Shown here: piece after piece, positions 1 through 37,036 of the stretch
Layout: the number at the start of each line of letters is the position of its first letter
Position numbering within the stretch: the stretch's first letter is position 1
Source of the DNA: Thermodesulfovibrionia bacterium
Lineage (GTDB): Bacteria; Nitrospirota; Thermodesulfovibrionia; UBA6902; BMS3Bbin08
Assembly: GCA_030694425.1 (NCBI GenBank)
Contig: JAUXYI010000024.1
Span: 1-37,036 of the forward strand
Length of the DNA: 37,036 nucleotides
Reading direction: 5' to 3'
Notes under the pieces: model-generated
Database searches by the model: none
Told to the model about the DNA's origin: nothing
The model's input: only the letters and a program-made list of their open reading frames with translations
Position numbers and translations under genes: made by a program

Positions 1-157
1 CTCCCCTCCCTTGACGGGAGGGGATGAAGGGGAGGGTGAAAATAAGTTCCAATCCCCCTCACCCTAACCCTCTCCCTCAAGGGGAGAGGGGATTTTTAGG
101 AAACCCCGAAGCAGAGCTTCGAGGAATTCTTTTGATTAAAAACATAGAGGAAGTAAC
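1..157. repeat. GC-rich palindromic intergenic repeats upstream of carB
   Basis: Two hairpin-forming elements lie in tandem. Positions 3-10 (CCCCTCCC) pair with 16-23, and 68-76 (CCCTCTCCC) pair with 82-90, flanked by AATCCCC and GGGGATT ends. A third stem, CGAAGC-AGA-GCTTCG at 107-121, precedes a short T-rich stretch and could act as a terminator for an upstream gene outside the window. The same class of element occurs inside nnr (around 26965-27015). A weak ribosome binding site (TAGAGG, 145-150) sits just before carB. No gene is seen here. Confidence 0.75.
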
Positions 158-3100
158 GTGCCGAAAAGAACAGACATAAAGAGCATCCTGCTGATTGGTT
201 CAGGTCCCATAGTCATCGGACAAGCATGCGAATTTGATTATTCGGGAACGCAGGCATGTAAAGCGCTCCGCGAAGAAGGCTATAGAGTAATACTTGTTAA
301 TTCAAACCCTGCCACAATCATGACTGACCCTGAAACGGCTGATGTTACATACATTGAACCCCTTACAGCCAACATCCTTGAGATGATAATTGAGAAAGAG
401 CGTCCTGATGCCCTTCTTCCAACAATGGGCGGACAGACAGCGCTGAATCTTGCAGTGGAACTTTCAGAAAAAGGGATTCTTGATAAATACAATGTTGAGC
501 TGATAGGGGCAAAACTTCATGCAATAAAAAAGGCTGAAGACCGGGAATTATTCAAAGAGGCAATGTCAAAAATAGGATTGGAAACCCCGAAGAGCATGTA
601 TGTGAGCAATATAGAAGAAGGGAAAAAGGCAGTTGAAAAACTTACTTTCCCGTTAATCCTGAGACCCTCTTTTACTCTCGGCGGTACAGGCGGAAGCATT
701 GCCTATAACATGACTGAATATCATGACAATCTTAATAAAGCGATTGAACTCAGTCCTGTCCATCAGGTGCTTGTAGAGGAATCTGTTCTTGGATGGAAAG
801 AATTTGAGCTTGAGGTAATGCGTGACAATAAAGATAACGTTGTTATAATCTGTTCCATAGAAAACTTTGACCCCATGGGCATTCATACAGGAGATTCTAT
901 AACAGTTGCGCCTGCTCAAACCCTTACTGATAAGGAATATCAGAGAATGAGAGATGCCTCAATCAGCATAATCAGGGAGATAGGCGTTGATACAGGAGGT
1001 TCAAATATCCAGTTTGCTGTAAACCCTGTCAATGGACGCATGGTTGTAATTGAAATGAACCCAAGGGTGTCAAGAAGTTCTGCCCTTGCATCAAAGGCAA
1101 CAGGATTCCCAATAGCAAAGATAGCTGCTAAATTAGCTGTTGGATTAACACTTGATGAGATACCAAATGATATAACAAAAGAAACCCCGGCATCTTTTGA
1201 ACCAACCATTGATTATGTAGTTGTAAAATTTCCGAGGTTTGCCTTTGAGAAATTCCCTGAGGCTGATTCTACACTTACAATACAGATGAAATCAGTTGGT
1301 GAAGCCATGTCAATCGGCAGGACATTTAAAGAGGCTTTGCAGAAATCAATGCGCAGTCTTGAAATTGAAAGCTATGGCTTTGAGCCGGTAAAAGCGGATA
1401 TTGACGAGATTAAAACAAAACTGAAAATACCGGGATGGGACCGCATATGGTACATCATGCAGGCATTCCGGCAGGGAATGAACATGTGTGAGGTGTATGA
1501 ACTAACTAAAATTGATACGTGGTTTCTTAATAATATCATTCAGATATTAGATATGGAGACAAGAATTAAAAATATATCATCTGGCATAAAAAAAGGCGAA
1601 AACATGAGCCTGGCGCCATATCTCATGTCAAAAGAATTATTAAGAAAAGCAAAGGAGTTTGGTTTTTCTGACAGAAGAATTGCAAGCCTGATAAATATAG
1701 ACGAAAAAACCATTAGAGACATCAGGAACAACAGCGGGATAAAACCGGTATATAAAATGGTTGATACCTGCGCTGCTGAATTTAAGGCATATACACCGTA
1801 TCTGTATTCAACCTATGAAAGACCATTCTATAAAGTAACAAGTAACGAGTTGCAAGTTACGAGTAAAAACTCCAAACTCCATACTCAAAACTCTGAACTA
1901 AACTCATCACTCGTCACTCGTCACTCGTCACTAAATGTAGAGTGCGAAGCCAATCCTACAAACAGAAAAAAAGTTGTAATACTTGGCAGCGGACCAAACA
2001 GAATCGGTCAGGGAATTGAATTTGACTACTGCTGTGTTCACGCGGTGTTTGCATTAAAGGAACTCGGTTATGAAACAATAATGGTAAACTGCAATCCTGA
2101 GACTGTCAGCACTGATTATGACACTGCTGACAGACTATATTTTGAACCACTAACGCTTGAGGATGTCCTGAATATAATTGAGACTGAAAAACCAGACGGC
2201 GTTATAGTGCAGTTCGGGGGACAGACCCCGCTAAAACTTGCCGTGCCTCTTGAAAATGAAGGAGTAAAAATTATCGGAACATCGCCTGACTCAATAGACA
2301 GGGCTGAGGACAGAAAACGATTTAAAGCGCTCCTGCATAAATTAAATCTGCAGCAGCCTGAAAGCGGAACAGCCATGTCTGTTGACGAAGCCATTAAGAT
2401 AGCACAAAATATAGGTTTCCCTGTGATGGTAAGACCCTCTTATGTGCTCGGCGGAAGGGCAATGGAGATTGTATATGATGAAAAAAGCCTTAAAGACTAT
2501 ATGAGAAGGGCTATCAGCGCATCTCCTGAGCATCCGATATTGATAGATAAATACCTTGAAGATGCCATTGAAATTGATGTTGACGCAGTCTCTGACGGAA
2601 CTGATGTGGTCGTAGGCGGGATAATGGAGCACATAGAAGAGGCGGGCATCCACTCAGGTGATTCTGCATGCTCTCTTCCACCCTACTCTTTACCTGCTGA
2701 AATAATAAATAAAATAAAAATTCATACAACTACCCTTGCAAAAGAATTAAATGTTATTGGACTCATGAATATACAATTCGCTGTAAAAGGTAATGAAATC
2801 TATATCCTGGAAGTAAATCCAAGGGCATCACGCACAATACCATTTGTAAGCAAAGCCACGGGCATACCTTTTGCAAAAATAGCAGCAAAGGCCTTGGTTG
2901 GAATGTCTTTAAAGGAAATGGGCATTCCATCAGAAATAGAACTGCCTCATATGGCTGTGAAAGAAGCGGTGTTTCCTTTTGACAGGTTCAGAGGGGTTGA
3001 CACATTATTAGGGCCTGAAATGAAATCTACCGGAGAAGTCATGGGCATTGACGAAGATTTCGGAAGGGCGTATGCAAAGGCACAGACATCAGCAAATAAC

Positions 3101-3583
3101 ACCATACCGCTTAAAGGAAATGTATTTATCAGCCTTAAAGACAAAGATAAATCACACCTGCCTCCTATAGTAAGCAAACTTATATCTTTCGGATTTTCAA
3201 TAACAGCTACAAGCGGGACAGCATCTTTTCTCAGAAAACACGGCCTTAATGTAAAGAGAGTAAATAAAGTTGCTGAGGGAAGACCAAATATTGTTGATTT
3301 GATAAAAAATAAAGAAATAAATTTTATAATAAATACTGTCAGCGGTGCAAAAGCACAAAAAGACTCATTCGCTTTAAGGGAAGCCGCCCTGCAGCACAAA
3401 GTTACATACACAACAACAATCGCAGGGGCAAAAGCAACAATAAATGCAATTGAGGTGCTGCTAAAAGAACAAATTAATATAAAATCACTGCAGAGATATC
3501 ATGGTGCAAGACTCGGAATACAGAATATAGTTGTTTCAGGCAACCCGCCAACGCGGGAACACAAAGTGCAAAATACAGATTAA
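158..3583 (+). CDS. carB: carbamoyl-phosphate synthase large subunit
   Basis: Makes carbamoyl phosphate from bicarbonate, ammonia (passed from the CarA glutaminase) and two ATP, for pyrimidine and arginine synthesis in the cytosol. The 1141 residues show the classic duplicated layout. The first ATP-grasp half has GGTGGS and the [10 protein letters not shown] motif near residue 300. An oligomerisation region spans about 420-545. A second half starts at the [14 protein letters not shown] motif and has its own EVNPRASRT motif. A C-terminal MGS-like allosteric domain carries [14 protein letters not shown]. The start is GTG at 158, with TAGAGG 7 bases upstream. The protein is about 70 residues longer than usual. 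Much of the excess is a low-complexity linker at about residues 559-593, between the two halves, made of short repeated words (see the repeat entry). carA is not in the window. Downstream greA, pyrK and pyrD are on the same strand. Identification is firm. Confidence 0.97.
1832..1936. repeat. in-frame word-repeat insertion within carB
   Basis: About 105 bases of low-complexity words are inserted in frame between the two synthetase halves of CarB. They include AGTAACGAGTTGCAAGTTACG, then AAACTCCAAACTCC variants, then three copies of CACTCGT. They encode a Ser/Asn/Thr-rich linker. The CACTCGT words recur, on the other strand, inside nnr at 27836-27871, and the AAACTCCAAACTC words recur in the nadK-udg gap near 23930. 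Confidence 0.8.
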
Positions 3584-3715
3584 AGAGGTCAGGGTTCTAT
3601 CCTTTACTTTATCCAACACAGATTGTTAGAATGAAAAGTGAGCGTATAGCGAGCAAATGTAATAAATAGTTAACTCCTTACATTCGTATTTCCATAGGGA
3701 ATACAAAATTTACTC

Positions 3716-4189
3716 ATGAAAAAAATTCCACTAACCCCAGACGGTTATCAGAAACTTCAGGAAGAGCTTGAAAAGCTTCTTAAAGTAGACCGGCCTCAAA
3801 ATATAAAGGCTATCGCTGAGGCAAGGGCTCACGGCGACCTTTCTGAAAACGCTGAATATCATGCGGCAAAAGAAAGGCAGTCTTTTATTGAGGGACGTAT
3901 TCAGGAGGTTAAAACCAAGCTTGCGCTTGCACATGTGATAGACCCGTCAAAAATATCGCAGGATAAAGCTGCCTTTGGCGCAAAGGTAAAAGTTCTGGAT
4001 GTAAACACCGATGAGGAAAAAAAATTCACTCTTGTAGGTCCTGAGGAAGCTGATATCAAAAACCAGAAAATATCCATACATTCTCCTGTTGGGAAATCTC
4101 TCATAGGCAAATCTGTAGGCGATAGAGTTACTATAATTGCGCCTGCAAAAACAATGGAATACGAAATATTAGAGATACGCTTTGAGTAG
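3716..4189 (+). CDS. greA: transcription elongation factor GreA
   Basis: Rescues backtracked RNA polymerase by stimulating cleavage of the extruded transcript. At 157 residues it matches the usual length (about 158). The N-terminal coiled coil (residues 8-75) carries the GDLSENAEY loop, whose acidic residues D41 and E44 reach into the polymerase active site. The C-terminal FKBP-like domain contains SPVGKSLIGKSVGD near residues 125-138. The start is ATG. Its stop overlaps the pyrK start by 8 bases, so the two are probably translationally coupled. The 132-base gap to carB contains two weak inverted repeats, including AATGTAA paired with TTACATT around 3656-3683, but no clear promoter was recognised. 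Confidence 0.95.
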   Translation: MKKIPLTPDGYQKLQEELEKLLKVDRPQNIKAIAEARAHGDLSENAEYHAAKERQSFIEGRIQEVKTKLALAHVIDPSKISQDKAAFGAKVKVLDVNTDEEKKFTLVGPEEADIKNQKISIHSPVGKSLIGKSVGDRVTIIAPAKTMEYEILEIRFE

Positions 4190-4955
4190 ATTATTTCAAG
4201 CATCTGTAAAAGAGAATAAACAGCTCGCAAAGAATCATTACCTTTTAACGCTCCGCCCTCTAATAAAAATAGCAAAACCAAAACCAGGACAATTTTTTAT
4301 GCTTTCTGCGGACAACAGTCTGGACCCGCTGTTGAAGCGCCCTTTTAGTCTTTTTCGCTGGCTTGATAAGGATATCCAAATACTTTATAGAGTAGTTGGG
4401 AAACTAACCAATATTCTGAAGGATAAGAAACCGGATGATATCCTTGAAATTATTGGTCCGCTTGGAAACGGCTTCCCTGTAATAAAAGGAAAAGCCCGTC
4501 CTATTCTCATAGGAGGAGGTATCGGGTCTGCACCTCTCTTTAGCCTTGCAGAAACAATTAAGCATAAAAAACCAATTTTTTTTATTGGCGCAAAAACTAA
4601 AAAAGAAATACTATACACATATGCACTTAAATCAATCGGCATTAATCCAATAATTTCTACAGATGATGGAACATTAGGACAAAAAGGGGTTATAACAAAT
4701 GTGTTAAGAGAATTTTTAACTCATCACTCATCACCGATTACTGATTACTGTATTTACGCCTGCGGACCGCGGCCAATGTTAAAAGAACTAACCCTTCTAT
4801 CAGAAAAATTTAATTTAAAAGGATACATTGCCCTTGAAGAAAATATGGCATGCGGCGTTGGAGCATGTTTGAGCTGCGTGGTAAACACCAAAAATGGATT
4901 TAAACGTGTTTGCAAGGAAGGACCTGTTTTTCCAATAGAAGAGATTGTGTGGTAA
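4182..4955 (+). CDS. pyrK: dihydroorotate dehydrogenase B, electron-transfer subunit (FAD/2Fe-2S)
   Basis: Takes electrons from the PyrD FMN and passes them through FAD and a [2Fe-2S] cluster to NAD+ in pyrimidine synthesis. The 257 residues follow the ferredoxin-NADP reductase fold. An FAD-binding RPFSLF motif lies near residue 50, a nucleotide-binding GGGIGSAPL near residue 110 and a CGPRPM motif near residue 200. The four cluster cysteines are C224, C229, C232 and C244 in CGVGACLSC and VCKEGPVF. The likely start is TTG at 4182, inside the end of greA; no better start keeps the N-terminal barrel. A short word repeat (TCATCACTCATCACC and neighbours, 4719-4750) is read in frame as part of a loop just before CGPRPM. 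pyrD follows after an 85-base AT-rich inverted repeat. Confidence 0.93.
   Translation: MSRLFQASVKENKQLAKNHYLLTLRPLIKIAKPKPGQFFMLSADNSLDPLLKRPFSLFRWLDKDIQILYRVVGKLTNILKDKKPDDILEIIGPLGNGFPVIKGKARPILIGGGIGSAPLFSLAETIKHKKPIFFIGAKTKKEILYTYALKSIGINPIISTDDGTLGQKGVITNVLREFLTHHSSPITDYCIYACGPRPMLKELTLLSEKFNLKGYIALEENMACGVGACLSCVVNTKNGFKRVCKEGPVFPIEEIVW
4719..4750. repeat. short in-frame word repeat in pyrK
   Basis: ACTCATCACTCATCACC followed by GATTACTGATTACTG is a pair of two-copy words. They are read in frame and encode THHSSPITDY in a surface-loop position. They are of the same style as the insertions in carB and nnr. Confidence 0.55.
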
Positions 4956-4960
4956 AGAAA

Positions 4961-5038
4961 TTTAAAATGCAAAATGTAAAAATCAAAATTAAGGAATTCC
5001 ATAATTTTGCATTTTGATGTTTAATTTTTAAATTTAGA
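4961..5038. repeat. AT-rich long inverted repeat between pyrK and pyrD
   Basis: The two arms begin AAATTTAAAA and end TTTTAAATTT and meet near GGAATTCC at about 4994. Both arms are built from the words AAATGCAAAATG and AATCAAAATT. It belongs to the same family as the elements at 23048 and 25686 but has a different centre. It fills the gap, so PyrD translation starts without an obvious Shine-Dalgarno sequence. Confidence 0.65.
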
Positions 5039-5040
5039 TT

Positions 5041-5949
5041 ATGAACTTATCGGTTAATTTAGGTAAATTAAAACTCAAAAATCCTGTTATGACTGCTTCA
5101 GGGACTTTTGGGTATGGCGCTGAATATTCAGAATTTGTAAACCTGAATAATCTCGGGGCAGTTGTAGTAAAGGGGCTCTCTTTAAATCCCATGGCTGGCA
5201 ACCCTCCGCCAAGGATTTATGAAACACCCTGCGGCATGCTAAATTCTATCGGGCTGCAAAATATCGGAGTAGAAGCCTTCATAAAAGAAAAACTTCCATA
5301 TTTAAAGCAGTTTGACACAAAAATAATAGTAAATTTCTTTGGCGACTCTATAAAAGAGTATGTAAAAACAGCTGAGAGGTTAAGCTCAGTAAATGGTATC
5401 CATGCACTCGAAATGAACATATCATGTCCGAATAAACAGGCCGGCTGGAGCATTTTCGGCACAGACCCAAAGGTAACCTTTAAGGTTGTCAGTGCAGTTC
5501 GCAAGATAACAGACCTTACTCTTATTGTCAAACTCTCACCTAATGTAACCGATATTGCCCTAATGGCAAAAGTAGCAGAAGATGCAGGAGCTGACGCTGT
5601 ATCTGTAATAAATACACTAACAGGAATGGCTATTAATGCAAAAACAAGACAGCCCCGGCTTGCTAATATTATAGGGGGGCTTTCCGGCCCTGCTATAAAA
5701 CCCATTGCTTTAAGGATGGTATGGGAGTGTCATAAAGCTGTTCGTATTCCAATCATCGGCATGGGTGGTATAATATCTGCGGAGGATGCTATTGAATTTC
5801 TAATAGCTGGATCGAGTGCTGTAGCCATAGGAACAGCGAACTTTGTTAATCCAAAGGCTGCGCAGGATATAATAGATGGCATGAAATTATTTATGATTGA
5901 GGAACATATCAGCAACGTAAAAGAATTGATAGGGAGACTTAAATGTTAG
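5041..5949 (+). CDS. pyrD: dihydroorotate dehydrogenase B, catalytic subunit (FMN)
   Basis: Oxidises dihydroorotate to orotate in a TIM barrel with FMN. It is the class 1B catalytic partner of the upstream PyrK. The 302 residues begin with a typical NPVMTASGTFGYG motif. The catalytic base is the cysteine in EMNISCPN (C129), as in class 1 enzymes, not the serine of class 2. The C-terminal phosphate-binding segment holds GMGGIISAEDAIEFLIAGSSAVAIGTA. The adjacent pyrK confirms the 1B heterotetramer type. The last bases overlap the start of the next gene by 7 bases. Confidence 0.96.
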   Translation: MNLSVNLGKLKLKNPVMTASGTFGYGAEYSEFVNLNNLGAVVVKGLSLNPMAGNPPPRIYETPCGMLNSIGLQNIGVEAFIKEKLPYLKQFDTKIIVNFFGDSIKEYVKTAERLSSVNGIHALEMNISCPNKQAGWSIFGTDPKVTFKVVSAVRKITDLTLIVKLSPNVTDIALMAKVAEDAGADAVSVINTLTGMAINAKTRQPRLANIIGGLSGPAIKPIALRMVWECHKAVRIPIIGMGGIISAEDAIEFLIAGSSAVAIGTANFVNPKAAQDIIDGMKLFMIEEHISNVKELIGRLKC

Positions 5950-6755
5950 AGAGGCCGATTATAACATTGACAACTGACTTTGGACTTAAAGACCCCTTCG
6001 TGGGAATAATGAAAGGGATTATTCTGGGAATAAATCCCAAGGCAGAAATTATAGACATCGCTCATAATATAACTCCTCACAATACACTTGAAGCGTCCCA
6101 CGTCATCTCAAAAGCTTATAAATATTTCCCTCCAACTACAATCCATGTTGTTGTGGTTGACCCTGAAGTCGGAAGCCCGAGAAGACCTCTGCTCATTGTT
6201 ACAGAAAACCATTATTTTATAGGTCCTGACAACGGAGTATTTTCCCATATCATTGAAGAAGAACGGGAATCTCCTATTTTTAAGGTATTTCATATAACAG
6301 CTTCTCATTATTTCCTTCCGGTAGACGGTCCTACATTTCATGGCCGCGATATATTTGCTCCTGTTGCTGCATGGTTTTCAAAGGGCATAGAAAGCTCTAA
6401 ACTTGGAGAGACGATTAATGACTATGTTGTCCTCCCGCTGCCAAAAACCAAGGCTGTCGGTGAAAATGTCTTTGAAGGAGAGGTTGTCCATATCGATGGG
6501 TTTGGTAATGCTATAACAAATATAACAAGAAATGACATAGAGAAATTAAGCCCTGACTACCATGAAGGAAAACTCAAGGTGATTTATAATGACCAGCAGA
6601 TAAATTTCACTCATTATTACTCAGAAACCGGGGAATCTCATCTCTCGGCGATTATAAACAGTTTTGGATTTCTTGAGCTTTTCTGTTTCAAAGGAAGTGC
6701 ATCCAACAAATACGGCATCAAAATAGGCGATAAAGTCAGCGCGGTTATTATTTAA
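5943..6755 (+). CDS. SAM hydroxide adenosyltransferase (DUF62 family)
   Basis: Members of this family hydrolyse S-adenosylmethionine to adenosine and methionine, and are related to fluorinases and chlorinases. The 270 residues start with the family signature ITLTTDFGLKDPFVGIMKGII. VDPEVGSPRRP lies near residue 75, FIGPDNGVFS near residue 95, and FHGRDIFAPVAAW near residue 135. The C-terminal beta domain includes HIDGFGNAITNI. Its ATG overlaps pyrD by 7 bases, so it is in the same transcript. Its physiological role in such clusters is not settled, possibly SAM turnover. The family call is firm; the exact reaction is by homology only. Confidence 0.92.
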   Translation: MLERPIITLTTDFGLKDPFVGIMKGIILGINPKAEIIDIAHNITPHNTLEASHVISKAYKYFPPTTIHVVVVDPEVGSPRRPLLIVTENHYFIGPDNGVFSHIIEEERESPIFKVFHITASHYFLPVDGPTFHGRDIFAPVAAWFSKGIESSKLGETINDYVVLPLPKTKAVGENVFEGEVVHIDGFGNAITNITRNDIEKLSPDYHEGKLKVIYNDQQINFTHYYSETGESHLSAIINSFGFLELFCFKGSASNKYGIKIGDKVSAVII

Positions 6756-6756
6756 C

Positions 6757-7812
6757 ATGCGAATATTATTAATTGGAAATTTCTCCCTGCCTTACGAAGA
6801 AGAAAACCTTCACAACCTGACCTTATTAAACCATCTGAATCAAGAAGGATATGAGTGTCATGTTATAAATATTGCTGAATCACGAACAGAGTATAATGAA
6901 TCGCTATTAGAAAAGAAAAAGATTATCAAATGCAAAAGTTACGTTGACTTCATAATAAAATTTATACGCTACGGTTACAGAAGTCACGTTATACATTTTT
7001 TAACCAAAGGATACACACGCCCCGGATTAATGAAACTCGTAACTGCTATTTTCATCGGCAAACTCCTGCTGAAGAAAATCATTATTACTCTTCATTCAGA
7101 GATGTTCTCAATATTTGGACAATTAAGAAGTAAAATGGGAGGGCAGCAGCTCCTGCACCTATCATTTTCTATGGCTGACAAAATTATCTGCGGTGATACA
7201 CATACTTATGAAGTTGCCACTACCCATTATGAAATAAAAGATAAATTTATTGTTATTCCATCGTTCTTTCAAATTCCCGAAGATACAGACAAAGTTAAAA
7301 CGGCTTTAAGAAAATTGGAAAATCAAAAAAAGGTCATTGTCTTTTCCGGAGTAAAATATCCCTCGCTTATATTTGATGTGCTTAATGAATTGCTGACTAA
7401 ATATATTTCTTCAGACATAGGCATAGCAATTTCCTTTTCTGAAAAAAAATCTCAACAGCTACAGCATGCCATAGAAGAAGCCGGCAGCAGGTTTGTAAAT
7501 AATATGGTTTTTATAGAGCATGATGATAAGCAGTTGCTAACAACGGCATATGCAAGGGCAAATCTTGTAATAAGAACCTTGAGCTGTGACGGCAAACCGC
7601 TTTTCAACGACATAGCAATATCTGTTAAAGAACCTATGCGTTCAGGAAATTATCTACACTTTCCTATTAGCCTCATATTAATAAAAGAAGGAGAAGTATC
7701 AGATTTATGCGCTTATATACTTAATAAATTATTGATGGAAAAGGCCGAGGCACTGCCCAAGCCGAGCAGAGAAGATTTTTACGCAAAGATAAAAGAGATT
7801 TATTCGAAATAG
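6757..7812 (+). CDS. GT-B fold glycosyltransferase-like protein
   Basis: A 351-residue protein starting one base after the preceding stop. The N-terminus, MRILLIGNFSLPYEEENLHN, looks like a GT4-type Rossmann start. ITLHSEMFSIFG near residue 110 and KIICGDTHTYEVATTHY near residue 145 resemble the inter-domain region of GT-B glycosyltransferases. A second Rossmann-like half begins at KKVIVFSGVKYPS near residue 190. The usual GT4 EPFG-like donor motif near the C-terminus is not clear; SVKEPMRSGNYLHFP is at that place. No signal peptide is seen. The acceptor and donor are unknown, and no other cell-envelope genes flank it. The following DNA is an insertion or rearrangement border. Confidence 0.6.
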   Translation: MRILLIGNFSLPYEEENLHNLTLLNHLNQEGYECHVINIAESRTEYNESLLEKKKIIKCKSYVDFIIKFIRYGYRSHVIHFLTKGYTRPGLMKLVTAIFIGKLLLKKIIITLHSEMFSIFGQLRSKMGGQQLLHLSFSMADKIICGDTHTYEVATTHYEIKDKFIVIPSFFQIPEDTDKVKTALRKLENQKKVIVFSGVKYPSLIFDVLNELLTKYISSDIGIAISFSEKKSQQLQHAIEEAGSRFVNNMVFIEHDDKQLLTTAYARANLVIRTLSCDGKPLFNDIAISVKEPMRSGNYLHFPISLILIKEGEVSDLCAYILNKLLMEKAEALPKPSREDFYAKIKEIYSK

Positions 7813-7819
7813 AAAATGT

Positions 7820-7870
7820 GGGATGTGTCCCTAATTAATCGCCCCTAATTAATCGCCCTAATTAATCGCC
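7820..7870. repeat. GGGATGTGTCCC element with tandem tail
   Basis: GGGATGTGTCCC (7820-7831, 4-base palindromic arms) is followed by three copies of TAATTAATCGCC separated by 1-2 C residues. A sister element with GGGGATGTGTCCCC and two copies of CAACCGCC lies at 34548-34578. It marks the exact left border of the damaged hsdS. Confidence 0.7.
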
Positions 7871-7906
7871 GAAAACAACAACAGGCGGATTAAGATTCTT
7901 GAAGAA

Positions 7907-8620
7907 ATGGCGCAGGCGATTTACAGAGAATGGTTCGTCAACTTCCGCTTTCCGGGGCATGAGAAGGTGAAGATGGTTAAGTCGGAATTGGGGATGATTC
8001 CGGAGGGGTGGGAGGTGAAGAGAATATCAGACTTTGGCGAAGTGGTCACAGGCAAAACGCCGAGCAAAAAGAAACCAGAATATTATAACGATAATTATAT
8101 GCCCTTCATTAAAACGCCAGACATGCACGATAATATGTTTGTGCTTCAGACTGGTGAGTGTCTTTCCCAAGAAGGAGCTTTCTCACAGAAAAATAAAACA
8201 CTCCCATCAGATAGTATTTGTGTAAGCTGCATTGGAACGGTTGGCATTGTTTCGATAATAAGTCACCCTTCACAGACAAATCAGCAGATAAACTCGATAG
8301 TTCTTAAAAATAAAAATAAAAGAGAGTTTTTGTACTTTACTCTCAAGGATCTGCGAGAAACCATCAAGAAATATGGTTCGACAGGTGCGACTATGACTAA
8401 TCTTAATAAAGGTAAATTTGAAAACCTTAAAATCATTTGTCCAGATGAGTCGATTATTAACTCATACCATGATAAGGTTAGAGCTATGTTTGATAATATT
8501 AGAACTCTACTTATGAAAAACAATAATCTTCGCAAAACCCGTGATCTCCTCTTGCCGAAATTAATTAGCGGGGAGATTGATGTCGAGAGGATGGATATTA
8601 ATACAGAGGTTATTCGATGA
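7907..8620 (+). pseudogene. hsdS: type I restriction-modification specificity subunit HsdS, 5'-truncated
   Basis: Only the second half of a DNA-specificity subunit remains. MAQAIYREWFVNFRFPGHE is the usual central conserved region of HsdS. It is followed by IPEGWEVKRISDFGEVVTGKTPSKKKPEY at the start of the second target-recognition domain, and the protein ends with LRKTRDLLLPKLISGEIDVE, the second conserved helix. The reading frame is open upstream to about 7871, where it continues the conserved helix as NNNRRIKILEE and stops abruptly at the TAATTAATCGCC tandem repeat. The missing first recognition domain (about 180 residues) and the absence of hsdM mean it cannot form a normal methylase. The first usable ATG is at 7907. 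Its last bases overlap the next gene by ATGA, as in an intact operon. A half-size HsdS that dimerises is conceivable but less likely. Confidence 0.82.
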
Positions 8621-10899
8621 TAAAGAAGTTTATCTCAGTAAGGAATATTGGAAAGCTTGTAAATTATTCAGCCAGTGGTGACATTGAACTTAAAAAGCTC
8701 AATATCATTTATGGTGAAAATAGTTCTGGGAAGACTACCTTGTGTGCCATATTAAAGTCCCTCAAGACTGGAAAGGCCGATTATATAATTGGAAGAAAAT
8801 CATTTCATTCTGCTGAAGCCCCAAATGTAAACATCCTTTTTGAAGGGGAAAATGTCAAGTACTCTGATTCTAAATGGGATAGATGCATTCCAGAACTCGA
8901 AATATTTGACTCATCGTTTGTAGCTGAAAATGTTCATGCAGGTCATGACGTGCATCACTACCATAAAAAATCACTACATAGTTTTGCTATAGGAGAAGAA
9001 GGTGTAAGACTCTCCAATGAGATTCAAGTCTGTGATACAAAGATTAGAGAATTAAACACAACGATGTCAGAGGTTGAAAGAAAAATTCTCAGACATATCA
9101 TCGGCTCACTGCCCGTTGAAGATTTTATCAAGCTGACAAAGGACGAAGATGTTGCAAGGAAGATTCAAGAGAAAAACGCTCTAATTAAAGCATTAGAACA
9201 AGCTGAAGAGATAAAAATCAAAAACAAGCTCAGCGAGATACATCTATCAGAATGGAGACTTGAGTCACTCAAAGCAGTTCTTACCAGGAGCCTTGAAGAT
9301 ATATCAAAGGAGGCTGATGCTTTAATAAAAAGACACATTGACGAATGTCTTGATGAGAAAGGAGAAAGGTGGTTAAATTATGGCTTAGAGCATGTTAAGG
9401 ATAATAAGTGTCCATTTTGTGGACGAAACCTTGATAGCTTAGGTTTAATAAATGCATATAGGCAATACTTTAATGAAAAATATATTGAATTCAAATCTGA
9501 AATAGCTTCCGAGTTAGAGAAGGAAAAAGCCAAATTAGCTATTGAAAAGCTTATTGGTCTACAAAGGCTCATCGGGTCTAACGAAACCCTAATGGAATAC
9601 TGGAGACAGCATATTACTATAGAATCAGCCTTGCCAGAATATCTCTATGAAAAGACTGAGCAAGCTTGGAAATCTTTATCAGAAAAAGTTACAGCAGCAA
9701 TAGAAAGAAAAGCATCTAATATACTTGAAGCATTTGAGCCTGCTGATGAATTATTGACAGATGTAAGAGCTATTGAAGAAATAAAAGTATTAATTGGTGA
9801 ATACAATAGACAAATAGCGTCAATAAATGAGGCAATACAGAAGAAAAAAGACTCCGTTGAAAACGGCGATTTAAGCAGAGCAAGAACTGAATTGAATATT
9901 TTTCAGAACCAACAGAAAAGATATGAATCAGATGTCATCACACTATGTAATGAATATATTGAGGCAAAAACGCAGAAAGCAACAGTTGAAAATCAAAAGG
10001 AAGAAGCAAAGAGGAGACTGGACGGAATAACTGAAGAGATAATCACAAGATATCAAGATGGAATTAATAGCTACCTTGCAAAGTTCGGGGCTGACTTTAA
10101 AATCGTTGAAAAAAAGACTCAATACATAGGGGGCACACCAAGCGTTGATTATAAAATCAAAATTGGAGAAAGAACGGTATCTGTAGGTGATGCTGATACC
10201 CCTCACAGTGAACCGTGTTTTAGGAACACATTAAGTGATGGAGACAAAAGCACATTAGCCTTTGCCTTCTTTATGGCAAAACTCGATTTAGATACCAATC
10301 TTTCTTCAAAAGTAGTCGTCCTTGATGACCCCATAAATAGCTTGGACATTCACAGAAGAAAAGCGACAGTTCAAGAGATTATCAGAAAAAGTAATCAAGC
10401 TAAGCAGGTTATTATTCTAACTCATGACCCAGTGTTTGCAAGAGCTATTTATGACAACGACGGCTTTGGCAAAGCCTTAATTAAGTGCATTTGTTTAAAA
10501 ATAATAGGCAATGATAGCAATATTCAGCAGTGGGATATAGAGAATGAAACAGCGAGTGATTTCTATAAAAGCTATAGCAAAATAGAAGAGTATATTGAGA
10601 AAGGAAGTGGAACCCCTCTTGATGTAGCTCGTTGTATCAGACCCGTATTAGAAGGTCATTTGAGAAGGTGCTTCCCAACATCATTTAAGTCTAACGGCAA
10701 TCTCGGCTCATACATCAAAATGATTCGAGAAGCTGATAATGCTAAGCCTATTAAATCTCTCCAAAAATATTTAGATGAGCTTACGAATATTAATGATTAT
10801 GCTACCGAATACCAACATGATAGATATGATGGTTCGCCAGTGAATGAGTTAACACTTAAAAGCTATTTAAACAGAACATTGAACTTCTTAAGCAGATAA
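8617..10899 (+). CDS. RloC/PrrC-like AAA ATPase, putative anticodon nuclease
   Basis: A 760-residue SMC/Rad50-like ATPase of the AAA_13 type. Walker A GENSSGKT is at residues 33-40. Long coiled coils flank a CPFC pair (C265, C268), a zinc-hook-like turn. The ABC-type signature is LSDGDKSTLAFAFF (539-552), Walker B is VVVLDDP (566-572), and the switch histidine lies in LTHDP (H603). The C-terminal region (about 645-760) carries R675-x3-E679 and a later H734. This resembles the Arg-Glu-His set of the anticodon nucleases PrrC and RloC, although the Glu-to-His spacing (55) is longer than I recall for PrrC. Its place between hsdS and an hsdR start is the classic prrC position, where the nuclease is held silent by the restriction complex and released when phage disable it. 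Here the R-M partner is gone. The size and zinc hook favour RloC over PrrC. Nuclease activity is an inference. Confidence 0.78.
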   Translation: MIKKFISVRNIGKLVNYSASGDIELKKLNIIYGENSSGKTTLCAILKSLKTGKADYIIGRKSFHSAEAPNVNILFEGENVKYSDSKWDRCIPELEIFDSSFVAENVHAGHDVHHYHKKSLHSFAIGEEGVRLSNEIQVCDTKIRELNTTMSEVERKILRHIIGSLPVEDFIKLTKDEDVARKIQEKNALIKALEQAEEIKIKNKLSEIHLSEWRLESLKAVLTRSLEDISKEADALIKRHIDECLDEKGERWLNYGLEHVKDNKCPFCGRNLDSLGLINAYRQYFNEKYIEFKSEIASELEKEKAKLAIEKLIGLQRLIGSNETLMEYWRQHITIESALPEYLYEKTEQAWKSLSEKVTAAIERKASNILEAFEPADELLTDVRAIEEIKVLIGEYNRQIASINEAIQKKKDSVENGDLSRARTELNIFQNQQKRYESDVITLCNEYIEAKTQKATVENQKEEAKRRLDGITEEIITRYQDGINSYLAKFGADFKIVEKKTQYIGGTPSVDYKIKIGERTVSVGDADTPHSEPCFRNTLSDGDKSTLAFAFFMAKLDLDTNLSSKVVVLDDPINSLDIHRRKATVQEIIRKSNQAKQVIILTHDPVFARAIYDNDGFGKALIKCICLKIIGNDSNIQQWDIENETASDFYKSYSKIEEYIEKGSGTPLDVARCIRPVLEGHLRRCFPTSFKSNGNLGSYIKMIREADNAKPIKSLQKYLDELTNINDYATEYQHDRYDGSPVNELTLKSYLNRTLNFLSR

Positions 10900-10900
10900 T

Positions 10901-11056
10901 ATGGTATTCAAATATAACGAAGACAGTCTTATCGAACAGCCTGCCATTACCCTCTTCCAATCCCTCGGTTACTCTTACCTCGACTGCTTCCATGAAATCT
11001 ATGGCGAAAACAGCACGTATAGCGGGGAGATTGATGTGGAGGGGTTGGATGCCTAA
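10901..11056 (+). pseudogene. chimeric remnant: HsdR N-terminus fused to HsdS C-terminus
   Basis: A 51-codon open frame starting ATG at 10901. Residues 1-39 match the N-terminus of type I restriction subunit HsdR (NEDSLIEQPAITLFQSLGY, then DCFHEIYGENST). The last 12 residues are an HsdS tail (YSGEIDVEGLDA). The join lies at about 11020. This looks like the product of a deletion or recombination that removed almost all of hsdR and an hsdS body. Its 3' part supplies the Shine-Dalgarno sequence (GGAGGGG, 11038-11044) of the next gene, and its stop overlaps that gene's ATG. A second copy of the same join lies at 13359-13429. Confidence 0.75.
10986..11056 (+). repeat. hsdR::hsdS scar repeat, left copy
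   Basis: These 71 bases align without gaps to 13359-13429, with about 58 identities (82 percent by eye). Both copies read FHE-x-[YF]-GE-x-S-x-YSGEIDVE followed by a short tail and TAA. The two copies flank the nSTAND3 gene as direct repeats. Confidence 0.8.
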
Positions 11057-13349
11057 TTACGATTTCAAAACACTATCGCCTATAGACTTTGAAATATTAG
11101 TTCGAGATATCCTACAGGAAGAGCTCGGTATTAGGTTAGAAAACTTTAAATCAGGGCGCGACGGTGGCATTGATCTACGATATTGTCCAAGTAGTGATAA
11201 GGCATTAATCGTTCAATGCAAACATTATGCAGAATCATCGTTCCAGACGTTGCTTCGCGAAATAAAGAAACATGAACTGGAAAAAGTAAAAAAGCTTAAT
11301 CCTACGCGCTATATATTGGCAACTTCTTTGGGGCTAACTCCCGACCAAAAGGCTGAACTCATAAAAATTCACACTCCTTATATCCATGCTCCAGGAGACA
11401 TACTAGGAAAAGATGAGTTAAATGGGCTTTTGGTAAAATTTCCCAAAATTGAGCGATATACTTTTAAACTTTGGCTGTCGAGTATACCGGTATTTGAAGA
11501 GATATTACATAGTAAAGTCAAAAATGTTTCACGAGATGCTCTTATGAGAATTAAGCAGCATGCCGAATATTATGTTCAAAACGAAAGCTTCCGAGAAGCC
11601 ATTCAACTACTCGAAAAACATAATTTTTGTATAATTTCTGGAATCCCAGGTATTGGAAAAACCATTTTGGCTGAGATGCTTTCTTTACACTTTGTTAATC
11701 TGGGTTATGAAATTGTAAAAATTTCAGGGGACATCTCGGAAGCAACTGAGCTTGATTATGTTAATCAGAAGAGAATTTTTTATTATGATGATTTTCTCGG
11801 TCAGTCATCGCTTTCTGAAAAACTAAATAAAAATGAGGATCAAAAGCTCTTAGATTTTATCCATACGATAAACAAATCTAAAGTGTCAAAATTTATTCTC
11901 ACCACGAGAGAGTATATCCTTAATCAGGCACGAATGATTTATGAAAAACTCTCAAGGGCGAAATTTGATGCAGAGACGTGTATAATTGATTTATCCAAAT
12001 ACAATCGTCTAAATCGCGCACAAATCCTTTATAATCACATTCATTTTTCCGACTTACCCGCTGAATTCAAAAAAGCAATCCTTACAGGTCATAATTACCT
12101 CAAAATAATTGATCACCATAACTATAATCCGAGAATAATTGATTTAATGACCCAATATTCACGTGTTCAATACATTCAACCTAATGAGTATTTTAAGTTC
12201 TTTATGTCAAACCTTGAGAATCCATTAGAAATATGGCGGCATGCTTTTGAAGAACAGCTTACACAAAGCTCAAGAAATCTATTGATTGTAATGGCCAGCC
12301 TGCCTGAACTTGTTTTCTTAGAAGATCTACAAGAAGCTTTTTTAGCATTTCATTTAAGACATGCCAAAGAACATCATTATAAAACTTCTCCAGACGACTT
12401 CATGCATGCGTTGAAAGAATTAGAAGGTAATTTTATTAGTACCGAAAAATCGAAGGATAAAACCGTTGTGCGTTTTCACAATCCTTCGATAAGAGATTAT
12501 CTTCGTGAATATCTTTCTTCGCATGAAATTGAGTTGCGCTTCCTCGTTCAGGCAGCTAAATTTTATGATCAACATATGATTCTTTGGGAGTTTAGAGAAG
12601 AGCAAAATGATTTATTGAAATTCAGAAAAACAATAATCAAGTATAATGCAGAATTTGTTCGCGCACTATTTTCGAGTGTCAATTTTAGGACATGTCGATT
12701 GATAGATTATCAGGAAAGCAAAGGTAACACGTATAAAATAGTATGGGATATGACATTTGAAGCCAGAGCAACGCTGGTGGTTTCTGTTGCCTTCGAGCTT
12801 AAAACCGATTTGTCCATGAATCTGCTTAAACAAGTAATAGATATTATAAATCAGAGAATGATTGATAACCATGCAAATTGTGATGATCTCATAGGGTTTC
12901 TAAAAGAGCTAAAAAAAGGAGAAAAGGTGTCATATGGTTTAAGTTCTACTTTCTTGACCAATGCAAAGAACTATTTCATAACTGACATTGATTCCCTCGA
13001 TAGTATAGAGCGTTTTGGGGATTTTAAAGACCTATTCCCTGAAGTCATTACTAATGATGTTGTTGAAAGCATGAAAGATAAGTTCATTGAAGTTGCCCAG
13101 CAAGATATGTGGTACTCCCATGACGATCCTGATTACTACCGTGATGATGCCTATAAAATTGAAAAACTTGCAAAACGATTTGGGGTCGATATGTATGAAA
13201 GAATAGAAGAGCTTGAAAGGCATGCGAGAGAACTGGAAGAAGAGCAGCCACCTGAACCAGATGATTATGAGGGATACAGTTCAGGTCGTGGCGGCGACGT
13301 GTGTAGCGATAGCGATATAGAATCATTATTTGGAACACTGAAATCATAG
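11049..13349 (+). CDS. Mrr-like endonuclease-nSTAND3 NTPase, putative defence protein
   Basis: A 766-residue protein starting at ATG 11049, preceded at 4 bases by GGAGGGG. An upstream in-frame ATG at 10992 would add 19 residues read out of the hsd scar and is unlikely. Residues 1-110 form a restriction-endonuclease (Mrr-like) domain with the PD-(D/E)xK residues D42 (GRDGGID) and Q56-x-K58 (VQCKHY). A STAND-type NTPase follows, with Walker A SGIPGIGKT at 197-205 and a Walker B-like IFYYDDFLG near 243-251, typical of nSTAND3. The long remainder is helical, probably a sensor region. It ends in an acidic, Gly/Ser-rich tail. The architecture (effector nuclease, STAND switch, C-terminal sensor) resembles Avs-type anti-phage proteins. 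The sequence places it in a defence island; its trigger is unknown. Confidence 0.82.
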   Translation: MPNYDFKTLSPIDFEILVRDILQEELGIRLENFKSGRDGGIDLRYCPSSDKALIVQCKHYAESSFQTLLREIKKHELEKVKKLNPTRYILATSLGLTPDQKAELIKIHTPYIHAPGDILGKDELNGLLVKFPKIERYTFKLWLSSIPVFEEILHSKVKNVSRDALMRIKQHAEYYVQNESFREAIQLLEKHNFCIISGIPGIGKTILAEMLSLHFVNLGYEIVKISGDISEATELDYVNQKRIFYYDDFLGQSSLSEKLNKNEDQKLLDFIHTINKSKVSKFILTTREYILNQARMIYEKLSRAKFDAETCIIDLSKYNRLNRAQILYNHIHFSDLPAEFKKAILTGHNYLKIIDHHNYNPRIIDLMTQYSRVQYIQPNEYFKFFMSNLENPLEIWRHAFEEQLTQSSRNLLIVMASLPELVFLEDLQEAFLAFHLRHAKEHHYKTSPDDFMHALKELEGNFISTEKSKDKTVVRFHNPSIRDYLREYLSSHEIELRFLVQAAKFYDQHMILWEFREEQNDLLKFRKTIIKYNAEFVRALFSSVNFRTCRLIDYQESKGNTYKIVWDMTFEARATLVVSVAFELKTDLSMNLLKQVIDIINQRMIDNHANCDDLIGFLKELKKGEKVSYGLSSTFLTNAKNYFITDIDSLDSIERFGDFKDLFPEVITNDVVESMKDKFIEVAQQDMWYSHDDPDYYRDDAYKIEKLAKRFGVDMYERIEELERHARELEEEQPPEPDDYEGYSSGRGGDVCSDSDIESLFGTLKS

Positions 13350-13358
13350 AAGCATCTG

Positions 13359-13429
13359 GCTTCCACGAAACCTTCGGCGAAAGCAGCATGTATAGCGGGG
13401 AGATCGATGTGGAGAGTCTTGATATCTAA
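13359..13429 (+). repeat. hsdR::hsdS scar repeat, right copy
   Basis: This is the second copy of the hsdR/hsdS join. The frame reads GFHETFGESSMYSGEIDVESLDI then stop, with no start codon of its own nearby. It follows the nSTAND3 gene by 9 bases. Its HsdR part is nearer the family norm (FHETFGE) than the left copy, so the two are divergent alleles, not a recent duplication. The promoter of the following toxin-antitoxin pair begins inside its last codons. Confidence 0.78.
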
Positions 13430-13459
13430 AAACACTTAGGCGTATAATAGGCGTATAAC
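13419..13459 (+). promoter_or_regulatory. promoter and direct-repeat operator of the RHH/RelE-like toxin-antitoxin pair
   Basis: TTGATA (13419-13424) and TATAAT (13443-13448) are separated by 18 bases. The -10 box lies within the first of two 11-base direct repeats, AGGCGTATAAT (13438-13448) and AGGCGTATAAC (13449-13459). Such a repeat over the -10 is a likely binding site for the ribbon-helix-helix antitoxin, giving autorepression (inference). AAGGAGG (13463-13469) follows as the ribosome binding site. Confidence 0.6.
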
Positions 13460-13477
13460 GTAAAGGAGGTGCTTATA

Positions 13478-13729
13478 GTGCATAAAGGCAAGGTAAATAT
13501 AACGCTGGATGAAGACTTGATAGAGTACATTAAATCGTATGCTGAGGAACAGAGAACCACTGTCTCTGAAGTCTTTACGCAGTTTGTTTTAAATTTGAAG
13601 AGGACAGTTGTAAATGAACCTACTGAAATAATTCTTGCTGACCCGAATTTCAAGAAAAGCCTTTTGGATACAATTTCTAAAATTAGGACAGGCAAGATGA
13701 AATGGCTCAAGTACAACGAGGTCTTTTGA
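13478..13729 (+). CDS. ribbon-helix-helix antitoxin
   Basis: An 83-residue protein. GTG at 13478 is chosen because AAGGAGG ends 8 bases upstream; a GTG at 13469 overlaps that site. The N-terminus KVNITLDEDLIEYIKSYAEEQRTTVSEVFTQFV is a ribbon-helix-helix DNA-binding fold: a beta strand, helix, turn and helix. The C-terminal half should wrap the toxin. Its stop codon overlaps the ATG of the next gene (TGATG), the usual arrangement for antitoxin-toxin operons. It probably represses its own promoter through the AGGCGTATAA repeats. Confidence 0.72.
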   Translation: MHKGKVNITLDEDLIEYIKSYAEEQRTTVSEVFTQFVLNLKRTVVNEPTEIILADPNFKKSLLDTISKIRTGKMKWLKYNEVF

Positions 13730-14055
13730 TGGAAGCGCTGTTCAGCGAGGTTTTCGTGAAATCCCTGAAAAAGCACAGTTCAGTAAAGAAGGCGCTACAA
13801 AAGAAAGTGGATATGATAATAGAAAACCCTATCGCCCTCGGTGAACCATTAAAAGGAAATTTCAGGGGATATTACAGCGCTCCTGTTAAGAAGAACTTTC
13901 TCATAATCTACCTGTATTGCAGGGTTTGCAGGGCAAAGGGTGATGACAAAATAGTTCTCTGCCATGACTGCCTGAAGTGCAAGGATGAAACCGTCAAGTT
14001 CGTGGATATGGGGCCGCATGACGAAGCATACAAGAAAAAATCATACTGGTCCTGA
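13729..14055 (+). CDS. RelE/ParE-like toxin with cysteine cluster
   Basis: A 108-residue protein. ATG at 13729 overlaps the antitoxin stop, with ACGAGG upstream. The pattern is that of a RelE/ParE-like toxin: an N-terminal helix pair (EVFVKSLKKHSSVKKALQKK), then GEPLKGNFRGYYSAPV near residue 44, then IIYLY. A CRVC segment and a CHDCLKC segment lie within the following strands, and it ends with VKFVDMGPHDEAY. The cysteine set suggests a bound zinc. In the family the target is ribosome-bound mRNA or gyrase; which one applies is not evident. No close family name is certain. Confidence 0.65.
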   Translation: MEALFSEVFVKSLKKHSSVKKALQKKVDMIIENPIALGEPLKGNFRGYYSAPVKKNFLIIYLYCRVCRAKGDDKIVLCHDCLKCKDETVKFVDMGPHDEAYKKKSYWS

Positions 14056-14222
14056 TAATTCAAATGTTTTCAGAATCTCCTGTCACAAGATAATCAGCCT
14101 TTTGACACCATAAGGTAACGAGACAACGCAATTTTATTTCTATAAAAACACCTAAATAACAATAGGTTATGCCATAAACTTAAAGTTTTTTATAAGGTTA
14201 TCCGAACGGATAAAAAGAGGGG
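14056..14222. other. intergenic region between convergent genes
   Basis: A 167-base gap between the toxin (plus) and the radical SAM gene (minus). It contains the interrupted palindrome TTATCCGAACGGATAA (14198-14213) but no T-tract on either strand, so it is not a clear intrinsic terminator. Nothing else was recognised. Confidence 0.4.
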
Positions 14223-15806
14223 TTAATTCTCAAATAATGCCGGCATATGTTTTCTTGCCCATGATAGCCTCTGCTCGTATTTTAAATCACCTTTGCCAAG
14301 GAAATTAAAGATAACCCTTGATATTGCAGACCTCCAGCCGCCGCGGACTGTTCTCACTGTCCAGCTAATATTGTAATTTAATGCCCTTGTGGTAATGAAG
14401 AAATATACTGCAGGCTCAATAGTCCTTTTGACTATGAAAGATAATACACTTGTTAACAGCAGATGAATTAGCTTTCTCTCTGCCTTAGGTTTATTTAAAT
14501 GCCTGACAATGAATCGGGGGATATACGGAGCCATGTAAAGCAGCTTGTTAAAATAGGTCTTATCAATCTTAACTATATATCTGTAAAGGTATGCATCAGG
14601 AGCAGTAATATTATCTTTAATCGCTTTTTCAGCAATAGGAGCTCCGGGGAAAAAAGTAAGATGCGCCAAAGAAATTGTATACGGTTTTTTTAGATTAGCT
14701 ATAGAAGTAATAGTTTCAATTTCATCTTCTTCTATTTCATACGGGTTATCCACTATCATCTCGTAAAATGGCGCTGCGCCTGTTTCTGAGATTATCTGTG
14801 CTGCCTTCATAACTGATGAGAAGCGAACCTTCCTGTTATAAATCTCAAAATTAACCCTGTCGCTTCCGCTCTGTATTCCCATGACTATCCAGCTCAATCC
14901 TGCATCTCTGAGCATAAATAATTTTTCTCTGTCCATCATCGTAGGAATCACACGAACCAGAAATGGCAGGTTTATATGCTTTTTATATTCTTCACAGAAT
15001 CTCTTAATCCACTCACGGTCGTGTGCAAAAAAACAGTCATCCTGTATATTTATATACAAAACATAAGGGTCTTTCTTTACTTCTTTGAGTTCCCTTATTA
15101 CATTTGCAACTGACCTTCCCCTGATTTTCTTTCCGTATAGATTCATGAAAATAGAATTTCCGCAGAATGAACAGTGAAACAGACAGCCTCTCATTGTTAT
15201 CGCCATATGGCATGTGCCGCCGTACAAGGCATACTTGCGGAATAGGCGAGGATTCCGGGCAAAGTTGTATATCCTGTTCTTGTGAAAACCATAAAAATAT
15301 TCCGGCAGATATTCCTGAAATGGAAGACTGTCAAGATTCATTTCAGGCGCAGCATGGGGCTGTTTGATTGTCATTCCATTCCCTTTAACCCATACATTAG
15401 GAATATCAGGGAGTACATCCCTGCCTTTGTCTCTCAGATGCTCCAGTAATGAGACAATTGTCCTCTCCCCTTCCCCATAACATACATAGTCCGCATATCT
15501 TAAACACTCTTCGGGTTTAAGTATTACATGCACTCCGCCCCAGATTATGGGTATATGAAATTTCTCACGTAAAAGACGGGTTAGATTCTTTGCAGGATAA
15601 AACTCAATTGACATCAGCCCTATGCCGATTAAATCAGGATTGTAATCATGGATAAAATCCTCTATTGCTGTATTAAGCGTATTCTCTAAATAACCGGGGA
15701 GAAGTAAAATACGTGCATCATGCCCATTTGCCCGCGCATTAGCAGCTATATATTTCAGCCCTGTAACATAGGCATTAGACTGTAAGGAAATTAACAGTAG
15801 TTTCAT
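14223..15806 (-). CDS. B12-binding-domain radical SAM protein (copy 1)
   Basis: A 527-residue protein. The N-terminal cobalamin-binding-like Rossmann domain (about 1-130) includes GIGLMSIEFYPAK and IIWGGVHVILKPEECL. The radical SAM [4Fe-4S] motif is CLFHCSFC (C208, C212, C215) in a TIM-barrel region that runs to about residue 400. ILYIN-like and VMGIQSGSDRVNFEIYNR segments match the P-methyltransferase-type class that includes hopanoid and lipid-modifying enzymes. The C-terminal part (about 420-500) has hydrophobic segments (LIHLLLTSVLSFIVKRTIEPAVYFFI), suggesting membrane association. It is a close paralogue of the next gene, with nearly colinear sequence throughout. The DxHxxG cobalamin ligand motif is absent, as in many members. 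The substrate is unknown. Confidence 0.85.
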   Translation of the reverse strand: MKLLLISLQSNAYVTGLKYIAANARANGHDARILLLPGYLENTLNTAIEDFIHDYNPDLIGIGLMSIEFYPAKNLTRLLREKFHIPIIWGGVHVILKPEECLRYADYVCYGEGERTIVSLLEHLRDKGRDVLPDIPNVWVKGNGMTIKQPHAAPEMNLDSLPFQEYLPEYFYGFHKNRIYNFARNPRLFRKYALYGGTCHMAITMRGCLFHCSFCGNSIFMNLYGKKIRGRSVANVIRELKEVKKDPYVLYINIQDDCFFAHDREWIKRFCEEYKKHINLPFLVRVIPTMMDREKLFMLRDAGLSWIVMGIQSGSDRVNFEIYNRKVRFSSVMKAAQIISETGAAPFYEMIVDNPYEIEEDEIETITSIANLKKPYTISLAHLTFFPGAPIAEKAIKDNITAPDAYLYRYIVKIDKTYFNKLLYMAPYIPRFIVRHLNKPKAERKLIHLLLTSVLSFIVKRTIEPAVYFFITTRALNYNISWTVRTVRGGWRSAISRVIFNFLGKGDLKYEQRLSWARKHMPALFEN

Positions 15807-15910
15807 TTCACAGAATACCTCTAAGGTTATTATACATCAATTATTTGGCAGGTCAATGGATAAATAAGATATAAGGAATTTTTATAATATAACTCTATGC
15901 AGAGAATAGA

Positions 15911-17494
15911 TTATTTCTCAAATAATGCGGGGGTTGTTTTTTTTGCCAGTGCAAGCCTCTGGTCGTATCGCATATCGCCCCTGCCAAGATAGTTGAAAAG
16001 AAGCTTTGTTAACCCGGCATTCCAGTTGCCAAGAACCGTTCGAACTGTCCAACTAATATTGTAATTTAATCCTCTTGTAAGAACAAAGAAAAATACCGCC
16101 GGCTCAATAGTCCTTTTAACCACAAAAAATAATATATTAGTTAACAGCAGATGAATTGGTTTTCTATTTGCTTTAGGCTTATTTAAATACTTAACAAGAA
16201 ATCGCGGGATATATGGCGCCATGTAAAGAAGTTTATTAAAATAAGTTTTGTCTATTTTAACCATATATCTTGTGAGATAGGCATCGGGGTCAATGATGTT
16301 TTCCTTAAGCGCCCTTTCAGTAAGAAGGGTTCCGGGGAAAAAAGTCAGATGCGCCAGGGAAATTGTATACGGCTTTTTGAGTTTAACCATGCAACTAATA
16401 CTTTCCATCTCATCATCTTCTGTCTCATATGGATTATCAACTATCATTTCATAATATGGCGCCACTTTGCTTTCGGAAATTATTTCTGCTGCCTTCATAA
16501 CCGATGAGAAGCGAACTTTCCTGTTATAAATCTCAAAATTAACTCTGTCGCTTCCGCTCTGGATTCCCATGATAACCAGGCTCAGTCCCGCATCTCTAAG
16601 CATAAATAATTTTTCTTTGTCCAGCACGCCCGGAAATACACGGACCATAAAAGGCAGATTTATATGTTTCTTATATTCATCACAGAATTTCGCAATCCAC
16701 TCGCGGTCATGCGCAAAAAACCAGTCATCTTCAAAATTTATGTACAGAACATAAAGATGCTTTTTTACTGTCTTCAACTCTTCAATGCAGTTCTCAACTG
16801 ACCTCTTCCTGATTTTTTTGCCGAATACTGTCATTGTATAGGCATTAGCGCAGTATCCGCAGTAAAAAGGACAACCCCGTGTGGTTATCATCATATGACA
16901 CGTGCCGCCATACAAAGAGTAACTATGGAATAACTTTTGATTTTGAGCAAAATTATATATTTTGTTTCTATGAAAACCATAAAAATAATCAGGCAGATAT
17001 TCTATAACCGGGAGACTGTTAATATCAGCCTCCGGAACTATCTTGCTTTGTTTTATTATTTTCCCTTTATCATTCACCAAGATGTTAGGTATATCAGGTA
17101 AAACATCCCTGCCATTGTTTTTTAAATGCTCCAGTAACAAAACAACTGCCGTCTCTCCTTCTCCATTACATACATAATTAGTATATTTAATGCATTCTTC
17201 CGGTTTCAGAATTACATGCAAACCGCCCCAGATTATTGGAATGTCAAATTTTTCTTTTAAAAGACGTGTAATATTTTTTGCAGGATAAAACTCAATTGAC
17301 ATCAGCCCTATGCCGATTAAACCAGGATTGTAATCACGAATAAAATTCTCAATTACCGGATGCAGTGTGTTTTCCAGATAGCCGGGAAGAAGCAGAATCC
17401 TGACATCATGCCCATGTGCATGAGCATTTGCAGCTATATATTTAAGCCCTATAAGAGAGGCATTTGATTGTAAGGAAATCAGCAGTAGTTTCAT
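15911..17494 (-). CDS. B12-binding-domain radical SAM protein (copy 2)
   Basis: A 527-residue tandem paralogue of the gene at 14223-15806, the same length and roughly 70 percent identical by eye. The cluster motif is CPFYCGYC, at the same position as in copy 1. The neighbouring residues differ (GNSIFMNLYGKKIRGRS against ANAYTMTVFGKKIRKRS), so the two may act on different substrates or at successive steps. The C-terminal hydrophobic helices are conserved. It is the upstream gene of the pair on the minus strand, with a 104-base gap between them. No glycosyltransferase or lipid gene is adjacent to suggest the substrate. Confidence 0.85.
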   Translation of the reverse strand: MKLLLISLQSNASLIGLKYIAANAHAHGHDVRILLLPGYLENTLHPVIENFIRDYNPGLIGIGLMSIEFYPAKNITRLLKEKFDIPIIWGGLHVILKPEECIKYTNYVCNGEGETAVVLLLEHLKNNGRDVLPDIPNILVNDKGKIIKQSKIVPEADINSLPVIEYLPDYFYGFHRNKIYNFAQNQKLFHSYSLYGGTCHMMITTRGCPFYCGYCANAYTMTVFGKKIRKRSVENCIEELKTVKKHLYVLYINFEDDWFFAHDREWIAKFCDEYKKHINLPFMVRVFPGVLDKEKLFMLRDAGLSLVIMGIQSGSDRVNFEIYNRKVRFSSVMKAAEIISESKVAPYYEMIVDNPYETEDDEMESISCMVKLKKPYTISLAHLTFFPGTLLTERALKENIIDPDAYLTRYMVKIDKTYFNKLLYMAPYIPRFLVKYLNKPKANRKPIHLLLTNILFFVVKRTIEPAVFFFVLTRGLNYNISWTVRTVLGNWNAGLTKLLFNYLGRGDMRYDQRLALAKKTTPALFEK

Positions 17495-17543
17495 TAAAAT
17501 TATTCTAATGAGTTAAATTTATAATAAAAAATTCTTCTTGAAA

Positions 17544-18416
17544 TCATAGTGTAATATCCTCTGCAATGCCTGACTTTTCTTTAAGCATTATGCCAACCTT
17601 TTGCCAATCCACTTTATTTGCAACTCCTGCCTCATCTATAAGCCTTTTTGTTTCTGTAATCATATCTTTAATCTTTCCATAAATATCTGCATGGACCTCA
17701 AGGAACACCCTTCCCTCTCCTGAAATCGCAACCTTGATAGGATTATATATTATTTCTCCAGTGGTGTTTATTTCAACATCCTGAAAAAATTTTTCCATAT
17801 TTCCGGACATAACCCTGATACATCCGTGGCTCCTAAATTGATAAACAGTGGTCGGCCAGATGGTCTCGTGTATTACAACCCTCGGGATTGAGGTATCTAT
17901 CGCATACCCTCCCAGCGGATTATCAGGACCAGGCGGAACAACGGTCTTAACAGGTTTGCCTTCCATCATCATCTCCCACTGCATGGATTCAGGCACATGC
18001 CATGTGGGATTTTTCCGCTTGCCTATAATCGTAAATTTCTCAACAGGCGTCCTCCATCGTGTTATCCCTTTCCATGAGGGCATTCCAAGCCCTACCGGAA
18101 ATGCGCTTTTAAGCTTGCCTTCTTTAAAAAAATAAAGCATCCTGTCAGGAATATTAATTATTATACCGTCGTCAACCGCCTTTGGAATTATCTTCCGTGT
18201 GTTTACTTTGAGTTCCTGCTCTATCCGGAGATTTTTTTTAATATCTATGTTGTTGTCTTTGATTATATTTTTCTTGTTAACGCCCAGCTTTGCACTGATA
18301 AGTTCAATGCTGTCGCCTTTGACAATGCGATAAAGGGTATCTCCGCCGATAACCATATCAGCCGCATAAACAGAAGGGATAAAAATCAAAAGTAAAAGCA
18401 CAAACAATTTTTTCAT
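17544..18416 (-). CDS. LysM and L,D-transpeptidase (YkuD) domain protein
   Basis: A peptidoglycan cross-linking or lipoprotein-anchoring enzyme of the cell envelope. A signal peptide (MKKLFVLLLLIFIPSVYA) is followed by a LysM module (about residues 26-72: TLYRIVKGDSIELISAKLG). The YkuD catalytic domain begins at IIINIPDRMLYFFKEGKL and carries the catalytic segment RSHGCIRV, with His at about 197 and Cys at about 199. ATG at 18416 gives 290 residues. A TTG six bases further upstream has better spacing from AGGGAG and would add two residues. The gene is divergent from the rrf2-like gene, with about 150 bases between them. The extended loop between the fold start and the active site is typical of ErfK/YcfS-type enzymes. 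Confidence 0.92.
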   Translation of the reverse strand: MKKLFVLLLLIFIPSVYAADMVIGGDTLYRIVKGDSIELISAKLGVNKKNIIKDNNIDIKKNLRIEQELKVNTRKIIPKAVDDGIIINIPDRMLYFFKEGKLKSAFPVGLGMPSWKGITRWRTPVEKFTIIGKRKNPTWHVPESMQWEMMMEGKPVKTVVPPGPDNPLGGYAIDTSIPRVVIHETIWPTTVYQFRSHGCIRVMSGNMEKFFQDVEINTTGEIIYNPIKVAISGEGRVFLEVHADIYGKIKDMITETKRLIDEAGVANKVDWQKVGIMLKEKSGIAEDITL

Positions 18417-18526
18417 AATCAAAAATGAATCTCCCTATGGAATATCAATCTATTTAACCCCTTAAGAATCTAAAGCTTACATCATTATTTCATCCCCTGA
18501 CAAGAAAATTTTAAGGAGACAAAAAA

Positions 18527-18559
18527 ATACTTGACAAATTTAGTAAACTATTATATTTT
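18527..18559 (+). promoter_or_regulatory. IscR type 1-like operator overlapping the promoter of the Fe-S operon
   Basis: Positions 18527-18551 form an imperfect palindrome (left half ATACTTGAC, centre AAATTT, right half AGTAAACTAT). By my comparison it agrees with the E. coli IscR type 1 consensus, as I remember it, at 23 of 25 positions. The two mismatches are A for T after GAC and A for C after AGT. It contains TTGACA (18531-18536) as a -35 box; TATTTT at 18554-18559, 17 bases on, can be the -10. A bound repressor would cover the -35 and spacer. Transcription would then start at about the A of the rrf2 ATG (18566), implying a nearly leaderless mRNA. Confidence 0.65.
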
Positions 18560-18565
18560 ATTTTT

Positions 18566-18991
18566 ATGCTCAGACTATCTACAAAAGGACAATACGGCGT
18601 AAGGGCAATGTTTGAACTGGCAAAAAACTATAAACAGGGCCATTTAACCATAAAAGAAATTGCAAGGAGGCAGAGTGTGTCGGTTGCGTATCTGGAGCAA
18701 CTGCTCAACAAACTCCGCAGGGCAAGCCTCATAAAAAGCCTCAAAGGACCCGGCGGCGGATATGTACTAAGCAAAAAACCAGAGGAAATCAGCATAGGCA
18801 TGATCTTGAACGCCCTTGAAGGTCCTATTGCTATTACACAATGCCTCGGCCCGTCTGCTAAGGGATGTAAACGGATAGAAGGCTGTGTGGCAAGGCTTTT
18901 ATGGAAATCACTCGGTGAAGAAATAGAAAACTTCCTTGAGACAATAAACCTCAGGGCATTACTAAAAGAAGAAGCAAAAATAAAGAGGTAA
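18566..18991 (+). CDS. iscR: Rrf2-family Fe-S cluster regulator (IscR-like)
   Basis: A 141-residue winged-helix regulator. MLRLSTKGQYGVRAMFELA is the standard family start, and the helix-turn-helix spans about residues 28-52. The wing GPGGGYVLSK is at 61-70. The cluster cysteines are C93, C101 and C107, spaced CX7CX5C; E. coli IscR uses CX5CX5C plus a His that is not matched here. It heads an operon with a TusA-like, a NifS-like and an IscU-like gene and has an IscR type 1-like site in its own promoter, so autorepression by the [2Fe-2S] form is likely (inference). The gene name is by function and context; it could equally be a NifS-linked Rrf2 of another subfamily. Confidence 0.88.
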   Translation: MLRLSTKGQYGVRAMFELAKNYKQGHLTIKEIARRQSVSVAYLEQLLNKLRRASLIKSLKGPGGGYVLSKKPEEISIGMILNALEGPIAITQCLGPSAKGCKRIEGCVARLLWKSLGEEIENFLETINLRALLKEEAKIKR

Positions 18992-18995
18992 GATA

Positions 18996-19319
18996 GTGCA
19001 GATTCCTGAAGTTTCTTCTAAAGTGCAAAATAATATTCAACTCATGTTCATTGACAAGCCCATAGAGGCTGATGCAACAACAGATATAATTTACATGATG
19101 TGTCCGATGCATCTGCTTATTATTGACCAAAAAACAAAAGAGCTGAAAGTAGGGCAGATTCTCGCAGTCCTTACTGATTATGACGGAGCGCTTGAAGATA
19201 TCCCTGCATGGTGCATTAAAACAGGAAATGAATTCCTCGGTGTTTATGAAGCCGAGGACCATTACAAATTTTATGTAAGGAAACTTATAGAAAAAAGTTG
19301 TATATATAAGGAGACATAA
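18996..19319 (+). CDS. TusA/SirA-like sulfur carrier protein
   Basis: A 107-residue protein from GTG 18996, with AAGAGG about 7 bases upstream. Residues 25-100 match the TusA fold pattern: YMMCPMHLL with the carrier cysteine at C36, then LKVGQILAVLTDYDGALEDIPAWC, then YKFYVRKL at the end. TusA proteins pass persulfide sulfur received from a cysteine desulfurase. The second proline of the usual CPxP is His here (CPMH), and an N-terminal extension of about 20 residues is present. It sits directly upstream of the NifS-like gene (adjacent stop and start), so a role as its sulfur acceptor is plausible but inferred. Confidence 0.72.
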   Translation: MQIPEVSSKVQNNIQLMFIDKPIEADATTDIIYMMCPMHLLIIDQKTKELKVGQILAVLTDYDGALEDIPAWCIKTGNEFLGVYEAEDHYKFYVRKLIEKSCIYKET

Positions 19320-20516
19320 ATGAAAGAAATATATATGGACCATGTAGCAACAAATCCGCTTCACCCGGAGGCGCTGGAAGCAATGCTTCCATACTTCAAG
19401 GAACATTTTGGAAACCCGTTAAGCCTATATGAGCCTGGCATAAAGGCAAGAGAGGCTATTGAAAATGCGAGGGCAAGCACCGCATCTTTAATAAATGCAA
19501 AAGCAAATGAAATAATCTTCACATCAAGCGGTGCAGAGTCTAATAATTTTGCCCTTAAAGGCATTGCATTTGCCAATCAGAACAAGGGGAAACATATCAT
19601 TATTTCAAAGATTGAGCATCACTCTATTCTTAATTCAGCGCGTTTTCTTGAAAAGTCGGGGTTTGCAGTTACTTATCTGCCGGTTGACAAGTATGGTGTT
19701 ATTGACCCTGCAATTGTTGAAAAGGCAATTACAAAAGAAACAATTTTAATATCTATTATCCATGCAAGCCCTGAGATTGGAACCATAGAGCCGATAGCTG
19801 AGATTGGAAAGATAGCAAGACAAAAAGGCATAATTTTTCACACAGATGCTGTAGCATCCGTCGGCAATATCCCTGTTGATATTCAGCCGCTTAATGCTGA
19901 CCTGCTGTCTTTTGCTGCACATCAGTTCTACGGGCCCAAAGGCGCCGGAGCGCTTTATCTCAGAGAAGGAACAAGAATAGTTCCCTTGATTTACGGTGGA
20001 ATACAGGAAGGAGGCAGAAGGGCAGGAACTGAAAATGTCCCTGCAATTGTCGGCATGGGCAAGGCTGCAGAACTCGCTAAGAGAGATTTGCAAAAACGCA
20101 TAAATCATGTTAAGTCATTGAGGGACAAATTGATAAGTAATGCGCTGAAAGTAGAGAAGGTCTATCTTACAGGACATCCTGAGCAGAGACTGCCCGGACA
20201 TGCAAGCTTTGTAGTTGAGTACATTGAAGGCGAAGCCATGCTTTTACTCCTTGCAGGAAAAGGAATCTATGCAGCAAGCGGCTCTGCCTGCAGTTCCAAG
20301 GCATTAAAAGCCTCTCCTGTTTTGATTTCCATCGGAACGCCTGCGCATCTTGCGCAAGGTTCTGTTGTCTTTACGCTTAGCGAAGGAACAACAGAGGAAG
20401 AAATAAACTACTTTAATGAAGTTTTCCCTCAAATTATAAATCAACTGAGAAAAATCTCTCCTTTTGCAAAAGGATGGGGAGACATGGAGGATAAAACATG
20501 TACACCAAGGAAGTAA
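19320..20516 (+). CDS. nifS: NifS/IscS-like cysteine desulfurase homologue lacking the PLP lysine
   Basis: A 398-residue aminotransferase class V protein. It keeps the overall NifS layout and the sulfur-accepting cysteine (ASGSACSS, C324), the PLP-stacking His (IEHHSIL, H100) and the PLP Asp (HTDAV, D176). The motif normally reading SxHKxYGPKG reads AAHQFYGPKG, so the Schiff-base Lys is Gln (Q202; codon CAG at about 19923-19925). Other usually fixed residues also differ: DHVATNP in place of DNAATTP, ASPE in place of NNE before IGT, AVAS in place of AVQS, and SVVFTL in place of SxRFSL. The many coordinated changes and the intact frame suggest a diverged family, not decay. It may have no classical desulfurase activity or may work as a sulfur-handling partner of the TusA-like and IscU-like neighbours. 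Start ATG; GGAGA lies upstream. Confidence 0.88.
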   Translation: MKEIYMDHVATNPLHPEALEAMLPYFKEHFGNPLSLYEPGIKAREAIENARASTASLINAKANEIIFTSSGAESNNFALKGIAFANQNKGKHIIISKIEHHSILNSARFLEKSGFAVTYLPVDKYGVIDPAIVEKAITKETILISIIHASPEIGTIEPIAEIGKIARQKGIIFHTDAVASVGNIPVDIQPLNADLLSFAAHQFYGPKGAGALYLREGTRIVPLIYGGIQEGGRRAGTENVPAIVGMGKAAELAKRDLQKRINHVKSLRDKLISNALKVEKVYLTGHPEQRLPGHASFVVEYIEGEAMLLLLAGKGIYAASGSACSSKALKASPVLISIGTPAHLAQGSVVFTLSEGTTEEEINYFNEVFPQIINQLRKISPFAKGWGDMEDKTCTPRK

Positions 20517-20869
20517 TGGACCATTTTTCAAACCCGCGGAATGTCGGCGAGATGCCTGATGCCGACGGAATAGGCACTGAAGGCAACCCTGTATGCGGTG
20601 ATGTCATGAAGCTATTCATAAAAGTTACGGACAACAAAATAGTTGATGCCAAATTTCAGACCTTTGGCTGCGGCGCTGCAATAGCAGTATCAAGCATGGT
20701 TACAGAAATGGTTAAAGGCAAAACACTTGATGAAGCGCTTTCAATATCAAAAGAAACAGTTGCCAATGCGCTTGGGGGCTTGCCTCCGCAGAAAATGCAC
20801 TGCTCTAATTTAGGCGCAGACGCCCTTCGCAAGGCCATAGAAGATTACAAAAATAAGCAGCAGAAATAA
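20498..20869 (+). CDS. iscU: IscU/NifU-like Fe-S cluster scaffold
   Basis: A 123-residue scaffold on which [2Fe-2S] and [4Fe-4S] clusters are assembled before transfer to apo-proteins. MYTKEVMDHFSNPRNVGEM is the family start. The three ligand cysteines occur in GNPVCGD (C33), FGCGAAIA (about C58) and MHCSNL (about C102). Asp follows the first Cys as usual. It overlaps the NifS-like gene by 19 bases, so the two are translationally coupled. It is the N-terminal IscU domain only, without the NifU middle and C-terminal domains. All scaffold residues look intact, in contrast to the altered desulfurase upstream. Confidence 0.94.
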   Translation: MYTKEVMDHFSNPRNVGEMPDADGIGTEGNPVCGDVMKLFIKVTDNKIVDAKFQTFGCGAAIAVSSMVTEMVKGKTLDEALSISKETVANALGGLPPQKMHCSNLGADALRKAIEDYKNKQQK

Positions 20870-20890
20870 ATATTTTGCGGCTAAATTAAC

Positions 20891-21733
20891 ATGAAATCAC
20901 TCACACTCGGTTACTCGCCCTGCCCTAATGACACCTTTATCTTCTACGCCCTCGTTCATGACAAAATAGATACAAAAAATCTTAAATTCAAGGAAACCCT
21001 GTTTGATGTCGAAACCCTGAATCAAAAGGCGCTTAATACTGAACTTGATTTGACGAAAATCTCCTATCATGCATTCGGACATATGCGTAAAAATTACTGC
21101 CTGCTCAAAGCAGGAGGAGCGCTTGGCAAAGACTGCGGTCCGCTTGTAATAGCAAAAAATGAATATACGATGGAAGAACTGCGGGGCAAAAAAATCGCTA
21201 TTCCTGGAAAGTTAACCACAGCCTATCTCCTTTTACATCTCTATAATCCAGACTTCAGACTCCAGACATCAGACTTACTTGAAATGCCTTTTGATAAAAT
21301 TATTGATGCAGTGGCAAAAGAAGAAGTTGATGCTGGACTGATAATCCATGAAAGCAGGTTCACCTATCCTTCCTATGGATTAAAACAGATTATAGACCTC
21401 GGCGAATGGTGGGAAAAACAAACAGGTCTTCCTATCCCCCTCGGCGGCATAATCGCAAAACGTTCCCTCGGTGAGGGCTTGAATAAAAAAATTAATAAAA
21501 CCATTAAAGCAAGCATTGAATATGCTTTCAGCAACCGGGCTGAACCAATGGATTACATAAAAAAACATTCACAGGAGCTTTCTGATGATGTTATTAATCA
21601 GCATATAAACCTCTATGTAAATGATTATTCCCTTGATGTGGGTCAGGACGGAGAAAAGGCGGTAAATGAACTTCTTTCAAGAGCAGAAGAAGCAGGGATT
21701 ATTCCCAAGGTAAAACAAGAGATTTTTATGTGA
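20891..21733 (+). CDS. mqnD: 1,4-dihydroxy-6-naphthoate synthase (menaquinone, futalosine pathway)
   Basis: MqnD converts cyclic dehypoxanthine futalosine to 1,4-dihydroxy-6-naphthoate. The 280 residues begin with LGYSPCPNDTFIFYAL, the MqnD signature, with a periplasmic-binding-protein-like fold. DLTKISYHAF near residue 54, GPLVIAKNEY near residue 85 and DAGLIIHESRFTY near residue 145 are typical. GEWWEKQTGLPIPLGGIIAKR follows. A word repeat, CAGACTTCAGACTCCAGACA and flanks (21248-21280), is read in frame as RLQTSD in the middle of the protein. The start codon is ATG 21 bases after iscU, so it may belong to the same transcript. Its last 50 bases recur downstream of the AbrB/PIN pair. Confidence 0.92.
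   Translation: MKSLTLGYSPCPNDTFIFYALVHDKIDTKNLKFKETLFDVETLNQKALNTELDLTKISYHAFGHMRKNYCLLKAGGALGKDCGPLVIAKNEYTMEELRGKKIAIPGKLTTAYLLLHLYNPDFRLQTSDLLEMPFDKIIDAVAKEEVDAGLIIHESRFTYPSYGLKQIIDLGEWWEKQTGLPIPLGGIIAKRSLGEGLNKKINKTIKASIEYAFSNRAEPMDYIKKHSQELSDDVINQHINLYVNDYSLDVGQDGEKAVNELLSRAEEAGIIPKVKQEIFM
21248..21280. repeat. in-frame word repeat within mqnD
   Basis: CCAGACTTCAGACTCCAGAC continuing to ATCAGACTTA is a run of CAGACT-type words of period 7-8, read in frame. The same words occur in reverse (GTCTGAAGTCTGAAGTC) in nnr at about 26951-26967. Confidence 0.6.
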
Positions 21734-21736
21734 AAA
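21681..21736 (+). repeat. mqnD 3'-end direct repeat, left copy
   Basis: The last codons and stop of mqnD (from GAGCAGAAGAAGCAGGGATT). They align without gaps to 22481-22536, exactly 800 bases downstream, with about 47 of 56 identities. The two copies bracket the AbrB/PIN module. Confidence 0.8.
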
Positions 21737-21820
21737 TTTTGCCTTATTTTCTCTTGACAAATATCTTATTTTGAGCTACTCTTATAATTAGTAGGATAAA
21801 AATAACAGGTAGGAGGAATT

Positions 21821-22084
21821 ATGCAAGCAGTAAAAGTATTACCTAAAGGACAGATAACACTTCCCAAAAAAGTGCGGAAGAAACTTGGTATAAAAGAAGG
21901 GGATTCCCTTGTCCTTGAAGAAGAAAAAGACAAGATAGTCTTAAAAAAAGGTAAAACTATATTTGATTATATAGGCGTTTTACCTAATCTCGGCATGAGC
22001 ATAGAGGAGATGAGAGAAAAAGCGATTGAGGAGGTTGCTAAAGAACGTGCTGAAAGCATTCATAGATACAAGCGTAATACTTAG
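21821..22084 (+). CDS. AbrB/MazE-like antitoxin
   Basis: An 87-residue protein. The swapped-hairpin AbrB domain (residues 1-45) reads VKVLPKGQITLPKKVRKKLGIKEGDSLVLEE, followed by a short C-terminal tail that should bind the toxin. AGGAGG sits 6 bases before the ATG. Upstream, TTGACA (21754-21759) and TATAAT (21783-21788) are both perfect hexamers but 23 bases apart, so the promoter is uncertain; TACTCT at 21777 would give normal spacing. It overlaps the PIN toxin gene. The pair lies between two copies of the mqnD 3' end. Confidence 0.82.
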   Translation: MQAVKVLPKGQITLPKKVRKKLGIKEGDSLVLEEEKDKIVLKKGKTIFDYIGVLPNLGMSIEEMREKAIEEVAKERAESIHRYKRNT

Positions 22085-22457
22085 ACTATTAGTAAAAGAC
22101 GACGATATTAAAAGAAAGGCTGTTGAAAAATTACTTAAAGGAGCAAAAGACAAAGGCATAACCTTATATCTTTTGCCTGTCGCAATTATGGAAACAGTCT
22201 TCGTTTTGGAAAAGGTTTATAAAATTGAAAAAAAGAAAATTAAAGAATTGTTAATGGCAATTTTAAATACACCAGAAATAAAAAATGAAATGGAAGATGT
22301 ATTCAGAAAGGCTCTTGAAGTCTATGAAAGCAAAAACGTAAAGTTCGCTGATGCAGTAATGGGATACTGGGGTTTGGAGAAAGGTTTTTCTATTGTCTAT
22401 ACTTATGATGAAAAGGATTTCAAGAGGATAGAAGGACTTGAGGTAAAAAAACCATAG
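22047..22457 (+). CDS. PIN-domain toxin (VapC-like RNase)
   Basis: A 136-residue PIN-domain protein, probably a magnesium-dependent RNase. GTG at 22047 is chosen as start because the domain begins directly after it (MLKAFIDTSVILRLL). GAGGAGG (22028-22034) lies 12 bases upstream. A TTG at 22026 would add seven residues. The acidic active-site set is visible: Asp in FIDTS, Glu in AIMETVFVLE, Asp in FADAVMGY and Asp in YDEKDF. The coding region overlaps the end of the AbrB antitoxin by 38 bases in another frame. Confidence 0.82.
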   Translation: MLKAFIDTSVILRLLVKDDDIKRKAVEKLLKGAKDKGITLYLLPVAIMETVFVLEKVYKIEKKKIKELLMAILNTPEIKNEMEDVFRKALEVYESKNVKFADAVMGYWGLEKGFSIVYTYDEKDFKRIEGLEVKKP

Positions 22458-22480
22458 TGGATACCGCCTCATTTTTTTAA

Positions 22481-22536
22481 GAGGAGAAGATGCAGGGATT
22501 ATACCGAAGGTAAAATAAGAGATTTTCGTCTAAAAA
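22481..22536 (+). repeat. mqnD 3'-end direct repeat, right copy
   Basis: Second copy of the mqnD tail. In the matching frame it reads GEDAGIIPKVK then stop, against AEEAGIIPKVKQEIFM in mqnD. The sequence is diverged but keeps the protein pattern, as expected if an inserted segment displaced or replaced the original gene end. Confidence 0.78.
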
Positions 22537-22542
22537 AGCTGA

Positions 22543-23034
22543 TTAGGTTTTTTTGAAAAACTTTTTAAGCTTGCTGTAAGTCTTCATTAAATGCTCCGGC
22601 ATTACCCTTATTTCTGAGATAATCGGCATACTGTCTGTGTCACCTGTCCATCTTGGAACAATATGAATATGCATATGCTGCTCCATGCCCGCGCCAGCGA
22701 CTTTGCCAAAATTCAATCCTATATTAAACCCATCAGGCCTGAGGGCTTTCCTTAATATTGCAACTGATTTATCTACGGCCTTTATCAAATCAAAAAGCAT
22801 TTTATCAGAAAGACCATCAAAAGCAGGAGCGTGAAAATACGGGACAACCAGCAGATGACCGCTGTTATACGGATAGCGGTTCATGATAACAAAACAGTAT
22901 TTGCCCCTGTATAATATTAAATTCTTCTTGTCATTACTTTTATTTGCCTTTGAAATATCACAGAATAAACATGTCTTATTTTTGTTTTCAGAGAGAATGT
23001 ACTCCATCCTCCACGGCGCCCATAGTCTTTTCAT
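22543..23034 (-). CDS. HIT-family nucleotide phosphorylase/hydrolase
   Basis: A 163-residue histidine-triad protein. The triad is HMHIHIVPRW (H120, H122, H124). The N-terminus MKRLWAPWRMEYI and the CLFCDI pair (C22, C25) mark the branch often annotated as Ap4A phosphorylase or HIT-like hydrolase; the cysteines probably bind zinc with downstream His residues. It would act on dinucleoside polyphosphates or AMP conjugates. It lies just downstream of the uracil-DNA glycosylase gene on the same strand, separated by an AT-rich inverted repeat. Family sure, substrate not. Confidence 0.9.
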   Translation of the reverse strand: MKRLWAPWRMEYILSENKNKTCLFCDISKANKSNDKKNLILYRGKYCFVIMNRYPYNSGHLLVVPYFHAPAFDGLSDKMLFDLIKAVDKSVAILRKALRPDGFNIGLNFGKVAGAGMEQHMHIHIVPRWTGDTDSMPIISEIRVMPEHLMKTYSKLKKFFKKT

Positions 23035-23047
23035 ATAACCCCCTAAT

Positions 23048-23119
23048 AAAAATCAAAAATTAAAATTCAAAATGTATCCCGACTATTCGGGATGATTTTT
23101 GATATTTTATTTTTGATTT
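23048..23119. repeat. AT-rich inverted-repeat element with ATCCCGA-CTAT-TCGGGAT core
   Basis: Arms built of AAAATCAAAAATTAAAAT words flank a perfect 7-base stem, ATCCCGA (loop CTAT) TCGGGAT, at about 23076-23093. The element overlaps the 3' end of the uracil-DNA glycosylase gene and supplies its last codons (NQK and stop). A nearly identical copy lies at 25686-25757. Confidence 0.8.
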
Positions 23120-23916
23120 AGCCTTCTTAACACATTTTGCGCATCTTCCCATGTAAGATTCTTGTCTTTAGGGTTTCTTAATAAATAAGCAGGATGAAAT
23201 GTCGGCATAAGAGGGATATTCATATATTGATAAAACCTGCCCCTTAATTTGCTTATCGGGATTTTGGTATTAAGCAGACTCTGAGCAGAAATCCTTCCAA
23301 GGGATATAATTATTTTTGGATTAATTATCTTTATCTGTTCCTCAATAAAAGGTTTGCATGCATTCATCTCATCATCTTCAGGCTCTCTGTTCATAGGGGG
23401 TCTGCATTTTACAATGTTTGCTATATAAACGTCTTCGCGTTTAAATCCCATTTTTTCTATGAGCCTCGTAAGAAGTTTCCCTGCATCTCCCACAAAGGGT
23501 CTTGCCTGAATATCTTCTTCCCTTCCAGGCCCTTCTCCTATAAATATGAGTTTTGCATCTGGGTTGCCCTCACCAAAAACAATATTTGTGCGTCCTTTTG
23601 CAAGTCTGCATCTCTGACACTCGCCGATTTCTTCTCTAAGCGCCTTAAGTGCAGACTCTTTGTTAAGTTCGGCGTATTGCGTTTGCAGTTCGGAGACAAA
23701 TCCCCTCATCCCCCCTTTAGCAAAGGCCATGGCTCGTAGAGGGGGCAAGGGGGGATTTTCTGTGTTCTGTGTTCCTTCGACTTCGCTCAGGACAGGTCTG
23801 CGCTCTGTGTTCTGAAAACTGTTCTCCAACTTTACCGGCAGGTATTCAAATCCAAGTTCCTGATAAAACTCCATCGCCTTTTTAAGCCCTTCAATTATTG
23901 CGGTTTTATTATTCAT
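23107..23916 (-). CDS. udg: type 4 (Fe-S) uracil-DNA glycosylase with repeat-derived linker
   Basis: Removes uracil from DNA. The 269 residues include the four [4Fe-4S] cysteines C100, C103 (CQRCRLAKGRTN), C171 (IVKCRPPMNREPE) and C187 (ACKPF). Motif A is GEGPGREEDIQARPFVGDAG near residues 127-146, and motif B is PTFHPAYLLRNP near 238-249. Family 4 enzymes are about 200 residues. The excess is a region at residues 32-86 built from genomic repeats, including the peptide RPVLSEVEG and PPLPPLRAMAFAKGGM. It separates a short N-terminal helix (MNNKTAIIEGLKKAMEFYQELGFEYLPVKL) from the catalytic domain. The final codons come from the AT-rich inverted repeat. Start ATG at 23916. Confidence 0.93.
   Translation of the reverse strand: MNNKTAIIEGLKKAMEFYQELGFEYLPVKLENSFQNTERRPVLSEVEGTQNTENPPLPPLRAMAFAKGGMRGFVSELQTQYAELNKESALKALREEIGECQRCRLAKGRTNIVFGEGNPDAKLIFIGEGPGREEDIQARPFVGDAGKLLTRLIEKMGFKREDVYIANIVKCRPPMNREPEDDEMNACKPFIEEQIKIINPKIIISLGRISAQSLLNTKIPISKLRGRFYQYMNIPLMPTFHPAYLLRNPKDKNLTWEDAQNVLRRLNQK
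23659..23820. repeat. composite in-frame repeat insertion within the uracil-DNA glycosylase gene
   Basis: About 160 bases containing at least three repeat classes side by side: a GC-rich palindrome (CCCCTCATCCCCCC to GGGGGGATTTT, 23701-23759), CTGTGTTCTGTGTTC words, and the CCTTCGACTTCGCTCAGGACAGG-type element (23773-23795), then more CTGTGTTCTG. All are read in frame without a stop. The peptide PVLSEVEG from the third element is one I recall seeing in unrelated predicted proteins of other bacteria. Confidence 0.8.
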
Positions 23917-23920
23917 AATG

Positions 23921-23962
23921 TTTTTCTAAACTCCAAACTCTTAACTCTAAACTTTTAACTGT
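23921..23962. repeat. AAACTCCAAACTC-type word repeat between nadK and udg
   Basis: CTAAACTCCAAACTCTTAACTC followed by TAAACTTTTAACTG fills the 51-base gap. The words match those in the carB linker at 1868-1890. Confidence 0.6.
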
Positions 23963-23967
23963 TGTTA

Positions 23968-24816
23968 TCATTCTCCCCATTTTAATTTTGTCCGTAATAT
24001 TTTGAAGTAATCTCTTTTATGGAGAAGAAGAAATTTTGTCTTAAAATCTGCTTTCTTTATCTTTACCGTATCATCTACTTTTAAGGGAACGCCTTCCTGC
24101 CCGTCAAGGGTAAGATAAACATCCTTGCCGCTTTTGATTCTGATTTCTATTATGAATTTATCAGGCAGCACTATCGGTCTGTTAGTAAGGGTATGAGGGC
24201 ATATAGGGGTCATTACAAATGATTCAAGAGTCGGATACAGTATAGGGCCTCCAGCAGAAAGTGAATGAGCAGTAGAACCTGTAGGAGTTGAGACAATCAG
24301 TCCATCAGCTCTGAAAGAAGTTACATATTGATTATTAACATGTATCTCAAAATCAACCATTCTTGCAAGGGCGCTTTTGTTTATTACAACATCATTAAGC
24401 GCTGTGCGCTGTGCTATTTTTCTGCCTTTGCGATAAACATCAGCAGAGAGCATTATTCTTTCTTCAAAATGGTATTTTCCTGAAAAAATTTCATCCAGCA
24501 CACCTGTGCTGATTTCATCCCTTGCCATTTCAGTAATAAACCCAAGGCTGCCGAGATTGACCCCGAGTATCGGCACCCCTTTTTTCCCGACAAGCCGGGC
24601 AACGCTCAAAAGCGTACCGTCTCCGCCGAAAACTATTATGAGGTCTGCCTTTGACGGGATTTCTTCCCTTGTATAACCTTTAACCCCAAGGATTAAAGCA
24701 GCTTCATCATCAATAAAAACCTTAAACTTTTTTTTGTCTATCAACTGCAACAGCTCCTTTACGGCATCAACAGCAGCCGGCACACCTCTTTTAACAATTA
24801 TTCCGATTTTCCTCAT
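23968..24816 (-). CDS. nadK: NAD kinase
   Basis: Phosphorylates NAD to NADP using ATP or polyphosphate. The 282 residues hold the GGDGT motif at 64-68, NLGSLGFITE near 87-96, the NE/D-type NDVVINK at 141-147, and the ADGLIVSTPTGSTAHSLSAGGPI signature at 170-192. Its ATG overlaps the tsaE stop by ATGA, so it is translated with tsaE. Length and all motifs are normal for the bacterial enzyme. Confidence 0.96.
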   Translation of the reverse strand: MRKIGIIVKRGVPAAVDAVKELLQLIDKKKFKVFIDDEAALILGVKGYTREEIPSKADLIIVFGGDGTLLSVARLVGKKGVPILGVNLGSLGFITEMARDEISTGVLDEIFSGKYHFEERIMLSADVYRKGRKIAQRTALNDVVINKSALARMVDFEIHVNNQYVTSFRADGLIVSTPTGSTAHSLSAGGPILYPTLESFVMTPICPHTLTNRPIVLPDKFIIEIRIKSGKDVYLTLDGQEGVPLKVDDTVKIKKADFKTKFLLLHKRDYFKILRTKLKWGE

Positions 24817-25244
24817 AATTCAATTCCCTCTATCTCAATTTCTCTTGAATCCTCTCCAGTATAATTAAACCGAACCTTGATGCTTCCATCGGGTATTTCC
24901 TTCTCAGCCCTCTCAGCCCATTCAATCACAGATATTCCATCTCTTCCAAGATATTCGTACAATCCAATACCGTCAACTTCCCGAGGCTCTACCCTGTAAA
25001 GGTCTATATGATAAAAAGGTACAGTTCCATTATGTTCAGCAATAATGGTAAAACTTGCGCTTGTTATATCCCGTTCGTTTATCCCGACTGCAGATGCTAT
25101 GCCTTTGACCATGGTTGTTTTACCAGCGCCAAGCTCTCCATATAAACATACAACATCTCCGGGCTTAAGCTTTTCCCCGAGCCTTCTGCCAATTTCCTTT
25201 GTCTCTGCTTCATTCCTGCTATGAAATTTCACGGGACATGGCAT
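24813..25244 (-). CDS. tsaE: tRNA t6A synthesis ATPase TsaE
   Basis: An ATPase that works with TsaB and TsaD to place threonylcarbamoyl on A37 of ANN-decoding tRNAs. It has 143 residues from ATG 25244; a TTG one codon upstream is possible. Walker A is GELGAGKTT, near residues 36-44. TSASFTIIAEH and the Walker B-like HIDLYRVE follow at about 77-104, and IEWAERAE near residue 120 completes the set. The start lies inside the end of the CBS-domain gene and the stop overlaps nadK, so the three form a tight operon. Confidence 0.94.
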   Translation of the reverse strand: MPCPVKFHSRNEAETKEIGRRLGEKLKPGDVVCLYGELGAGKTTMVKGIASAVGINERDITSASFTIIAEHNGTVPFYHIDLYRVEPREVDGIGLYEYLGRDGISVIEWAERAEKEIPDGSIKVRFNYTGEDSREIEIEGIEL

Positions 25245-25674
25245 CAACTATATCAGCCTTACCTACTATACCAACAACAACATTATTTCTTAAAACAGGC
25301 AGCAAATGAATTTTTTGCTCTGACATTATTGTTGCAACTTCCTGCAAAGGAGTATCTTCTGTAATTGATACAACCTTTTTTATGCAAATCTCTTCTACGG
25401 TAGCAGCTGCCATTTTCTTAATCTCTTCTTCTACTTTGCTGGAGCCCAGGACAATAAAGGCATCAAAAAGCCTTATTATTGTTGGTATGTGCAACCTTTT
25501 ATTCTGGCTTATCAAATCGTTTTCAGTAACAATGCCGATGAGTTCTTTTTTATTATTTACCACCGGCGCCCCGCTGATTTTATGCTCTATTAATAACCGT
25601 GCAAGCTCTTCCACTGTTGCTGCTGAATTAATAGTAATAACATCCTTTGTCATAAAATCTTTTGCTTTGAGCAT
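25219..25674 (-). CDS. tandem CBS-domain protein
   Basis: About 151 residues made of two CBS domains, which together bind an adenine nucleotide. Domain 1 is at about 6-60 (DFMTKDVITINSAATVEELARLLIEHKISGAPVV) and domain 2 at about 85-140 (CIKKVVSITEDTPLQEVATIMSEQKIHLLPVL). There is no fused catalytic domain. Two adjacent ATGs (25677 and 25674) follow GGAGGG; the second leaves more room for the ribosome and is preferred. It heads the CBS-tsaE-nadK set, downstream of an AT-rich inverted repeat. Function unknown beyond ligand sensing. Confidence 0.88.
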   Translation of the reverse strand: MLKAKDFMTKDVITINSAATVEELARLLIEHKISGAPVVNNKKELIGIVTENDLISQNKRLHIPTIIRLFDAFIVLGSSKVEEEIKKMAAATVEEICIKKVVSITEDTPLQEVATIMSEQKIHLLPVLRNNVVVGIVGKADIVDAMSREIS

Positions 25675-25685
25675 CATCCCTCCAG

Positions 25686-25757
25686 AAAAAATCAAAAATT
25701 AAAATGCAAAATGTATCCCGACTATTCGGGATGATTTTTGATATTTGATATTTAATT
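25686..25757. repeat. AT-rich inverted-repeat element, second copy with ATCCCGA core
   Basis: Almost identical to the element at 23048: AAAATCAAAAATTAAAAT arms, the ATCCCGA-CTAT-TCGGGAT stem at about 25714-25731, then GATTTTTGATATTTGATATT. It occupies the gap between pgeF and the CBS gene, and reaches within a few bases of the CBS ribosome binding site. Confidence 0.8.
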
Positions 25758-25765
25758 TTACAATT

Positions 25766-26452
25766 TTACCACATTCCAATAAAACCAGCCTGTCTTCCGG
25801 CAGAACCCTTTGTATATCTGTATGAATAAAATCTGTCAGGATTACAAAAAGTGCATTCGTCAGACTGATAGATATTCTCCTCCTGAATTCCCATTGATAA
25901 TGCCTGAATCATGTTGGCAGATGAAAGGTCTATAAAATATTTGCCATCCTGTCTCTGATAATAACTACCTTCACCTGTTACATTATAAACAGCATGTTTT
26001 ACCTCTTCTCCAACCTCGTAACAGCACTGTCTGATACTTGGACCTATGGCAATCAGGATATCTTCAGCAGATGAACGAAACTCCTCCTGCATTGTCTTTA
26101 TTGTGTTCTTTAAAATATGTGCTGCTGTGCCTCTCCATCCTGCATGAACAGCGCCGACTAAAGATTTCTTTTTATCATATAGAAGGATAGGAACGCAGTC
26201 TGCTACATGGATGCCAATCAGCACCCCTTTTTTTCTCGTAATTACAGCATCCGCAACCACTGGCTTAAAATCATTTTCTAAAACCATTACCTTGTCAGTA
26301 TGTTTTTGAATAGGCAAATAAACATCTTTTTCCAAAACATAGATGCTTTTTAACAAATCCTTTAAATTACCATTCAATGACTTTGTGGTAAAAAAAGCCT
26401 TTAAATTAGAATGGGTCAGATTATGCGGTTTAATAAATATCTCTTTCTTCAT
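25766..26452 (-). CDS. pgeF: purine nucleoside phosphorylase/peptidoglycan-editing factor YfiH family
   Basis: A 228-residue laccase-domain (DUF152) protein. Family members bind copper or zinc and are reported as purine nucleoside phosphorylases or as editing factors that remove mis-incorporated residues from peptidoglycan precursors. The metal-site motifs are VADCVPILL (near 82-90), GAVHAGWRGTAAHIL (near 98-112) and IAIGPSIRQCCYEVG (near 132-146). Length is typical. ATG start at 26452. It lies downstream of nnr on the same strand. Confidence 0.92.
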   Translation of the reverse strand: MKKEIFIKPHNLTHSNLKAFFTTKSLNGNLKDLLKSIYVLEKDVYLPIQKHTDKVMVLENDFKPVVADAVITRKKGVLIGIHVADCVPILLYDKKKSLVGAVHAGWRGTAAHILKNTIKTMQEEFRSSAEDILIAIGPSIRQCCYEVGEEVKHAVYNVTGEGSYYQRQDGKYFIDLSSANMIQALSMGIQEENIYQSDECTFCNPDRFYSYRYTKGSAGRQAGFIGMW

Positions 26453-26551
26453 TTACAAATGAAATTTAACATATTTTATAGATGAATTAAAAGTTATAAG
26501 GTAAAAATAAGGTCTACGACCCGTAGGGTGGAGAAATCCGGCACAGAGAAA

Positions 26552-28282
26552 CTATCGAGGTTTTATTAATTTAAAAACTGCTGGAATTGCATTAATGATA
26601 TCTGAGGCTATTAAAGAATGTTGCCCTTTTCTCTCAGCCATAATGTCACCTATAAGACCATGCATATATACTCCGAGTATAGAAGCATCTTGAGGAGCTA
26701 ATCCCTGAGCAAGGAAAGCTGAAATCATGCCTGTAAGCACATCCCCTGTGCCAGCAGTTGCCATACCGGCATTGCCTGTTGAATTTATAAAAGCATTTCC
26801 TTCTGGCGTAGCAATAACTGTCGGCGTGCCTTTAAGCACAAGATAGGACTTTGTCTTTTTTGCAAACGAAATCGCAGTGTTTATTCTGTCCTGCTCTATT
26901 TTGGTACTGCGTACTGAGTACTGCGTACTGAGTTCTTTTATGTTTGTGGTCTGAAGTCTGAAGTCTCCCCCCCACCCCTGCCCTCCCCCTCGAGGGGGGA
27001 GGGTTAGGGAGGGGGTGTTCTGTCCTAAAAGTCTCATCATTTCTCCGGGATGAGGAGTAAGAATTATAGGAACTTTGCTCTTTTTGAGAATACCTGTTCT
27101 GTCTGCGATTGCATTTATTCCATCAGCGTCAATAACAAGAGGAACTTTAGATTCAGTAATAAGAGCTCTAACAAGTTTTGAAATTTCATCATCAACAGAA
27201 ATTCCCGGTCCTATTGCAAGGACATTTATTTTTTTATTGAGGAATTTAAGAATTGAATCAACTGCCTTGTATGAAAGCGTACCGTTTCCCTTATCAGAGA
27301 GAGGTAAAATCATTTCTTCTGTAACCCTTGACTGGAAAACATTCACAAGTGATTCTGGAACGCCGATTGTCACAAGACCTGCCCCTGCCCTCAGACATGC
27401 CTTTGCAGACATAAATGCCGCTCCTGTTTTCCCTTTTGAACCAGCTATTAAAAGTACATGTCCATACGTTCCTTTGTGGGAATATTTTGGCCTTTCAGGC
27501 AATAATCTGATCACATCTGACTTTTCTATCAGATTAACTTTGATTTTTTCTGAGTTAAGCAACGCCTCAGGGAAACCGATATCCTCAATATATAATTTCC
27601 CCGCGTACTCTGCTCCCGGATAAAGCAGATGCCCTCTTTTTGGAAGACCAAAAGTAACAGTATATTGCGACCTTATTGCGCAGCCCATTATTTGTCCTGA
27701 ATCAGATGAGATACCGGAGGGAATATCAATAGATATTACAGGACACTTCAGTTTATTCACCCTTTTAATTGCATCTGAAAGCGGCGCCCTTACGTCTTTA
27801 TTAAGTCCTGTTCCGAGGAGGGCATCAATGATAAGGTAGTGACGAGTGACGAGTGACGAGTGACGAGTAAAGAATTTATTTATCGGATATATTTTGACAC
27901 CGATTTTTTTTGCAGATAAATAATTAATTTTTGCGTCGCCTTTTAAGTCTTCTGGTTTTGCAGTAAGAAATACCTTTACTTCTCTTCCCTGATTATGAAG
28001 AATTCTTGCAACAACAAGCCCATCGCCTCCATTATTTCCGCTACCGCAGAGGATTATAATCCCCCCTGCACCCCCCTTTAGTAAAGGGGGGATGGGGGGA
28101 TTGTCTGTTGTTCGTAGTCTGTGTTCTGTGCTCTGTGTTCTGTGCTCTGGAAATAACTCATTTATTTTTTCGACCACTACAAGCCCTGCCCTTTCCATAA
28201 GAATAGTCCCGGCAATACCATATTTTTCTATAGTAATCCGGTCTATAAGCTGCATTTCTTTGGCAGAGGCTACTTTTATCAT
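26552..28282 (-). CDS. nnr: bifunctional NAD(P)H-hydrate epimerase/dehydratase with three repeat inserts
   Basis: Repairs damaged NADHX and NADPHX: the N-terminal YjeF domain epimerises and the C-terminal ribokinase-like domain dehydrates with ADP. The 576 residues carry ILCGSGNNGGDGLVVAR at 77-93 in the epimerase. In the dehydratase they carry TPHPGEMMRLLG (409-420), LVLKG (481-485) and GNAGMATAGTGDVLTGMI (503-520). The usual length is near 500-520. The surplus is three in-frame repeat insertions at residues 46-74, 137-149 and 422-463, all at positions expected to be surface loops. It is the first gene of the minus-strand run, and the pairing with tsaE nearby is common. ATG start at 28282. 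Confidence 0.95.
   Translation of the reverse strand: MIKVASAKEMQLIDRITIEKYGIAGTILMERAGLVVVEKINELFPEHRTQSTEHRLRTTDNPPIPPLLKGGAGGIIILCGSGNNGGDGLVVARILHNQGREVKVFLTAKPEDLKGDAKINYLSAKKIGVKIYPINKFFTRHSSLVTRHYLIIDALLGTGLNKDVRAPLSDAIKRVNKLKCPVISIDIPSGISSDSGQIMGCAIRSQYTVTFGLPKRGHLLYPGAEYAGKLYIEDIGFPEALLNSEKIKVNLIEKSDVIRLLPERPKYSHKGTYGHVLLIAGSKGKTGAAFMSAKACLRAGAGLVTIGVPESLVNVFQSRVTEEMILPLSDKGNGTLSYKAVDSILKFLNKKINVLAIGPGISVDDEISKLVRALITESKVPLVIDADGINAIADRTGILKKSKVPIILTPHPGEMMRLLGQNTPSLTLPPRGGGQGWGGDFRLQTTNIKELSTQYSVRSTKIEQDRINTAISFAKKTKSYLVLKGTPTVIATPEGNAFINSTGNAGMATAGTGDVLTGMISAFLAQGLAPQDASILGVYMHGLIGDIMAERKGQHSLIASDIINAIPAVFKLIKPR
26894..27019. repeat. in-frame composite repeat insertion 3 in nnr
   Basis: Contains TACTGCGTACTGAGTACTGCG words, GTCTGAAGTCTGAAGTC words and a GC-rich palindrome (CCTCCCCCTC pairing with GAGGGGGGAGG, around 26985-27003). 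It is read in frame as about 42 residues of the dehydratase domain. Confidence 0.8.
27836..27871. repeat. in-frame word-repeat insertion 2 in nnr
   Basis: Four tandem copies of the 8-base word GTGACGAG (with a final partial), read in frame as [10 protein letters not shown]. It is the reverse complement of the CACTCGT words in the carB linker. Confidence 0.8.
28061..28147. repeat. in-frame composite repeat insertion 1 in nnr
   Basis: A palindrome, CCCCCCTTTAGTAAAGGGGGG (28072-28092, centre-symmetric), is followed by TTCTGTGCTCTGTGTTCTGTGC words. It encodes a stretch ending PPIPPLLKGGAGG before the nucleotide-binding glycine loop. The palindrome is the class also found before korB at 29798. 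Confidence 0.8.
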
Positions 28283-28426
28283 TGATATATATTACCTGCA
28301 TGAATATTTAAAGTATGATAACACAAATTTCAAGAAAGTCTACCAAATATTAGGGTTTTCTCGTATACTGAAGGTGTTTTTATTGTTATTCTAAAAACCT
28401 ACTTTTTAATTAGGTTTCTGGAACAT
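28283..28426. other. divergent intergenic region upstream of nnr
   Basis: 144 AT-rich bases between the nnr start (minus) and a small plus-strand frame. No clear promoter, hairpin or gene was recognised. Confidence 0.3.
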
Positions 28427-28597
28427 ATGAAATACGGCCCCAAAAATCTAAAAAGATATGATGGAATATACTTAAAACAGATAGAAAAGGAACTGGATGC
28501 CCGATTAAAAACTTCGGGCATGACATTTATCTGGTCGTCATTCCCGTTCATTTGGTCGTCATTCCCGCAGTCAGTAAGCGGGAATCCAGAAAGGTAA
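28427..28597 (+). CDS. small hypothetical protein ending in a repeat
   Basis: A 56-codon frame from ATG 28427. The first 27 residues (MKYGPKNLKRYDGIYLKQIE, then KELDARL) look like a genuine charged helical start. The second half is read from an intergenic repeat (GGTCGTCATTCCCG twice, then a GCGGGAATCC arm). Possibly the 5' fragment of a lost gene extended by the repeat. No convincing ribosome binding site. Not a recognised family. Confidence 0.3.
   Translation: MKYGPKNLKRYDGIYLKQIEKELDARLKTSGMTFIWSSFPFIWSSFPQSVSGNPER
28498..28592. repeat. TCATTCCCG-type interspersed repeat
   Basis: A CCCGA...TTCGGG stem at about 28499-28518 is followed by two direct copies of TGGTCGTCATTCCCG (about 28533-28566) and a CATTCCCGC/GCGGGAATCC stem at 28560-28586. 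A degenerate relative with GATTCCTG arms lies at 32525-32546. From 28598 to 28746 nothing else is seen. Confidence 0.7.
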
Positions 28598-28746
28598 AAT
28601 TATGTTGTTTTACGCAGGATTCAGGTTAAAATACCAATAGTTAGCAGCATACTTGTAAAGTATTTCATTGGATATTTTAAAAGCTTTTTGTGAATAAACA
28701 TAAGGCTTAATAGTAAAAAACTCTCTCTTTGATTTATAATTTCATC

Positions 28747-29750
28747 GTGAAAAATAAATCCCTTGCTACTATTGATATTGGCACAAACACATTCAGACTC
28801 CTGATTGCAGAAGTCCTGCGGGATGCCCATAAAAAAAATAATTATAATATCAATGAAATCCGCTCTGAAAGAATAATAACAAGACTCGGGGAAGGAATCC
28901 ATGAAAGCGGTCTAATCAAAAAAAAGGCTATGGCAAAAGGCATAACTGCCCTCAAAAAATTTAGAGATATAATCTCACGCCACAACGTCTATAAGATTTC
29001 AGTAATAGCAACAAGCGCTTTAAGAGAGGCTAAGAATAGAGATGAATTTTTAAAAAAAGCAAAAGAAGCAACCGGACTCGATATAGAAATAATCAGCGGC
29101 GAAGAAGAGGCAAGAAAAACTTCTCTGGGCATGCTGTTAGGCATTACAATACCAAAGACTGCATTAATGGCTGATATTGGAGGAGGAAGCACGGAACTTA
29201 TTTTTATAGGACAGAGGAAACCAGAATTAGTTCATAGTTTAAATCTCGGCGTTGTATATTTAGCAGATAAATACATGAAGAACGACCCGCCGCTGAAAAA
29301 ATATTTAGGGCATATGGATAGACACATCTCCAAGGAAATTGGAACAATCGTGAGACCCTTTTCAGAACTCATAACTCAAAACTCCCCGTCCTCGTCCCGA
29401 CACTTCGGGACGGGGCGGGCAAAACGGTCTTTATCGGCACTGCCGGTACAGTTACTACCCTGTCAGCTATATCACAACACCTCACTAAATTTGAGCACAA
29501 TAAAATACATAATAGTAAACTGACGATAGAAGAGATAAGAAACATTTTTTCAAAAATTTCTACTATAACCGCAAAAGAAAGGGTAAAATATCATCCGTTT
29601 GAACCAGAAAGGCTTGACATTATAGTGCCAGGGACGATTATACTTTTAAAAATATTGGAGACATTTGGCTTTAAAGAGGTTATAGTTAGCAATTATGGTT
29701 TAAGAGAAGGAATATTAATAGACCTCTATGAGAAATCAGAGAATGGATAG
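28747..29750 (+). pseudogene. ppx: exopolyphosphatase/GppA-type phosphatase, frameshifted by a repeat insertion
   Basis: Ppx/GppA enzymes hydrolyse polyphosphate or pppGpp. The N-terminal half (GTG 28747, MKNKSLATIDIGTNTFRLLIAEVL) has the ASKHA phosphate-1 loop, EEEARKTSLGMLLG near 115-128 and ADIGGGSTELIF near 140-151. The frame then leaves the family sequence at a word repeat and palindrome at 29365-29420. The expected continuation (KTVFIGTAGTVTTLSA, then RVKYHPFEPERLDIIVPG and NYGLREGIL) is present in another frame from 29421 to the stop at 29750. The net shift is one base. Either the insertion inactivated the gene, or the assembly has an indel in the GC-rich stem. Without the shift the protein would be near 330 residues, a normal length. 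Confidence 0.85.
29365..29420. repeat. frame-breaking repeat insertion within ppx
   Basis: ACTCATAACTCAAAACTCC words are followed by nested GC-rich arms, with GTCCCGA-CACT-TCGGGAC as the inner stem at 29394-29411. This is the same build as the in-frame insertions in carB and nnr. Here the total is not a multiple of three relative to the flanking ppx frames. Confidence 0.75.
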
Positions 29751-29797
29751 AGTAAAACCTTTACTCATCAAAAAAACACAAAAGACAATAAAAGTAA

Positions 29798-29826
29798 CCC
29801 CCCTTTAACAAAGGGGGGAACGGGGG
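29798..29826. repeat. CCCCCCTTT palindrome directly upstream of korB
   Basis: CCCCCCTTT (29798-29806), loop AAC, AAAGGGGGG (29810-29818), then AACGGGGGATTTT. The GGGGG at 29822-29826 is 8 bases before the korB TTG and may serve as its ribosome binding site. The stem could also end ppx transcription, though no T-tract follows directly. Confidence 0.7.
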
Positions 29827-29834
29827 ATTTTCAA

Positions 29835-30590
29835 TTGAAAAAAATATCCAAAAGACCAGAAAGTCTAAAACCAGTGCCTTTCCGTTTTTGCGCAGGATGC
29901 GGACATGGGCTGCTGCATAAATTTATTGCTGAAATAATTGATGAATTAGGTATAAGGGAAAAAACAATCGGGTTTGCTCCTGTAGGCTGCGCTGTGTTTG
30001 CGTATGATTATTTTAATTTTGATGTAATTGAAAGCGCCCATGGAAGACCTCCTGCTGTAGCTACTGCTATAAAACGGCTCCTGCCCGACAGGTTGGTTTT
30101 TACTTATCAGGGAGACGGCGACCTTGCTGCAATAGGCACAGCAGAAATAATACATGCGGCTGCAAGAGGAGAGAATTTCAGCGTTATCTTTGTCAACAAT
30201 GCTACTTACGGTATGACAGGCGGCCAGATGGCTCCCACGACTCTCTTAGGACAAAAGACAACTACTACTACAAAAGGCAGGGATAAAAGAATGACAGGTT
30301 ATCCTATTAAAATATCCGAAATGCTTGCTACGCTTGAAGGGCCGAGCTTTATCTGCAGAACATCTTTAGATTCGCCTAAAAATGTCATAAACACGAAAAA
30401 AGCCATTAAAAAAGCCTTTCAATATCAACTTGATAAAAAAGGATTCAGTCTTGTTGAGGTGCTTTCACCCTGCCCGACTGACTGGTGGATGAGCCCTCAA
30501 GAGGCTTTACCATGGATGAAGAAAAATATGATTCCTGCTTTTCCACTTGGTGTAATTAAAGATAAATGGGAAGTAGGAAATGGGAAATAA
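29835..30590 (+). CDS. korB: 2-oxoacid:ferredoxin oxidoreductase, beta (TPP) subunit
   Basis: Carries the thiamine diphosphate site of a 2-oxoglutarate (or related 2-oxoacid) ferredoxin oxidoreductase, which interconverts the 2-oxoacid and acyl-CoA plus CO2 in anaerobes. The 251 residues start FRFCAGCGHG (C19, C22). The TPP motif is GDGDLAAIG (93-101) with NNATYGMTGGQ at 121-131. CPTDWWMSPQEA near residue 218 is typical of the Kor/Vor beta chain. The start is TTG 29835, directly after a palindromic repeat. No alpha subunit precedes it; the frameshifted ppx does. The last codons run into a GGAAAT word repeat shared with korC. Confidence 0.9.
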   Translation: MKKISKRPESLKPVPFRFCAGCGHGLLHKFIAEIIDELGIREKTIGFAPVGCAVFAYDYFNFDVIESAHGRPPAVATAIKRLLPDRLVFTYQGDGDLAAIGTAEIIHAAARGENFSVIFVNNATYGMTGGQMAPTTLLGQKTTTTTKGRDKRMTGYPIKISEMLATLEGPSFICRTSLDSPKNVINTKKAIKKAFQYQLDKKGFSLVEVLSPCPTDWWMSPQEALPWMKKNMIPAFPLGVIKDKWEVGNGK

Positions 30591-30628
30591 GAAATTGAGA
30601 TTAGAAAGTAAGAAACAGGAAATGGAAA
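30565..30628. repeat. GGAAAT-type word repeat spanning the korB-korC junction
   Basis: GGGAAGTAGGAAATGGGAAAT followed by AAGAAATTGAGATTAGAAAG and AAACAGGAAATGG. It encodes the end of KorB (WEVGNGK) in one frame and a possible N-terminal extension of KorC in another. Confidence 0.5.
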
Positions 30629-31170
30629 ACTCTTACTTCTCACTTTTGATAGCAGGATTTGGCGGACAGGGGATTTTATTTGCCGGGAAACTCCTTGCAC
30701 AGTCAGCCATGCTCGAAGGCAGGCATGTAACGTGGTTTCCCTCTTACGGAGCAGAGATAAGAGGCGGGACTGCTAACTGCACGGTAATAATATCAGACGA
30801 TATGATAGGCTCTCCTGTAGTCCGCCAACCCGACTTACTTCTAATCATGAATGAAGCCTCTATGAAAAAATTTGAGCCGCTGCTAAAACCGCAGGGGCTT
30901 CTTATAATAAATACGTCTTTAATAAAAAATCTGCCCAATCGCTCGGATATTGAAATAATCAAAATAAAAGCAACTGATATAGCCGAAGAATTTGGCGGCA
31001 GCCAGATAGCAAATATGGTAATGCTTGGAGCGCTTATAGCTAAAACCAGAATACTAAATCCAGGCACAATATCCACCGCCTTAAAGGAAATAATACCTGA
31101 ACACAGGAAAAACGTAATCCAGATTAATGAACGTGCATTCAAGGGAGGACTTAAAGGAATTGCATATTAA
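30580..31170 (+). CDS. korC: 2-oxoacid:ferredoxin oxidoreductase, gamma subunit
   Basis: Gamma chain (pyruvate/ketoisovalerate oxidoreductase catalytic domain), 196 residues from ATG 30580. The family core begins LLIAGFGGQGILFAGKLLA, and HVTWFPSYGAEIRGGTANCTVI follows near 51-72. ANMVMLGALIAKT near 146 is also characteristic. The first 14 residues are read out of a word repeat. A second ATG at 30622 (MENSYFSLLIAGFGG) with AGGAA upstream fits the family start better, so the true protein may be 182 residues. It overlaps korB by 11 bases if the first ATG is used. No delta (ferredoxin) or alpha subunit is adjacent. Confidence 0.9.
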   Translation: MGNKKLRLESKKQEMENSYFSLLIAGFGGQGILFAGKLLAQSAMLEGRHVTWFPSYGAEIRGGTANCTVIISDDMIGSPVVRQPDLLLIMNEASMKKFEPLLKPQGLLIINTSLIKNLPNRSDIEIIKIKATDIAEEFGGSQIANMVMLGALIAKTRILNPGTISTALKEIIPEHRKNVIQINERAFKGGLKGIAY

Positions 31171-31615
31171 AAAAGCACGCATCAAAGATGCGATTTTTAT
31201 ACATTCGCTCATTAAAAAATTTGCAAAAGATGATGAGATGCTTCCGCGCTCTTTAAATGAAATTTATGAAAATATACGTGATTTTTTCATCTGCGAAGAT
31301 AAAGGTGAAATTATAGGCGCTTCTGCGCTGCATATCCTGTGGGAAAACCTTGCGGAAATACGTTCAGTTGCGGTTTCAAAGGAATATCAAAAAAAAGGCA
31401 TAGGCAAAAAACTCATTGAATGCTGCATAAAAGAGGCAAATGCCCTTGGCGTGGAAAAGGTTTTCGCACTTACTTATAATCCAAAGTTTTTCAAAAAATT
31501 CGGATTCAAAGATATAGACAAAAACACGCTCCCGCAAAAAATATGGGGTGATTGTCTCAAGTGTCCGAAGTTTCCTGAATGCGAAGAAGTGGCAGTGATA
31601 AAGATGCTTCGTTAA
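31160..31615 (+). CDS. GNAT N-acetyltransferase, short ArgA-like
   Basis: A 151-residue acetyltransferase. RSVAVSKEYQKKGIGKKLIECC (near 60-81) is the acetyl-CoA binding motif. The C-terminus, KFFKKFGFKDIDKNTLPQKIWGDCLKCPKFPECEEVA, is characteristic of the stand-alone N-acetylglutamate synthases that open arginine synthesis. TTG at 31160 is preferred, preceded by GGGAGG and AAAGGAA and matching the usual domain start (HIKKARIKDA). ATG at 31127 would overlap korC by 44 bases. It overlaps korC by 11 bases, and its use of a 2-oxoglutarate-derived substrate is consistent with sharing a transcript with the Kor genes. Confidence 0.83.
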   Translation: MHIKKARIKDAIFIHSLIKKFAKDDEMLPRSLNEIYENIRDFFICEDKGEIIGASALHILWENLAEIRSVAVSKEYQKKGIGKKLIECCIKEANALGVEKVFALTYNPKFFKKFGFKDIDKNTLPQKIWGDCLKCPKFPECEEVAVIKMLR

Positions 31616-31655
31616 TATTCGTAACCTGCATTATTACGGTTCAAACCAAATTTCT

Positions 31656-32054
31656 TTACGGCATTACTTTAAACTTCATAGCCAAAAAATGCTTATCAAA
31701 CGAAAAGGCCGTATCTATTTTTAATCTCTCCATTACAGCAAAGCTTGTGCAGTCTGTATAACTAAAATCCTCATCTTTATACTTAAGAAATATTTCCCAT
31801 GCCCTATTTTCGTCTTCATCTTTTACTGCGATAAGGCTGACAAAACTGCTCTTCTTTAATTTCTGTCCAAAATCTCTGGCAACACTCCATCCGAGTCTGT
31901 GTCTAAGTAGGGTCATTGTTTCATCAAAAATGAAATTCGTTGTGAGAAATGGAATTTTGTTATTTCTAAAAAAGCGTTCTGCCTGCTCATGGTCAGGGTC
32001 TTTTTTATCTACGAGAGCATACCATGCACCGGTGTCAACAAATAATCTCCTCAT
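31656..32054 (-). CDS. vapC: PIN-domain toxin VapC
   Basis: A 132-residue PIN-domain RNase. Acidic residues are seen in FVDTGAWYALVD (D7), FIFDETMTLL (E about 46), YTDCTSFAV (D about 100) and FSFDKHF (D about 119), the usual VapC set. It is the second gene of a minus-strand pair. Its ATG overlaps the antitoxin stop by 4 bases. Family members cleave tRNA or rRNA; the target is not predictable here. Confidence 0.86.
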   Translation of the reverse strand: MRRLFVDTGAWYALVDKKDPDHEQAERFFRNNKIPFLTTNFIFDETMTLLRHRLGWSVARDFGQKLKKSSFVSLIAVKDEDENRAWEIFLKYKDEDFSYTDCTSFAVMERLKIDTAFSFDKHFLAMKFKVMP

Positions 32055-32305
32055 TTGCCTTTCCTCTTTGCATAGAGAAATCTATCGTGCTCTCTTGCTA
32101 CAGGTAAACCGTCACCGGCACCTATACCAATTATCCCACATATTGAATCTTTCTCTGGTTTAACAGTCTCCTTTGAGAATTTTTCAGTCAACAAATCTCT
32201 GATGATACCGGATAGGCTTTTTTTCAGCTTTTTTGACGTTTCAAGTAATATTTGATATTGCCAGTCTTCAATGGATATTTGTGTTCTGTGCTTTACTGAT
32301 TCCAT
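32051..32305 (-). CDS. ribbon-helix-helix antitoxin of the VapC pair
   Basis: An 84-residue protein from ATG 32305, with GGAGGTGA 5 bases upstream; an earlier in-frame start would include that site. KHRTQISIEDWQYQILLETSKKLKKSLSGIIRDLL is a ribbon-helix-helix fold. The C-terminus, GIGAGDGLPVAREHDRFLYAKRKGK, is the toxin-binding tail seen in many VapB-type partners. A strong promoter with an internal inverted repeat lies directly upstream. Confidence 0.8.
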   Translation of the reverse strand: MESVKHRTQISIEDWQYQILLETSKKLKKSLSGIIRDLLTEKFSKETVKPEKDSICGIIGIGAGDGLPVAREHDRFLYAKRKGK

Positions 32306-32324
32306 ATTTATCACCTCCAATTAC

Positions 32325-32353
32325 ATCTTACATCATAGGTTAAATGATGTCAA
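32325..32353 (-). promoter_or_regulatory. promoter and operator of the RHH/VapC pair
   Basis: On the minus strand TTGACA (32353-32348) and TAAGAT (32330-32325) are 17 bases apart. The spacer holds a perfect 6-base inverted repeat, CATCAT...ATGATG (32331-32349, 7-base gap), well placed for antitoxin autorepression. Confidence 0.65.
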
Positions 32354-32435
32354 TCTAATCAAAATTTTTCAATGAACAAATTCTTAATGAAGAACATTTG
32401 GGTCGTCTACTGTTATTGCTCGGAAAATACGGCCA

Positions 32436-32596
32436 TTTGTCATGCTGAACTTGATTCAGCATCTATAAGACCTGAAACTTCAGGGTGATATTTTCATTAT
32501 TTTTGTAAGCCGGAAGCTCGTGATGATTCCTGCAACTACAGGAATCCAAAGAAAAAACTGGATTCCGCATCGAGTGCGAAATGACAGGAATAATGA
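32436..32596. repeat. cluster of palindromic interspersed repeats
   Basis: TGCTGAA-CTTGA-TTCAGCA (32443-32461), CCTGAA-AC-TTCAGG (32471-32484) and GATTCCTG-CAACTA-CAGGAATC (32525-32546), followed by CTGGATTCCGCATCGAGTGCG ending AAATGACAGG. These resemble REP-like units. From 32354 to 32606 there is no gene. Confidence 0.7.
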
Positions 32597-32606
32597 ACTA
32601 TCAAAT

Positions 32607-32850
32607 TTATCTTCTTCTAACTACAACCGTCCCCGCAATTTTGTCATGCCATGCCTGATTATCCTTATCCCAGATAGCCCAGAAATAGCCGAGGCCAAGA
32701 AATATTCCACTTACAAATTTACCGATTGTTTCACGCAAAAGCATATTGCCAAAGCTGGGGTAATTGCTCGTGAGTTTTTCAAGAGTATCCACTTACCAAG
32801 AGTCATGCCTTTACTCAGAACCCATAAGAAAACCTCCATTTTTTAACAAA
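32607..32850 (-). pseudogene. RDD-family protein fragment, truncated and frameshifted
   Basis: A broken paralogue of the RDD gene at 33901-34395. The C-terminal 45 residues (LLRETIGKFVSGIFLGLGYF and WAIWDKDNQAWHDKIAGTVVV) are almost identical to the intact copy. Upstream, LWVLSKGMTLGKWIL is present in another frame and the GEQVVEKLSGKH segment is lost. The zinc ribbon and first membrane helix are absent. The near identity of the retained part suggests a recent duplication or selection before decay. Confidence 0.75.
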
Positions 32851-32870
32851 TTGATTTTAAATTATGTTGT

Positions 32871-33188
32871 ATGCTAATGTTTATTATGAAAACCCTCACT
32901 GAGAAAACAACAAAGATTCTTGATCTCTTGATTCCCGAAGGCGACCTCGATTATAAAGTCAGGAAGATTCTAATAGAAGACTTTAAGAGAAAACTTGTAG
33001 AATTTCAGCTTGTTGACAATCGTTTCCAGAAAAAATACGGGGTAACACTTGATGAATTTGAGAAAAGAAATATCATTAAAGAAAAAGGATTTTCTTTTGA
33101 GGTGGAAAGCGACTACCACGAATGGGATTCTGCTTTGGATGCTATAAATGCCTTGAAAGCTAAAATAGAAGACCTCTCCAGAGGATGA
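32871..33188 (+). CDS. small hypothetical protein, possible antitoxin
   Basis: A charged, soluble 105-residue protein (100 residues if the ATG at 32886 is used). MKTLTEKTTKILDLLIPEGDLDYKVRKILIEDFKRKLVEF is predicted helical, followed by a region with YHEWDSALDAINALKAKIEDL. No DNA-binding motif is certain. Its size, acidic character and placement among toxin-antitoxin remnants suggest the surviving half of such a pair. Downstream, GLKEVSLEDFLYEVSEKLVNIGIL in one frame (to 33270) looks like the tail of a missing partner. Function not known. Confidence 0.55.
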   Translation: MLMFIMKTLTEKTTKILDLLIPEGDLDYKVRKILIEDFKRKLVEFQLVDNRFQKKYGVTLDEFEKRNIIKEKGFSFEVESDYHEWDSALDAINALKAKIEDLSRG

Positions 33189-33227
33189 TAGATACGGTTT
33201 AAAAGAAGTATCCCTTGAAGATTTTCT

Positions 33228-33374
33228 TTATGAAGTAAGTGAAAAATTAGTTAATATTGGAATTTTATAACGTTTTAATAAAGGAAGGTATTTTTCGTGT
33301 TTTTCGATAAAGTAGATAAATGGGGCTGTGTCAATACAGATTTTTGTTCCCCGGAGCGTATTGATCAGCTCCAA
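33228..33374 (-). pseudogene. VapC-like PIN toxin, N-terminal fragment
   Basis: From TTG 33374 the minus strand reads MELINTLRGTKICIDTAPFI, then YFIEKHEKYLPLLK, the start of a PIN-domain toxin with its first Asp. After about 33273 it runs into unrelated sequence and stops at 33228. It follows the antitoxin at 33365-33598 with overlap, as an intact pair would. The truncation point coincides with the tail of the plus-strand remnant at 33189-33270, so a deletion joined two loci here. Confidence 0.7.
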
Positions 33375-33598
33375 GATTCCCTCTCTTTTTTGACGTATTC
33401 TTGTGCTTCAATTCCCTGCCAGATCTCCGCTCCAAGGCCCTCAAGCTCAAGTATGCTGTGCTTTATCCTCTTTTCGGTAACAGATTTTTTGAGTCTCGAA
33501 GACAATAGCTCTATCAGGCTCAATTGTTCTTCAGGGTTTAGAGTCTGAATTCCCCTTACATAATCGTCATATGTCATGGCATTCTTTTTATTTGACAT
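33365..33598 (-). CDS. antitoxin of a broken VapC pair
   Basis: A 77-residue protein from ATG 33598, preceded by GGAGGGG at 4 bases. MTYDDYVRGIQTLNPEEQLSLIELLSSRLKK and the C-terminal HSILELEGLGAEIWQGIEAQEYVKKERESW are a pattern I know from small antitoxins encoded next to PIN-domain toxins. It has no clear DNA-binding fold. Its toxin is truncated, so it is an orphan antitoxin here, which could still neutralise related toxins (inference). Confidence 0.7.
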   Translation of the reverse strand: MSNKKNAMTYDDYVRGIQTLNPEEQLSLIELLSSRLKKSVTEKRIKHSILELEGLGAEIWQGIEAQEYVKKERESWS

Positions 33599-33656
33599 AA
33601 TACCCCTCCACAAAGCTTTTATAAAAGTATATCATAAATTGAGTCTTTAGGTCAGT

Positions 33657-33806
33657 GAGTATCACGAAGAACCGAAAAGTGTTAATCAGGACTTGAGGCC
33701 GCTTTCAGATATAGGGTTAGTTACTCTTGAAAAGACTGAGACTAATAAGAAACGCATAATCCCTCATGTTGATTATGCAAAGATTTTGCTTGAGATTCCG
33801 GTGTGA
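33657..33806 (+). pseudogene. C-terminal remnant of a winged-helix antitoxin-like regulator
   Basis: The frame ending TGA at 33806 reads EYHEEPKSVNQDLRPLSDIG, then LVTLEKTETNKKRIIPHVDYAKILLEIPV. This is a recognition helix and wing of a winged-helix regulator resembling those paired with RelE-type toxins. There is no start or N-terminus. The remaining bases of 33599-33900 show no gene. Confidence 0.5.
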
Positions 33807-33900
33807 AAGGTAGGCGCATCACCACCTTCTCTCCTTTTGTCTTCTGCCTTCGTTTACTGATTACAGTTAAAAACTTAACTAACCACAGAATTAACTCTTT

Positions 33901-34395
33901 CTATCTTCTTTTAACAACAACCGTCCCTGCAATTTTGTCATGCCATGCCTGATTATCCTTGTCCCAGATAGCCCAGAAATAACCCAATCCGAGAAATATT
34001 CCGCTTACAAATTTGCCAATAGTTTCGCGTAAGACCATTCTCCAAAAACCAGGGTGTTTACCACTGAGTTTTTCAACAACCTGTTCGCCAAGTATCCACT
34101 TACCGGGGGTCATGCCTTTACTAAGAAACCACAGGAAAAATATTCCATATCCTATTGTAACCATAATAATGGTACTAACCGCTGCTCCCCCTCCTAATGT
34201 GCTTGCTGCTCCCCCTAAGACACCGGCTATAACAACATACAGGATAATACCAAGCAAAGGATCAATTGTAGTAGCGAACCATCTTCTGAATAGACCAGCC
34301 TTCTTACCTGCTTGAGGATTTGGAATAAAGTCTTCACACCATGTGCAGAATAATTTATCAGCCACAACCTCTTTGTTACAGCTTGGACAATTCAT
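33901..34395 (-). CDS. zinc-ribbon RDD-family membrane protein
   Basis: A 164-residue protein with an N-terminal zinc ribbon (CPSC at 3-6 and CTWC at 17-20). An RDD domain with hydrophobic helices follows at about 44-70, 76-94 and 124-144. GLFRRWFATTIDPLLG and WHDKIAGTVVV are the usual RDD ends. AGGAGG precedes the ATG by 6 bases (34402-34407). RDD proteins have been linked to transport or ion exchange; the role here is unknown. A frameshifted copy of its 3' half lies at 32607. It is the last of a minus-strand run of small zinc-ribbon, PASTA and OB-type genes. Confidence 0.82.
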   Translation of the reverse strand: MNCPSCNKEVVADKLFCTWCEDFIPNPQAGKKAGLFRRWFATTIDPLLGIILYVVIAGVLGGAASTLGGGAAVSTIIMVTIGYGIFFLWFLSKGMTPGKWILGEQVVEKLSGKHPGFWRMVLRETIGKFVSGIFLGLGYFWAIWDKDNQAWHDKIAGTVVVKRR

Positions 34396-34547
34396 AATGT
34401 TACCTCCTGTTCTTCAATCCTCTCTTTATAGAAAGGATTATTTTTGTTTATATTTACCATTTGCAGGGTTTTTGTCTTTTGCCTTCATTACATTGCGTTA
34501 AGACTGCACAAGAGAAGTAATTGTATGTCAAAACATATGAAAAATAT

Positions 34548-34578
34548 GGGGATGTGTCCCCAACCGCCCCCAACCGCC
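34548..34578. repeat. GGGGATGTGTCCCC element with tandem CAACCGCC tail
   Basis: GGGGATGTGTCCCC (34548-34561) is followed by CAACCGCCCC and CAACCGCC. Sister of the element at 7820. The rest of 34396-34680 holds no recognised gene. Confidence 0.65.
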
Positions 34579-34680
34579 TTCCTCAGATATTCCCCTCGCC
34601 ATCTTGTAATCATATCATTATAAAGAAGGCTCTTCCTTACTTTCCCATCCTTGCTCTAAATTTAATTATAGACCCCATTA

Positions 34681-34845
34681 TTACATTATTACATTTTGAT
34701 AATCCCAATGTTCATTGTTTATATATTTAAGGAAATCTGATTGAGTATCTGTTACGGCAGGGGAGACAATAAATAGATTAACCAGTAATGAGATAGTGAA
34801 AAAGACACATAAGAAATATATTGGAATTCGCTTTTGTATGAACAT
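34681..34845 (-). CDS. small secreted or membrane-anchored hypothetical protein
   Basis: A 54-residue frame from ATG 34845, 18 bases after the stop of the PASTA gene. Lysine/arginine-led, it has one hydrophobic segment (IPIYFLCVFFTISLLVNLFIV, residues about 7-27) followed by a polar tail (TDTQSDFLKYINNEHWDYQN), so it looks like an exported or anchored small protein. Ribosome binding site weak. Possibly the 5' part of a longer gene cut short by the double stop at 34678-34683. Confidence 0.35.
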   Translation of the reverse strand: MFIQKRIPIYFLCVFFTISLLVNLFIVSPAVTDTQSDFLKYINNEHWDYQNVIM

Positions 34846-34863
34846 TCACATGATAAAAAATCA

Positions 34864-35580
34864 TTATTGTCGAATTACTGTTATTGAACTATGTTGTATA
34901 TTGGATGGCAGGTCTTGATATTTTCTACCAAAAGGAATTTCTCTGTCAGTTATCAAAACTATAATTCTAAACTGTTTGCCCACGTCTTCCTCGACACCAA
35001 ATTGTATTGTCCGCATACGACCAGCAGGTGTTCCCCATGACCAATATTGCCCTAATGGGTCTTGGACAAAAAGGACATCCCGATAACCAGAAGGAATAGC
35101 CCCTCTTATCTGATATTCTACATCGGAAAATTGAGGAACATGCGCACCATTTTGAGGGCGAATAAAATTTATATTTATATTTTCATTTCCATTATTCGTA
35201 TCTATCCTTGGTAGAGGTGCCACTTCATTACCCATGCCAATAGTTAAAATCACTGGCGTATTTTTTGCGACTCGAACTCCCCCTTTTGGTTTCTGTTGGA
35301 TAACTTTATCTTCATTCTCTGAAGATCCAGATTGATAAGTTTTTGCTGGGAGAAGTCCTGCTCCTCGTATTATTCGTTCAGCATCTGCTTCAAAGTAACC
35401 AATAACATAAGGAACTGTTGTAGGTAAAGGTTTAATTAAAAAACTTAGTATAATAGCCACTATGAAGCATATTATAGATATTAATAACCGATATTTTATA
35501 CGTAATAATGAAGTAATTATCCCTGCTAAAACTGCTACTCCAATCCCTATAAGTATTCTAATAAGGAAATCTGTTAACAT
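34864..35580 (-). CDS. membrane-anchored PASTA-domain protein
   Basis: A 238-residue protein. Two N-terminal membrane helices (about 5-25 and 31-50) are followed by one PASTA domain (about 55-116: VPYVIGYFEADAERIIRGAGLLPAK to KNTPVILTIG). A C-terminal beta-rich domain (about 135-238) contains FIRPQNGAHVPQFSDVEYQIRG, a carbohydrate-binding or immunoglobulin-like pattern. PASTA units normally bind peptidoglycan in Ser/Thr kinases and penicillin-binding proteins; no kinase or transpeptidase is fused here. AAGGATGG lies upstream of the ATG. Confidence 0.78.
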   Translation of the reverse strand: MLTDFLIRILIGIGVAVLAGIITSLLRIKYRLLISIICFIVAIILSFLIKPLPTTVPYVIGYFEADAERIIRGAGLLPAKTYQSGSSENEDKVIQQKPKGGVRVAKNTPVILTIGMGNEVAPLPRIDTNNGNENININFIRPQNGAHVPQFSDVEYQIRGAIPSGYRDVLFVQDPLGQYWSWGTPAGRMRTIQFGVEEDVGKQFRIIVLITDREIPFGRKYQDLPSNIQHSSITVIRQ

Positions 35581-35609
35581 GACTTACCATCCTTTTTGTT
35601 TAGACGATT

Positions 35610-35732
35610 TTATTTTTGAGCTTTCTCCCCTGTGTCTGTTGCTGAAGGATTTTGACAAGATCGAATCACCATTATTAAAAACGAGTTACTCAGACCAAAT
35701 ATTTTTCTCCAGCTTCTTTTTCTCATGAACAT
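35610..35732 (-). CDS. possible very small basic protein
   Basis: A 40-codon frame: MFMRKRSWRKIFGLSNSFLI then MVIRSCQNPSATDTGEKAQK. The basic start, short hydrophobic stretch and following Cys could be a miniature lipoprotein-like signal, but no ribosome binding site is seen. Listed because it lies between two real genes of the same strand. Confidence 0.2.
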   Translation of the reverse strand: MFMRKRSWRKIFGLSNSFLIMVIRSCQNPSATDTGEKAQK

Positions 35733-35756
35733 TTTTTAAATGTGGTATCTCTTTTA

Positions 35757-35870
35757 TTATTTTGCCTTTGGTCCTATAACAACTTTCCCACATTTAGGAC
35801 ATGACTGTTTATCATATTCTGACATCCAAAACTCATGCCCATTAGGACATTTAACTTTAATTTTTGCCAT
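35757..35870 (-). CDS. 37-residue zinc-ribbon mini-protein
   Basis: From ATG 35870 the minus strand encodes MAKIKVKCPNGHEFWMSEYD, then KQSCPKCGKVVIGPKAK. C8 and H12, with C24 and C27, form a plausible zinc site (CPNGH...CPKC). The compact frame and codon use fit a real gene. Its neighbours include another zinc-ribbon protein (33901) and a PASTA protein. Function unknown. Confidence 0.5.
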   Translation of the reverse strand: MAKIKVKCPNGHEFWMSEYDKQSCPKCGKVVIGPKAK

Positions 35871-35923
35871 GTTGCTTATCTTCTTTCAATATAAAAATTT
35901 TAGATTATTTTTGACCAAAATAT

Positions 35924-36418
35924 TTATTCCAGTATCTCTATTTGACTCGGGTCGTTTAAAATAATTTCTGGTTTTCCTTTGTACTCTTTTATATAACCCG
36001 ATACCCTAACTTTTTTGCCGTAGTAAAAGTTCTCTGGATTTGCCGGGAATAGGGAAAATGCCGATGCAAAAATAACCGCTGTAAAATACTTCTTATAATT
36101 GGGGTGAAAGTTGAGAAAACAAGCCTTTCCTGAATTATGAGTAGCAACGATTTTTCCTTCAACCGTTACATATTCTCCATAATGCTTATCAGCATCCTGC
36201 CACGAGATCACCCGACTTGCATTTTTGGTTCGCAAGTCTCCCGAAAGTGTTGTGCTCTCCTGCCTTTCTTTTGAATCCAGTGTAGCTGATTTATCACCCC
36301 GTTGGTCAACAAACCAAATTTTGGCCAAGTACATTACTAAAACCACTGCTACGGTAGTAACTATAATCCTGATTAGAAAATTCTTACGATTGAAGTTCTG
36401 TTGTGCAATCAAATTCAT
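35924..36418 (-). CDS. membrane-anchored OB-fold-like protein
   Basis: 164 residues from ATG 36418, or 175 from GTG 36451; both have poorly spaced ribosome sites. One N-terminal membrane helix (NFLIRIIVTTVAVVLVMYLA) is followed by a linker and a C-terminal domain. That domain, SWQDADKHYGEYVTVEGKIV then YYGKKVRVSGYIKEYKGKPEIILNDPSQIEI, is the pattern of an OB-fold (DNA-binding-like or YdeI/tRNA-anticodon type) as found in exported bacterial proteins. The partner is unknown. Confidence 0.7.
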   Translation of the reverse strand: MNLIAQQNFNRKNFLIRIIVTTVAVVLVMYLAKIWFVDQRGDKSATLDSKERQESTTLSGDLRTKNASRVISWQDADKHYGEYVTVEGKIVATHNSGKACFLNFHPNYKKYFTAVIFASAFSLFPANPENFYYGKKVRVSGYIKEYKGKPEIILNDPSQIEILE

Positions 36419-36469
36419 CCTCACTCTACTGTTGCCAGTATTGCTTTTCACCTTTTGTCTAATTCGGCA

Positions 36470-36697
36470 CTACTCACCGCGGGTGACTGAATAAAACAAC
36501 TTACCGACAGTTTTTTGGGTTCTATGAAGAACAGAGGCTGATATATTATCGGAATATGTTATAATTGCTCTATAACGACATCCCCCACCTATTTGCGTAT
36601 CTCCATGTTTAAACCATGAATTAAATTTTTTATCAAAATCTTGCAAAAAAATGTTTCCAAATCCATCTATGCGTGGTAATTTATCTGAAGCCATCAT
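36470..36697 (-). CDS. hypothetical protein, likely truncated by the IS element
   Basis: A 75-residue frame from ATG 36697, with a normal amino-acid mix (WFKHGDTQIGGGCRYRAIITY, SVLHRTQKTVGKLFY). The frame stays open upstream through the end of the IS element at about 36725, so the original gene was probably longer and cut by the insertion. No family recognised. Confidence 0.4.
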   Translation of the reverse strand: MMASDKLPRIDGFGNIFLQDFDKKFNSWFKHGDTQIGGGCRYRAIITYSDNISASVLHRTQKTVGKLFYSVTRGE

Positions 36698-36724
36698 ATC
36701 CGATGCTGTAGCAGTTGGTTGTAT

Positions 36725-37036
36725 TGATCTTCCCCCGATTTCTCGGACACAGAGTTAAGTTAGGCTGCCATAGCCTCCAGATCAAATGATACCGGTGACC
36801 GATACCCCAAGGCTGAATGCCTCCTTTGACGATTATAGAACATTTCAATATATTCGAAAATACTTTGCATAGCCTCTGTCCGTGTTTCATACCGGTAATC
36901 ATACACATGCTCTATCTTTAACGTATGAAAAAAGCTCTCAGCAATCGCGTTATCATAACAATTGCCCTTCCGGCTCATGCTCTGAATAAAACCATAGGCC
37001 TTCAGTACATTCCGAAAATCAGCGCTTGCATACTGC
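36725..37036 (-). mobile_element. IS3-family insertion sequence, partial (window end)
   Basis: The right part of an IS3-type element. The probable outer end is near 36725-36750, with CCCCCGATTTCTCGGACAC as candidate terminal repeat. The other end lies outside the window, so length and target duplication cannot be read. Confidence 0.75.
36760..37036 (-). CDS. IS3-family transposase OrfB, C-terminal part
   Basis: An integrase core of the DDE type. The frame is open to the window edge (reading [20 protein letters not shown] inward). The third catalytic residue is the Glu in [12 protein letters not shown]. The C-terminal segment [20 protein letters not shown], then [19 protein letters not shown], is characteristic of the IS3 group. 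The two catalytic Asp residues lie outside the window. Incomplete only because of the window boundary as far as can be seen. Confidence 0.9.

Follow-up and report, generated by a model that had tools for sequence, protein, structure and literature searches.

A type 1-like IscR operator overlapping a predicted leaderless promoter at the isc operon of a Nitrospirota class

The isc operon of a Thermodesulfovibrionia bacterium probably carries a self-contained autoregulatory promoter ahead of iscR-tusA-nifS-iscU, where an operator resembling the type 1 sites of IscR lies across the promoter, iscR is predicted to be leaderless, and repression would be lifted by loss or change of the iron-sulfur (Fe-S) cluster; we put the probability of this reading at about 0.8. 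We found the operator, conserved among relatives and held in register with the -35 element, the -10 element and the ATG, at one site of a genome that encodes one Rrf2 protein. Coordinates in Table 1 refer to the window, by which we mean the whole stretch of 37,036 nucleotides that was analysed.

Table 1. Features of the control region and of the operon, in window positions
Feature	Position	Strand	Remark
Type 1-like IscR operator ATACTTGACAAATTTAGTAAACTAT	18527..18551	+	imperfect 25-bp palindrome
-35 element TTGACA	18531..18536	+	within the left half-site of the operator
-10 element TATTTT (TAnnnT)	18554..18559	+	spacer of 17 bp after TTGACA
Predicted transcription start, A of ATG	18566	+	placed from the -10 spacing and the conserved operator-ATG distance
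iscR-like Rrf2 regulator, 141 aa	18566..18991	+	PF02082, E 4.5e-39
tusA-like sulfurtransferase gene	18996..19319	+	PF01206, E 3.9e-18; start GTG 18996 or ATG 19041
nifS/iscS cysteine desulfurase	19320..20516	+	PF00266; TIGR03402, 493 bits
iscU scaffold (NifU N-terminal type)	20498..20869	+	TIGR03419, over cut-off

Operator, promoter and operon

A preliminary description of this DNA had reported a 25-base palindrome agreeing with the type 1 IscR consensus at 23 positions, and our analysis recovered it at the same coordinates. Compared with ATASYYGACTRWWWYAGTCRRSTAT, which we take to be the type 1 consensus and which was cross-checked against the region upstream of iscR in Escherichia coli K-12, the operator ATACTTGACAAATTTAGTAAACTAT is identical at 23/25 positions and departs from it only at position 10 (A for T) and position 19 (A for C); once W is permitted at positions 10 and 16, as in our scan pattern, the score becomes 24/25. 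The E. coli iscRSUA sequence ATAGTTGACCAATTTACTCGGGAAT, upstream of K-12 iscR, is identical to the present operator at 17/25 positions. Scanning both strands of the whole 2,417,392-base genome with at most three mismatches returned this palindrome at a single place, before rrf2, and the reversed control pattern gave 0 matches in the same genome at the same threshold; the best background score, taken from about 343 kb of this genome on both strands, was 20/25.

The overlap of the operator with the -35 element and the spacer, also part of the preliminary description, was confirmed, with TTGACA lying inside the left half-site. TTGACA-N17-TATTTT ranks first among the promoter-like sites of positions 18400-21830, and the scan of that interval found overall no more such sites than shuffled sequences do, so that the evidence for the promoter is its conservation. 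A Shine-Dalgarno sequence is absent between the promoter and the iscR start. Leaderless starts do occur in this genome, because in a 380-kb sample TATAAT-like hexamers are most frequent at precisely 12 nt ahead of the first ATG (11/244 genes, about 2 at other positions), and iscR would be one among a minority of leaderless genes, the predicted state being kept throughout the class. The full-length nifU of the same genome (L168:1440-1500; G000:C51 near 39998) looks leaderless too, with the arrangement TTGACA-N17-TATTAA-N7-ATG; it has no IscR palindrome, and a second nifS lies downstream of it.

Searches with Pfam and NCBIfam confirmed the operon rrf2-tusA-nifS-iscU, with the iscR-like gene standing first, a nifS that has its own Shine-Dalgarno sequence (AAGGAG), and a divergent ykuD gene upstream. 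This composition had been called unusual, a view that did not hold, since 60 of the 71 class loci having enough sequence carry tusA-nifS-iscU behind iscR. The genome contains one Rrf2 gene, which leaves the iscR-like protein as the sole candidate binder from the Rrf2 family; a different Rrf2 binder was ruled out, no second one being present. The SUF system (SufB/D) was not found in the genome by a search that was positive in 14/14 known genomes used as control, and the scaffolds comprise one IscU-type protein and the separate full-length NifU.

Conservation in the class and origin of the leaderless state

The class set consists of 104 distinct orthologous loci with upstream sequence from the same Nitrospirota class (named records Thermodesulfovibrionia/Nitrospirae). 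Orthologues are present in most relatives and in named Nitrospirota records, including Thermodesulfovibrionia bacteria, Candidatus Magnetobacterium casense and BMS3Bbin08. Comparison of the regions upstream of these rrf2 genes brought no refutation of the operator, which scores 20-25 of 25 in 102/104 loci; in 104/104 the operator, or what is left of it, keeps a single spacing to the start codon. TTGAC occupies operator positions 5-9 in 100% of the loci, and TAnnnT is in exact register in 84/104, several of the remaining 20 being off by one base. The predicted leader measures -1 nt in 30 loci, 0 in 58 and 1-6 nt in 16, and the best match to AGGAGG ahead of the start is 4/6 or less in all 104. 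The earlier suggestion that transcription would start on the ATG and give a leaderless mRNA is thus supported by a predicted leader of -1 to +6 nt in every locus, and a leaderless iscR throughout the class is the best reading. Column information amounts to roughly 0.6-2 bits across the operator, including the half that lies within the promoter spacer, and to about 0.1 bit over the 40 bases upstream of it.

Two other explanations of this region have to be weighed against an autoregulatory leaderless promoter. It is very improbable that only a strong leaderless sigma-70 promoter (TTGACA/TAnnnT) is conserved here and that the palindrome is incidental: the left half-site is indeed the -35 element itself, and one family (f7) retains the promoter with a poor right half, yet a plain promoter need not conserve its spacer, the right-half columns within the spacer are conserved at 0.8-2 bits with type 1 letters, and a similar palindrome persists in the Nitrospirota and Deltaproteobacteria that have leaders. 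Unlikely as well, though less so, is that operator and autorepression are real but the leader comes from a promoter further upstream, the close ATG being a coincidence of a compact intergenic region. In favour of such a leader, an AAGGAG at 18513-18518 lies, in the window alone, 8 nt before an in-frame ATA (18527); a leadered start at that ATA was rejected since relatives do not conserve the AAGGAG. Conservation upstream of the operator is likewise missing, 104 loci share one fixed distance from operator to ATG whereas outgroup leaders differ widely in length, and in the window the divergent ykuD excludes read-through from upstream.

The family f7 just mentioned (L035, L037, L043) retains the leaderless promoter with a degraded operator of 17-21/25, which means that the two are separable; regulation may be lost or altered there. 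In the same family, tusA lies behind iscU in L037 and L043 and was not found in L035. Another locus, L033 (G013:C64 7558-7602), has its operator 45 nt before the ATG and a perfect TATAAT, followed between the -10 element and the start by agtttact, another half-site-like sequence.

A wider regulon was sought among 81 relatives, where every match at 0-2 mismatches precedes iscR apart from G031:C36:1911, which was rejected as a regulon member because it falls inside an integrase ORF; it sits just before a tRNA-like sequence. Matches with 3 mismatches in these relatives are about as frequent as those of the reversed control pattern, and one of them (L211, G061:C8) is upstream of ATP-synthase-like genes. 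The pattern search gave no operator site in the genomes of family f13, which are without the orthologue. In a genus without the orthologue, a fragment of 55 residues (G065:C1:1108172-1108333) shares 48% identity with the C-terminal region of IscR and is possibly a remnant of it.

Beyond the class, ATACTTGACAGATTTAGTCAGGTTT-like operators occur at loci of another Nitrospirota class (L169-L179, L187), where the -10 element keeps the register and the leaders measure 17-72 nt. Deltaproteobacteria (L130, L135, L137, L138, L140, L157, L165) have a similar palindrome, with TAnnnT again in register, and their leaders span 47-70 nt, or 187 nt in L157. Given that leadered Nitrospirota and Deltaproteobacteria share the operator-promoter register, this register probably predates the class. 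What sets the class apart is the predicted loss of the leader, which looks derived, since these outgroups combine the same register with leaders of at least 17 nt. Clostridia loci show related CCGA/TCGG palindromes together with Shine-Dalgarno sites; in L131, L133, L142, L144 and L161, AATTCCGA..TCGGRATT is found whole or in part near the Shine-Dalgarno sequence, several of these sequences standing behind a -10-like TATGAT, at a position that differs from that of the Nitrospirota operator.

A quick gene tree implies 2 changes between the leadered and leaderless states, and it places Thermodesulfobacteria sequences that have no operator inside the leaderless set, for which reason a single clean clade of that set was marginally rejected (p-AU 0.04). 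The second change comes from these sequences, which sit near a branch of low support (16). They belong to Caldimicrobium and Thermodesulfobacterium (L127, L129, L132), whose iscR-like genes are about 50% identical, lack a type 1 operator and have a strong Shine-Dalgarno sequence; their placement inside the Nitrospirota class is weakly supported, and the genes were perhaps transferred. As a tentative scenario, for which we would claim somewhat less than even odds, an older type 1 operator-promoter would have lost its leader in the ancestor of the class and become a 39-bp unit of operator, promoter and start; selection would have kept this unit because it matters to Fe-S feedback that the repressor is translated without a leader, and the fourth cluster ligand would have been exchanged repeatedly with the DNA site unchanged.

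The regulator and known IscR systems

The iscR-like protein carries the motif Cys93-x7-Cys101-x5-Cys107-x2-Arg110 and keeps Glu44/Gln45, the equivalents of Glu43/Gln44 in E. coli; the corresponding LEQ is kept in 103/104 class loci, and Lys stands at the E. coli Arg59 position in 94/104. The three Cys ligands are invariant across the aligned orthologues with x7-x5 spacing, the first spacing here being x7 and not x5. His107, the fourth ligand of E. coli, is replaced by Arg in this protein and in its order, and across the class the position is occupied by R in 46, H in 37, Y in 9, S in 5, Q in 5 and A in 1; on the gene tree this residue changes 8 times or more within the class. The IscR equivalog model TIGR02010 scores 143.1 bits, below its cut-off of 207.55, yet it is the best-scoring model. 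The nearest solved structures by sequence are 4cic (E 2.3e-42), presumably the IscR of Thermincola potens, followed by E. coli IscR.

The preliminary description saw in the palindrome a conservation of [2Fe-2S]-IscR type recognition far outside Proteobacteria. The conserved operator argues for the recognition part of this proposal; the [2Fe-2S] part can be inferred only partly, because Arg replaces His107 in this protein, the class varies at that position, and the first two Cys are spaced by x7. It is possible, though less likely than not, that sensing does not go through a His-ligated [2Fe-2S] cluster but uses other ligands, a [4Fe-4S] cluster or the redox state of the Cys residues, and that the regulator in such a form occupies the type 1-like site. 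These same departures at His107 and in the spacing would suit such sensing, and the related Rrf2 protein NsrR has a [4Fe-4S] cluster with Asp8 as a ligand (PMC5411485), whereas the invariance of the three Cys, the many class members that keep His with the same operator, and the retention of Glu43, which prevents apo-IscR from binding type 1 sites (PMC5411485), speak against it.

The system has in common with E. coli iscRSUA the type of operator, the position of the regulator as first gene of the ISC operon, Glu43/Gln44 and the three Cys. It differs in that the E. coli type 1 site begins about 108 bp before the ATG, with a leader that is predicted to be missing here; E. coli has a large regulon and SUF, whereas one site and no SUF are found here, Arg takes the place of His107, tusA is part of the operon, and iscA, hscBA and fdx do not adjoin it. 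Type 1 recognition outside Proteobacteria is supported and is not new in kind, as the IscR of the Firmicute T. potens shows, the closest by sequence among solved structures, with Lys in the His107 column and likewise not His; related Clostridia loci such as L142 have CCGA..TCGG-type palindromes at another position, with a Shine-Dalgarno sequence. This comparison draws on general background, a PDB sequence match and the passages of PMC5411485 and PMC9338935 that mention the protein. RisR of Myxococcus xanthus (PMC9973013) resembles the proposed regulator in being an Fe-S Rrf2 repressor with an imperfect palindrome (Tt/gGAC-N7-GTCCt/a) in the isc and suf promoters, and differs in regulating both isc and suf and in somewhat different core letters. 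Surveys of leaderless genes (PMC3160421, PMC12340547) likewise describe a -10 hexamer adjoining the start codon without a Shine-Dalgarno sequence; those surveys treat it as a way in which genes are expressed, whereas in the present class it is preserved together with a predicted repressor operator. A search of the open-access literature found neither this operator nor a leaderless iscR described in Nitrospirota.

Proposed mechanism and its meaning

Binding, the type of cluster, the sign of regulation and the 5′ end are what we infer from the sequence, and the most likely arrangement here is autorepression by the cluster-bearing form; the geometry supports the autorepression proposed earlier, as the predicted operator covers the -35 element and spacer of the regulator's own operon. 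The iscR-like repressor, probably a dimer carrying an Fe-S cluster, would bind the 25-bp operator, which spans the -35 hexamer together with the greater part of the spacer, and would thereby keep RNA polymerase from its own operon. Repression would end once the cluster is stripped or changed, whether by Fe-S demand, by oxidation or by a shortage of iron, and the only ISC operon of a SUF-less genome would then be made. Transcription would begin at, or a few nt from, the A of the iscR start codon, giving a leaderless mRNA on which iscR would be translated without a Shine-Dalgarno sequence and the downstream nifS from its own AAGGAG.

The whole control region thus apparently fits within one 39-base stretch, and more than 100 related species keep the operator fused to the promoter. 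As a regulatory gene predicted to be leaderless, iscR is conserved to an unusual degree, and the leadered sister classes with the same operator register form a natural comparison set for it. Recognition of the operator also appears separated from the identity of the fourth ligand, with His, Arg, Tyr, Ser and Gln orthologues standing behind near-identical operators, and the role of that ligand in sensing is therefore directly testable.
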